Source of the DNA: Halobacteriales archaeon QS_4_69_225
GTDB taxonomy: Archaea > Halobacteriota > Halobacteria > Halobacteriales > Haloarculaceae
NCBI GenBank assembly: GCA_003020965.1
Contig: PXRL01000025.1
Location: 709-42,271 of the forward strand
Direction: 5' to 3'
DNA: 41,563 nucleotides
Made by a program: the position numbers and the translations under genes
The notes under the pieces: generated by a model
The model's input: the letters and a program-made list of their open reading frames with translations, nothing else
Told to the model about the DNA's origin: nothing
The model's database searches: none
Part shown: piece after piece, positions 1 to 41,563 of the stretch
How positions within the stretch are numbered: position 1 is the first letter of the stretch
Layout: every line of letters begins with the position of its first letter

Positions 1-117
1 CACTCCGAATTAACGCCTGTGGAGACTGCACTCCCTGTGGATACCTCGGTGTCTGCAAAGTGCGTCGTGGAAGTAGGAAGCCCCACCCTCAAGCGCGAGT
101 CGTCAGGCGAGCGGTAG
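1..117 (+). CDS. tnpB: TnpB (OrfB) RNA-guided nuclease, C-terminal fragment
   Basis: This is an open frame from the window edge, 38 codons then TAG. The tail reads HSELTPVETALPVDTSVSAK and continues to VVEVGSPTLKRESSGER, which I recognise as the usual C-terminus of haloarchaeal IS605 OrfB/TnpB proteins (TPVETALPVDT, GSPTLK). TnpB is the RNA-guided DNA nuclease related to Cas12. The catalytic RuvC residues and zinc finger are upstream and unseen, so whether the protein is active cannot be said. The stop lies 15 nt before the element boundary. Confidence 0.75.
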   Translation, partial: HSELTPVETALPVDTSVSAKCVVEVGSPTLKRESSGER

Positions 118-132
118 GGTGGAGTAGTTCAC
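1..132 (+). mobile_element. Right end of an IS200/IS605 (IS1341-type) element
   Basis: The first 132 bases are the 3' part of a TnpB-carrying insertion element. The TnpB reading frame stops at 115-117, and the sequence through GGAGTAGTTCAC at 121-132 resembles the right-end boundary seen on haloarchaeal IS200/IS605 relatives. In this family the 3' end of tnpB and the right end are also transcribed as the scaffold of the omega (re)RNA, and the bases just outside the element act as the guide. Here the guide would begin near 133. The left end and any tnpA lie outside the window, so completeness cannot be judged. Confidence 0.7.
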
Positions 133-175
133 TCCGTCTCAGAAGAAATAAACCGGGGCCGTCCGCCCCTTCGGT

Positions 176-3100
176 ATGCGCAGAAGAGCATTCATGACGG
201 CGGTCGGGATGACCGCGGGGTGGACGCTGCTTCCGGGGACGACCGGTGGGGCCGACACCATCCCCGACCTGGCGTTCGATTCGACGGGTAGCCTGCTCGA
301 CGCCGACGGGGAGACGCTGACCGACGACTCGCTGATAGCCGTCCGGGCGGAGACGACGGCGTCCAACGAGGACGCCGACGGCAACGGCGACGCCGTTTCC
401 TACCCCGACGGCGCCGACATCCCGCTCGTCGCGGTCGACGGTAGCGTCGTCGGGTTCGGCGCAATGTTGGTCACCGACGACGCCGACTTCTCGTACGGCA
501 ACGAGGAGTTCGTCCTGAACGTCTGGGACGACCAGATCGGCGGCGGGACGGTGCTGTGGGACGAGGGCCACGGCCAGTTCTACGACCTCTCGCAGTTCTC
601 GCAGTTCGAGTCCTACGCCGAGGACCGCGGCTACACCGTCGAGGCGACGACGGACCTGGAGTCGGACCTCTCCGGCGCGGACGCCGTCGTCGTCACCTCG
701 CCCTCTGACTCGTTCGGCGACGCCGAGAAGGACGCCCTCTCATCGTTCGTCGCCGACGGCGGGACGGTCCTCCTGCACGACCAGTCGGACTTCGACGACT
801 TCGACGAGACGGCCAACCTCGACGATATCGCCTCGGCGCTGGACCTCGACTTCCGGTTCAACGACGACCAGGTGCTCGACGACGACAATAATGACGGTCC
901 GAACTACGTGCCGACGACCGGGCGGTTCAACGAGTCTTCCTTCGATTACTTCGACGACCGGGAGGGCATCTCGACGACGGGGTTCCAGCGGGGCGAGACC
1001 TACGAGGCGACCGTCGAGAGCGTCGCCGACGGCGACACGTTCACCGCCCGCTTCGAGGACGACAGCACCGAAGAGATACGCGTCCTGGGCGTCGACACGC
1101 CCGAGTCGCCCGACGCACAGCAGTTCGAACGGCCCGCCGAGTGGGAGGGCCTGGCCAGCGACGCCCGCCCGTTGATCGAGGAACTCGCCTTCGACTCGAC
1201 CAGTAGCCTGCTGGACGAAAACGGCGACCCGATGTCGGGCGGCGACGGCGTGCTCGTGACCGCCGAGTCGACGGCGTCCAACGAGGACGCCGACGGCAAC
1301 GGCGACGCCGTCTCCTACCCCGACGGCGCCGACATCCCGCTCGTGGCCGCCGACGGGACGGTCGTCGGGTTCGGCGCGATGCTGGTTACCGACGACGACG
1401 ACACCTCCTACGGCAACGACGAGTTCGTCCGGAACGTCTGGGACGACGCGGTCGGCGGCGGGACGGTGCTGTGGGACGAGGGCCACGGCCAGTTCTACGA
1501 CCTCTCGCAGTTCTCGAACTTCGAGTCCTCCGTCGAGGAGGCGGGCTACACCGTCGAGGCGACGACGGACCTGGAATCGGATCTCGCCGACGCGGACGCC
1601 GCCGTCGTCACCTCGCCTTCCGATTCGTTCGACGACTCGGAACTGTCGGCGCTATCGTCGTTCGTCGACGACGGTGGCGCGGTCTTCCTGCACGACCAGT
1701 CGGATTTCGACGACTTCGACGAGACGGCCAACCTCGACGACATCGCGTCGGCCCTCGGCGTCGGATTCCGGTTCAACGACGACCAAGTCGTCGACGACGA
1801 GAACAACACCGGCCAGTCCTTCCGACCGACGACGACCCGGGTGACCGACGCCTTCCGGTACGGGGCCGACCGGGCCGGCGTCGACGGCGAGACGCCGCCC
1901 GCCGACTACCCGTACCTCGCCGAGTGGGCCGAGAAGGCGACGGCGTTCGCCGAGGACGAACTGCTCGAGAAGACGGTCGACGTCAGTTTCGACGACAGCG
2001 AACCCGTCCGTGACGACTTCGACCGGTTGCTCGCGTACGTCACCTACGACGCGAGCGGCGACGGGTCCCGGGAGACGCTGTACAACGCCCGGCTCATCGA
2101 GAACGGCTACGCGCGGGTGTACGGATCGACGCTGTCGCGTCACGAGGAGTTCTGGGCGCTGGAGGACGCCGCCCGGATGGACGGGGCCGGCCTGTGGGCC
2201 GAAAGCGACGTCGGGGCGGCGGCGCCGATCCGCGACCGGCCGGTGACGGAACTGTTCGTCCCGGATGCGGTGGCGGTCACGACCGAGAGCGGCGACCCCG
2301 CGGCCGACCGGGTCCCGGTGGCCGCCGAGTCGACCGCCTCGCCCGCCGAGGCCCCGCTGGTCGGCACCGACGAGGCGAACAACGCCGCCGTCGTCGGCGG
2401 CCTCCTCCCCGACGAGGGGTACGAACTCCAGGAGGGCTCCGGCTACAACGTCGCCGGCTACGGCAACTTCACGTTCCTCGCGAACCTCGTCGACTCGCTG
2501 GCCGACGGGACCGGCCCGGTGCTCATCGACGGCGGGCACGGCCAGTTCGGCGTCGACTACGGCCTCTCCAACGAGGACGCCGCCTACTTCGGCCGCTACC
2601 TCGAGGGCTTCGACGTCGCCTTCGAGCAGACCAACGACGTGACGGGCGACAGGCTGGCCGACGCCCGCGCGCTGCTCGTGACGACGCCGCCCGAGGCGTT
2701 CACACAGGCGGAGCGAGACGCCGTCGCCGCCTTCGCCGACGACGGCGGGGCGGTCGTCCTCCTCGGCTCCGGCGCCGCCCCCGACGAGGCGACGGGGAAC
2801 CTCGACGACCTCGCGGCCGCGGTGACGGACCTCCGGGTCGGCGGTCAGGTCACCGACGACGAGCGGAACCTCGCCGGGGAGCCGGCGGACCCGACGACGC
2901 GGAACTTCGCCGCCGGGTCGGGGCTGTTCACCGCCTTCGGCGCCGAGAGCGGCGAAGACGGCGACGGCGGCGGCGACGCCGACGAAACGACGGTGTCGAT
3001 CCGCTTCGGCGGGCCCTCCGGGCCGAACCTCGCCCGCGACGCGGCGACGACCGGCGATCTCCTGGCGGACGCGTTCCCCTCGGGGCTGTCCGGCTTCCGC

Positions 3101-3628
3101 GTCACCGTCGCCGTCGACGACACGGACATCGTCGAGATGGCGGGCGCCAGCTATCCCGACGCGTACGCGCCGACCGAGGAGCCGGCGGTCGCCGCCGACG
3201 GCTCGTTGGTGACGGTAAAGGCGGCCGACGCCGACGAGACCGTCCAGCCCGGTGCCGAGGACGTCGTCCTCGCCGGCGTCGACTTCGACGCGCGGGCGCC
3301 GGGGACGACGGACGTCTCCATCACCGTCGAGTCCATGGACGACGACGACGGCTCGCGCGTCCCGACGACGACGGCCGACGGCACGCTCGAGGTCATCGAC
3401 CTCCGGACGGTCGGCGACGGTGACACCCCGACGGACCCCGACGGCGACGGTCGCTACGAGGACGTCAACGGGAACGGCCGAATCGACTACGACGACGTCG
3501 TCGTCCTGTTCACCAACAAGGAGACGACCGCCGTCGAGGACCACCAGGAGGCGTACGACTTCAACGACAACGGTCGGTTCGACTTCGACGACGTCGTCGA
3601 ACTGTCCGAGGAGGTCTCGGGCGACTGA
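176..3628 (+). CDS. Tat-exported multidomain nuclease-like protein with split SNase, GATase-like repeats, cohesin-like and dockerin domains
   Basis: This is a 1150-aa predicted exported protein. Residues 1-27 carry a Tat signal (RRRAFMTAVGMTAG). Residues about 33-275 and 338-580 are two copies of a GATase/DUF4350-like alpha/beta module sharing GGGTVLWDEGHGQFYDLSQF and HDQSDFDDFDETANLDDIAS; the DNA copies are 915 bp apart. A weaker third copy spans about 695-925 (VLIDGGHGQFG). A staphylococcal-nuclease domain is split around copy two: residues 276-316 hold VADGDTF and RVLGVDTPES (the Asp21, Arg35, Asp40 and Glu43 equivalents), and residues 575-690 hold DRLLAYVTYD (the Arg87 equivalent) and ENGYARVY. 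Residues about 937-1083 are cohesin-like. Residues 1088-1150 form a dockerin with two EF-hand loops (DVNGNGRIDYDD, DFNDNGRFDFDD). Its TGA overlaps the ATG of the next gene. Nuclease activity is inferred; folding of the split domain is uncertain. Confidence 0.85.
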   Translation: MRRRAFMTAVGMTAGWTLLPGTTGGADTIPDLAFDSTGSLLDADGETLTDDSLIAVRAETTASNEDADGNGDAVSYPDGADIPLVAVDGSVVGFGAMLVTDDADFSYGNEEFVLNVWDDQIGGGTVLWDEGHGQFYDLSQFSQFESYAEDRGYTVEATTDLESDLSGADAVVVTSPSDSFGDAEKDALSSFVADGGTVLLHDQSDFDDFDETANLDDIASALDLDFRFNDDQVLDDDNNDGPNYVPTTGRFNESSFDYFDDREGISTTGFQRGETYEATVESVADGDTFTARFEDDSTEEIRVLGVDTPESPDAQQFERPAEWEGLASDARPLIEELAFDSTSSLLDENGDPMSGGDGVLVTAESTASNEDADGNGDAVSYPDGADIPLVAADGTVVGFGAMLVTDDDDTSYGNDEFVRNVWDDAVGGGTVLWDEGHGQFYDLSQFSNFESSVEEAGYTVEATTDLESDLADADAAVVTSPSDSFDDSELSALSSFVDDGGAVFLHDQSDFDDFDETANLDDIASALGVGFRFNDDQVVDDENNTGQSFRPTTTRVTDAFRYGADRAGVDGETPPADYPYLAEWAEKATAFAEDELLEKTVDVSFDDSEPVRDDFDRLLAYVTYDASGDGSRETLYNARLIENGYARVYGSTLSRHEEFWALEDAARMDGAGLWAESDVGAAAPIRDRPVTELFVPDAVAVTTESGDPAADRVPVAAESTASPAEAPLVGTDEANNAAVVGGLLPDEGYELQEGSGYNVAGYGNFTFLANLVDSLADGTGPVLIDGGHGQFGVDYGLSNEDAAYFGRYLEGFDVAFEQTNDVTGDRLADARALLVTTPPEAFTQAERDAVAAFADDGGAVVLLGSGAAPDEATGNLDDLAAAVTDLRVGGQVTDDERNLAGEPADPTTRNFAAGSGLFTAFGAESGEDGDGGGDADETTVSIRFGGPSGPNLARDAATTGDLLADAFPSGLSGFRVTVAVDDTDIVEMAGASYPDAYAPTEEPAVAADGSLVTVKAADADETVQPGAEDVVLAGVDFDARAPGTTDVSITVESMDDDDGSRVPTTTADGTLEVIDLRTVGDGDTPTDPDGDGRYEDVNGNGRIDYDDVVVLFTNKETTAVEDHQEAYDFNDNGRFDFDDVVELSEEVSGD

Positions 3629-4377
3629 TGCCGGAGCGCACGCGGGCCGCGGTCGTGGCCCTGGCGGTGGTCGGCCTCGTCGCCGGCGGAGCGGCGGCCG
3701 GCGCACAGACGACGCCAACGGTCGAGCCGGGCGACGCGACGGTCGCAGCCGGCGAGACGGCGACCGTCGCGGTGACGCTGTCGGCTGCCCCGGACGGACT
3801 CGCCGGATTCAACCTGACCGTCGAGGCGACGGGCGGGACCGCACGGGTCGTCGGCGCGAGCGCCGCCGACGACTACGGTATCACGACCGAGCGGGTCGAG
3901 GACGGTCGGGCGACGCTCGAGGGCGTCGACATCGACGAGAACGTCCGGGCGGGTGCGACCGACGTCCGGCTCGGAACCGTGACGGTCCGCGGCGAGCGCG
4001 CCGGCGAAATCGACCTCTCGGTGTCCGTCCGCCGGATGGACGACGACGACGGCGACCCGGTGTCGCCGGAGACGGAGCCGGCCGCCCTGACCGTGACCGG
4101 CGGTTCCGGGGACGCCGGAAACGGGAGCGCCAGCGGATCGGACGCGTCGACGGCGACCGCCGCTGTAGGCGGCGGTAACGACGGCGGACCGACGTCGACC
4201 GGGACCCCGGGGACGACCGAATCCGCCGGCACACAGGCTTCCCCGTCGGACGGGGAAGCGGCGGCCGGCGCCCGGGGAATCGCCGGGATACCGTCGGACG
4301 TCGTTGCGGTGGCCCTCGTCGCGCTGCTGGTGGTCGTCTCCTTCGTCGCGGGGCTGGCCGTCGGCCGGTTCCGGTAG
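3628..4377 (+). CDS. Secreted cohesin-like domain protein with C-terminal membrane anchor
   Basis: This 249-aa protein is translationally coupled to the preceding gene (TGATG overlap). It has an N-terminal hydrophobic signal (about residues 8-26), a cohesin-like beta domain (about 28-155), a Ser/Thr/Gly-rich linker likely to be glycosylated (about 155-220) and one C-terminal transmembrane segment (about 226-246) ending in GRFR. The cohesin-like part matches the one in the upstream protein in order and motifs: GLAGFNLTVEA against GLSGFRVTVAV, then a shared MDDDDG loop. The upstream protein also carries a dockerin, so the natural reading is that this protein docks it at the cell surface. That pairing is an inference from adjacency and domain type. 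Confidence 0.75.
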   Translation: MPERTRAAVVALAVVGLVAGGAAAGAQTTPTVEPGDATVAAGETATVAVTLSAAPDGLAGFNLTVEATGGTARVVGASAADDYGITTERVEDGRATLEGVDIDENVRAGATDVRLGTVTVRGERAGEIDLSVSVRRMDDDDGDPVSPETEPAALTVTGGSGDAGNGSASGSDASTATAAVGGGNDGGPTSTGTPGTTESAGTQASPSDGEAAAGARGIAGIPSDVVAVALVALLVVVSFVAGLAVGRFR

Positions 4378-4407
4378 CGACGCCGGACCCGGAGACGGTC
4401 GCCCGGG

Positions 4408-5619
4408 TCAGGCCTCGCCGAAGGTGGCGGTCGGGTCCGGCACGACCCGGACCAGCACCGGCAGCGCGGCGACGACGACGACCGCCTCCAGCCCGCCGGC
4501 GACGAGAAACGCCGCCAGGAAGCCGAGGCGGTCGGCGACGGCGCCGCCGACGAGGATGCCGCCCAGGAAGCCGAGACTGCCGAAGACGTTGAACCCGCCC
4601 ATCGCAGCGCCGCGCTCGCCCGCGGCGGCCATGTCGGTGACCAGCGCCATCGTCGCCGGCGCCACCAGCGCGCCGAGGACGCCGACGACGACCATCCCGG
4701 CGGCGGCGACGGCGGCCGTCGGCGCGAGGCCGACCCCGACGATCGCCAGCCCGTAGCCGACCGACCCGGCGACGACCGGGACGACGCGGCCGACGCGGTC
4801 CGACAGCGCCCCCAGCGGGTACTGCAACAGCGCGAACGGCGCGAAGAAGCAGGCGAGTACGAGGCCGATCGCGGCCGGGTCGAGGTCGAAGGTTTCCCCG
4901 AGGTAGAACGTGCCGACCAGCCCGAAGAACCCGGCGGTGAAGCGGTCCGTGAAGCCGAAGACGTAGGGGACGAGCAGCTCCGGCGTCCGCCGGACGCCGG
5001 CGAGGACGTCGCCGAGCCCGGCGTCCCGGCTCGGCGCACGGTCGGGGACGGTCGCGGCGACGGCGGCGACGGCGACGAGCAGCGCCGCGGAGGCGACGAG
5101 CGGCGCCAGCGGCCCGATGGCGTACAGTTGCCCGCCGACCGGGGCGCCGAGCGCCGCGCCGGCCCCGATGGCGATGCCCGCGGCGCCCATATTGCGGCCG
5201 TGACCACCATCGAGGTCCATCAGCATCGTGATGGCCAGCGAGAAAGCGCCGATGGTGAACGCGCCCTCCACGAACCGGAGCGCGAGCGCGAGCCCGAACC
5301 CGCCCGTCCCCGTGCGGACGGCGGCGACGAGTGCGAGATACGCGGCTGCGCCGCCGACGGCCCCGGCGACGATGAACGGCGTCCGTCGGCCGGTCCTGTC
5401 GGAGACGGCCCCCCAGACCGCCGAAAAGAGGACGAACGCCGCCAGCTGGACCGCCAGGAACGCGGTGCCGGCGTCGATCGTCGGCGCCGCCCCCAGCGCG
5501 GCGACCAGCTTCTCGACGCCCGGGTAGACGAGCAGCTGCGTGAACAGGACGACGAAGACGACGGCCGACAGCCGGACACGCTCGCTGCGGCTCACACCCC
5601 ATGTCGGGTCCGGCGGCAT
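4408..5619 (-). CDS. MFS transporter
   Basis: This is a 403-aa polytopic membrane protein with about 12 hydrophobic segments in two bundles. The loop after segment 2 carries the major facilitator signature (GAVSDRTGRRTPF), and the second half has the matching GALSDRVGRVVPV. This is the drug/metabolite efflux type of MFS; the substrate cannot be told from sequence. I chose the ATG at 5617-5619 (MPPDPTWGVS), which starts just before the first helix. The frame stays open upstream to 5943, but that extension is Arg-rich and lacks membrane character. It is monocistronic and convergent with the cohesin-like gene, with 30 bp between stops. Confidence 0.85.
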   Translation of the reverse strand: MPPDPTWGVSRSERVRLSAVVFVVLFTQLLVYPGVEKLVAALGAAPTIDAGTAFLAVQLAAFVLFSAVWGAVSDRTGRRTPFIVAGAVGGAAAYLALVAAVRTGTGGFGLALALRFVEGAFTIGAFSLAITMLMDLDGGHGRNMGAAGIAIGAGAALGAPVGGQLYAIGPLAPLVASAALLVAVAAVAATVPDRAPSRDAGLGDVLAGVRRTPELLVPYVFGFTDRFTAGFFGLVGTFYLGETFDLDPAAIGLVLACFFAPFALLQYPLGALSDRVGRVVPVVAGSVGYGLAIVGVGLAPTAAVAAAGMVVVGVLGALVAPATMALVTDMAAAGERGAAMGGFNVFGSLGFLGGILVGGAVADRLGFLAAFLVAGGLEAVVVVAALPVLVRVVPDPTATFGEA

Positions 5620-5975
5620 AAATCTGATAGGTTCGCGCCCCCGGCGTGGCTCGCGAGGCGGCGGCCCTCGACGGCTGCCGACCGACTCAGCGAGCGGGTC
5701 GAACCCAATGGGGCCGGTCGCTTCCCGCATCCTGCCGGTGATCAGCACGACGTCGAACTCACATCGGAACACTACCCGCGAGGCGTACCGGCAGTCCGCG
5801 TTTCCGGGATGTCGTGCCCGTTCGTCGCGCGTACCGGCGACGGCCGCGTCTCGGTCGGCGCCGACGGCGCCGACGACGACTCGCGCGGCACCGTCGTCAC
5901 CGGCCGTCTCCCGCGGCCGCCCGGTTGACCCCGACGAATGCACAGCTATTCCGGGCTCCAGACCCTACCCGGGGT
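5620..5975. other. Intergenic region between divergent genes, no gene seen
   Basis: These 356 bp separate the divergent MFS gene and the small zinc-finger gene. On the minus strand CTATCAGATTTAT (5618-5630) gives an AT-rich patch right at the MFS start. The rest has average GC, and I see no hairpin or RNA. Open frames across it are the usual stop-poor high-GC extensions and look non-coding. Confidence 0.5.
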
Positions 5976-6248
5976 ATGGGCGCCGAACGCGCGTACCGGT
6001 GTTCGGGGTGTTTCGACCACACGGTCGACCGCGGGTTCGACACCTCGCATCTCTCGACGAACTGTCCGGTCTGTGACTCCTTCGAGCGGTTCGTCAACGA
6101 CGACGTCGTCGCGCAGTTCCGGGCCTTCGAGGAGTCGCCGCCCGACGGCGTCGACTGGGAGCGGCTCGACCGCCGCGAGCGGCTCCTCGTCAGCGAGCGC
6201 GTCGTCCGTACCGACCGCAGCGTCGAGGACTTCGAGATCAGGGAGTGA
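5976..6248 (+). CDS. Small zinc-finger protein, haloarchaeal hypothetical
   Basis: This is a 90-aa acidic protein starting at the ATG in GGGGTATGGGC. It has two CxxC pairs: CSGC near residues 8-11 and CPVC near residues 31-34, the arrangement of a small zinc ribbon. The C-terminal half is charged and probably helical (VDWERLDRRERLLVSERVV). Such single zinc-ribbon proteins are common in haloarchaea and mostly have no assigned role; nucleic-acid or protein contacts are typical. The frame is open upstream, but the upstream part lacks coding character. Confidence 0.65.
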   Translation: MGAERAYRCSGCFDHTVDRGFDTSHLSTNCPVCDSFERFVNDDVVAQFRAFEESPPDGVDWERLDRRERLLVSERVVRTDRSVEDFEIRE

Positions 6249-6302
6249 GCGGCCCGGCGGTTCGCTGCCGCTCGGTACCGCTCGCTGTTGGTTCGGAACA
6301 GA

Positions 6303-6392
6303 ACGGGCCGAGAGGGATTTGAACCTGAGCAAGACGGTCGGTCTCGCTTCGCTCGACCGCTGCGACTTGCAGGGTTCAAATCCTTCTCTGCC
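6303..6392. repeat. Duplicated tRNA-Lys 3'-end segments (attachment-site-like relics)
   Basis: The 23 bases at 6303-6325 are identical to 6432-6454, which is the 3' end (acceptor and T arm) of the tRNA-Lys gene on the minus strand. A second, imperfect copy lies in the opposite orientation at 6372-6392 (GGGTTCAAATCC then TTCTCTGCC). tRNA 3' ends are standard integrase attachment sites, so these copies look like scars of past integration or excision. No integrase gene is present nearby. Confidence 0.6.
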
Positions 6393-6432
6393 GGTTCACT
6401 CGACGGCTCGCTGTGCTCGCCGTCTCGTTGCA

Positions 6433-6506
6433 CGGGCCGAGAGGGATTTGAACCCCCGACCATCTGGTTAAAAGCCAGACGCTCTGCCAGACTGAGCTAT
6501 CGGCCC
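6433..6506 (-). tRNA. tRNA-Lys (anticodon UUU)
   Basis: Read on the minus strand the gene begins GGGCCGATAGCTCAGTCTGG, giving the acceptor stem and D arm. The anticodon stem TCTGG/CCAGA encloses the loop CTTTTAA, so the anticodon is TTT (Lys). The T arm GGGGGTTCAAATCCCTC is followed by the acceptor partner TCGGCCC and discriminator G. No intron is seen and CCA is not encoded. It stands alone between a tRNA-end relic and the gene at 6563. Confidence 0.95.
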
Positions 6507-6562
6507 GCGCCCCGCGATAGTCGTGGTTCGGAGTAAATCCTTTCGGTCGGATTCTCTCGCGG

Positions 6563-7210
6563 TCAGCGGTCCGCCTCCAGCGCCTCGGCGATGACGGTCC
6601 CGGGGTCGGAGTCTTCGAGCGCCGCCCGGCGGCGGAGTTCCCGGTAGGCGTCCGGTGGCAGCGACACGCCCATGCGCCCGAGATCGATACCCTCGGCCTC
6701 GAGGGCAACGTCGACGCTCTCGCCGTCGTTGATCCGGGAGGCGGCCGCCCGGACCTCCCGGACCGTGAGGTCGTGATCCAATGTCGCCCACGCGAGCAGG
6801 AACCGCGACTCGCCGGAGACCCGGGCGATGTGCTTGGCGGCCGTCGGGGCGATCTCGCCCGAGGCGACGTGCTGGCGGATCGACCGCGGCAGGTCGTGCA
6901 CCCGAGCCCACTTCCGGATGAACGCCACCGTCACGTCGCCGCCGGCACGCTCGGCGGCGGCCTTGTACGAGCCGGTGCCGCGGACCAGCGCCGCACACGC
7001 GGCCGCCCCCCGGAGCATGAACACGTTGTCGTCGTCGCCGACGGAGTTGTTCGCGAAGTTGCCGACCGTGTCGGCCGCCGTCGCGAGGCTCTTTCCGTCG
7101 GTCGGATCGAACTGGACGGCCCGCTCGCCGGCGAAACGACCGCGGATGACCGGATGGCCGACCGGCGACTCGCGGTCGGCCGGCGGCTCGGCATCCGATC
7201 TGTCGCGCAT
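6563..7210 (-). CDS. Haloarchaeal protein with ParB-like helix-turn-helix (DUF7119-like)
   Basis: This is a 215-aa soluble protein. The N-terminal part contains PVGHPVIRG. The central part (about residues 66-160) holds LPRSIRQHVASGEIAPTAAK, which resembles the ParB/KorB HTH pattern (L-P-x-x-I-x-x-x-V-x-x-G-x-I), so DNA binding is a reasonable inference. The C-terminus (GVSLPPDAYRELRRRAALE) looks like a ribbon-helix-helix or AbrB-like tail. I associate it with the haloarchaeal DUF7119 group, from memory. It reads away from two tiny genes upstream. No ParB CTPase box (GERR) is visible, so it is not a standard partition protein. Confidence 0.65.
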   Translation of the reverse strand: MRDRSDAEPPADRESPVGHPVIRGRFAGERAVQFDPTDGKSLATAADTVGNFANNSVGDDDNVFMLRGAAACAALVRGTGSYKAAAERAGGDVTVAFIRKWARVHDLPRSIRQHVASGEIAPTAAKHIARVSGESRFLLAWATLDHDLTVREVRAAASRINDGESVDVALEAEGIDLGRMGVSLPPDAYRELRRRAALEDSDPGTVIAEALEADR

Positions 7211-7254
7211 TGATGTCGGCTACGCGGAGCGAGAAGAAAAACGTCCCGCCCCGG

Positions 7255-7389
7255 CTACGTCTCCGACTCCTCGTCGCGCTCGTCGGACATGTGCTCCCAG
7301 ATCTCGGTGCAGCCGCAGCCGTCGTCGACGTCCTCGAGATGGCTGGTGTCGACGTCGTCGTCTCGCTCGTCGTCCGCGGGTCGGCTCAT
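7255..7389 (-). CDS. 44-aa acidic haloarchaeal protein with CGC motif
   Basis: This short protein reads MSRPADDERDDDVDTSHLED, then VDDGCGCTEIWEHMSDERDE and a short acidic tail. The CGCTEIWEH core looks like a conserved motif of small haloarchaeal proteins and could bind metal or be redox active. Its ATG overlaps the TGA of the 27-aa frame upstream (ATGA), which suggests coupled translation. Alternatively both frames were once a single gene of about 70 codons split by a one-base shift. No function is known to me. Confidence 0.5.
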   Translation of the reverse strand: MSRPADDERDDDVDTSHLEDVDDGCGCTEIWEHMSDERDEESET

Positions 7390-7469
7390 CGATCTCCCTC
7401 CTCGTACAGTTCGGGAGCGACGTCCGCCGAGGTGTGCTGCCGCCCCTTTTCCCGCCGTCGATCACTCAT
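7386..7469 (-). CDS. 27-aa small ORF coupled to the CGC protein
   Basis: The frame reads MSDRRREKGRQHTSADVAPE then LYEEGDR and TGA. A TATA-like TTATTAATA (7492-7500 on the minus strand) sits 25-30 nt upstream of the ATG, as expected for a leaderless haloarchaeal mRNA. The stop overlaps the start of the 44-aa gene. The ending LYEEGD would read naturally into the acidic start of the next protein, so this may be the N-terminal part of one gene with a frameshift. Confidence 0.4.
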   Translation of the reverse strand: MSDRRREKGRQHTSADVAPELYEEGDR

Positions 7470-7674
7470 CGTCCGCCCGTTCGCTCCCGCCCGTATTAAT
7501 AACCACATTCCACGTCAAAGGCGCCATTGCTCCGAGGTACCGGAACATGGTGCTTCTTCCTGTGACGGTGGCCGACGACGGAACCGGAAGACGGGAGCCG
7601 GTTCGACGGCCGAACAGCGTCGTAACGACGGACGAGGCGACGGGCTTACCAGGCGGCGTCGCCTCGGTCCGCCC

Positions 7675-8019
7675 GTGACCACGTCGGTACATCAGTTGGA
7701 CGACGGGGCGTGGCTCAGCGTCAACGACTCCCGGGAGGTGAACGTGAGCGACCTCTGGTGGCTCGCGCGGCAGGACTTCTGCGACTGCGAGATGGCGGAC
7801 TTCCTCGCGGAGGGGTTCGTCGAGATCGGCGTCGACCACCCGGACGTGGAAGGCCGGGTCGCCGGACAGTGCATCGCCTGCGGCGAGAGCGGCGTCACCG
7901 ACTGGGTGACGCTCGGCCGGGTCGTCGACCCCGACGAGGGCGAGTTCTACGCCGTCGATCCGACGAGCGTCCACGTCCCGGAGCGCCGACGCCGGCTCGC
8001 CCGCCCCGCCGAATCGTAA
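7675..8019 (+). CDS. Hypothetical protein with Cys pairs (GTG start)
   Basis: This is a 114-aa acidic protein. I chose the GTG at 7675 because it opens a compact acidic protein (MTTSVHQLDDGAWLSVNDSR) and the upstream extension is Arg-rich and non-coding. A CTTACC element at 7644-7649 lies about 28 nt before. Cysteines occur as CDC (about residues 39-41) and CIAC (about residues 66-69), which could hold zinc. SDLWWLARQDFCDCEMADFL is a distinctive core. I do not recognise the family beyond haloarchaeal hypothetical. Confidence 0.65.
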   Translation: MTTSVHQLDDGAWLSVNDSREVNVSDLWWLARQDFCDCEMADFLAEGFVEIGVDHPDVEGRVAGQCIACGESGVTDWVTLGRVVDPDEGEFYAVDPTSVHVPERRRRLARPAES

Positions 8020-8102
8020 GCAAGGGTTGCCGGTAGGGGCGAGACGCGGGGAGGTTTGACGAGACGCTCGGTGGTTTATGAGTTCCGCCGCACCGTACCC
8101 GT

Positions 8103-9839
8103 ATGGCTAGCAAGGTCGAAGGCTGGAAGGACGAGGTCTACGGCGAGGAGGTCCGTGACCACCTCTTCCGGTTCGCCGAGGAGGGGTGGAGCGCCATCCC
8201 CGACGAGGAACACGACGCCTGGTTCGAGCGGTTCAAGTGGTGGGGGCTGTACCACCAGCGGAAGGGTCAGGAGTCGTACTTCATGATGCGCGTCGGGACG
8301 CCGAACGGCCGGATGACGCCCGAACAGCTGCGAGTCGTCGGCGAGATCGCCCGCGACTACGCTACCGGCCCGGTCGACAACCCCGAGTTCGGCGACGCCT
8401 ACTGCGACTGGACGACCCGCCAGTCCATCCAGATGCACTGGATCCAGCTACAGGACGTCCCCGAGATCTTCGAGAAGCTGGAGGCCCACGGCCTCTCGAC
8501 CATCCAGGCCTGCGGCGACTCCTGGCGGAACATCGTCGGCTCGCCGATGGCCGGCCGGGACGCCGACGAGCACATCGACGCCTGGCCCGTCATCAAGGAA
8601 CTCAACGAGACGTTCAAGGGCAACGACGACCACTCCAACCTTCCCCGAAAGTGGAAGGTCGCCGTCACCGGCGACACCCGCGGCTCCGGACAGGCCGAGA
8701 TCAACGACCTCGGCTTCGAGCCCGCGACGAAAGACGGCCGGAAGGGGTTCAACGTGACGGTCGGCGGCGGCCTCTCCCGGAAGGAACCCCGCTTCGCCCG
8801 CGACATCGACGTCTTCGTCACGCCGGACACCCTCCCCGACGTCGCCGGCGGCCTCTCGGCGCTGTTCCGCGACAACGGCGACCGCGACGACCGGTTCAAC
8901 GCCCGCATCAAGTTCCTCGTCGACGAGTGGGGCACCGAGAAGCTCCGGCGCGTCCTCCAGGAGGAGTACGTCGACTTCGAGCTCCCGTCGGCCGGCGAGA
9001 ACCTCCGCGAGGGGTACACCTACAACTCCGGCCGAAGCGACGAGACCGGCGACTACGTCGGCGTCCACGACCAGGTCGACGGCCAGAACTTCGTCGGCCT
9101 CTCCGTGCTCGTCGGCCGCATGGGCGCCGAAGACGTCATCGAGTTGGCCGACCTCGCCGAGAAGTACGGCTCCGAGCTGGTCGGGCTGACCCAGCGGCAG
9201 AACATCGTCGTCGCCGACATCGCCGACGAGGACCTCGACGAGTTCCTCGCCGAGGACCTCCTGGAGCACTACTCGCCGGACCCCCACCCGTTCATGCGGG
9301 GCTCCATCGCCTGCACCGGCACGGAGTACTGCTCGCTGTCCATCGTCGAGACGAAAAACCGGATGGTCCGCTACGCGCGGTGGCTGAAGAACAACGTCGA
9401 GCTGCCCGAGGGCCTCACGGACTTCCACATCCACCTGTCGGGCTGTACGGCCTCCTGTGCCCAGCCGCAGATCGCCGACATCTCGCTGCGCGGCATGAAG
9501 ACCCGCAAGGACGGCGAGCCGGTCGAGGCGTTCGACATCGGCCTCGGCGGCGGCCTCGGCGAGAACCCGCAGTTCGCCGACTGGGTCGAGATGCGCGTCG
9601 CCGCCGACGAGGTGCCCGGCTACATCGAGAACCTGCTGGGCATCTACGAGGAACGCCGCGACGAGGGCGAATCCTTCCGCGAGTTCATCGCCCGCCACAC
9701 CGACGACGAGCTCAACGGCCTCGCCGAGCCCGAGGAGACCTCCTACGAGGACCCCTACCTCGGCAACACGAAGCTGACGTGGTATCCCTACGCCGACGAC
9801 AGCGACATGGACGCCGCGCCGACGCCGGCCGACGACTGA
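8103..9839 (+). CDS. nirA: Ferredoxin-dependent nitrite/sulfite reductase (siroheme)
   Basis: This 578-aa cytoplasmic enzyme reduces nitrite to ammonia (or sulfite to sulfide) in six-electron steps using siroheme and a [4Fe-4S] cluster. Two ferredoxin-like half domains precede two siroheme domains. The cluster/siroheme cysteines are C404 and C410 in CTGTEYC and C448 and C452 in GCTASC; CDWTTRQSIQMHWI is the usual substrate-side motif. Length fits the haloarchaeal assimilatory NirA/NasD type. A TATA-like TTTATGA (8072-8078) is 27 nt before the ATG. No nitrate reductase or transporter is next to it, so nitrite against sulfite preference rests on family resemblance only. Confidence 0.88.
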   Translation: MASKVEGWKDEVYGEEVRDHLFRFAEEGWSAIPDEEHDAWFERFKWWGLYHQRKGQESYFMMRVGTPNGRMTPEQLRVVGEIARDYATGPVDNPEFGDAYCDWTTRQSIQMHWIQLQDVPEIFEKLEAHGLSTIQACGDSWRNIVGSPMAGRDADEHIDAWPVIKELNETFKGNDDHSNLPRKWKVAVTGDTRGSGQAEINDLGFEPATKDGRKGFNVTVGGGLSRKEPRFARDIDVFVTPDTLPDVAGGLSALFRDNGDRDDRFNARIKFLVDEWGTEKLRRVLQEEYVDFELPSAGENLREGYTYNSGRSDETGDYVGVHDQVDGQNFVGLSVLVGRMGAEDVIELADLAEKYGSELVGLTQRQNIVVADIADEDLDEFLAEDLLEHYSPDPHPFMRGSIACTGTEYCSLSIVETKNRMVRYARWLKNNVELPEGLTDFHIHLSGCTASCAQPQIADISLRGMKTRKDGEPVEAFDIGLGGGLGENPQFADWVEMRVAADEVPGYIENLLGIYEERRDEGESFREFIARHTDDELNGLAEPEETSYEDPYLGNTKLTWYPYADDSDMDAAPTPADD

Positions 9840-9925
9840 GCGGCCCGACCCGACCCGCGCCGGCTGCCACCCGGACGCGGCGGCTCCGGGCGCAGTATTA
9901 TCATTCTCGCTCCCGAAGCGAAAGC

Positions 9926-10123
9926 ATGCCCGGACACCGGTGTCCGGGCTGCGACGTCGCCATGGAACGGGTCGACTACTCCACCGCCGACGCAGCCGGC
10001 GCGACGGCCCGTGCGCGCATCGACGACCCCCGGGAGTCAGGTACGCTCGGCGTCGGCGGGAAGACGTATTTAGAGGCGTATCTCTGTGCGGACTGCGGGC
10101 TGGTGCGGTTCTACGCTGACTGA
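9926..10123 (+). CDS. Small zinc-ribbon protein
   Basis: This 65-aa protein starts MPGHRCPGCDVAMERVDYST and ends YLCADCGLVRFYAD. The CPGC and CADC pairs near the two ends form a classic zinc ribbon. The middle (GTLGVGGKTYLEAYLC) is a beta-rich linker. Proteins of this type are widespread in haloarchaea without a defined role. It is separate from nirA (86 bp gap) and has AT-rich sequence (ATTATCATTCTCG) upstream that could supply a promoter. Confidence 0.7.
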   Translation: MPGHRCPGCDVAMERVDYSTADAAGATARARIDDPRESGTLGVGGKTYLEAYLCADCGLVRFYAD

Positions 10124-10201
10124 CCGTCGCCCGCCCCCACGGATTCCGCCGCCAGCCCGGCTGTTTAATCCGTGGAGACGCTACGGGAGACGAAACCACA
10201 G

Positions 10202-11467
10202 ATGTCGGACACCGACCGACCGCACGACGTCGTCGTCTGGGGCGCCACCGGCGTCGCTGGCGGGCTCGTCGCGGAGTACCTCGCCGAGCGGTACGACCCC
10301 GAGGAGCTGGCGCTGGCGCTCGGCGGCCGCGACGCCGACCGCCTCGACGCGCTAGCGGCGGACCTCGCCGAGACCAACGACCGGCCGCCGATTCCGACGG
10401 TCGTCGGCGACGCGACCGACCCCGAGAGCCTCCGGGCGCTCGCCCGCGATACCCGCGTCGTCTGTACGACCGTCGGCCCGTACACCACCTACGGGACGCC
10501 GCTGGTCGAGGCGTGTATCGACGCCGGCACCGACTACTGCGACCTGACGGGGGAGGTCAACTGGGTCCGGGAGACCGTCGACCGGTTCCACGGGGCGGCC
10601 GTCGACGCCGGAGCCCGGGTCGTCCACAGCTGTGGCTTCGACTCCGTGCCCGCGGATCTCGGCACCGCGCTCGTCCAGTCCCGCGCGAGGGAGGCGTTCG
10701 ACGCGCCCTGCGAGACGGTCCGGATCCACCTCGAGGACGGCGACGGCGGCGTCAGCGGCGGCACGTTGGCCAGCTTCGCCGAGCTGTTCGACGCGGCCTC
10801 CTCGGACCCGGTGGTCCGGCAGACGCTCCGCAACCCGTACTCGCTGGCGCCGCCCGGCGAGCGCGACGGCGTCGACGGCGGGATGCAGCGGCTCCCCCGG
10901 GCCGACCGCGACAAAGAGGTCTGGACCGCCCCCTCGCCGATGGCGCCGGTGAACGAACGGGTCGTCCGGCGGAGCAACGCCCTGCTCGGCTACCCGTGGG
11001 GCCGGGAGTTCCGCTGCACGGAGGTGGTCGACACCGGCCGCGGACTACCGGGGGCCGCCGCCGCGACCCTCGCCACCGGCGGGCTCGGGCTGTTCGCCGC
11101 CGCCATGTCCGTCGATCCGGTGCGGACGGGGCTCCGGCGGTTCGTCTTCCCCGACCCCGGCGAGGGGCCGAGCGGGGATCAGGCGGAACACGGCCACTTC
11201 ACCGTCCGCGTCGTGGGCCGCGGGACGGCGCCGGACGGCCGCTTCGCTGTCGAGGCGGTCGTCGGGGCGGACCTGGACCCGGGCTACGGCGCGACGGCGC
11301 GCATGCTCGGGGAGTCCGCGATGTGCCTGCTCCGCGACGAGACCGACTCGCCGCTGGACGGCGGCGTCCTGACGCCCGCCTCGGCGATCGGCGTCCCGCT
11401 GGCCGAGCGGCTCCAGGAGGCCGGCTTCACCGCCGGCGTCGACGAGGCCGCGACCGGCCTCGAGTAG
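10202..11467 (+). CDS. Saccharopine dehydrogenase-like / trans-acting enoyl reductase family protein
   Basis: This is a 421-aa oxidoreductase. The N-terminal Rossmann fold has HDVVVWGATGVAGGLVAEYL (residues about 8-27) for NAD(P) binding, followed by GRDADRL and the family stretch CTTVGPYTTYGTPLVEAC, YCDLTGE and HSCGFDSVPADLG. These are hallmarks of the saccharopine dehydrogenase NADP-binding family that includes mycobacterial trans-acting enoyl reductases. The substrate in haloarchaea is unknown; lipid or isoprenoid reduction is a guess. A TATA-like GTTTAATC (10163-10170) lies about 35 nt before the chosen ATG, so a longer start at 10172 is unlikely. Confidence 0.8.
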   Translation: MSDTDRPHDVVVWGATGVAGGLVAEYLAERYDPEELALALGGRDADRLDALAADLAETNDRPPIPTVVGDATDPESLRALARDTRVVCTTVGPYTTYGTPLVEACIDAGTDYCDLTGEVNWVRETVDRFHGAAVDAGARVVHSCGFDSVPADLGTALVQSRAREAFDAPCETVRIHLEDGDGGVSGGTLASFAELFDAASSDPVVRQTLRNPYSLAPPGERDGVDGGMQRLPRADRDKEVWTAPSPMAPVNERVVRRSNALLGYPWGREFRCTEVVDTGRGLPGAAAATLATGGLGLFAAAMSVDPVRTGLRRFVFPDPGEGPSGDQAEHGHFTVRVVGRGTAPDGRFAVEAVVGADLDPGYGATARMLGESAMCLLRDETDSPLDGGVLTPASAIGVPLAERLQEAGFTAGVDEAATGLE

Positions 11468-11526
11468 CCGCCGGCCGCCGCGGGCGCGGACCGCCACTAT
11501 AATAGCGCCCGTGCCGTACGGAAGTC

Positions 11527-12636
11527 ATGGACGACCGCGTGCGCGAACACGCCGAGGTGTTGGTCGACTGGAGCGCGCGCGTCGACCCCGGCGACGACGT
11601 CGTGGTCGGCGTCGCGGAGGGCGCCCACGAGCTGGCCGTCGCCGTCGCCGAGAAGCTCGGCGCCGTCGGCGCCAACATCGTGACGACGTACGACTCCGCG
11701 GAGGCCTCGCGGGCCTACCTTCGGGCCCACGACGACGACTTCGGGACCGGCGACCACGAGCTGGCCCTCTACGAGCAGGCCGACGTCGTCCTCCGGCTCG
11801 GCGGCGGCCGGAACACGACCGCCCTCGCCGACGTCGCAGGCGACACCCGACAGGGCTACTCGCGGGCCCGGACCGACCTCCGGGAGGCCCGGATGGCGAC
11901 GGACTGGGTGTCGACGGTCCACCCGACCCGGAGTCTCGCCCAGCAGGCCGGCATGGCCCTCGCGGAATACCGCGAGTTCGTCTACGACGCCGTCCTGCGG
12001 GACTGGGAGGCGCTGGCGGAGAGGATGGCCCAGATGAAGGCGATTCTCGACGAGGGCTCGGAGGTGCGCCTCGTCACCGAGCGGGACGGCCGGCCCGACA
12101 CCGACGTCACGATGTCGGTCGACGGCCGGACGGCGGTCAACTCCGCGGCGTCGGTCGCCTACGACTCCCACAACCTCCCGTCCGGGGAGGTGTTCACCGC
12201 GCCGTACGACGCGGAGGGCGAGGTGTTCTTCGACGTGCCGATGATCATCAACTCGACGCGAGTCCAGGGGGTCCACCTGACCTTCGAAGACGGCGAGGTG
12301 GTCGATTACGCCGCCGAGCAGGGCGAGACGGCCGTCGGCGACGTTCTCGACACCGACGCGGGCGCCCAGCGGCTCGGCGAACTCGGCGTCGGCATGAACC
12401 GCGGCATCGACCGCGTCACCGACAACATCCTCTTCGACGAGAAGATGGGCGACACCGTCCACATGGCGCTCGGCCGGGCCTACGACGCGAACCTCCCCGA
12501 CGGCGAGTCGGGCAACGACTCCGCCGTCCACGTCGACATGATCACCGACGTCTCGGCCGACTCGCGGCTGGAGGTCGACGGCGAAACCGTCCAGCGGGAC
12601 GGGACGTTCCGGTTCGAAGAAGGCTTCGAGGAGTAG
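11527..12636 (+). CDS. Aminopeptidase, M29 (AmpS/AmpT-like) family
   Basis: This 369-aa cytoplasmic metallopeptidase removes N-terminal amino acids. The M29 metal ligands can be placed: Glu in NLPSGEVFTAP, His and Tyr in VHMALGRAY, and His and Asp in VHVDMI near the C-terminus. Length matches the family (about 370-410 aa). The ATG follows a TATA-like CTATAATAG (11497-11505). The end of the gene (GAGGAGTAG) is the first unit of a 64-bp tandem repeat that runs into the intergenic region. Confidence 0.87.
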   Translation: MDDRVREHAEVLVDWSARVDPGDDVVVGVAEGAHELAVAVAEKLGAVGANIVTTYDSAEASRAYLRAHDDDFGTGDHELALYEQADVVLRLGGGRNTTALADVAGDTRQGYSRARTDLREARMATDWVSTVHPTRSLAQQAGMALAEYREFVYDAVLRDWEALAERMAQMKAILDEGSEVRLVTERDGRPDTDVTMSVDGRTAVNSAASVAYDSHNLPSGEVFTAPYDAEGEVFFDVPMIINSTRVQGVHLTFEDGEVVDYAAEQGETAVGDVLDTDAGAQRLGELGVGMNRGIDRVTDNILFDEKMGDTVHMALGRAYDANLPDGESGNDSAVHVDMITDVSADSRLEVDGETVQRDGTFRFEEGFEE

Positions 12637-12764
12637 CGTTGTCGAACGCAGTGAGACAACGGATACCGAGCGGGGAGCGATAGCGACCCGCGAGGAGTAG
12701 CGTTGCCGAATACAGTGAGACAACGGATGCCGAGCGGGGAGCTACAGCGACCCGCGAGGCGTAG
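12631..12764. repeat. 64-bp tandem duplication after the aminopeptidase gene
   Basis: The unit starting GAGTAGCGTTG at 12631 recurs at 12695 with a few changes (GTCGAACGC against GCCGAATAC), and a third copy begins at 12759 (GCGTAG). The first copy contains the aminopeptidase stop codon, so the duplication copied the gene's last bases into the spacer. GAGCGGGGAGC and TAGCGACCCGCGAGG recur in both units. Confidence 0.75.
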
Positions 12765-12792
12765 TCGTCGCCGGACGGCTCGGCCGCGGTGG

Positions 12793-13419
12793 CTACCACT
12801 CGACGGCGAACCCGAGCGTCTCGCGGTCGGCCGTCGCCGCCCGGTACTCCCGTTCGGTGATCGTGAAGCGGTGCTGGTCGGTCACCTCGCCGTCGGGCCG
12901 CGGGGAGTGCTGTCGCAACAGCCCCTCGTGTCGGCCACCGTACCGCTCGACGTACTTCTCGATCATCCGCCGGGAGGGCTCGTTGCCCGCCGCGCAGGTG
13001 GTGTAGTACGCCTCGAGGTCGTAGGTCTCGAAGGTCAACTCGACGAAGGCCGACGCCCGCTCGAGGCCGTACTCGTTGCCCCAGTACTCCCGGGCGAGGA
13101 CGATTCCGGAGCCAGCGCGGCGGGCCTCCCACTCGGGGGTGTAGGCCGTCGTCCCAACGATTGCGTCGTCGCTCCGCCGCCGGAGCAGGTAGCGGGCGCT
13201 CTCGCCGTCGGCCCACTTTCGCTCGGCGGCGTCGACGAACGCGACGACCTCGTCGAGGCGCTCGAAGCGGAACCAGGGCATGTGCTCGGTCGCGGCGCCC
13301 CGCCAGTCGTCGCGAGCGACGAACTCGTAGAACTCGAAGGGGTCGACGCGTTCGTCGAACCGTTCGAAGGCAAGTCTATCCGTCTCGATTCGGTCCGGAA
13401 AGAGTCTCTCTCCCGTCAT
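12793..13419 (-). CDS. GNAT family N-acetyltransferase (RimJ/RimL-like)
   Basis: This is a 208-aa acetyltransferase. It starts with the RimJ/RimL pattern ETDRLAFERFDE. The core follows the GNAT order: VGTTAYTPEWEARRAGSGIV (beta4), YWGNEYGLERASAFVELTF (the CoA pyrophosphate-binding helix region) and CAAGNEPSRRMIEKY, the asparagine motif typical of N-terminal or small-molecule acetyltransferases. Acetyl-CoA is the donor; the acceptor is unknown. It is convergent with the aminopeptidase gene, and the tandem repeat lies between the two stops. Confidence 0.82.
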   Translation of the reverse strand: MTGERLFPDRIETDRLAFERFDERVDPFEFYEFVARDDWRGAATEHMPWFRFERLDEVVAFVDAAERKWADGESARYLLRRRSDDAIVGTTAYTPEWEARRAGSGIVLAREYWGNEYGLERASAFVELTFETYDLEAYYTTCAAGNEPSRRMIEKYVERYGGRHEGLLRQHSPRPDGEVTDQHRFTITEREYRAATADRETLGFAVEW

Positions 13420-13604
13420 GGTCGTGCCGGGTCGCGGCCGGCGACCGGTCGGAGGGTGCTGCGGCTCCGACCCGGGAGATGCACACGCGTGGTGACACAG
13501 TCCACCGAGTTGTATCTTTCCAACGCGGGACGTCGTCTGCGGGTGGGCCTCCGTGTCGCCCCGTCACCTCTCCCACCACTCGCTGCGCTCCCGTGTCGTC
13601 GCTC

Positions 13605-13736
13605 TCCACGTCGCTCCTCCCGCTCGCTTCATTACGAGGCCTCTCTCGCTATGCTCGCTCGGCCTCGCTGCGCGAGCGGTCGGCCCCGTTCGAGTTCCCG
13701 TCCGACGCCGGCTGACCGGCCGGCTCTCGCGTAACT
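13605..13736 (-). repeat. Dispersed intergenic repeat, copy A
   Basis: On the minus strand this begins GTTACGCGAGAGCCGGCCGG, continues GTCAGCCGGCGTCGG, then AACTCGAACGGGGCCGACCG and a run of GAGCGAG-type repeats. The same order occurs at 16937, 17021, 23452 and 28034. It lies just downstream of the rnpB 3' end. The 13420-13604 stretch before it shows no gene. Confidence 0.6.
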
Positions 13737-13751
13737 ACACACGGCCCGTCG

Positions 13752-14191
13752 GACGGCTGAGGATAGTAAGCCCCCTTCTGTTTCGACCCGGCATTCGGCT
13801 GAGCGCCCGCCGCGTCTCCGGGCTACCTGTGGCGGCGGGCTTGCACCGGTGAGGATTCGCCGTTCCACCCGTTCCCGCCCGTTAGCGGCACGGCCGCCCG
13901 GCTCGCGGCTCTCGCCGCTCGCACATTGGCGGCAGAGCCGCCCGACCCTCGGCGGGTTAGCTCCCTTCCCTCGCGGGTCGGTTCGCGCGCCCGCGGCGGG
14001 GCCACGAGCGCCACGGGCCGCCGGTGGCGGCCCGTGCGCCTCATCGGTCGGGGCGGGGGGTCTCGTTTCTGTTCCAGCGCCAGCGGTCTCCCGCTCCGGG
14101 CTTGCGCCCGGTCACCTGCCCGGAGGGTGGGGGGACTTTCCTCATGGGCGCGCCAGGGGCACGCCCACGGGAGCCGGGCTTCCTCTGCCGG
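13752..14191 (-). ncRNA. rnpB: RNase P RNA (archaeal type A)
   Basis: This is the catalytic RNA that removes tRNA 5' leaders, about 440 nt. On the minus strand it contains the universal CR-I/P4 sequence GAGGAAAGTCCCCCCACC and near the 3' end the P4 partner ACAGAAGGGGGCTTACTA. The ends pair as helix P1: CGGCAGAGG (14182-14190) with CCTCAGCCG (13754-13762), one mismatch. A TATA-like CTTAAC (14214-14219) is 26 nt before the inferred 5' end and overlaps the stop of the pncB gene upstream. Boundaries are good to a few bases at each end. Confidence 0.92.
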
Positions 14192-14214
14192 CTCTCGCTA
14201 CGCCGGTCCGTCTG

Positions 14215-15360
14215 TTAAGCCGTTCGGTGCGCCCGGAAGCCGACCCGCTCGGCGTCGGCCGCCGCGCGGTCGGCGGCCGCCTCGAGGTCGAACGACGCGA
14301 CCACCTCGCCGTCCCGCACCACCGGCTCCATGAGTGGCTCGCCGTCCGCCGGACCGCCCTCGTTCGCCCGGGCGACGTGGTGGCCGCCGTCCGGCGTCCG
14401 GTAGACGGCCTTTCGGCCGGAGAGTTTCCCGCGCTTCGCGACCGGCTCGCCGTCGACCTCGACGAGATCGAGGGCGAAGTCGACCGGATCGGCGTCGGTC
14501 ACGTGGCTGCCGACGCCGAAGCCGTCGACGACGTCGCGCAGTTCGCGCATCGTCGTCGGCGTGAGGCCGCCGCTGACGAGCACGTCGACGTCCTCGAAGC
14601 CCGCCTCCTCGAGCGTCCAGCGCGTCTCGCGGACGATGTGCCGGAAGTCGCCCCGCCGGGAGCCGGTGGTGTCGAGCCGGACGCCGTCGAATCCGAGTTC
14701 GGCGGCCCGCAGTGCCTCGTCGGTCTCGTCGGCGTAGGTGTCGCACAGCGCGACCCGGGCGACGTCCTCGTCGACGGCCTCGTCGAAGGCCCGCCAGGCG
14801 TCCTCCTGGTTGCCGGGTCCGAAGCAGATCACCAGCGCGTGCGGCATCGTCCCCGACGGCTCGCGGTCCATGAGGTCGCCGGCGGCGACGTGAGAGAAGC
14901 CGTCGAAGCCGGCGAGCACCGCCGACCGGTCGACGATTCCGGCGATCGAAGGGTGGACGTGACGGGCGCCGAAGCTGAACACCGGCGTCTCCGGGGCGGC
15001 CCGGCGGGCCTCCAGCGCCGCCGTCGCCATCCCCGTCGGCTGGGAGAGAAATCCCAGAAGCGACGTCTCCAGCCGGCAGAACTCCAGGTACGGCCCCTCG
15101 ATCCGCATCACGGGCCCGCCGTCGAACAGCGTCCCCTCCGGCAGCGCGTCGACGTCGACCGACCGGCCCGCGAGCAGGCCCGCGGCGTCGGTCAGCCCGG
15201 CGAACAGCTCGAACGCGCCGGTCGGAAACTGGTCGGCGGTCACCTCGGCGACGACGTCGGGGTTGCGGCCGGCGTGCTCCAGGGCCTCCTCGGTCCGCAG
15301 GAAGTACGCGTCCGTCGCCCGCCCCTCGGCGATGGCCTCGTCGGGAACGACATCGAACAT
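14215..15360 (-). CDS. pncB: Nicotinate phosphoribosyltransferase
   Basis: This 381-aa enzyme converts nicotinate and PRPP to nicotinate mononucleotide in NAD salvage. It matches the archaeal/short type: FLRTEEALE near the N-terminus, the FCRLETSLLGFLSQPTGMAT helix region, FGARHVHP (substrate site), VALCDTYADETDEAL, VRLDTTGSRRGDF and the phosphate-binding VLVSGGLTPTTMRELRDVVD followed by GFGVGSHVTDADP. A CTTTTCCG element about 27 nt upstream of the ATG is a possible TATA box. A nicotinamidase-like gene lies 2 kb away at 17317, which fits a shared salvage role. Confidence 0.9.
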   Translation of the reverse strand: MFDVVPDEAIAEGRATDAYFLRTEEALEHAGRNPDVVAEVTADQFPTGAFELFAGLTDAAGLLAGRSVDVDALPEGTLFDGGPVMRIEGPYLEFCRLETSLLGFLSQPTGMATAALEARRAAPETPVFSFGARHVHPSIAGIVDRSAVLAGFDGFSHVAAGDLMDREPSGTMPHALVICFGPGNQEDAWRAFDEAVDEDVARVALCDTYADETDEALRAAELGFDGVRLDTTGSRRGDFRHIVRETRWTLEEAGFEDVDVLVSGGLTPTTMRELRDVVDGFGVGSHVTDADPVDFALDLVEVDGEPVAKRGKLSGRKAVYRTPDGGHHVARANEGGPADGEPLMEPVVRDGEVVASFDLEAAADRAAADAERVGFRAHRTA

Positions 15361-15391
15361 ACCGACACGACGGCCGGCGGGTCGGAAAAGG

Positions 15392-16885
15392 CTACGCCCT
15401 CGCCCCTGCCGCCGCCGGCGCCGGTCCGGGCCCGGGTGCCGTCGCGGCCGTCGCGGCCGGTGCCGGCGCCGGCGCGTACACCTCCGACAGCCCCTCGACG
15501 GTCGGCGCCTTCACGACGGTGAGGCTGGCGCCGTCCCGACGGACCCACACCGCGCCGTCGAACGGCCCGTCGTCGAACGTCCAGATCGTCTCGCCGCCGA
15601 CGGTCCGGGGGCGGCCGCCCCAGTGCTCCAGCACCCGCTCGTGGCCGCGCTCGAACTCGGAGGCGTCGGCCGGGTCCCGGAAGGTCACGTTCCAGACGTA
15701 GGCCGTCTCGTCGCCGCGTTCGTAGGCGTGGAGCCGGTCGGCGTACCAGCCGTCGGCGTACCGGACGTCGTAGGTGAACGGTCGCTCGGGGTCGAGACGG
15801 CCGTTCTCGAGGTTGACGAACGCCGAGCGGTCGACCACCGACCGGTTCGGGGCGTAGTCGTCCCGGAAGGTGTAGGCGAACATCGACGCCAGCCCCGCCT
15901 GCCCGACGGTTGCGCCGGCGGGCTCGCCGCCGACGGTCACCCGGTTCCAGGACCGGTCGCTGCGGTCCGACAGCGTCGCCTCGCCGTCGCCGCCGGTCCC
16001 GTACGTCGCCGGCTCGACGACCGCCGCGCTCGTCGCCGGCGGGTCGTCGTACATCGCGTCGACGGCGTCCCAGCCGCCGCGCTGGCGGTGGTGCCGGACG
16101 AACGACGGCCCCTCGGCGTACGGGAAGAAGCCGACGTAGTAGACGCCGAAGTGAAAGTCCTCGCCGACGGCGCCGCCGGAGCCGGAGCCGCCGTCCGTGC
16201 CGACGCAGTTCCACTCGCTTCCGCACCGCCGCTCGTAGGCCTGCTGGACGACGAGGGCGTCGCCCTCGACGAGACCGTTCCGTGCGTTGACCCCGTCGAG
16301 GGTCGACTGGTTGCCGACCGTCGAGAGGTCGAAGTGCTGGTCCTGGAGGGCGTGGTCCAGCTCGTGGGCGAGGGTGAGCTCGTCGCCGAGCGTCGCCGGC
16401 TCGGACTCGCTGACGAGGACGATGTCGCCCGACCCCGGCCGGTAGAAGCCGAGGACGTTGTCGCCGCGGTTGTCCCGCCGGACCTCGCGGACGTCCTCGT
16501 CGGGGCCGACGAGGAACAGAGCCTCGAACTGTGCGTTGTCGACCGTTCGCTCGGCCCCGCTGCCGTTTTCGACCGTGATGCCGCCGTACTCCTCCCGGTA
16601 CTCCTCGCGAGTGACGAGCTCGACCTCGACGTCCTGTTTGAACTCCAGTCCCCGCAGCGTCTCGACGCGGGCCATCGCCCGGTCGACGACCGCCTCCAGC
16701 TCCGCGTCGGTGAGCCCGTCGGCGGCGTCGACGTCGAGGCCGCCGTCGGGCGTCGCTCCGGGGTCGGCCGACACCGCCGGTTCCGACTCGGGCTCCGACG
16801 ACACCGCCGGCTGGTAGCCGGCCGAACAGCCTGCCAGAACCAGCACGGCGACGAGGGCGACCGCCGCGACCGGACGTGTCTCCAT
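15392..16885 (-). CDS. Hvo_1808-type surface lipoprotein
   Basis: This is a 497-aa exported protein. The signal peptide ends in a lipobox (VAVLVLAGCSAG), so the mature N-terminal Cys is probably lipid-anchored. A motif TLAHELDHALQDQHFDLST resembles a zinc-peptidase HExxH helix but reads HELDH with neighbouring acidic residues, so peptidase activity is possible. I recognise the architecture as the haloarchaeal Hvo_1808 surface-protein family. The tail is Pro/Ala-rich (APAPAPAATAATAPGPGPAP). I chose the ATG at 16883-16885 over a GTG at 16903, because a TATA-like AACTTATCC sits about 27-35 nt before the ATG. Confidence 0.8.
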   Translation of the reverse strand: METRPVAAVALVAVLVLAGCSAGYQPAVSSEPESEPAVSADPGATPDGGLDVDAADGLTDAELEAVVDRAMARVETLRGLEFKQDVEVELVTREEYREEYGGITVENGSGAERTVDNAQFEALFLVGPDEDVREVRRDNRGDNVLGFYRPGSGDIVLVSESEPATLGDELTLAHELDHALQDQHFDLSTVGNQSTLDGVNARNGLVEGDALVVQQAYERRCGSEWNCVGTDGGSGSGGAVGEDFHFGVYYVGFFPYAEGPSFVRHHRQRGGWDAVDAMYDDPPATSAAVVEPATYGTGGDGEATLSDRSDRSWNRVTVGGEPAGATVGQAGLASMFAYTFRDDYAPNRSVVDRSAFVNLENGRLDPERPFTYDVRYADGWYADRLHAYERGDETAYVWNVTFRDPADASEFERGHERVLEHWGGRPRTVGGETIWTFDDGPFDGAVWVRRDGASLTVVKAPTVEGLSEVYAPAPAPAATAATAPGPGPAPAAAGARA

Positions 16886-16936
16886 CACCAGAGGGGAGGG
16901 CACCGACGCGGATAAGTTCCCGGAGTCGCCGCCTGG

Positions 16937-16992
16937 TGTTTACTCAAGCAGGAGCCGGCCGGTCAGCCGGCGTCGGGTGGGAACTCGAACGG
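16937..16992 (+). repeat. Dispersed intergenic repeat, copy B (short)
   Basis: TTTACTCAAGCAGGAGCCGG then CCGGTCAGCCGGCGTCGGGT and GGGAACTCGAACGG. This is the head of the repeat seen at 13605 and 28034, here cut after about 56 bp and followed directly by copy C. Confidence 0.6.
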
Positions 16993-17020
16993 ACCGGCGC
17001 GTAGCCCGCCGCCACGGGCG

Positions 17021-17262
17021 GTACCTCAGCCGGCCGGTCAGCCGGCGCCGGGGGACCTCGAACGGGGCCGACCGCTCGCGGAGCGAGCCGACGCAAGCAG
17101 CGAGGGAGCCGACGGCTCCCTCGGGCAGTCGGCGCCGTGCGCCGACGACCGCGAGGGACCGGAGGTCCCTCGGCCCGCTCGCGCGGCACCGCCGCGCGAG
17201 GACACCGCAGCGAAGCGAGGAGCGTCGTTCGGAAGACCTCCGGTCTTCTCTCCTAACCGAAC
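17021..17262 (+). repeat. Dispersed intergenic repeat, copy C (long)
   Basis: It starts CTCAGCCGGCCGGTCAGCCG and runs through CTCGAACGGGGCCGACCGCT and CGCGGAGCGAGCC, then through GAGG/GAGC-rich inverted segments (for example GAGGGAGCCGACGGCTCCCTC, a perfect palindrome near 17101-17121) to TCGTTCGGAAGACC. No gene is seen between 16886 and 17316. The sequence is rich in short hairpins. Confidence 0.55.
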
Positions 17263-17316
17263 ACGACTAGTCGCCGCCGCGTAACGCTCTTGCGCCCACG
17301 CGTCGAACCGCCGGCC

Positions 17317-17889
17317 ATGCAGTTCGACCCGGACCGAACCGCGGTCGTGGTGGTGGACATGCAGAACGGCTTCTGTCACCCGGACGGCTCGCTGTACGCG
17401 CCGAACAGCGAGGCGGCGATCGAGCCGTGCGCGGCGACCGTCGGCGACGCCCGCGCGGCCGGCGCCGAGGTCGTCTTCACGCGGGACGTCCACCCGCCGG
17501 AGCAGTTCGACGGCAACCACTACTACGACGAGTTCGACCGCTGGGGTGACCACGTCGTCGAGGGGACGTGGGACGCGGAACTCGTCGAGGAGCTCGACCC
17601 CCGCGAGGACGAACTCGTCGTCGAGAAGCACACCTACGACGCCTTCCACCGGACGGAGCTGGAGGGCTACCTCGAGGCCCACGGAATCGACGACCTGCTC
17701 ATCTGCGGGACGCTGGCGAACGTCTGCGTGCTCCACACCGCCGGTAGCGCCGGCCTCCGGGACTACCGGCCCGTCCTGCTGGAGGATGCCGTCGGCTGCA
17801 TCGAAGAGGACCACCGCGAGTACGCCCTCGAACACGCCGACTGGCTGTTCGGCGAGGTACGCGCCCGCGAAGACGTCGGGTTCGCGTAG
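17317..17889 (+). CDS. Isochorismatase-family cysteine hydrolase, probable nicotinamidase
   Basis: This is a 190-aa hydrolase. The catalytic triad of the family is visible: Asp in VVVVDMQNGFCHPDGS, Lys in VVEKHTYDAFHRT and Cys in LICGTLANVCVLHTA. FTRDVHPPEQF resembles the metal-site loop of nicotinamidases (DxHPP), and WGDHVVEGTWDAEL is the usual following segment. The likely reaction is nicotinamide to nicotinate, feeding PncB encoded at 14215; other isochorismatase-type substrates cannot be excluded. I chose the ATG before QFDPDRTAVVVVD; nine upstream codons in frame look like leader. Confidence 0.8.
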   Translation: MQFDPDRTAVVVVDMQNGFCHPDGSLYAPNSEAAIEPCAATVGDARAAGAEVVFTRDVHPPEQFDGNHYYDEFDRWGDHVVEGTWDAELVEELDPREDELVVEKHTYDAFHRTELEGYLEAHGIDDLLICGTLANVCVLHTAGSAGLRDYRPVLLEDAVGCIEEDHREYALEHADWLFGEVRAREDVGFA

Positions 17890-17967
17890 GGCGGCGTCGC
17901 CGTCTCCGACGGCACCACGAGCGAACGGTCTCGGAGACGCGACGGCCCCGACGGCCGCCGACCCGGC

Positions 17968-18426
17968 TCAGGACCCGAACGGACGGTAGGCGCCCTGCCC
18001 GACCGCGACGGGTCGCTCCTCGCCGTCGGGCGTCTCGCTGACCACCTCGACGGCGGAGACGCCGACGGTACTGCCGGCCCGGACGACCTCGGCGGTCGCC
18101 GTCAGGTCCCCCGCCGCCGGCCGCAGGTAGTTGACGTTGAGGTTGATCGTTGCGACGTCGTCGTCGATGGGATCGTCCAGGTACGGTCGCAGCGCGATGC
18201 CGCCGACCACGTCGACGAGCGTCGCGGCGACGCCGCCCTGGACCGTCGGCGGCTCCGTCGGGTTCGTCAGCTTCGCGTCGAAGGGGACCGTCCCGACCAT
18301 CCGGCCGGCCTCGAAGGCCTCGACGGTGAACCCCAGCCACGAGAGGAAGGTGTGCTCGGACTCGAGGTACTCCTGCAGCACCGCGACGGCCTCCTCGGGG
18401 ACGTCGTGCGGCTCCACGTCGGTCAT
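17968..18426 (-). CDS. PaaI-family hotdog thioesterase
   Basis: This 152-aa acyl-CoA thioesterase-like protein has the hotdog core: FTVEAFEAGRMVGTVPFDAK, then TVQGGVAATLVDVVGGIAL, where the Gly-Gly and Asp of the hotdog helix lie, and TINLNVNYLRPA followed by the C-terminal strand. PaaI-type enzymes hydrolyse aromatic or medium acyl-CoAs; the substrate is not clear. I chose the ATG in GGTCATACCC (18424-18426); the longer frame upstream adds an Arg-rich unlikely extension. It is convergent with the hydrolase gene. Confidence 0.8.
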   Translation of the reverse strand: MTDVEPHDVPEEAVAVLQEYLESEHTFLSWLGFTVEAFEAGRMVGTVPFDAKLTNPTEPPTVQGGVAATLVDVVGGIALRPYLDDPIDDDVATINLNVNYLRPAAGDLTATAEVVRAGSTVGVSAVEVVSETPDGEERPVAVGQGAYRPFGS

Positions 18427-18629
18427 ACCCACGCTGGCGGTGCCGCGGGCTTGTAGCCACCGGTCGGCGCCGCGCCCGACCACCGGGCTGATACTGATCA
18501 TTGCGATACGTCTCGACACGGTAGTGAAACGTGGACGCTTCGACGTTCCAAATTCCGATTCGTCCAACGCTCGGCGGTAACGACCCGCAATAATCAGTAT
18601 GAAGAGCCCGGAGGCCGTATCTCTCCGCG

Positions 18630-18926
18630 GTGACCGACGCGGACGCGCTCGACGAGTTCGACACCGCGGCGCTGGCGGCGGGGTTGGAGACCTTCGGCGG
18701 CGACGACGCCGAACGGCGGGCCGTCGCCCGGCACGCCCGCGACCTGGCCGACAGCGGCCGCTACGAGGCCGACGTCGACGTCGAGCTCACGCCGGAGCAC
18801 GTCGTCGTCCAGCTCGCCGACGCGCCCGAGGGGTCGCCGGCCGACCGGTGGAACTGGTGGGTCGGTGCCCTCGAGTTCGCCTACGGCGGCTACACGGAGT
18901 TTCAGCTCCGCCGCTGGCGGGAGTGA
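18630..18926 (+). CDS. 98-aa haloarchaeal hypothetical (GTG start)
   Basis: This acidic soluble protein reads MTDADALDEFDTAALAAGLE near its start and ends FAYGGYTEFQLRRWRE. RWNWWVGALEFAYGGYTEF is a distinctive aromatic C-terminal core. The GTG at 18630 is supported by an AT-rich ATAATCAGTAT about 30-40 nt upstream. I know no function; the compact size and acidic composition are typical of class-specific haloarchaeal proteins. Confidence 0.65.
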   Translation: MTDADALDEFDTAALAAGLETFGGDDAERRAVARHARDLADSGRYEADVDVELTPEHVVVQLADAPEGSPADRWNWWVGALEFAYGGYTEFQLRRWRE

Positions 18927-18981
18927 CGCCGGCGACCGGCCCGACCCCCGCGCTTTTCCGTCCCCGGGCGCTCCGTTACAT

Positions 18982-19161
18982 ATGGGATTCGGTAGCTACG
19001 ACGAGTCCGAGCAGAAAGACCAGAACGTCGAGACCGACGACGCCGCCGCTGTCAACGTCCACGGGAACGACCACGACGGCGACGTGGAGTTCGAATTCGA
19101 CGAGACCGGGTCGTCGCTCATCGACCGGCTCGACGACATGAAGGACGACGACGAGAACTGA
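18982..19161 (+). CDS. 59-aa acidic protein, DUF5786-like
   Basis: The protein starts MGFGSYDESEQKDQNVETDD and ends SLIDRLDDMKDDDEN. The GFGSYDESEQ opening is a conserved haloarchaeal small-protein signature that I place in or near DUF5786, from memory. It is very acidic, with a short amphipathic C-terminal helix. No catalytic or metal residues are visible. It lies between the 98-aa gene and the beta-CASP gene, all on the same strand, with 55 and 66 bp gaps. Confidence 0.7.
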   Translation: MGFGSYDESEQKDQNVETDDAAAVNVHGNDHDGDVEFEFDETGSSLIDRLDDMKDDDEN

Positions 19162-19227
19162 CGCGACACGACGGCTGGAGCCGATGAACCGACGAAGCTT
19201 AACCGTCCGGGCCGCTACCGAACGGTC

Positions 19228-20574
19228 GTGAAGCTGCAGTTTCTCGGCGGCGCCCGCGAGGTGGGCCGGAGCGCGGTCCTCGTCGACGACGCGTTGCTCC
19301 TGGATTTCGGGCTGAAGACCGCCGACCCGCCGCAGTACCCCGTCGGGTCGCTCCGGAGCGGCCCCGCCGCCGACGCCGAGGCGGTCGTCGTCAGCCACGG
19401 CCACCTGGACCACGCCGGCGCGGTGCCCGCGCTGCTGTCCGGCGACCGGCGGCCGACGGTCCACTGGACCCCGCCGACCCGCGAGCTGGCGCTGACGCTC
19501 GCCCGCGACACCCTGAAGCTCCACGGCGGCACCCCCCGGTGTCCGTTCACCGAGGAGGACGTCCGCCGGCTGACCGAGGTCTCCGAGACCCACGGCTACC
19601 GCGAGCCGTTCGAGGCGGCGGGCCACCGCGTGGAGTTCTTCGACGCCGGCCACATCCCCGGCAGCGCACACGTCCTCGTCGACGACAGTGAAGTGCGGAG
19701 CACTTCGAGCAGTCGGACGGGGTCCGACGACACCGAGGTACGGAGCACCTCGAGCAGTCGGACGCGGTCCGACAGCGGCGACACCCGGTTACTGTACACC
19801 GGCGACTTCCACGCCGGCGGCCGCGGCCAGCGGCTCGTCCCGAGTTCGACGGCCCGGCCCGAGGCCGACGTCGTCGTGACCGAGTCGACGTACGCCGACG
19901 TCGACCACGAGCCCCGCGAGGCCGTCGAGGAGCGGTTCGTCGAGAGCGTCCGGTCGACGCTGTGGGAAGGCGGGACGGTCGTCGTCCCGGCCTTCGCCAT
20001 CGGCCGGACCCAGGAAATGATGCTCGTCTGTGCGGCCAACGACATCGACTGCTACGTCGACGGGATGGGCGTCGAGGTGACCCGGCGGCTCCGCCGGCAC
20101 CCGGAGTTCCTCCGGGACGCCGACGCGATGTCGCGGGCGGTCTCGAACGCCCGGTTCGTCGGCGGCCGTGACGGCCAGCGCAAGCGCATCGCCGACCAGT
20201 CGACAGTCATCATCACGACCGCCGGAATGCTCTCGGGCGGCCCGGCGATGACGTACGTTCCCGAGATTCACGCCAACCCGGTCAACAAGCTCTGTTTCTC
20301 CGGCTACCAGGTCGAGGGGACGCCCGGACGCGAGGTGCTGGACACCGGCGCCGCCGAGATCGGCGACCATCACCTCCGGGTGAGCGCGACCGTCGAGGCC
20401 TACGACTTCTCGGCGCACGCCGACCGCGAGGGACTGTTGGAGTTCCTCGACGCCTACCGCGACACACCTCTGCTCATCAACCACGGCGACTCCTGTGCGT
20501 GGTTCGCCGACGAACTCGAAGCGCGGGGCCACGACGCCCGGGCGCCGGAGCTGGGCGACGTCGTCGAGGTCTGA
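19228..20574 (+). CDS. Beta-CASP metallo-beta-lactamase-fold nuclease (GTG start)
   Basis: This 448-aa enzyme belongs to the CPSF/RNase J-like superfamily that cuts RNA using two zinc ions. Motif 2 reads VVVSHGHLDHAG, motif 3 is the His in FDAGHIPGSAHV, motif 4 is Asp in YTGDFHAGG, and the beta-CASP motifs follow as TESTYAD, FAIGRTQEMM and FSAHADREG. A CTTAACCG element (19198-19205) is 27 nt before the GTG, supporting this start. It lacks the KH domains of aCPSF1, so it is the shorter archaeal type. Between motifs 3 and 4 there is an in-frame 30-residue insertion made of two 15-aa repeats. Confidence 0.87.
   Translation: MKLQFLGGAREVGRSAVLVDDALLLDFGLKTADPPQYPVGSLRSGPAADAEAVVVSHGHLDHAGAVPALLSGDRRPTVHWTPPTRELALTLARDTLKLHGGTPRCPFTEEDVRRLTEVSETHGYREPFEAAGHRVEFFDAGHIPGSAHVLVDDSEVRSTSSSRTGSDDTEVRSTSSSRTRSDSGDTRLLYTGDFHAGGRGQRLVPSSTARPEADVVVTESTYADVDHEPREAVEERFVESVRSTLWEGGTVVVPAFAIGRTQEMMLVCAANDIDCYVDGMGVEVTRRLRRHPEFLRDADAMSRAVSNARFVGGRDGQRKRIADQSTVIITTAGMLSGGPAMTYVPEIHANPVNKLCFSGYQVEGTPGREVLDTGAAEIGDHHLRVSATVEAYDFSAHADREGLLEFLDAYRDTPLLINHGDSCAWFADELEARGHDARAPELGDVVEV
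19690..19779 (+). repeat. In-frame 45-bp tandem repeat inside the beta-CASP gene
   Basis: Two 45-bp units (19690-19734 and 19735-19779) encode EVRSTSSSRTGSDDT and EVRSTSSSRTRSDSG. They sit between the HIPGSAHV strand and the TRLLYTGDF strand. The DNA (GCGGAGCAC, TTCGAGCAGTCGGAC) resembles haloarchaeal intergenic filler more than this gene's own codons, and the residues are Ser/Arg-rich where the host protein is acidic. Confidence 0.8.
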
Positions 20575-20602
20575 CGACGGGGGGGTCCGTTCGGCGCCCG
20601 AT

Positions 20603-21044
20603 TCACCCGTTCGGCCGCGTCGGCAGGAAGAGGTCCGTGAGCGCGGCGGTTCCAGCGCCCACCGCTATCGCCCCGACGGCGCTCAGGACCGGCGTGATCC
20701 CCCCGAGCACGGAGAATCCGGGGTAACCGCGGAGGAGTAGCGACGTCCCGACGAACAGGGCGAGGAGGGTCCCGACGCCGGCGGCGACGCCGACCGCGCC
20801 CGTGGTGGCCTTCGCGCCCGGGGAGGTCCGGAGGAACAGTCCGGCGAGCACCCCGGAGACGACGGCGAGCACCGGCGCCATCGCGCGCCTGCAGCGCGAA
20901 CGCCGCGCCCACAAGCCCGAAGACGAGGACGTTGTAGACGACGAACCGATCCGTCTCCGTCGCCCGGAGCCACCGGCCGGCCCGCTCCCACGGAAAGGTC
21001 GGGTCCCACGCTTCTTCGCCGCCGTCGGCCTTGCGTTCGGTCAT
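20603..21044 (-). pseudogene. Small membrane protein gene with apparent frameshift
   Basis: On the minus strand a frame starts at 21044 (MTERKADGGEEAWDPTFPWE) and reads into a membrane helix (FVVYNVLVFGLVGAAFALQA). It then turns Arg-rich and non-coding near 20890. A second frame starting near 20881 (APVLAVVSGVLAGLFLRTSP) continues with three more hydrophobic segments and stops at 20603. Joined, they make about 145 aa with four membrane spans. Either a one-base shift has broken the gene, or two overlapping genes exist; I favour the shift because neither half looks complete. Function unknown. Confidence 0.6.
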
Positions 21045-21107
21045 ACGCTCGTCGTGAACGTGTATCGAATTAAAAATCTTCTGCCGCGACGAGCCCGTAT
21101 GACGGTG

Positions 21108-21116
21108 CTTAAACCG
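21108..21116 (+). promoter_or_regulatory. TATA-like box for the HAD nucleotidase gene
   Basis: The element GTGCTTAAACC around 21106-21116 is centred about 26 nt before the ATG at 21138. This is the spacing of leaderless haloarchaeal mRNAs and supports that start over the in-frame ATG at 21099. Confidence 0.5.
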
Positions 21117-21137
21117 CCGTCTCTCCTACGTTCGGCG

Positions 21138-21704
21138 ATGACCGACCGCCCGCTGCCCGCCGGATCGACGCTGCTGGTCGACCTCGACGGCGTCGTCGCG
21201 GACAACCTGCCGCGGCTCTGTACGTACCTCCAGGACACCTACGGCCACGAGGCGACCCCCGCCGACATCGACGAGTGGACTTACGAGGTACCGGAGGCCG
21301 ACGGCCACGTCGGCGGCGTCATCGCCGAGTTGATGGCCGACCACGCGGCGTGGTATCTCGGGGGGATGGAGCCGTGTCCGGGCGCCGCCGACGCGCTCGA
21401 CCGCCTCCGGGAGCGGTACCGCGTCGAGATCGCCACCCACCGGATTCCGGAGACCCACGACGTCTCGAAGGACTGGCTCGCCGAGCACGGAATCGTCTAC
21501 GACGCGTTCCACGACGAGGTGCCGAACGACAAGGGCGCGCTGGCGGGCGACGCGCTCATCGACGACTACCACGGCAACGTCGGCGACGCGCTGTCGGCTG
21601 GCAAGACGGGCGTCCTGATGCGACAGCCGTACAGCGACCCCACGGCCGTCGACGGCGCCCACGTCGTCGACTCCTGGGCCGACGTCACCCGGCTGCTCGC
21701 GTAG
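21138..21704 (+). CDS. HAD-family 5'(3')-deoxyribonucleotidase-like (NT5C type)
   Basis: This 188-aa phosphatase-like enzyme opens with the HAD motif I, LLVDLDGVVADNLPRL (nucleophile and acid Asp in DLDG). PCPGAADALDRLRERYRVEI follows as in the NT5C group, then THRIPETHDVSKDWLAEHGI, and DALIDDYHGNVGDAL provides the motif IV acidic pair. Length fits dNT-type nucleotidases that dephosphorylate nucleoside monophosphates. The substrate is inferred. It is divergent from the frameshifted membrane gene. Confidence 0.78.
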   Translation: MTDRPLPAGSTLLVDLDGVVADNLPRLCTYLQDTYGHEATPADIDEWTYEVPEADGHVGGVIAELMADHAAWYLGGMEPCPGAADALDRLRERYRVEIATHRIPETHDVSKDWLAEHGIVYDAFHDEVPNDKGALAGDALIDDYHGNVGDALSAGKTGVLMRQPYSDPTAVDGAHVVDSWADVTRLLA

Positions 21705-21863
21705 TACGGGCGGCCTGCGCCGGGTCGTTGCCCGCTCGCCGCGGCGGGAGTCGGAGACGGAGCGATACTCCGGTGGTCCGGTCCGGCTCCGCACGACGAC
21801 TCCCGTCTCGCCGTTCGCGCCCGTGGCACCGACCCTTTTGACCCCCTCGCCCGAAGTCCACAC

Positions 21864-22682
21864 ATGGACACCTTCGACATCGGCGGCGACCTCACCGTCC
21901 GGCGGCTCGGCTTCGGGGCGATGCGAATCACCGGCGAGAACGTTCTCGGCGAGCCGGACGACCCGGACGACGCCCGCGAGGTGCTACGGCGGGCGGCCGA
22001 GCTGGTCGATCTCGTCGACACCGCCGACTCCTACGGCCCCGGCGTCTCCGAGCGGCTCATCGGCGAGACGCTGGCGCCGTACGACGACGTCGTCGTCGCC
22101 ACGAAGGGCGGACTGCTGCGGACCCGCAACGGCGAGTGGCTCCCCCACGGCGACCCCGACTACCTCCGGAACGCGACTCTGTGCAGCCTCGACCGGCTCC
22201 GGACCGACACCATCGACCTCTACCAGCTCCACACCCCCGACCCCGACGTCGATTTCGAGGCCAGCGTGACCGCTCTCGCCGAGCTGAAGGACGATGGCGT
22301 CGTCGACCACGTCGGACTGTCGAACGTCGACGTCGAGCAGTTGGAGACCGCCCGCGACCACCTCGAGGTCGCGACCGTCCAGAACCGCTACAACGTCGGC
22401 TACCGCGAGGAAGCGCCGGTGCTGGAGGCCTGCGAGCGCTACGACATCGGCTTCATCCCGTGGTACCCGCTGGCGGCCGGCGACCTGTCGGACGTCGATG
22501 GCATCGAGTCGGTCGCGGCCGCCCACGACGCCACCCTCCAGCAGGTCGCGCTGGCGTGGCTGCTGGAGCGCTCGCCGGTGATGCTGCCCATCCCCGGCAC
22601 CTCCAGTCTCGCCCACCTCGAGGAGAACGTCGCCGCCGCGGAGATAGAACTGACGCCCGAGGAGTTCGAGAAGCTGTCGTAG
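21864..22682 (+). CDS. Aldo/keto reductase
   Basis: This is a 272-aa NADPH-dependent oxidoreductase with a TIM-barrel fold. The catalytic tetrad is visible: Asp and Tyr in DTADSYGPGVSE, Lys in VVVATKGGLL and His in DLYQLHTPDP. The C-terminal cofactor segment reads PIPGTSSLAHLEENVAA, the usual AKR pattern (I-P-G-T/S-S). The physiological carbonyl substrate is not evident. It stands alone, with a 159-bp spacer upstream. Confidence 0.88.
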   Translation: MDTFDIGGDLTVRRLGFGAMRITGENVLGEPDDPDDAREVLRRAAELVDLVDTADSYGPGVSERLIGETLAPYDDVVVATKGGLLRTRNGEWLPHGDPDYLRNATLCSLDRLRTDTIDLYQLHTPDPDVDFEASVTALAELKDDGVVDHVGLSNVDVEQLETARDHLEVATVQNRYNVGYREEAPVLEACERYDIGFIPWYPLAAGDLSDVDGIESVAAAHDATLQQVALAWLLERSPVMLPIPGTSSLAHLEENVAAAEIELTPEEFEKLS

Positions 22683-22794
22683 CGACGAGTTATACTATCT
22701 ATCGTGGCCTCTGAAACGGTGATTCGCCGTCCGTCCCAGGCCACACGGAGCCCTCGTACGCGACCGTCGGGTCACGTACATATGACCGACGGTA

Positions 22795-23193
22795 TCAGGA
22801 GCCCACGACGGTCAGGTCAACGACTTCACGGAGTCCGTCGACATCGAAATCCGAATCCGAGACGGCGAGCGACTCGCCGAGCACTCTCGCGGTGCCGGCG
22901 ATGAACGCGTCGCGGGCGGAGAGCGGCGTCCCCTGTTGCCGCAACTCGTCCTGTAGCTCCGCTGCGCCCCGGGCGAAGCGCGCGGTTCCGTCCACGACGG
23001 TGAGCCACTCCAGTGCGCCGTCGACGGCGTCGAGGTCGGTCCTGTCCGGTCGATACACTTCGCCCTGGTAGACCTCGAACAGAACCAGCGGCGGCGCAAC
23101 GGCGCGCTCGCCGGCGTTTCGCGTGATACACTCGATGGCCTCGTCGACGCCGTCGAGGTAATCGATGAGGACGCTGCTGTCGTACAGCGTCAT
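22795..23193 (-). CDS. vapC: VapC toxin, PIN-domain ribonuclease
   Basis: This is a 132-aa PIN nuclease. The acidic active-site residues are in place: Asp in MTLYDSSVLIDYLDG, Glu in VLFEVYQGEV, Asp in LSARDAFIAGTA and Asp in LAVSDSDFD. Toxins of this type cut tRNA or rRNA when not bound by antitoxin. The ATG overlaps the TGA of the upstream antitoxin gene (23190-23193), the standard VapBC order. Confidence 0.87.
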   Translation of the reverse strand: MTLYDSSVLIDYLDGVDEAIECITRNAGERAVAPPLVLFEVYQGEVYRPDRTDLDAVDGALEWLTVVDGTARFARGAAELQDELRQQGTPLSARDAFIAGTARVLGESLAVSDSDFDVDGLREVVDLTVVGS

Positions 23194-23399
23194 CCACCGA
23201 GGTCCCGTTTCATTTCGGTTCGTGCTTCCCGCGCCGCGGTCGCAGCCTCGCTATCGGCCCACAGACCTGCTCCCTTCCGGACCGCCTCGCGGCGCTCCGC
23301 GACGAACCGCGACAGCAGGTCGTCGAACGTCTCCTCGTCGCCTTTCAGCGCCGCGAGCGCGGCGTGGGTGTCCTCGGAGACGCGGATACTCTTGCTCAC
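23190..23399 (-). CDS. vapB: VapB-type antitoxin, ribbon-helix-helix
   Basis: This is a 69-aa protein starting MSKSIRVSEDTHAALAALKG, an RHH DNA-binding N-terminus (SIRV strand then a helix). The C-terminal tail (ARTEMKRDLGG) would wrap the PIN toxin. It sits upstream of and overlaps vapC, so the two form one autoregulated unit. A GTATAC-containing AT-rich patch (23418-23423) precedes the ATG and may be the promoter. Confidence 0.82.
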   Translation of the reverse strand: MSKSIRVSEDTHAALAALKGDEETFDDLLSRFVAERREAVRKGAGLWADSEAATAAREARTEMKRDLGG

Positions 23400-23451
23400 G
23401 CACGTGTTTACGGACTCGTATACAAGTCTCTTCGGCCCCCAGTATTCAGTC

Positions 23452-23535
23452 GAGCGAGAGCCGGCCGGTCAGCCAATGTCGGGTGGGGACCCGTTCGGAG
23501 ACGCCGTCATCACCGTCGAACTACGTTCACTATAA
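23452..23535 (+). repeat. Dispersed intergenic repeat, copy D (internally deleted)
   Basis: The head GAGCGAGAGCCGGCCGGTCA is followed by GCCAATGTCGGGTGGGGAC and then directly by the tail CGTTCGGAGACGCCGTCATC and ACCGTCGAA. Copy E at 28034 has the same head and tail separated by about 130 bp of GAGCGAG-type filler, so D looks like an internally shortened form. Confidence 0.6.
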
Positions 23536-23560
23536 TCAAGCACGCCCCCGCGTTCGGCTC

Positions 23561-23644
23561 TCATTCGTAGGAATAGTTGGGGGCTAGCCCGTCGCCGGCC
23601 CGGTGGCCGCCCCGCTCGCCGCCGTCGTCGCCGCGGTCGGTCAT
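23561..23644 (-). CDS. 27-aa small ORF
   Basis: The frame reads MTDRGDDGGERGGHRAGDGL and then APNYSYE and TGA. GTATGAT at 23667-23673 on the minus strand lies 23-30 nt before the ATG, at TATA spacing. The Gly/Asp-rich body with an aromatic end is unlike random high-GC sequence but matches no family I know. This is a weak call. Confidence 0.3.
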   Translation of the reverse strand: MTDRGDDGGERGGHRAGDGLAPNYSYE

Positions 23645-23752
23645 ACCTCGGATAGGCGCTCCGGGCGTATCATACTGATTACCGTACCTGTTTCGCGGCA
23701 CGATCGCACGCCGTCGTACGGTCGACACCGAAACGACGCACGGTAGCCAGTA

Positions 23753-24040
23753 TCAGTCCTCCCCCGCGGCGGCCTCGACCTTCGAGGCGTGTTTCTCGAG
23801 GTCCGCCGCGAGATCTCGGGCCTCCTCCGGCGACAGCCGCACCGTCTCGGCGTGCGGTTTCAGGTGCTCCAGCTGTGTGTTGTCCAGCTCCAGTTGCAGG
23901 CTGATGTGGTCGGGGTCCCGGCGTGGACTGGTCACGTTCACGACGGCGAAGGCCTCCTCGGTGAAGTCGTGGCCCTCCGCCTCCCCGTCGAGGAGGTCGA
24001 GCGTCGTGTACGCGTTGACCTTCATGATGCGGTCGGGCAT
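23753..24040 (-). CDS. 95-aa haloarchaeal protein, DUF6360-like
   Basis: The protein starts MPDRIMKVNAYTTLDLLDGE and runs AFAVVNVTSPRRDPDHISLQ to an acidic helical end (LSPEEARDLAADLEKHASKV). I associate this with the haloarchaeal DUF6360 group, from memory; function unknown. I chose the ATG at 24038-24040, where the conserved MPDRI-KVNAYTT opening begins; the longer frame upstream is Arg-rich. The beta-rich middle and helical tail suggest a small soluble binding protein. Confidence 0.7.
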   Translation of the reverse strand: MPDRIMKVNAYTTLDLLDGEAEGHDFTEEAFAVVNVTSPRRDPDHISLQLELDNTQLEHLKPHAETVRLSPEEARDLAADLEKHASKVEAAAGED

Positions 24041-24399
24041 ATCGGCACGGACGGCCGGCCGGCGGGTAAGCGTGGCGCTCGCTCCGCTCGCGCCTCCCTG
24101 CCTCTCGTCGGTGATACGGTTCCGTCGTCCAATCCTGGTCGCGGAGCGCTCGACCAGCAAAGACGGGCCGGCGTAGCGACAGGGGCCCAGACACACCCGA
24201 CCCCTGTCGACCCCGGCGTGCGGGATACGGTGGATAGGCTCGGTGAACCCACCCGACGTGTCCCATCCGGGCCACGTCGGATACGCCAACGAGGAGTCTC
24301 GCCGAAGCCCGGTCGAGATACTCGACGAGGGCCGTAACGTCAGCGCCACCGGCGCGCTCCGGGGCCATTTTTATTTTTCAGCGGTAAAATGGGCCGGTG
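24041..24399. other. Intergenic region, divergent promoters, no gene seen
   Basis: These 359 bp lie between divergent genes. Near the right side, CATTTTTATTTTTCAGCGG (24365-24383) is an AT-rich patch that could supply the TATA box for the gene at 24400. The rest is high-GC with scattered short inverted repeats. Minus-strand frames here are not convincing. Confidence 0.45.
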
Positions 24400-24858
24400 A
24401 TGGCAGCGTCGCGTCGGGCCCTCCTCGGCTTGCGACGGCCGCGGAACCGTACCGTGGGCGCCGTCGCCGCCGTACTCGTCGGGTACGCACTCGCGTTCGT
24501 CGCTCGACTGGGTACCGTGCTCCCCTTCGTCGATCTCGGTATTGTTGCGTTCGCCGCTGGACTCGGAATTGCCGCATACGCCGGCTGGGCGCGAGGTGGC
24601 GCCCTCGCGGGTCTCGGCGGTGTATTTGTTCCGCTGTTGTGGATCAGTTTCGTTCCGCCGCTCGTCGGATATCTACGAGGATTAGAATTGGCTGGAAGTC
24701 GGTATACCACGATACGTATGGGGCAGGCAGAATATACACCAGAGAAAGAACTTCAGGTGGCAGTCGGTCAGGTGCCGTTTCTGTTGATTGTCGCGCTTCT
24801 GTTCGGGGGGGTTGCGTTCCTGCTCGGTGCCGGCGCCAGACGAGCCTTCAAACGGTAA
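24400..24858 (+). CDS. Hypothetical four-helix membrane protein
   Basis: This 152-aa protein has an Arg-rich N-terminus (AASRRALLGLRRPRNR) followed by about four hydrophobic segments, near residues 18-38, 45-64, 68-90 and 123-145, and a short polar stretch (RYTTIRMGQAEYTPEKELQV) between the last two. It ends in positive charge (RRAFKR). A strong T-rich TATA patch lies about 20-35 nt upstream. No family is recognised; it is probably a small integral membrane protein of unknown role. Confidence 0.65.
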   Translation: MAASRRALLGLRRPRNRTVGAVAAVLVGYALAFVARLGTVLPFVDLGIVAFAAGLGIAAYAGWARGGALAGLGGVFVPLLWISFVPPLVGYLRGLELAGSRYTTIRMGQAEYTPEKELQVAVGQVPFLLIVALLFGGVAFLLGAGARRAFKR

Positions 24859-25244
24859 GCGACGCTCCGACCCGCCGACCCAGAGCTACCCGTACTATCA
24901 CTCGTCAGTTGCAACCCCCGCGTTCTCCAAGTTCGGCGGCGGGATGGTCGTCGGTACGGCTGGCGTACCGGAATCAGTCGTCGCGTCGAGCGGATATTCC
25001 CCCGTGCGGGTGCTCTGTGCTCGGCACGGCGGCCGAAACGGCTCCGAACGCCGGTAACTCCCTCGACAATCGAACTGCGTCTCGACGCACCGACCCGGTC
25101 TCACCGCAACGCCGCTTCAGTACCCCTCCCTTCGGTCGGTCGTCCCGCTGCTCGCGGGTCGCCCCGCTCCCCGCTCGCTGGTAAGGAGGCATCCTTACTC
25201 GCGTGTCGTCACTCCTTCCGGTCGTTCCTCCCACTCGTTAGCAA
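24859..25244. other. Intergenic region with GC-rich filler
   Basis: The 386 bp between two convergent genes hold no convincing gene. From about 25120 on it carries CTCGCTCG-type repeats and GTAAGGAGGCATCCTTAC (25182-25199), a perfect 18-bp inverted repeat that could terminate either transcript. Confidence 0.45.
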
Positions 25245-25274
25245 GGAGGCGGCGAGCGGTAGCGAGCCGCCTCC
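25245..25274 (-). terminator. Hairpin directly after valS
   Basis: GGAGGCGGC at 25245-25253 pairs with GCCGCCTCC at 25266-25274 across a 12-nt loop, immediately beyond the valS stop codon (25275-25277). The lower strand continues into a mixed tract, so it is a structured 3' end and not a clear oligo-T terminator. Confidence 0.5.
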
Positions 25275-27893
25275 CTATTCAAACACCAGCACGGTCGCCT
25301 CGTCGGCCTCCAGGACGACGACCTCCTCGCCGCTTTCGGCGCGCTGTTCCTCGACGATGTCGAACATCTCCGGCTCGACGGTCACCGACTCGTCGCCGAT
25401 ATCGAACTCGACGTGACCCCGCGTTTCCAGTTCGGCCTGGAGTTCGGCGGGGTCGGTCGCCTCCAGTTCGCCGACGACGTCGCCGGCGCGGTCCCGGAAA
25501 GCCGGCCCGAGTTCGCTGTGCTCGACGTCGACGTCGACGGGCACCATCTCGACGCTGGGACTGCCCTCCTCGACGTAGACGGGGCCGTTGACGGCCTCCG
25601 CGAGGTCGTAGGTGTCCAGCGGCCGGGCCTCCTCGAGGTAGACCTCGATGCGGTCGAGGTCGGCGTTCAGCGGCACCCCCTCGCCGGACTTCCACCCTCG
25701 CACCGCGGCGGCGACCTCGGCGACGATGCTGCCGCGGGCGGCCGCCTCCGGGTCGGTCGTCGGTGGCTCCGGCCACGAGGCGCCGTGGACGCTGCCGTCC
25801 GTCGGCAGGTGGTCCCACGCCTCCTCGGTGATGAACGGCGCGAACGGCGACAGCATCCGCAGCGACGCCGATAGCGCCGCGAGCAGCGCGTGCTGGGCGG
25901 CCTTCCGCTCGCCGGGGCGGCCCTCGTAGAGCCGGCCCTTCACCAGTTCGAGGTAGTCGTCGGCGAGGTCGTGCCAGACGAACTCCCGGACCGCCCGCAG
26001 GGCGCTGTCGAAGCGGTACTCCTCCATGTCTTCGGCGACGCTCTCGGCGACCCGGGCGCACCGCGAGAGAATCCACTCGTCGGCGTCGCGGTAGGCGGGA
26101 TCGGTGACGTCGGGCGTCGACTCGTCGACGTGGCCGGCGGCGAACTTCGTGATGTTCCACAGCTTCGTCTGGAACCGGCTCGCCGACGTCACCTCCTTCC
26201 ACTGGAATTGGATGTCGGAGCCGGGCTGGCCGCCCAGCGCGAGCGCCTGCCGGACGGCGTCGGCGGAGTACTCCTCGACGGCACCGGCCGGCGAGACCAC
26301 GTTACCCCGGGACTTGGACATCTTCCGGCCGTCGTCGCCGAATATCATCCCGTTGATGAGCACGTCGTCCCACGGACGGGTCTCCTCCAGTGCTGCCACC
26401 CGCAGCAGCGTGTAGAACGCCCACGTCCGGATGATGTCGTGGCCCTGCGGCCGGAGCGCGACGGGGTCGAACGCCTCGTCGGGCTCCCCGGAGATGTACA
26501 TCGGCGAGATGGACGAATCCATCCAGGTGTCCATCACGTCGGTCTCGCCGGTCCAGGCGTCGCCCCCGCACTCGGGGCAGGCGTCGAGGGCCGGGTCCTC
26601 GCCCGCCGGGTCGACGGGCACCTCCTCGGCGCCGGCTATCTCGACGTGGCCGCAGTCGGCACACTCCCAGGCCGGGATGGGGGTCGCGAACACCCGCTGG
26701 CGGGAGATGACCCAGTCCCACTCCATCCCTTCGGTCCACTCCTCGAGGCGGTCGTACATGTGGTCGGGGTACCACTCGACGTCGCGGGCAGTCTCGAGTA
26801 TCTCGTCCTGGCGGACCTCGACGAACCACTGCTCCTTCGAGAGGATCTCGATCGGCGTGTCACACCGCCAGCACTGGCCGACGGACTGCTCGGTCGGCTC
26901 CTCGTCGACGAGGTGGCCCGACTCCTCGAGGGCGGTCGCTATCTCGTCTTTGGCCTCGTCGACGGACAGCCCCTCGAACTCGCCGGCGAGTTCGTTGAGG
27001 TGGCCGTCCTCGGTGAACACGGGGCGCAACTCGAGGTCGTGTTCGACCCACCAGTCGACGTCCTGTTTGTCGCCGAAGGTACAGATCATGACGGCGCCGG
27101 TCCCGAACCCGGAGTCGACGTCGTCGTCGGCGATGAGCTCGATCTCCTGGCCGAACAGCGGCACCTCGAAGCTGTCGCCGACCCGGTCGGCGTACCGCTC
27201 GTCGTCGGGGTCGACGGCCATGCCGACGCAGGCCGCCAGCAGTTCCGGCCGGGTCGTCGCTATCTCGATATTTTCGTCATCGACCCCGTCGAAGGTGACG
27301 TAGAACAGCGTCCCCTGGCCGTCCTCGTTTTCGACCTCGGCGTCGGCGATGGCCGTCTCACAGCGCGGACACCAGTTGACCGGGTGTTCGTCCTGGTAGA
27401 CGTAGCCGGCGTCGGCCATCTCGACGAACGAGCGCTGGGTCTCCCCCCAGTAGTCGTCGTCCATCGTCCGGTACTCGTGGTTCCAGTCCTGGGAGAACCC
27501 GAGCGTGTGCATCGTCTCCTTCATCGCCGCGATCTCCTCGTGGGTGTGCTCGACGCACATCTCCCGGAACTCGTCGCGGGGGACCTCCGTGCGGTGGATG
27601 TCGTGGGTCTCCTCGACCTTGACCTCGGTCGGCAGGCCGTGACAGTCCCACCCCTGCGGGAAGAGAACGTCGTACCCCTGTAGCCGGTGGTACCGGGCGG
27701 CGAAGTCGATGTAGGTCCACTGGAGACCGTGGCCGATGTGGAGGTTGCCGGTCGGGTACGGCGGCGGCGTGTCGATGACGTAGTCCGGCCGTTCGGGGTC
27801 GTCGTCGTAGGCGTAGACGTCGCTTTCCCGCCAGTGGTCGCGCCATCGTTGCTCTGTCTCGTCGGGGTCGTAGCTGTCTGGAAGGTTACTCAT
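25275..27893 (-). CDS. valS: Valyl-tRNA synthetase
   Basis: This 872-aa class I synthetase charges tRNA-Val. The HIGH motif is in [14 protein letters not shown] (residues about 46-59) and the KMSKS motif in [14 protein letters not shown]. The CP1 editing domain lies between them and contains a zinc-binding [16 protein letters not shown] segment and [23 protein letters not shown] is the archaeal ValRS form. The C-terminal anticodon-binding domain is present; length is normal for archaea. The start [20 protein letters not shown] is the usual N-terminus. Confidence 0.96.
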
Positions 27894-28033
27894 AGTTACT
27901 GGTAGTCCCGCCGGTAGCCGAAGCGTGGCTGTCGAGAAGTCGCGCGGTTACAGCCCACGTACTACCGACGAAATCGCGCCCATGGCCGGACGGTGGGCCG
28001 TATCCGGTATAAACCTTCGGCCACTCCCGCCAC

Positions 28034-28255
28034 GTTCAGTTACGAGAGAGCCGGCTGGACGGTCGGTGTCGGGTGTGGCCTCGAACGGGGCCGACCGCTC
28101 GCGGCGCGAGGCCGAACGAGCGCAACGAGGGAGGCCTCGGAACGAAGCGAGCGGGAGGGGCAACGCGGGGAGCGACGACACGGGAGCGTAGCGAGGCCGA
28201 GTGAGCGGGAGGGGGCGTTCGGACACGCCGTTATCGCCGCCGAATACGGTACTCC
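28034..28255 (+). repeat. Dispersed intergenic repeat, copy E (full length)
   Basis: The head is GTTCAGTTACGAGAGAGCCG, then GTCGGTGTCGGGTGTGGCC and TCGAACGGGGCCGACCGCTC. GAGG/GAGCGAG-type filler follows, and the tail is GCGTTCGGACACGCCGTTAT then CGCCGCCGAATAC. It occupies most of the 428-bp gap between valS and the SDR gene, and no gene is seen in that gap. With copies at 13.7, 16.9, 17.0 and 23.5 kb it defines a family with conserved ends and variable middle. Confidence 0.6.
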
Positions 28256-28321
28256 CTTCTGACTGAACACTATCGGCGGCCGTCGCGGAAGACGTATTCC
28301 GCCGGCCCTCCGAACGCCGAC

Positions 28322-29227
28322 ATGGCCGATTGGACCGTCGAAGACCTGCCGGACTGTGCGGGACGGACCGTCGTCGTCACCGGCGCCAACAGCGGCATCG
28401 GGCTGGCGGCGACGCGGGCGCTGGCGGCGGCCGGCGCCCACGTCGTGATGGCCTGCCGGAGCGTCGACGACGCCGAGTCCGAACGCAAGGCGATTCTCGA
28501 GGAGTACCCCGCCGCGTCGCTGACGGTCCGGGAGCTGGACCTCGCGGACCTGGCGTCGGTGCGGGCCTTCGCCGACCGCCTCGAGGTCGGCAGTATCGAC
28601 GTTCTCTGCAACAACGCCGGCGTGATGGCGATCCCGCGGGGCGAGACCGCCGACGGCTTCGAGACGCAGTTCGGCGTCAACCACCTCGGGCACTTCGCGC
28701 TGACGGGACTGCTCTTCGAGCGGCTGCGGGCGGCACCGGCCCCCCGGGTCGTCACGCAGAGCAGCGGCGCCCACGCCGCCGGCGAGATCGACTTCGACGA
28801 CCTCCACCGCCAGGACGACTACGGCAAGTGGGACGCCTACGCCCAGAGCAAGCTGGCGAACCTGTTGTTCGCCTACGAGCTGGACCGCCGGTGCGACGAA
28901 CTGACGAGCGTCGGCTGTCACCCCGGCTACGCGGCGACGAACCTCCAGTATCGCGGCCCGGAGGCCGAGGGGTCCCGTATCCGGCTGGCGGTGATGAAGG
29001 TAATCAATGCCGTCGTCGCGCAGCCGGCCGAAGACGGCGCCCTGCCGATGCTGTACGCCGCGGCCGCCGACGGCCTCGACGGCGGCGAGTTCGTCGGCCC
29101 CGACGGCCTCCTGCAGATGCGCGGCCCGCCGGCCGAACAGGAGTCCTCGGAGCGGTCCTACGACGAGGCGACCGCCGAGCGGCTGTGGCGGGTCTCCGAG
29201 GAGGCGACCGGCGTGACGTTCCCGTAG
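28322..29227 (+). CDS. Short-chain dehydrogenase/reductase
   Basis: This is a 301-aa NAD(P)-dependent oxidoreductase of the retinol-dehydrogenase-like SDR type. The cofactor motif is VVVTGANSGIGLAATRAL, followed by MACRS (favouring NADP through Arg) and LDLADLASVRAF. The NNAGVM motif, Ser in RVVTQSSGAHA and the YAQSK catalytic pair are all present, as is HPGYAATNL. The substrate is not known. It is monocistronic and convergent with the DsbA-like gene, 4 bp between stops. Confidence 0.87.
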   Translation: MADWTVEDLPDCAGRTVVVTGANSGIGLAATRALAAAGAHVVMACRSVDDAESERKAILEEYPAASLTVRELDLADLASVRAFADRLEVGSIDVLCNNAGVMAIPRGETADGFETQFGVNHLGHFALTGLLFERLRAAPAPRVVTQSSGAHAAGEIDFDDLHRQDDYGKWDAYAQSKLANLLFAYELDRRCDELTSVGCHPGYAATNLQYRGPEAEGSRIRLAVMKVINAVVAQPAEDGALPMLYAAAADGLDGGEFVGPDGLLQMRGPPAEQESSERSYDEATAERLWRVSEEATGVTFP

Positions 29228-29231
29228 TCGG

Positions 29232-29876
29232 TCAGGCGCCCTCGACCAGCCGGCGGAGCTGTTCCGGCGGCACCGCACCGCGGGCGGCGTAGTCGTCGTA
29301 GACGAACGTCGGGACGCCGGTGATACCGGACTCCCGGGCGTCCTCGAAGGCCGCCTCCAGTCGGGTGGCGCTGTCGTCGTCGGCGAGCGTCTCCGCGACG
29401 AAGCCGTCCGGAAGCCCCGCCCCGGCGGCGAGGTCGGCCAGCACCGCCGGATCGTCGATGTCCCGGTCGTCCTGCCACAGCGCCTCGAAGACGGCGCCGT
29501 GGAACGCCTCGAAGGCCGCCGGGTGCTCCTCGCTCGCCCGAAGGGCGACCCGCTGGGCGTCGTAGGAGTCGACGTCCTTCCGGAGTTCGCCCGCCATCTC
29601 GACGTCGTACTCCTCGGCCAGCCGGCGGACGTTCCTCTTCGCCTCCTCGTAGTAGGCCTCGTCCTTCCCATTATCGACGGAGTGGTCGATGGTGCCGTCG
29701 GGGCGGCGCTCGCTCGCCCGGAGGTCGAACGGGTGCCAGTCGGTCGCCAGCGGCTCGGACCGCTCCTCGCGGTACTCCGAGAGCGACGCGTAACCCAGAT
29801 AGCAGAACGGGCAGACGTAGTCGGCGTACACCCGCAGCGTCGGCGCAGTCTCGGCCTCGGCTTCGGTCTCGCTCAT
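29232..29876 (-). CDS. DsbA-family (FrnE-like) thioredoxin-fold protein
   Basis: This is a 214-aa protein with TLRVYADYVCPFCYLGYASL near the N-terminus, giving the CPFC redox motif of the FrnE/DsbA group, and the cis-Pro loop SGITGVPTFVYDDYAARGAV near the C-terminus. The helical insertion lies between. I chose the ATG that gives MSETEAEAETAPTLRVYADY. There is no signal peptide, so it is likely a cytoplasmic thiol oxidoreductase; polyketide or isomerase roles known for relatives cannot be assigned. Confidence 0.82.
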   Translation of the reverse strand: MSETEAEAETAPTLRVYADYVCPFCYLGYASLSEYREERSEPLATDWHPFDLRASERRPDGTIDHSVDNGKDEAYYEEAKRNVRRLAEEYDVEMAGELRKDVDSYDAQRVALRASEEHPAAFEAFHGAVFEALWQDDRDIDDPAVLADLAAGAGLPDGFVAETLADDDSATRLEAAFEDARESGITGVPTFVYDDYAARGAVPPEQLRRLVEGA

Positions 29877-30057
29877 ACCGGACCTGAGCCTCGGACGGAC
29901 AAAAGCCCGGTCCCGACGTGGCGGTCGGCCGCATTCGCGGCATAGGACGGCACGGGACGACATGGCACGCGGCGGCCGTCGCGGGCGGCCCACCGCAGAC
30001 GGGCGGTCGGCCGACCGCCGCACCAACCATTTTACCGGCGGCACCGTACGGAAGGGT

Positions 30058-31260
30058 ATGACGGGCTTCGAGGGCGACGCGCCGGTCGAGCGGGTCGGCT
30101 ACGAGCCGATCAGTGTCAAGGAGCTGCTGGTCAAGATGAAGGACACCTCGGAGCTGCTGATCGACCTGGCGTACTCGGCGGTGCTGCACGGCAGCGAGGA
30201 GCTGGCGCGCGAGGTGCTGACCCTCGAAGAGCGGATGGACCGCCTGCAGATGCGGGCCCGGATGAGCCTGCTGATGGCCGCCCGCAACCCCGACGAGGTG
30301 GAGGCGCTGGCGCCCGTGCTGGGGCTGACGGCCGGCGCCGACCGCATCAGCGACGCCGCCGGCGACATCGCGAAGATCGTCCTCGGGGACATCGGCCTGC
30401 CGGAGGCGATGCGGGCGGCGCTGCCGGAGGCCGTCGAGACGCTCGTCCGGGGGACCGTCGCCGCCGACTCGCCGTACGCCGACCGGACGCTGCTGGAGGT
30501 CAACCTCGAAAGCGAGACGGGCGTCCGGGTCATCGCCATCCGGCGGGGCGACGACTGGCTGTTCAGCCCCGGCCCGGAGACGACGCTCCGGCCCGACGAC
30601 CGGCTGCTGCTGCGCGGCCCCGAGCGGACCGTCGGCGAGGTGTACGAGACGGCCACCGGCGAGGGCTACGCGTTACCGGACCCGCCGGAGCCGGCCGTTG
30701 ACGACCTCGAGCGGGCCGTCGACTCGGTCGTTCTGATGAAGAACCTCTCGGAGCTGGCCGTCGACCTCGCGTACGGAAGTATCCTCTTCGACAACGACGG
30801 CCTCGCCGAGGAGGTCCGCAACCTGGAGGTCGAGGTCGACGCCCTGCGGTCGCGGTTCGAGGCGTGGCTGCTGGGGGCGGCCGCCGACGCCGACGACCCC
30901 GTCGCCCTGCGCGGGCTCATCCACCTCGGCGTCTCGACGGAGGTGATCAGCGACGCCGCCCTCGACATCAGCGAGGGGGTGCTGCGCGGCCTGTCCGTCC
31001 ACCCGGTCGTCGAGCTCGCCGTCCGGGAGTCGGACGAAATCCTCGCTCGGGTCGCCGTCGCCGAGGGCAGCCAGCTGGACGGCGAGCGGGTGGCCGACGG
31101 CATCCCGACGGCCGAACTGGGGATGAACGTCCTGGCCATCCGCCGGGGCGACGACTGGGTACTGACGCCGGACGCCGACGCGACGCTGTCGGCCGGCGAC
31201 GTCGTCATCGCCAAGGGAACCCGCACCTCCGCATCGGAGTTCGAGGAACTGGCGACTTGA
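30058..31260 (+). CDS. Duplicated PhoU-like / TrkA-C (RCK_C) domain protein
   Basis: This 400-aa cytoplasmic protein is built of two similar halves. Each has a PhoU-like helical part (VKMKDTSELLIDLAYSAVLH; VLMKNLSELAVDLAYGSILF) followed by a TrkA-C domain (GVRVIAIRRGDDWLFSPGPE; GMNVLAIRRGDDWVLTPDAD). TrkA-C domains bind nucleotides or ions to gate K+ or Mg2+ channels and transporters. In haloarchaea such genes usually sit next to MgtE/SLC41 pairs, as here (37222-38351), but now about 6 kb of island DNA lies between them. TTTTACC at 30029-30035 is a TATA candidate about 26 nt before the ATG. Confidence 0.83.
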   Translation: MTGFEGDAPVERVGYEPISVKELLVKMKDTSELLIDLAYSAVLHGSEELAREVLTLEERMDRLQMRARMSLLMAARNPDEVEALAPVLGLTAGADRISDAAGDIAKIVLGDIGLPEAMRAALPEAVETLVRGTVAADSPYADRTLLEVNLESETGVRVIAIRRGDDWLFSPGPETTLRPDDRLLLRGPERTVGEVYETATGEGYALPDPPEPAVDDLERAVDSVVLMKNLSELAVDLAYGSILFDNDGLAEEVRNLEVEVDALRSRFEAWLLGAAADADDPVALRGLIHLGVSTEVISDAALDISEGVLRGLSVHPVVELAVRESDEILARVAVAEGSQLDGERVADGIPTAELGMNVLAIRRGDDWVLTPDADATLSAGDVVIAKGTRTSASEFEELAT

Positions 31261-31687
31261 ACTGCTTGACCGCATCCTCAACACTACTGCTATGGGCTCT
31301 CAATCCCCGAATCGAGTATACCCCCGAGGCAAGACGGTGTGAAAGGTAATCTTATAAGGCTCGGTTGAAATAAAAGTGTCGGGAACTGCGAGACGGCGGC
31401 GTATCTTGATGGTATAAGTCGATCAAAAGTCGTCTACGCGGTCAACAGCGTGTGGAACGCCCCTGACCGACACCTCGACCCCGTCCCTGGCGTGGAGAAA
31501 GCCGAATGTGGAAATGGGGCTACGCCGGCGGTAACGCCGTCCGGGGGCTGGTTCGGGAATGGCCGGCGACACCGGCGGCGTGCCGGGTTCGGACCCGCCG
31601 GTGAATGACCGCGCCGGCGCTACACACTGATGCCCGACGGAACCCAGTATTATGTTCTATGACCTCATATACAATAACGCGTAGAGA
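31261..31687. other. Island left edge, no gene seen
   Basis: These 427 bp hold mixed composition: an AT-rich part around 31350-31420 (CTTATAAGG, GAAATAAAAG, GGTATAAG) and a GC-rich part at 31500-31620 with short inverted repeats (CGCCGGCGGTAACG). A TATA-like CATATACAATAAC (31665-31677) precedes the small gene at 31688. Confidence 0.45.
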
Positions 31688-31951
31688 ATGTCGCCGATCC
31701 ACCTGCTTGAACTGAACCGCGCCGTCCCGGGCGGCCGTGTCGAGATGTTCGCCGTCACGGACGGCGACTACCCGGGCGGGTGGTTCTATCGATTCCAGTA
31801 CTACGCCCCCGACAACAGGGCGATACTGCGCTACGACAACGCTCACGACGACGACCTCGGCAAGCACCACCGGCACATCCACGCCGGCGAGGACACCGAA
31901 ATCGACTTCGACGGAATCGTGCTCCACGTCGCACGATTCGGACGTAACTAA
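31688..31951 (+). CDS. TumE-like (DUF6516) toxin-family protein, possibly C-terminally truncated
   Basis: This 87-aa protein has the TumE pattern RAILRYDNAHDDDLGKHHRH followed by IDFDGIVLHVARF. The RYDN and HHxH motifs and the VDFDG/RF end are what I know of the DUF6516/TumE toxin family. The family usually continues 10-20 residues beyond the ARF element, whereas this frame stops at RFGRN. The expected partner, an HTH TumA antitoxin, is not seen next to it. It may be a decayed toxin kept after loss of its antitoxin. Confidence 0.6.
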   Translation: MSPIHLLELNRAVPGGRVEMFAVTDGDYPGGWFYRFQYYAPDNRAILRYDNAHDDDLGKHHRHIHAGEDTEIDFDGIVLHVARFGRN

Positions 31952-31954
31952 AAA

Positions 31955-32270
31955 GCGGCTGAATACCACTCACGTCGCGCACGGCGGCTCGACGGACATT
32001 AACTCGCTCACTGGGGCGCAAGCCCTGCTGTTCAGCGATGCAGAGGTCGCAGAGCCGCTTCAAGAGGTCGCCGGGGAGATGCACCCGTGGTACGACGAGT
32101 ACCGCTACGACTCGTTCGAGGACTCCGGCAGTGCCGCTGCACACTACCGCGAGGGGGAGTACCATCCCATGCTAGAGCACAACCTTGCGGACATCCACCG
32201 GACGTGGGAACTGGGCGAGGTCATTCGGGAGTACACCCCCAGTAAGGACATCAGTAGCAAGAAGTTGTAA
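31955..32270 (+). pseudogene. 3' remnant of a gene, possibly a DEDD-type exonuclease
   Basis: A coding-like frame lacks a start codon in its first part and ends at TAA 32268-32270. It reads TDINSLTGAQALLFSDAEVA, then EMHPWYDEYRYDSFEDSG and YHPMLEHNLADIHRTWELGE with an ending SKDISSKKL. The LEHNLADIHRTWEL stretch resembles the last motif (Y/H-x3-D) of DnaQ-like RNase H-fold exonucleases. The first in-frame ATG is at about 32079. I read it as the tail of a truncated gene; the family assignment is tentative. Confidence 0.45.
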
Positions 32271-32324
32271 ATTAAGGCGCTTCAGAGCTAGCGATCGCAC
32301 GCTCCGCAAGTGTAGCGGAAAAAT

Positions 32325-32332
32325 ACTTTATT
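32325..32332 (+). promoter_or_regulatory. TATA-like box for the Argonaute gene
   Basis: ACTTTATT is centred 26 nt before the GTG at 32354, the haloarchaeal leaderless spacing. This favours GTG 32354 over the TTG at 32348. Confidence 0.5.
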
Positions 32333-32353
32333 CGCCCGGGTACCAAATTGCCT

Positions 32354-34552
32354 GTGACGACTTTCACTAACTCATTCAAAATAGATGTGCCAACACTCTC
32401 AGCCCTACAGTACAATATCGATCCTCAGCCACCGCAAGACAGTCCGTGGCAGGATCTAGATAGACTGGAAGATGCTGCGAACAGTGAGACTGGGGGCAGT
32501 GCTACACGATATTCCGAACATGGACAGTGGTGTATTATTGTCTTTGGACCACATGATGCTAGAGAACGCTTCAATACAAACGACGGCTACACGCTAACCA
32601 AACGACAAAGCCTATCGGTCGATCAGACTGACACCTTATATCACGAAGCGATATCAAGTGTCCTCCGCGATTCACTCGAATCATATCTTACTGAGTATGA
32701 AGACTATTGGGAACGTGCCAATAGTCAAGAGTTCTATCGGTCATCTCCAGATGGAACGGCAGCCGGATACGACGCCTACCAGGGGTACGAAACAAAGATC
32801 CAATACAATGATGGGTTCTACTTGACTGTTGATCCTACAGTAAAATACATTTCTAAACATTCTGTCGGAGACTATCTACGGAAAGTCGGTGACAGGGCGG
32901 CTGTGGAAAAGAGAGTGATCAATCGATATTGTACCCTAATGTCAAATGACCGTCCCTCAGTCAAGCTGGTCTCTTTAGCAGAAGATGCTACCGTATCTGA
33001 TAGGACAATCGATAATAGTGGCACCAAGCAGTCGGTAATTGAATATGTAGAGAATGACTACAAATACCCAGACGAAATTGTGGAGAGGATACATGATGAC
33101 GAACCGATTGCCCGGATAAAGTTCCCGTGGAGTGACAATCCAGTTGATTCGGCACCCTCGATACTGCATCCGTTACCGGAAGGCATCGAAGATGAAATGA
33201 GTGAATATTCGATTAAAGATACCGAGCAGCGGTGGAAGGAAACAACTCAGCTACTGAATCAAATTGACTATCTTCAGTTGCTTGACTCCCAATGCGGCGT
33301 TAGTAGCACACCACGCAAAGATGATTACTACAGTTTCAATTACCCCGCGATTCAGTTTGGCGAAGAAAAAATAGTTCGACTCGGTAATGAAAATGAGGTC
33401 GAGCCGAGGCAGACAATCTCACCACACAACTGGCGATACATCATCAGGGATTACCTCGATGAATACGGCGCAGCCGATGGATTCCTCGGGGCACTGAATA
33501 TCGACGTTCTGTATCCAGAAGGGCGCCGTGACACGGCTATCGAAGCCCATCAGCTTGTCTCAGAATATATCTCTACCTATACAGGAACTGCCGTTACCGA
33601 CTCCCCCGGGGGGGTTGCACACGATGATTATCAAAAGTTGGACCAATGGGTCCGTTCGAATGAAGAGAGAAGCGATGGTGTTCTTGTCCTGCTCGACTCA
33701 CACTCGAACGATTACCTCGAGATCGTCTCCGAACTCAACGGGCTTCCTGCACAGGGGCTCCAGCTATCAACTCTCAGAGGATCAACGTCGAACGATGAGT
33801 TCGATGATTCCCTGTTCAACACTGCGCTGGGGATGGCAGTGAAGACTGGAATTCGACCATTTTTACTTGTTGATGGACTATCAGTTGACGTTTGTCTCGG
33901 ATTAAGCGTCACGGGAGATGAGGTGAACAACGCAGCAGCAGTGCTTCTATCTGGGGATGATGGAGATCTTCTCTATCAAACGGAAACCAACTTAGCGACC
34001 GGTAGTAGTACAGTTACCGGAAAAGATGTTGTTAGTCGTGTGATCAGGCAGAGCCTCTCCCAAGCGATTAATAAAGGTCGCCTCGACCAGCCGAACAGTA
34101 TTGCAATCCATCGGAACGGGGACTTCGGGGATGGCGAACTCGATGGGATTAGGGATGGAATTGAGACATTGATCAGTGATAACAACCTGCCTGAGACCGT
34201 CGATTGGTATGCCGCTGAAGTATCGAAAAATTCCCCATACCGACTGTACGAAACAGATGGAGATGCGGTCCGTACCGGTGCGACAATGAGGCTGGACGGA
34301 TCAAACGCACTGGTAACGAGTTACGGTGAGCCGCATCTTCATCAGGGTTCCCCTCAGCCGCTATACTGTACAGTCAAGGACTCGTCTGGGCCGTTCGATA
34401 TGACTGATGTTGCATCCGACATATTCGACCTGTCGTTCCTCAACTGGGGATCGCCTATGATGAAGGTCAAGCTGCCGCTCTCAACGTACCTACCACGGGA
34501 AATGCACGATATCCTCGCCACAGGGACCCGACTGCCATACCCACCTTTTTGA
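32354..34552 (+). CDS. Prokaryotic Argonaute, long type, predicted catalytically inactive PIWI
   Basis: This is a 732-aa protein. The MID end and PIWI start are recognisable: LPAQGLQLSTLRGS, then FNTALGMAVKTGIRPFLLVD, where Gln and Lys497 match the usual guide 5'-phosphate contacts. PIWI motifs follow, but VCLGLSVTG has Ser518 where active enzymes have the first Asp (G-I-D-V-S), and IAIHRNGDF has Asn588 where they have Asp (HRDG). The C-terminus LNWGSPMMKVKLPLSTYLPR matches Argonaute tails. N and PAZ-like regions (about 1-370) are divergent. Two changed catalytic Asp make target cutting unlikely, as in long-B Argonautes that recruit effectors. It is convergent with the protease-like gene, 1 bp between stops. 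Confidence 0.82.
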   Translation: MTTFTNSFKIDVPTLSALQYNIDPQPPQDSPWQDLDRLEDAANSETGGSATRYSEHGQWCIIVFGPHDARERFNTNDGYTLTKRQSLSVDQTDTLYHEAISSVLRDSLESYLTEYEDYWERANSQEFYRSSPDGTAAGYDAYQGYETKIQYNDGFYLTVDPTVKYISKHSVGDYLRKVGDRAAVEKRVINRYCTLMSNDRPSVKLVSLAEDATVSDRTIDNSGTKQSVIEYVENDYKYPDEIVERIHDDEPIARIKFPWSDNPVDSAPSILHPLPEGIEDEMSEYSIKDTEQRWKETTQLLNQIDYLQLLDSQCGVSSTPRKDDYYSFNYPAIQFGEEKIVRLGNENEVEPRQTISPHNWRYIIRDYLDEYGAADGFLGALNIDVLYPEGRRDTAIEAHQLVSEYISTYTGTAVTDSPGGVAHDDYQKLDQWVRSNEERSDGVLVLLDSHSNDYLEIVSELNGLPAQGLQLSTLRGSTSNDEFDDSLFNTALGMAVKTGIRPFLLVDGLSVDVCLGLSVTGDEVNNAAAVLLSGDDGDLLYQTETNLATGSSTVTGKDVVSRVIRQSLSQAINKGRLDQPNSIAIHRNGDFGDGELDGIRDGIETLISDNNLPETVDWYAAEVSKNSPYRLYETDGDAVRTGATMRLDGSNALVTSYGEPHLHQGSPQPLYCTVKDSSGPFDMTDVASDIFDLSFLNWGSPMMKVKLPLSTYLPREMHDILATGTRLPYPPF

Positions 34553-34553
34553 A

Positions 34554-35678
34554 TCACACATTCAGCAGTTCACGGTTCGCTTCGGTTCTCTGTCTCACGG
34601 ACGCTTCGGAACCCCCATCCAGAATGGAAGAACACAACCGGTCAAGATCGGGTTCAAGATACTCTTTAGTTGCTTCTACGACTAGCGTGAGCAATTTCTC
34701 ATTTGTCCATGAGGAGTATCCTGCACGTTTGTGACCGGCTAAGCGTTCGAGATGGTCCTCGTATCTTTCCCGAGCACCCTCAGTCAATTCGTACATCTCC
34801 TGTGAAACGGACTCTCGTAACAGATCCTTCGTAAATCGATATCGGATATCATCTGGTGGATGCTCCCTCGCACTGCCTCGACTAACCAGACGGTATGGGT
34901 TTGCTGACTGCAATCTTCGTACCAGCGTGATGATATACGCTGGACCGAAAGTCAAGACACCGCAGGCGTCACACACCAATTCCGCGAACCAGTTCCTCCA
35001 TGATGAAATAATGAGATCCTGATTCCGGCGTTTGAAATCGCTAGCCCAGTTTTGTAGTACGTCAATATACTTTCTCAGCTTGGCGTGCTTGTCTTCTCTC
35101 ATTTGATCCACTATCGTGTGACCGAGTTCGTGGGCTAGTATGGGGGAGTTTTGTATCGCATTATTATCCCGAGGGAGATGTATTGCATAAAACTGACAAT
35201 ACTGTATCGGGTATGAGCCATACTCCGCCCAAACAACAGGTAGATATTCCCCGTCTACTGCGAGACGGTCATCAACCTCTGAACAGACTTCTTCTGTGTG
35301 GGTCAATCTTGAACCGTACTCCGGCTGCTGCCAGTTATTAACGGTCAGATAGACGAGTGCCCGCTGCAATTCTTCCAGTCGCTGGCTGATCCCATCCATT
35401 TCGTTGAGAAATGGATAGTATTCACGGGAGATCTGGGCTGAGGTGGCATCCTGCTGTTTTAATTGTTCGAATCGGTCGCCATATCTCTGAGCTTCGCGGA
35501 GCCTTTCCTCAAGTTCAGTCTCAATCTGACAGTAAGCACCCGGGAGGTCAAAATCAAGATTATCAGCCTGAAGCTGAACCTGCTCCAAGTGTGTCTCTAA
35601 ATCATCCAATCGAGATATCGATAGGTCAGTTGGCAAGATTGTCTTGCAACTGTTTCGCTTCAGATTCGGAGATGTCAC
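34554..35678 (-). CDS. Zinc metalloprotease-like protein (HELGH, gluzincin type)
   Basis: This is a 374-aa protein. Residues 1-120 are helical and probably coiled-coil (LETHLEQVQLQADNLDF, EMDGISQRLEELQRALVYLT). Zinc site: SPILAHELGHTIVDQ gives H183, E184 and H187; 46 residues on, NWFAELVCDACG gives E233 and D237, the E-x3-D third-ligand helix of gluzincins. No signal peptide, so cytoplasmic. A C-terminal helical part follows. The start overlaps the upstream 147-aa gene by 53 bp; a TTG near 35636 is an alternative. Low GC and codon use match the Argonaute gene. I suggest it as the Argonaute's effector; no known family name can be given. Confidence 0.72.
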   Translation of the reverse strand: MTSPNLKRNSCKTILPTDLSISRLDDLETHLEQVQLQADNLDFDLPGAYCQIETELEERLREAQRYGDRFEQLKQQDATSAQISREYYPFLNEMDGISQRLEELQRALVYLTVNNWQQPEYGSRLTHTEEVCSEVDDRLAVDGEYLPVVWAEYGSYPIQYCQFYAIHLPRDNNAIQNSPILAHELGHTIVDQMREDKHAKLRKYIDVLQNWASDFKRRNQDLIISSWRNWFAELVCDACGVLTFGPAYIITLVRRLQSANPYRLVSRGSAREHPPDDIRYRFTKDLLRESVSQEMYELTEGARERYEDHLERLAGHKRAGYSSWTNEKLLTLVVEATKEYLEPDLDRLCSSILDGGSEASVRQRTEANRELLNV

Positions 35679-36069
35679 CCGCTATCTGTTCGACAGTCAG
35701 TAGCACCTTGCGGGCTTCCTCCAGCCCTGCGATTGCGGTCCTCTGTTGTTCAGCTTCTAGAATGGTTTGAATGGCTGTCCCTAGTCTTTCTGCCCCATCT
35801 TCGGGGACCACCCGCCACTCATCACAGAGAGCTTGTGCTAGTTCGTAGGTGTAATTGTCCGCATTTTCCGGCTCAATCAGGGCATCTCGAAGCTCCTCAA
35901 GCAGTTCTCTCGCTTCAGAGAGGCTGGAAATGAGCTTCTCGCTATCGCTGTCAGCTTCGATGCCCTCTCTTTCGTTCATGAGCATCCCAACGACTAACAG
36001 AGCGGAATTAGCCCGGTCACTGAAGCGGCGATTTTCATCATATCGCCGCTTTCTCCGCCAGATGCTCAT
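35626..36069 (-). CDS. 147-aa helical protein upstream of the protease
   Basis: This protein starts MSIWRRKRRYDENRRFSDRA and is almost fully helical, with acidic heptad-like runs (SEKLISSLSEARELLEELRD; LEEARKVLLTVEQIAGDISE). A moderately hydrophobic patch (NSALLVVGMLMNE) near residues 22-34 is too short and polar for a clear membrane span. It overlaps the protease-like gene by 53 bp, so they are co-transcribed and probably made together. No family is recognised. Given position it could be an adaptor or inhibitor of the protease. Confidence 0.65.
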   Translation of the reverse strand: MSIWRRKRRYDENRRFSDRANSALLVVGMLMNEREGIEADSDSEKLISSLSEARELLEELRDALIEPENADNYTYELAQALCDEWRVVPEDGAERLGTAIQTILEAEQQRTAIAGLEEARKVLLTVEQIAGDISESEAKQLQDNLAN

Positions 36070-36100
36070 CTGTTCTGTCGCTCAATATGGTTCGTTTGGA

Positions 36101-36109
36101 TGTAAAAGC
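36101..36109 (-). promoter_or_regulatory. TATA-like box for the protease operon
   Basis: On the minus strand CTTTTACA (36101-36109) is centred about 36 nt before the ATG at 36069, which would give a leader of about 10 nt. Confidence 0.4.
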
Positions 36110-36157
36110 TTTGTTGCTTTTGAACAGTTTAGAATACGTGACCTGCTGACTATTTAA

Positions 36158-36194
36158 ATATAGAGACATGATAGCAACAATGTGTCTCAAATAT
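36158..36194. promoter_or_regulatory. Inverted repeat in AT-rich spacer
   Basis: GAGACA (36163-36168) and TGTCTC (36183-36188) are perfect arms 14 nt apart, extended outward by ATATA and ATATAT. It lies in the very AT-rich spacer (36070-36277) upstream of the protease operon, which also has TATTTAAATA and TATATAATA runs. It could be an operator or a melted/cruciform element. Confidence 0.4.
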
Positions 36195-36277
36195 ATTCTA
36201 TCGTATATAATATCCCGATTCTCAGTCTTGACCAGTCCGCCTGCATGACTCCCCCTTTGCGAACGGTGTTTTTGTGA

Positions 36278-37200
36278 TTATACGACCCTGTAGGTTCGCC
36301 CCCGAGTCTGTCCTTCGGCCTCGATCAGATTGTACTGTTCGAGCTTCCGCAGATAGTTCCGCAGCATCCGCTCAGACTTCGGGTCCCCTATGCGGTCGCG
36401 ATACTCGGTGTAGAGCGTCTGTGGCTTCACGACTTCACGCTCGGTGATGATCTCGTACAGCGTCTGCTGATGCTCGTTCAGCCGGTCGAGACTCTTCTTG
36501 CGGACCTCTATCTTCGCCTCGGGGAGAGCAGCTTCAACCATCTCATCAGTGATGCGGTCGGTCTGCTGGTGCCGTGCCTGCCGGGCAGCCGCCTGCAGTG
36601 TCTTGATAGCCACCCAAGCATCGCCCGCGGCGACGTCGGTGATCTGCTCCAACTGCTCGGCGGTTACGGCGTCATCGTGGAGGCCCCAGCGCACGCGGTC
36701 CTCCAGAATCGACACGAGGGTGTCGTCACCATAGGCGTCAAATCGGACGCTGTTGGCACTCCGCAACCGACTGGCGAGGCGTTCGTCCAGTCGGTTGTAG
36801 AAGCGGTTCTCGTGGTTAGCGATTAGTACCAGCGTCAGTCCGCGTGTGCGGGCAAGGTCGTACAGGGTATCGGGTTGCTCAAGCTGGTCAACTTCCTCGA
36901 TGATGACCACCGCGGGCGTCCCGCCACGGTCCGTAGACGGTCCACGAGAGCGTCCGTCGGGGTGGACTGCCGGTGAATGTCGAGTGCGTTATCGAGCGCT
37001 TTCAGTACGCTGTAGAGGACTTTGAATCGGGTGCGCTCACCCCAGCAGTTGGCGTAGCCGGTCTTCAGGTCCAGCACCTCTTCGGAGAGTTGATTGACTG
37101 CGTAGCGGGCAATTACTGACGTTTTTTCGCCGTAGCTCCGCTGACTAATCTTCTCTGTCCGGCGCTGAGCCCGGTCTAATGCAAAATACTCACCTACTGT
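36278..37200 (-). pseudogene. Orc1/Cdc6 family initiator, broken
   Basis: The minus strand codes for an Orc1/Cdc6 AAA+ protein in two frames. The upstream part (37200 to about 36925) has YGEKTSVIARYAVNQLSEEV, a damaged Walker A lacking the G-x4-GKT, then NCWGERTRFKVLYSVLKALD. After a shift near 36925-36935 the frame continues GGTPAVVIIEEVDQLEQPDT (Walker B IIEEVD), LVLIANHENRF (sensor 1), the lid, and a winged-helix end (LNEHQQTLYEIITEREVVKP) to the stop at 36278. The 5' end is also missing. It is a relic of a plasmid- or virus-like replicon, not a working initiator. Confidence 0.8.
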
Positions 37201-37221
37201 TCAGGGGTGGGAGGAAGTTAA

Positions 37222-37782
37222 TCACAGCACCGCTGTCGCGACGACCGACAGCACCACCACACCCAGGATGTCGCAGACGTTCGTCACGACCGGGATGGTG
37301 GTGTCGTCGGGGTCCAGCCCCCGGCGGTAGGAGACGTAGGTGGCCGCCACCGAGATGACGACCGCGAGCGCCGCCAGCAGCAGCCCGCTGACGACGGAGA
37401 TGACGAACAGCTCGACGAGCGGCATCGGCTCGGCGACGGTCCGGCCGACGACCCAGGCGGCGACGCCCAGTGCCGAGAACACCGTCGCCGCCAGCAGCAT
37501 CACCGCGGCGACGTTCGCCCACAGCGTCTCGTCGCGGGGGTCGAACGACAGCGTCCCGAGGTGGAGCCGCGTCGAGAGCCGCGCCGAGAAGATGGCCCCG
37601 AGGTTGCCGCCCATGCCGATCATCACCGGTACGAGCACCAACAGCGTCGGGTTGTCGAGGTAGGTCGCCTCCAGGGACTCGAGGACGAACCCCGAGCCCA
37701 TCTCCAGAACCGACAGCACGAGCAGCAGCGGGAACATCGTCGCGACGATGGTCCGGGTCCGCCAGCTTCCGAGGTCGCTCAC
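37222..37782 (-). CDS. MgtE/SLC41-type Mg2+ transporter half, second gene
   Basis: This 186-aa membrane protein has five hydrophobic segments. VLVPVMIGMGGNLGAIFSAR is the conserved pore segment of MgtE membrane domains, and the tail DDTTIPVVTNVCDILGVVVL carries the second conserved Asp. The GTG start (37780-37782) overlaps the stop of the preceding half gene. The two halves probably form a heteromeric divalent-cation channel. There is no cytoplasmic N or CBS domain, as usual in haloarchaea; the PhoU/TrkA-C protein at 30058 may regulate it. Confidence 0.85.
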   Translation of the reverse strand: MSDLGSWRTRTIVATMFPLLLVLSVLEMGSGFVLESLEATYLDNPTLLVLVPVMIGMGGNLGAIFSARLSTRLHLGTLSFDPRDETLWANVAAVMLLAATVFSALGVAAWVVGRTVAEPMPLVELFVISVVSGLLLAALAVVISVAATYVSYRRGLDPDDTTIPVVTNVCDILGVVVLSVVATAVL

Positions 37783-38351
37783 AGCATCACCCCGACGATC
37801 ACGACGGCGACGTAGAGGAACACGACCCCGAAGATGTCGCCGAGCGTCGTCACGATGGGGCCGACGAGGTTGTCCGGGTCGAGCCCGAGTTCGTAACTGC
37901 CGAACACGAGCAGCAGCAGCCCGACGACGAGGACGACCGACGTGAGCAGCCCCGAGACGAGCGTGATGCCGACGAGTTCGACGAGCCGGGCCGACTCCCG
38001 GCCCAGCGCCCGCAGCACGCCCCACGAGAGGGCGCCGATGACCACCGAGATACCGATGCCGTTGACGAAGGAGGCGACGACGGCGTTGGCGAGCCGCTCG
38101 TCGTAGGTCAGTTCCGGCTCAATGAGCCCCTGGTGGAGCCCCGAGGAGAGCCGCGCGCCGAAGGCGCCGTAGACGTTGCCCCGCGTCGCCAGAAACGCCG
38201 GCAACAGCAGCAACAACCCGGGGTACTGCCGGAACGCCGCCCGCATCGCCTCGCTGCCGAGTACGCCGCCTGCGAACAGCCCGCCGAGGAGGCTCACCGA
38301 GAGCACGCCGATCGACTCCCGGTAGACGCGTCGGATCTCCTCGCCGTCCAT
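37779..38351 (-). CDS. MgtE/SLC41-type Mg2+ transporter half, first gene
   Basis: This is a 190-aa membrane protein with five hydrophobic segments. LLLLPAFLATRGNVYGAFGA and the end DNLVGPIVTTLGDIFGVVFL match the two conserved MgtE membrane-domain motifs. It starts MDGEEIRRVYRESIGVLSVS and overlaps the second half gene by 4 bp, so the pair is co-translated. It reads toward the island; before island insertion the pair would have been convergent with the PhoU/TrkA-C gene. Confidence 0.86.
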   Translation of the reverse strand: MDGEEIRRVYRESIGVLSVSLLGGLFAGGVLGSEAMRAAFRQYPGLLLLLPAFLATRGNVYGAFGARLSSGLHQGLIEPELTYDERLANAVVASFVNGIGISVVIGALSWGVLRALGRESARLVELVGITLVSGLLTSVVLVVGLLLLVFGSYELGLDPDNLVGPIVTTLGDIFGVVFLYVAVVIVGVML

Positions 38352-38681
38352 GCTCGTGCGGTCGCGCGGTCCGGGGATAAAGTGAGGGGAAGCGGGCGGC
38401 GCGACCGGACGGCGAGCGTCCCCGGGGGGCCGAAACGCCCACCTCGACGAATTCAGGACGAATTCACACGAGCAGGACGCCCCTCCCGGTCGATCCGGAG
38501 ACGAAGCGCCGCTGACCCAGCCGACCCGGGACGGCGAGACGTGAAACGAGTTCTCGGAGCGGATCGCCGTGCCGGAGAATCCATCGAGGCCGGCGGGTGG
38601 TCCTACGAGGAGGCCGACCGGGGGGAGGAGTCCATCCGGGACTCCCGGGACGGCCGGCGACTATTTATTGGAGTACGCTAT
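38352..38681. other. Intergenic region, no gene seen
   Basis: These 330 bp upstream of the mgtE pair hold GC-rich sequence with GGGGATAAAG (38372-38381) as a TATA candidate about 25 nt before the first half gene. Near 38662 CTATTTATTGG is AT-rich. A plus-strand frame from about 38540 looks incidental. Confidence 0.45.
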
Positions 38682-39110
38682 TCAGCTGCGACCCGCCGCT
38701 TCTGCCCTCCACTGTGCTCGCGTCCAGTATTCGATTCCGCCCATGAGGACTGCTATACTCAGAGGAATCACGAAGAAGAATATATAAAGTGAATAGAAAG
38801 ACGGAGGCCCGGCAGGCGCTCGATCGGTCCACACCTCCGCTGAAGAGCCGAGTATGAAACTGATATCGAACAGTAGTATGATTCCAACGGGAGTATAAAG
38901 ATTGTAACTGAAATACAGTATCGAACAGACCGCCCCAAGCACGAACAGAACTGCTATCGGGACGCCGCCGCCAACGAATGAGTCGATACTAAACGAATAC
39001 CCGGATACAGTGACGAAAGAGAAAATGAATGCAAAAACGAAGGCTACGTGAGCCAGTCCACCGAGAGAAATAAGAACGACTTGACTACTGTAGCGGGGCA
39101 TATTGCTCAT
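38682..39110 (-). CDS. Hypothetical four-helix membrane protein
   Basis: This is a 142-aa protein with hydrophobic segments near residues 10-36, 48-68, 73-90 and 105-125 and a short charged end (RAQWRAEAAGRS). Codon use is AT-richer than its neighbours, like the lipoprotein gene that follows, which suggests a later arrival. Two Met codons at the start (MSNMPRY) are both possible. No family is recognised. Confidence 0.6.
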   Translation of the reverse strand: MSNMPRYSSQVVLISLGGLAHVAFVFAFIFSFVTVSGYSFSIDSFVGGGVPIAVLFVLGAVCSILYFSYNLYTPVGIILLFDISFILGSSAEVWTDRAPAGPPSFYSLYIFFFVIPLSIAVLMGGIEYWTRAQWRAEAAGRS

Positions 39111-39220
39111 AACAATTGGAACGACCTCTATTCGACGTCAATAATTAATGATATCGACGAGCGCTCCTTCGCCAAGATTAGGGAACCGTATCGTAATGAT
39201 TATTCACTCAATTAATCCTG

Positions 39221-39943
39221 TTATGATCGTTCGACAGTCAGTACAAAACCCCAATAGAACCTACTCATCGGGTCGTCGTTGTTATTAAAACTAGCTTCAC
39301 TGGAATAGACGCGGTACTCCGACTCGATTCGATGGGCTCCCTCGGGGAAGCACACCGGCTCGTCGTGGGTGACGTGGATGTCGTAGGTCTCTTGAATCGT
39401 CTCGTTCGGGTCGAACCAGAGTGCCTCGATGACGTCATCGGCTTGTCGATACCCACGTGGGCAGTCGTCGGAGGCTCGGTCCGCCCAACCGTTACTGACG
39501 GCGATTCCGGTCTCGCTTTCACTCGAGCCGTCCGGCACACCGCCTTCGACGCCCAACGAACTGTCGGTGTCGTTCCGCAACTCGACGGCGAGTCGTCCCG
39601 GCTCCTCGCCGGCCGGTTGGGCGAGGAACTCGACGCCGGCACCGAACGGGGCGGCGTCCGGAAGCGTATCGACGCGCAGTTCTGTGAACGGACTCCCCCG
39701 GAGTTCGGTCCGTTCACTTCCGGTCGGTCGGTACGTCTCGGGGCTCCCGTCCGCCGGAGTCGATGAGGGTTCGCCGGAGGATTGACCCGTAGATTCTTTT
39801 CCGGCCGGTGTGGAATCGGATGTCCGAGTGGACCCGGACGGAGAAGTATCACCAAACGTGCAGCCGGTCGTCCCTACCAGTACGAGCGTCGATAGGAGAC
39901 GACGGCGAGGGATCGCTTCGGAGTCCCTGTACTCCGCACTCAT
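39221..39943 (-). CDS. Tat-exported lipoprotein, hypothetical
   Basis: This 240-aa protein has a twin-Arg signal and lipobox (IPRRRLLSTLVLVGTTGC), then a Ser/Thr-rich linker (STRTSDSTPAGKESTGQSSG) and a beta-rich domain from about residue 75 containing AVELRNDTDSSLGV and FDPNETIQETYDIHVTHDEP. It is likely anchored to the outside of the membrane. The ATG at 39943 is preferred to 39955 because CTTAAC (39966-39971) lies at TATA distance. The domain looks like an Ig-like extracellular module of unknown ligand. Confidence 0.7.
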   Translation of the reverse strand: MSAEYRDSEAIPRRRLLSTLVLVGTTGCTFGDTSPSGSTRTSDSTPAGKESTGQSSGEPSSTPADGSPETYRPTGSERTELRGSPFTELRVDTLPDAAPFGAGVEFLAQPAGEEPGRLAVELRNDTDSSLGVEGGVPDGSSESETGIAVSNGWADRASDDCPRGYRQADDVIEALWFDPNETIQETYDIHVTHDEPVCFPEGAHRIESEYRVYSSEASFNNNDDPMSRFYWGFVLTVERS

Positions 39944-39965
39944 TACTGTTAACATTCAGCAAGGA

Positions 39966-39971
39966 GTTAAG
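39966..39971 (-). promoter_or_regulatory. TATA-like box for the Tat lipoprotein gene
   Basis: CTTAAC on the minus strand is centred 26 nt before the ATG at 39943 and supports that start. Confidence 0.4.
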
Positions 39972-40170
39972 AGTTTGTCGACAAGTAGTGGCGCCCGCCT
40001 CAGTGCACCGGATCGAGACATCATCTGTCGTACTGACTACTGCACTCGTGTACCGGTGCGACCGCTCGCAGCCGTGCGGTCGACATGAACTCACGTACAG
40101 CGGCCAGTATCAAACCGACTCGATTAGCATACCCTATATCAAGATTTATTAATATTCGAGGAGACGAAAA

Positions 40171-40196
40171 GATATATTGAGGTGCGTTAACACACC
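40171..40196 (+). promoter_or_regulatory. TATA box with palindromic operator upstream of the dehydrogenase gene
   Basis: GATATATT (40171-40178) is a TATA candidate about 30 nt before the ATG at 40206. Directly after it, GGTGCGTTAACACACC (40181-40196) is a 16-bp palindrome with one mismatched pair. Its place between TATA box and start is typical of a repressor operator. Confidence 0.5.
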
Positions 40197-40205
40197 CATA
40201 GTGCA

Positions 40206-41106
40206 ATGCGCGCAGCAGTACTCCAAGAGCACGGTGAACCGCTCGAGATAACCGAGGTGGACGCACCCGATGCGACCGCGGAGGGAGCCGTCATCGAACT
40301 GGAAGCCTGCGGCGTCTGCCGGTCCGACTGGCACGGCTGGATGGGCGACTGGGACTGGCTCGGCATCCAGCCGCAGCCGGGACAGATACTCGGCCACGAA
40401 CCGGCCGGCCGGGTCGTCGAGACCGGCGAGGACGTCGAGACGGTCAGCGAGGGCGACCACGTCGCCGTCCCGTTCAACATCGGCGACGGGACCTGCCCAC
40501 AGTGCCAGCGAGGGTTCTCGAACACCTGTGAGAACGTCGTCCCGCTGGGATTCGTCGAACAGGTCCAGGGCGCCTTCGCCGAGGAGCTGCACGTTCCGAG
40601 CGCCGACCACAACCTCGTGGAACTCCCCGACGGGGTTTCGTCGGTCGACATGGCGGGGCTCGGCTGCCGGTTCATGACCTCCTTCCACGGGCTGGCCCAC
40701 CGGGCCGACGTCGAGGCCGGCGACTGGGTCGCCGTCCCAGGAGGTCATCGGCGGCGGTGCCGACGTCAGCGTCGACGCGCTCGGCATCGCCGAGACCTGC
40801 CGCAACTCGGTGCTCAGCCTCGGCACGCGCGGCCAGCACGTCCAGATCGGCCTCACCACCCAGGAGGAAGAGGGGATGGTCACGCTGCCGACCGACGCGA
40901 TGGTGATGCAGGAAATCGAGTTCGTCGGCTCGCTCGGGATGCCGCCGACCCGCTACGACGAGATCTTCCGGATGGTCTCGACCGGCAAGCTGGACCCCAG
41001 CGCCGTCGTCTCCGGAACCATCGGTCTCGAGGGCGTCAACGAGAAACTCGAGGCGATGACCGACTTCGGGACCGTCGGTATCCCGGTCATCGACTCGTTT
41101 GAATGA
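40206..41106 (+). pseudogene. Zinc alcohol dehydrogenase with internal deletion
   Basis: The first frame encodes the N-terminal catalytic domain: CGVCRSDWHGW and GHEPAGRVVE hold the catalytic zinc ligands, and TCPQCQRGFSNTCEN the structural-zinc cysteines (this lobe shows three). It breaks at DWVAVP (about 40738). In another frame coding resumes at once with EVIGGGADVSVDALGIAETC and runs to a normal C-terminus at 41106. The GxGxxG NAD-binding stretch and about 55 residues between are missing, so a deletion of roughly 170-200 bp with a frame change has removed the Rossmann core. The product could not work as a dehydrogenase. Confidence 0.85.
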
Positions 41107-41563
41107 CCGACACGCACCACATGACCGACTACGAGGAGGCCTACGACAGCTTCGAGTGGAACGACGTGTTCGAGGCGGCCGACTGGGACGCTCCGGAGGA
41201 ACTGAACGTCGGCTTCGAGACCTGCGACCGGCACGCCGGCGACGGCCGGGTCGCGCTTCACCACCTCGGGGTCGACGGCGAGGAGACCGAGATGACGTTC
41301 CGGGAACTCGCCGAGCGTTCGACCCGTTTCGCGCACGCCATCGCCGATCTCGGCGTAGAGCGCGGCGACCGCGTGTTCACGTACATGCCGCGCATCCCGG
41401 AACACTACGTCGCGCTCGTCGGCGCGCTGAAGCGCGGGGCGGTCTTCGGGGGTGTGAACGAGCGGTTCGGTCCCGACGGCATCAGTTACCGGCTGGACGA
41501 CTGCGACGCCCGCGCGGTCGTCACGACCAGCGACAACCGCGACACCGTCGAGGAGGCCCTCGA
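41103..41563 (+). CDS. AMP-forming acyl-CoA synthetase, N-terminal part
   Basis: The frame starts at ATG 41103, overlapping the stop of the broken dehydrogenase (ATGA), or at ATG 41121, and runs off the window. It reads EEAYDSFEWNDVFEAADWDA, then TFRELAERSTRFAHAIADLG, RGDRVFTYMPRIPEHYVALV and GALKRGAVFGGVNERFGPDG, the N-terminal domain of acetyl/propionyl-CoA synthetase-type adenylate-forming enzymes. The AMP-binding signature (P-loop) is beyond the window, so the substrate is open. Coupling to the dehydrogenase suggests an alcohol/aldehyde-to-acyl-CoA pathway. Confidence 0.82.
   Translation, partial: MTDTHHMTDYEEAYDSFEWNDVFEAADWDAPEELNVGFETCDRHAGDGRVALHHLGVDGEETEMTFRELAERSTRFAHAIADLGVERGDRVFTYMPRIPEHYVALVGALKRGAVFGGVNERFGPDGISYRLDDCDARAVVTTSDNRDTVEEAL

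Follow-up and report, generated by a model that had tools for sequence, protein, structure and literature searches.

Locus organization

The window analyzed in this study, meaning the whole stretch of 41,563 nucleotides from Halobacteriales archaeon QS_4_69_225, contains three adjacent genes of interest. A long Argonaute of 732 aa is encoded on the forward strand at 32354..34552. On the reverse strand are a predicted gluzincin-type metalloprotease (34554..35678, 374 aa as listed) and a small predicted all-helical protein of 147 aa (35626..36069), whose ORF overlaps the protease start. The Argonaute and protease genes are tail to tail, and 1 bp separates their stops. Thus, the three ORFs and their convergent 1-bp spacing are present as given in the preliminary description of this DNA. 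The protease probably starts at the TTG at 35634-35636 instead of the listed start, which gives an overlap of 11 bp with the small gene, the same as in genome G065.

Comparison with sister genomes places the module on a low-GC insertion of 5.96 kb (31261..37221, no strand assigned). Its GC content is 0.523 versus 0.696 in the rest of the window, and in each of four aligned sister genomes 4-65 bp separate the genes that flank it here. The insertion additionally contains a TumE-like ORF and an Orc1/Cdc6 fragment, and the three genes of the module are therefore not its sole content. The protease and small protein had been described as the only neighbours of the Argonaute with matching low GC; the low GC of the module genes was found, but the word "only" does not hold.

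Argonaute

The window Argonaute matched the PADLOC PprPIWI model at 1.5e-84 over residues 2-724, which covers the full-length MID-PIWI arrangement of a long Argonaute. Its nearest solved relatives are VbAgo (E 7.8e-55 to Argonaute profile A5, profile positions 85-713) and chain 7r8f (E 4e-47 to the Argonaute profile). The match of the chain named EcAgo, which we take from its name to be long-B, was far weaker (E 8.9e-10), and the bacterial Argonaute members obtained their top scores with PADLOC Class II models. For these reasons, the "long-B" label first given to this Argonaute is not supported.

The codons of S518 (GLSV, 33905..33907, forward strand) and N588 (34115..34117, forward strand; HRNG in the window and HRDG in relatives) occupy the first and second PIWI catalytic Asp positions. 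In the profile alignment, these residues fall on two VbAgo positions that are occupied by Asp in the wild type (chain 9v65) and by Ala in the double mutant (chain 9v7s). The alignment thus bears out the initial reading that Ser518 and Asn588 stand in place of the catalytic aspartates, and with both replaced the window Argonaute does not qualify as an active slicer. The MID residues Y454, Q467 and K497 are retained, and the MID signature noted earlier (AVKTGIRPFLL) is present. In an alignment of 21 Argonautes, at least one PIWI Asp is missing in all 13 haloarchaeal members, and both are intact in all eight others. Because these eight copies retain both aspartates, the dead PIWI is, as read from the alignment, a haloarchaeal trait that does not define the system. 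The description of the Argonaute as nuclease-dead therefore applies to the window and to haloarchaea, where at least one Asp is lost, but not to the system as a whole.

Predicted metalloprotease and small protein

The protease is predicted to consist of an N-terminal helical bundle (residues 17-139) and a catalytic domain (about 140-366). Residue conservation was counted from alignment columns of 21 copies, 13 haloarchaeal and 8 others. The H, E and H of the HELGH motif (H183-H187, 35118..35132, reverse strand) are invariant in all 21 copies, as are the E and D of an ExxxD motif (E233-D237, 34968..34982, reverse strand). E233 is expected from the sequence to be the third zinc ligand of gluzincin type, and the HExxH with a downstream Glu that characterizes gluzincins (clan MA(E)) was found in 21/21 copies. 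In a third motif, HPPxxxR (H273-R279, 34842..34862, reverse strand), the H, first P and R are invariant in 21/21 and the second P is kept in 18/21; this HPxxxxR pattern is similar to an M48 motif. None of the protease members scanned scored above any Pfam cut-off. Sub-threshold similarity was seen to Peptidase_M78 in 10 of 17 members (best 0.007) and to M48 in 2 of 17 (best 0.21). The window protease had no PADLOC family match, and no membrane segment was seen when one was looked for.

The 147-aa protein was predicted by AlphaFold2 as a plain helical bundle (pLDDT 93.0) and had no HTH family match. The scanned proteases and small proteins gave zero PADLOC model matches. A counterpart of the small gene is found at all ten haloarchaeal genome loci, and it is open in both of the copies (2/2) in which the Argonaute and protease are both broken.

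Distribution and co-inheritance

Among 391 Halobacteria genomes, the ten that carry a full-length relative of the Argonaute are also the ten that carry a strong relative of the protease, and the two genes abut in every one of them. The naive probability of this sharing is 5e-20, treating genomes as unrelated and without gene transfer. Several weaker matches were outside these counts. For the protease, these were partial matches in G268 and G180 (E 1e-4 and 7e-4) and a second match in G000. For the Argonaute, these were partial matches in seven genomes (E 2.6e-5 to 1e-14), all of which are other Argonautes in genomes with no protease match. Weak matches in G046 and G069 were also outside the counts. 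An Argonaute was present beside the protease family in all 26 copies with surroundings read, a set that excludes the metagenome proteins P0002-P0020 except P0003, which is the G065 copy. One locus, L053, was located via its Argonaute and is therefore no test in the protease-to-Argonaute direction. In a genome survey of the kind proposed in the preliminary description, every copy of the protease family read in context thus had an Argonaute relative alongside it. A 514-aa protein of genome G423 (L064) was rejected as a family member, as BLAST at 1e-4 did not link it to the family; no Argonaute was found there among ORFs of at least 120 aa from positions 4000 to 10500.

The Argonaute-protease pair also occurs in a Nitrosopumilus MAG, two viral contigs, another archaeal class and five bacterial plasmids. 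The bacterial genes form one operon in the order Cas4-like nuclease, Argonaute, small protein, protease. The Cas4-like nuclease lies beside a Class II Argonaute in all five bacterial plasmids and at locus L063. Two different gene orders were found across the copies, and adjacency persists in archaea and three bacterial phyla at 14-20% protein identity to the window. The Argonaute and protease trees have 15 of 18 splits in common. These trees omit L033 (Argonaute truncated at a contig end), the frameshifted L045, L046 and L098, L050 and L032 (the same as L037 and L038), and L099. The module is carried on eleven plasmid records in addition to the insertion in the window, and its genes are labelled hypothetical in the plasmid records examined. 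Many copies are on mobile DNA, and some have defence genes nearby. HTH or sigma-factor genes were observed upstream of the operon in Rhizobium, Runella, Spirosoma and Emticicia.

Proposed function

This analysis establishes that the three genes are present, that they are kept adjacent and inherited together, that haloarchaeal copies have lost PIWI aspartates and that the protease motifs are strictly conserved. The cassette of Argonaute, protease and small protein is likely an undescribed immune system. We give an even chance to a mechanism in which the guide-loaded Argonaute senses an invader and switches on the protease, which cleaves cell proteins and stops growth. The Argonaute would bind a guide, as suggested by the retained MID residues, and would act as the sensor that recognizes invader nucleic acid. 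Recognition would then switch on a protease that is probably soluble and active, and cleavage of cell proteins would likely arrest the growth of the infected cell. The small protein may hold or couple the protease, because its gene overlaps the protease start and precedes it as in antidote-toxin pairs, in which such gene order and overlap are typical. In bacteria, because the PIWI aspartates are kept and the Cas4-like nuclease gene comes first, either the Argonaute would also cut the target or the nuclease would serve in guide processing, and the protease would form a second arm. In haloarchaea, target cutting would have been dropped, leaving the module with the protease as its only effector.

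Four other explanations were considered. First, the protease could be an ImmA/IrrE-like regulator that responds to a signal by cleaving a repressor or anti-factor, thereby activating either the Argonaute system or a broader response; the Argonaute would work without it. The sub-threshold Peptidase_M78 similarity and the HTH and sigma-factor genes upstream in the four bacterial genera are consistent with this role. However, the haloarchaeal module has no HTH gene, its small protein is a predicted helical bundle, and its dead PIWI leaves no other enzyme there, and we regard a regulator as unlikely. Secondly, the protease could mature or turn over its partners by trimming the small protein or the Argonaute, with the Argonaute complex performing defence. 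A dedicated substrate would yield strict co-inheritance with the Argonaute, and in bacterial immunity a paired protease is reported to activate a proenzyme (PMC12799240). This reading is decidedly unlikely, since a protease that only processes would leave the haloarchaeal module with nothing to kill. Third, the small protein and protease could be an independent antidote-toxin pair that rides with the Argonaute and stabilizes the plasmid or island. Their gene order and overlap are similar to those of such pairs, the plasmid records and the window insertion bear the module, and the small gene stays open where its neighbours are broken. But no protease-small pair without an Argonaute was seen among the 26 copies read and the agreement of the trees goes beyond what an independent passenger would require, which makes this explanation very unlikely. 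Lastly, a chance or hitch-hiking neighbourhood with no common function, as the many copies on mobile DNA might suggest, is extremely improbable given the ten shared genomes, the tree agreement, and the adjacency that persists at such low identity across archaea, three bacterial phyla and two gene orders.

A broader form of the preferred reading, activation of the protease by the guide-loaded Argonaute, has slightly less than an even chance: the guide-programmed metalloprotease would be ancient and common to archaea and bacteria, and the haloarchaeal Argonaute, with target cutting given up altogether, would be a pure sensor for the protease, making the system an Argonaute-based analogue of Craspase assembled from unrelated components. 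To our knowledge, Argonaute effectors target nucleic acid, NAD or membranes. If the proposal is true, proteolysis would join the outputs of guided immunity, a natural programmable protease would be at hand, and genes called hypothetical in plasmid records would gain an annotation. In addition, the existence of versions with the aspartates kept and lost allows a direct test of what the Argonaute does besides cutting. Surveys that require same-strand operons may have overlooked the module because of its tail-to-tail order in haloarchaea.

Comparison with known systems

No Argonaute-metalloprotease system was found in the open-access literature, preprints excluded, and within that scope the earlier statement that no described Argonaute system with a gluzincin-type protease effector is known stands. 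In the long-B pAgo systems BPAN, BPAS and BPAM (PMC10620215), the Argonaute is partnered by a nuclease, a SIR2 protein or a membrane protein. The module resembles these systems in that a PIWI-dead long Argonaute is accompanied by a partner gene of its own, the trees of the two are concordant, and the effector would act following target recognition. It differs in that their partner lies downstream of the Argonaute, whereas here a metalloprotease and a small protein are encoded, tail to tail with the Argonaute in haloarchaea. The window protease is also none of their partner types, having no Pfam family above cut-off, no PADLOC family and no membrane segment.

The association of Cas4 with pAgo was noted earlier (PMC2743648, PMC6299218). 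The pair in the PADLOC Class II pAgo system Aga_Cas4-like_Nuc is common to the bacterial copies and L063, but here small protein and protease genes are added after it. The words protease, peptidase and metallo are absent from the main texts of both papers. The haloarchaeal loci fall outside this Class II Cas4-associated type, as no Cas4-like gene was found in them (tblastn 1e-5, three Cas4-like queries).

The protease resembles the ImmA/IrrE (M78) and M48 metallopeptidases in its HExxH with a downstream ExxxD, but its family is below the Pfam cut-offs for both and has its own N-terminal helical bundle. An active haloarchaeal pAgo with a phospholipase D has reportedly been described, and is likewise a haloarchaeal Argonaute with a partner gene. 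The sole Argonaute-phospholipase D locus met in this analysis (L100) is without the protease and small genes. In Craspase, the type III-E CRISPR complex of Cas7-11 with TPR-CHAT, guided recognition is said to activate a protease. No CHAT domain was found in the window protease or Argonaute by Pfam scan. If our model is right, the two systems would share a protease switched on by guided recognition, but Craspase joins a TPR-CHAT protease to a CRISPR effector, whereas here a zinc-type protease is joined to an Argonaute.

Module genes and their relatives

The three open reading frames (ORFs) claimed at 32354-36069 in the preliminary description were all found as described in an ORF reading of the window: the Argonaute at 32354-34552 on the plus strand, and the predicted HELGH zinc protease (34554-35678) and the 147-aa protein (35626-36069) on the minus strand. 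The Argonaute matched the PADLOC model PprPIWI across its length (1.5e-84), and further pAgo models ranked lower. A profile built from its relatives had VbAgo as its top match (7.8e-55) and 7r8f second. Ser518 and Asn588, which had been claimed to be the PIWI catalytic positions, align to the two VbAgo aspartates that differ between the wild-type (9v65) and double-mutant (9v7s) chains. The protease matched no family above the cut-off in Pfam or NCBIfam, and none in PADLOC.

Co-occurrence and co-inheritance

The pairing of Argonaute and protease recurs outside the window's genome. In the 391 Halobacteria genomes searched, a strong relative of the protease (E 1.5e-63 or better) was found in 10 and a full-length relative of the Argonaute (E 1.1e-139 or better) also in 10, and these were the identical genomes. 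The probability of such co-occurrence by chance is 5e-20, a figure that ignores relatedness and gene transfer. Seven further genomes contained other Argonautes without the protease. The two genes were convergent and abutting in all 10 genomes, with ends overlapping by 4 bp in six, 16 bp in two and 20 bp in one, and separated by a 1-bp gap in the window. The small gene preceded the protease in every case; it was detected by BLAST in eight genomes, including the window's, and identified in G269 and G048 from its position and aligned N-terminus. Judged from sequence identity, the linkage is old, because haloarchaeal copies fall to 29% (Argonaute) and 27% (protease) identity to the window.

Counting all copies of the protease family whose surroundings were read, the Argonaute was present in 26 of 26 (20 convergent, 6 co-directional), a count that includes one copy (L053) found together with its Argonaute and excludes five weak matches (E 1e-4 to 1e-3). 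For another weak profile match, in G423 (E 3e-4), the ORFs that were read include no Argonaute, and BLAST did not match it to any family member. The Argonaute and protease trees (21 sequences each) had 15 of 18 splits in common, compared with a mean of 0.29 and a maximum of 5 in 2000 label shuffles. The Mantel correlation was 0.97 overall and 0.90 within the 13 haloarchaeal copies; the small-protein and Argonaute trees had 11 of 18 splits in common (r 0.81). Disagreement between the Argonaute and protease splits concerned the order of haloarchaeal clades. The deepest joins of the Argonaute tree are unsure because long branches (L063, the viral pair and some bacteria) meet there, as the tree tool warned. 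We regard it as very nearly certain that the Argonaute and the protease are functionally linked.

PIWI and MID residues

The two PIWI aspartate positions read S/N in 11 and D/G in two of the 13 haloarchaeal copies, and D/D in all eight other copies. Given this distribution, the haloarchaeal lineage probably gave up target cutting while retaining the protease active site. The truncated Argonaute of L033 contains GIDVGG and YRDGY. In the MID domain, Y454 and K497 were retained in 13 of 13 haloarchaeal and both viral copies, which fits 5'-phosphate guide binding by these Argonautes. They were retained in none of the six copies from L063 and five bacteria; Q467 was retained in 19 of 21.

Distribution of module copies

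The window protease matched six haloarchaeal plasmids (Halorientalis IM1011, which is the G058 copy, Halorussus, Halosimplex, Halobacterium salinarum, Natrinema and Haloplanus), all of which carried the three genes, annotated as hypothetical proteins. Halorussus and Halosimplex each had two copies. In one copy of each (L045, 5586-9315, and L098, 828-4530) the protease and Argonaute were frameshifted and the small gene was open; in the other Halosimplex copy (L046) the Argonaute was frameshifted close to its start. Natrinema caseinilyticum (L048, 7114-9999) had an insertion of ~2.9 kb with an IS5-family transposase between protease and Argonaute. With the window Argonaute as query, the protease accompanied the Argonaute in eight of nine records; the ninth, a Natrarchaeobaculum plasmid (L100, 3375-8067), had a phospholipase-D partner and neither protease nor small gene.

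UvrD/AddAB-like helicase-nuclease genes were seen in the fetched flanks of 10 of 15 distinct haloarchaeal loci (L035, L038-L043, L045, L047 and L049), adjoining the module in L042, L045, L047 and L049. They are a possible guide source.

Beyond haloarchaea, all three genes were found on a Nitrosopumilus MAG contig (L033, with the Argonaute cut by the contig end), on two contigs classed as viral (L034 and L053) and in L063 (genome G553), from another class of the haloarchaeal phylum. Stop-to-stop overlaps of protease and Argonaute were 36 bp in L034 and L053 and 20 bp in L033, exceeding the common haloarchaeal 4 bp. By eye, a tail-like and a terminase-like protein lay nearby on these two contigs (L034, 5620-15854; L053, 1-13433), and L034 also had a type III restriction-like helicase.

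Searches with the proteases of L063, Rhizobium and Runella added five plasmids from bacteria (Rhizobium, Runella, Spirosoma, Emticicia and an Aphanizomenonaceae cyanobacterium). In these and L063 the order, on a single strand, was Cas4-like nuclease, Argonaute, small protein, protease. PADLOC assigned Aga_Cas4-like_Nuc to the three nucleases scanned, the other three being related by BLAST, and pAgo_II to all six Argonautes. The Runella Argonaute as query returned five records, the same five plasmids, all with the protease. Several neighbors were also seen: multiubiquitin and ThiF genes in Runella (L066, 8225-10085) and Spirosoma (L067, 1-1215), a CBASS phospholipase gene overlapping the protease end in Rhizobium (L065, 8079-9038), and, by eye, an ORF resembling a type I restriction-modification subunit in L063 (6475-9255).

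Insertion site

The module lies in a low-GC insertion of 5.96 kb (31261-37221; GC 0.523 versus 0.696 in the remaining window). DNA of both flanks was present throughout the genus (20 of 20 genomes, counting the one that holds the window), and the flanks were 4 to 65 bp apart in four aligned sister genomes of 19. Match coordinates give a flank spacing of ~1.8 kb in three members of the genus (G252, G702 and G703) and of 1.0 kb in a fourth (G288), so the junction (31260/37222) may be a site that takes insertions repeatedly. The insertion contains a TumE-like toxin ORF (31688-31951; Pfam 1.5e-10) in its left part and a fragment matching the C-terminal two thirds of Orc1/Cdc6 (36278-36910), which suggests a plasmid origin; the fragment may be a plasmid remnant. 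An apparent upstream part of this fragment was seen by eye in another frame (36835-37077; whole 36278-37077). No clear terminal repeats of the insertion were seen.

Comparison with known systems

No Argonaute-protease system was found in the part of the open-access literature covered, preprints and most subscription journals aside. Makarova 2009 (PMC2743648) required neighbors on the same strand, and Song 2023 (PMC10620215) used the label 'none' where adjacent genes make no operon-like structure; a tail-to-tail pair would escape such rules. By analogy with the long-B systems BPAN, BPAS and BPAM, as presented in PMC10620215, and with Craspase, a type III-E CRISPR system with a protease, the steps of the proposed mechanism would run from guide to protease to arrest, and we consider this particular route about evenly balanced between right and wrong.
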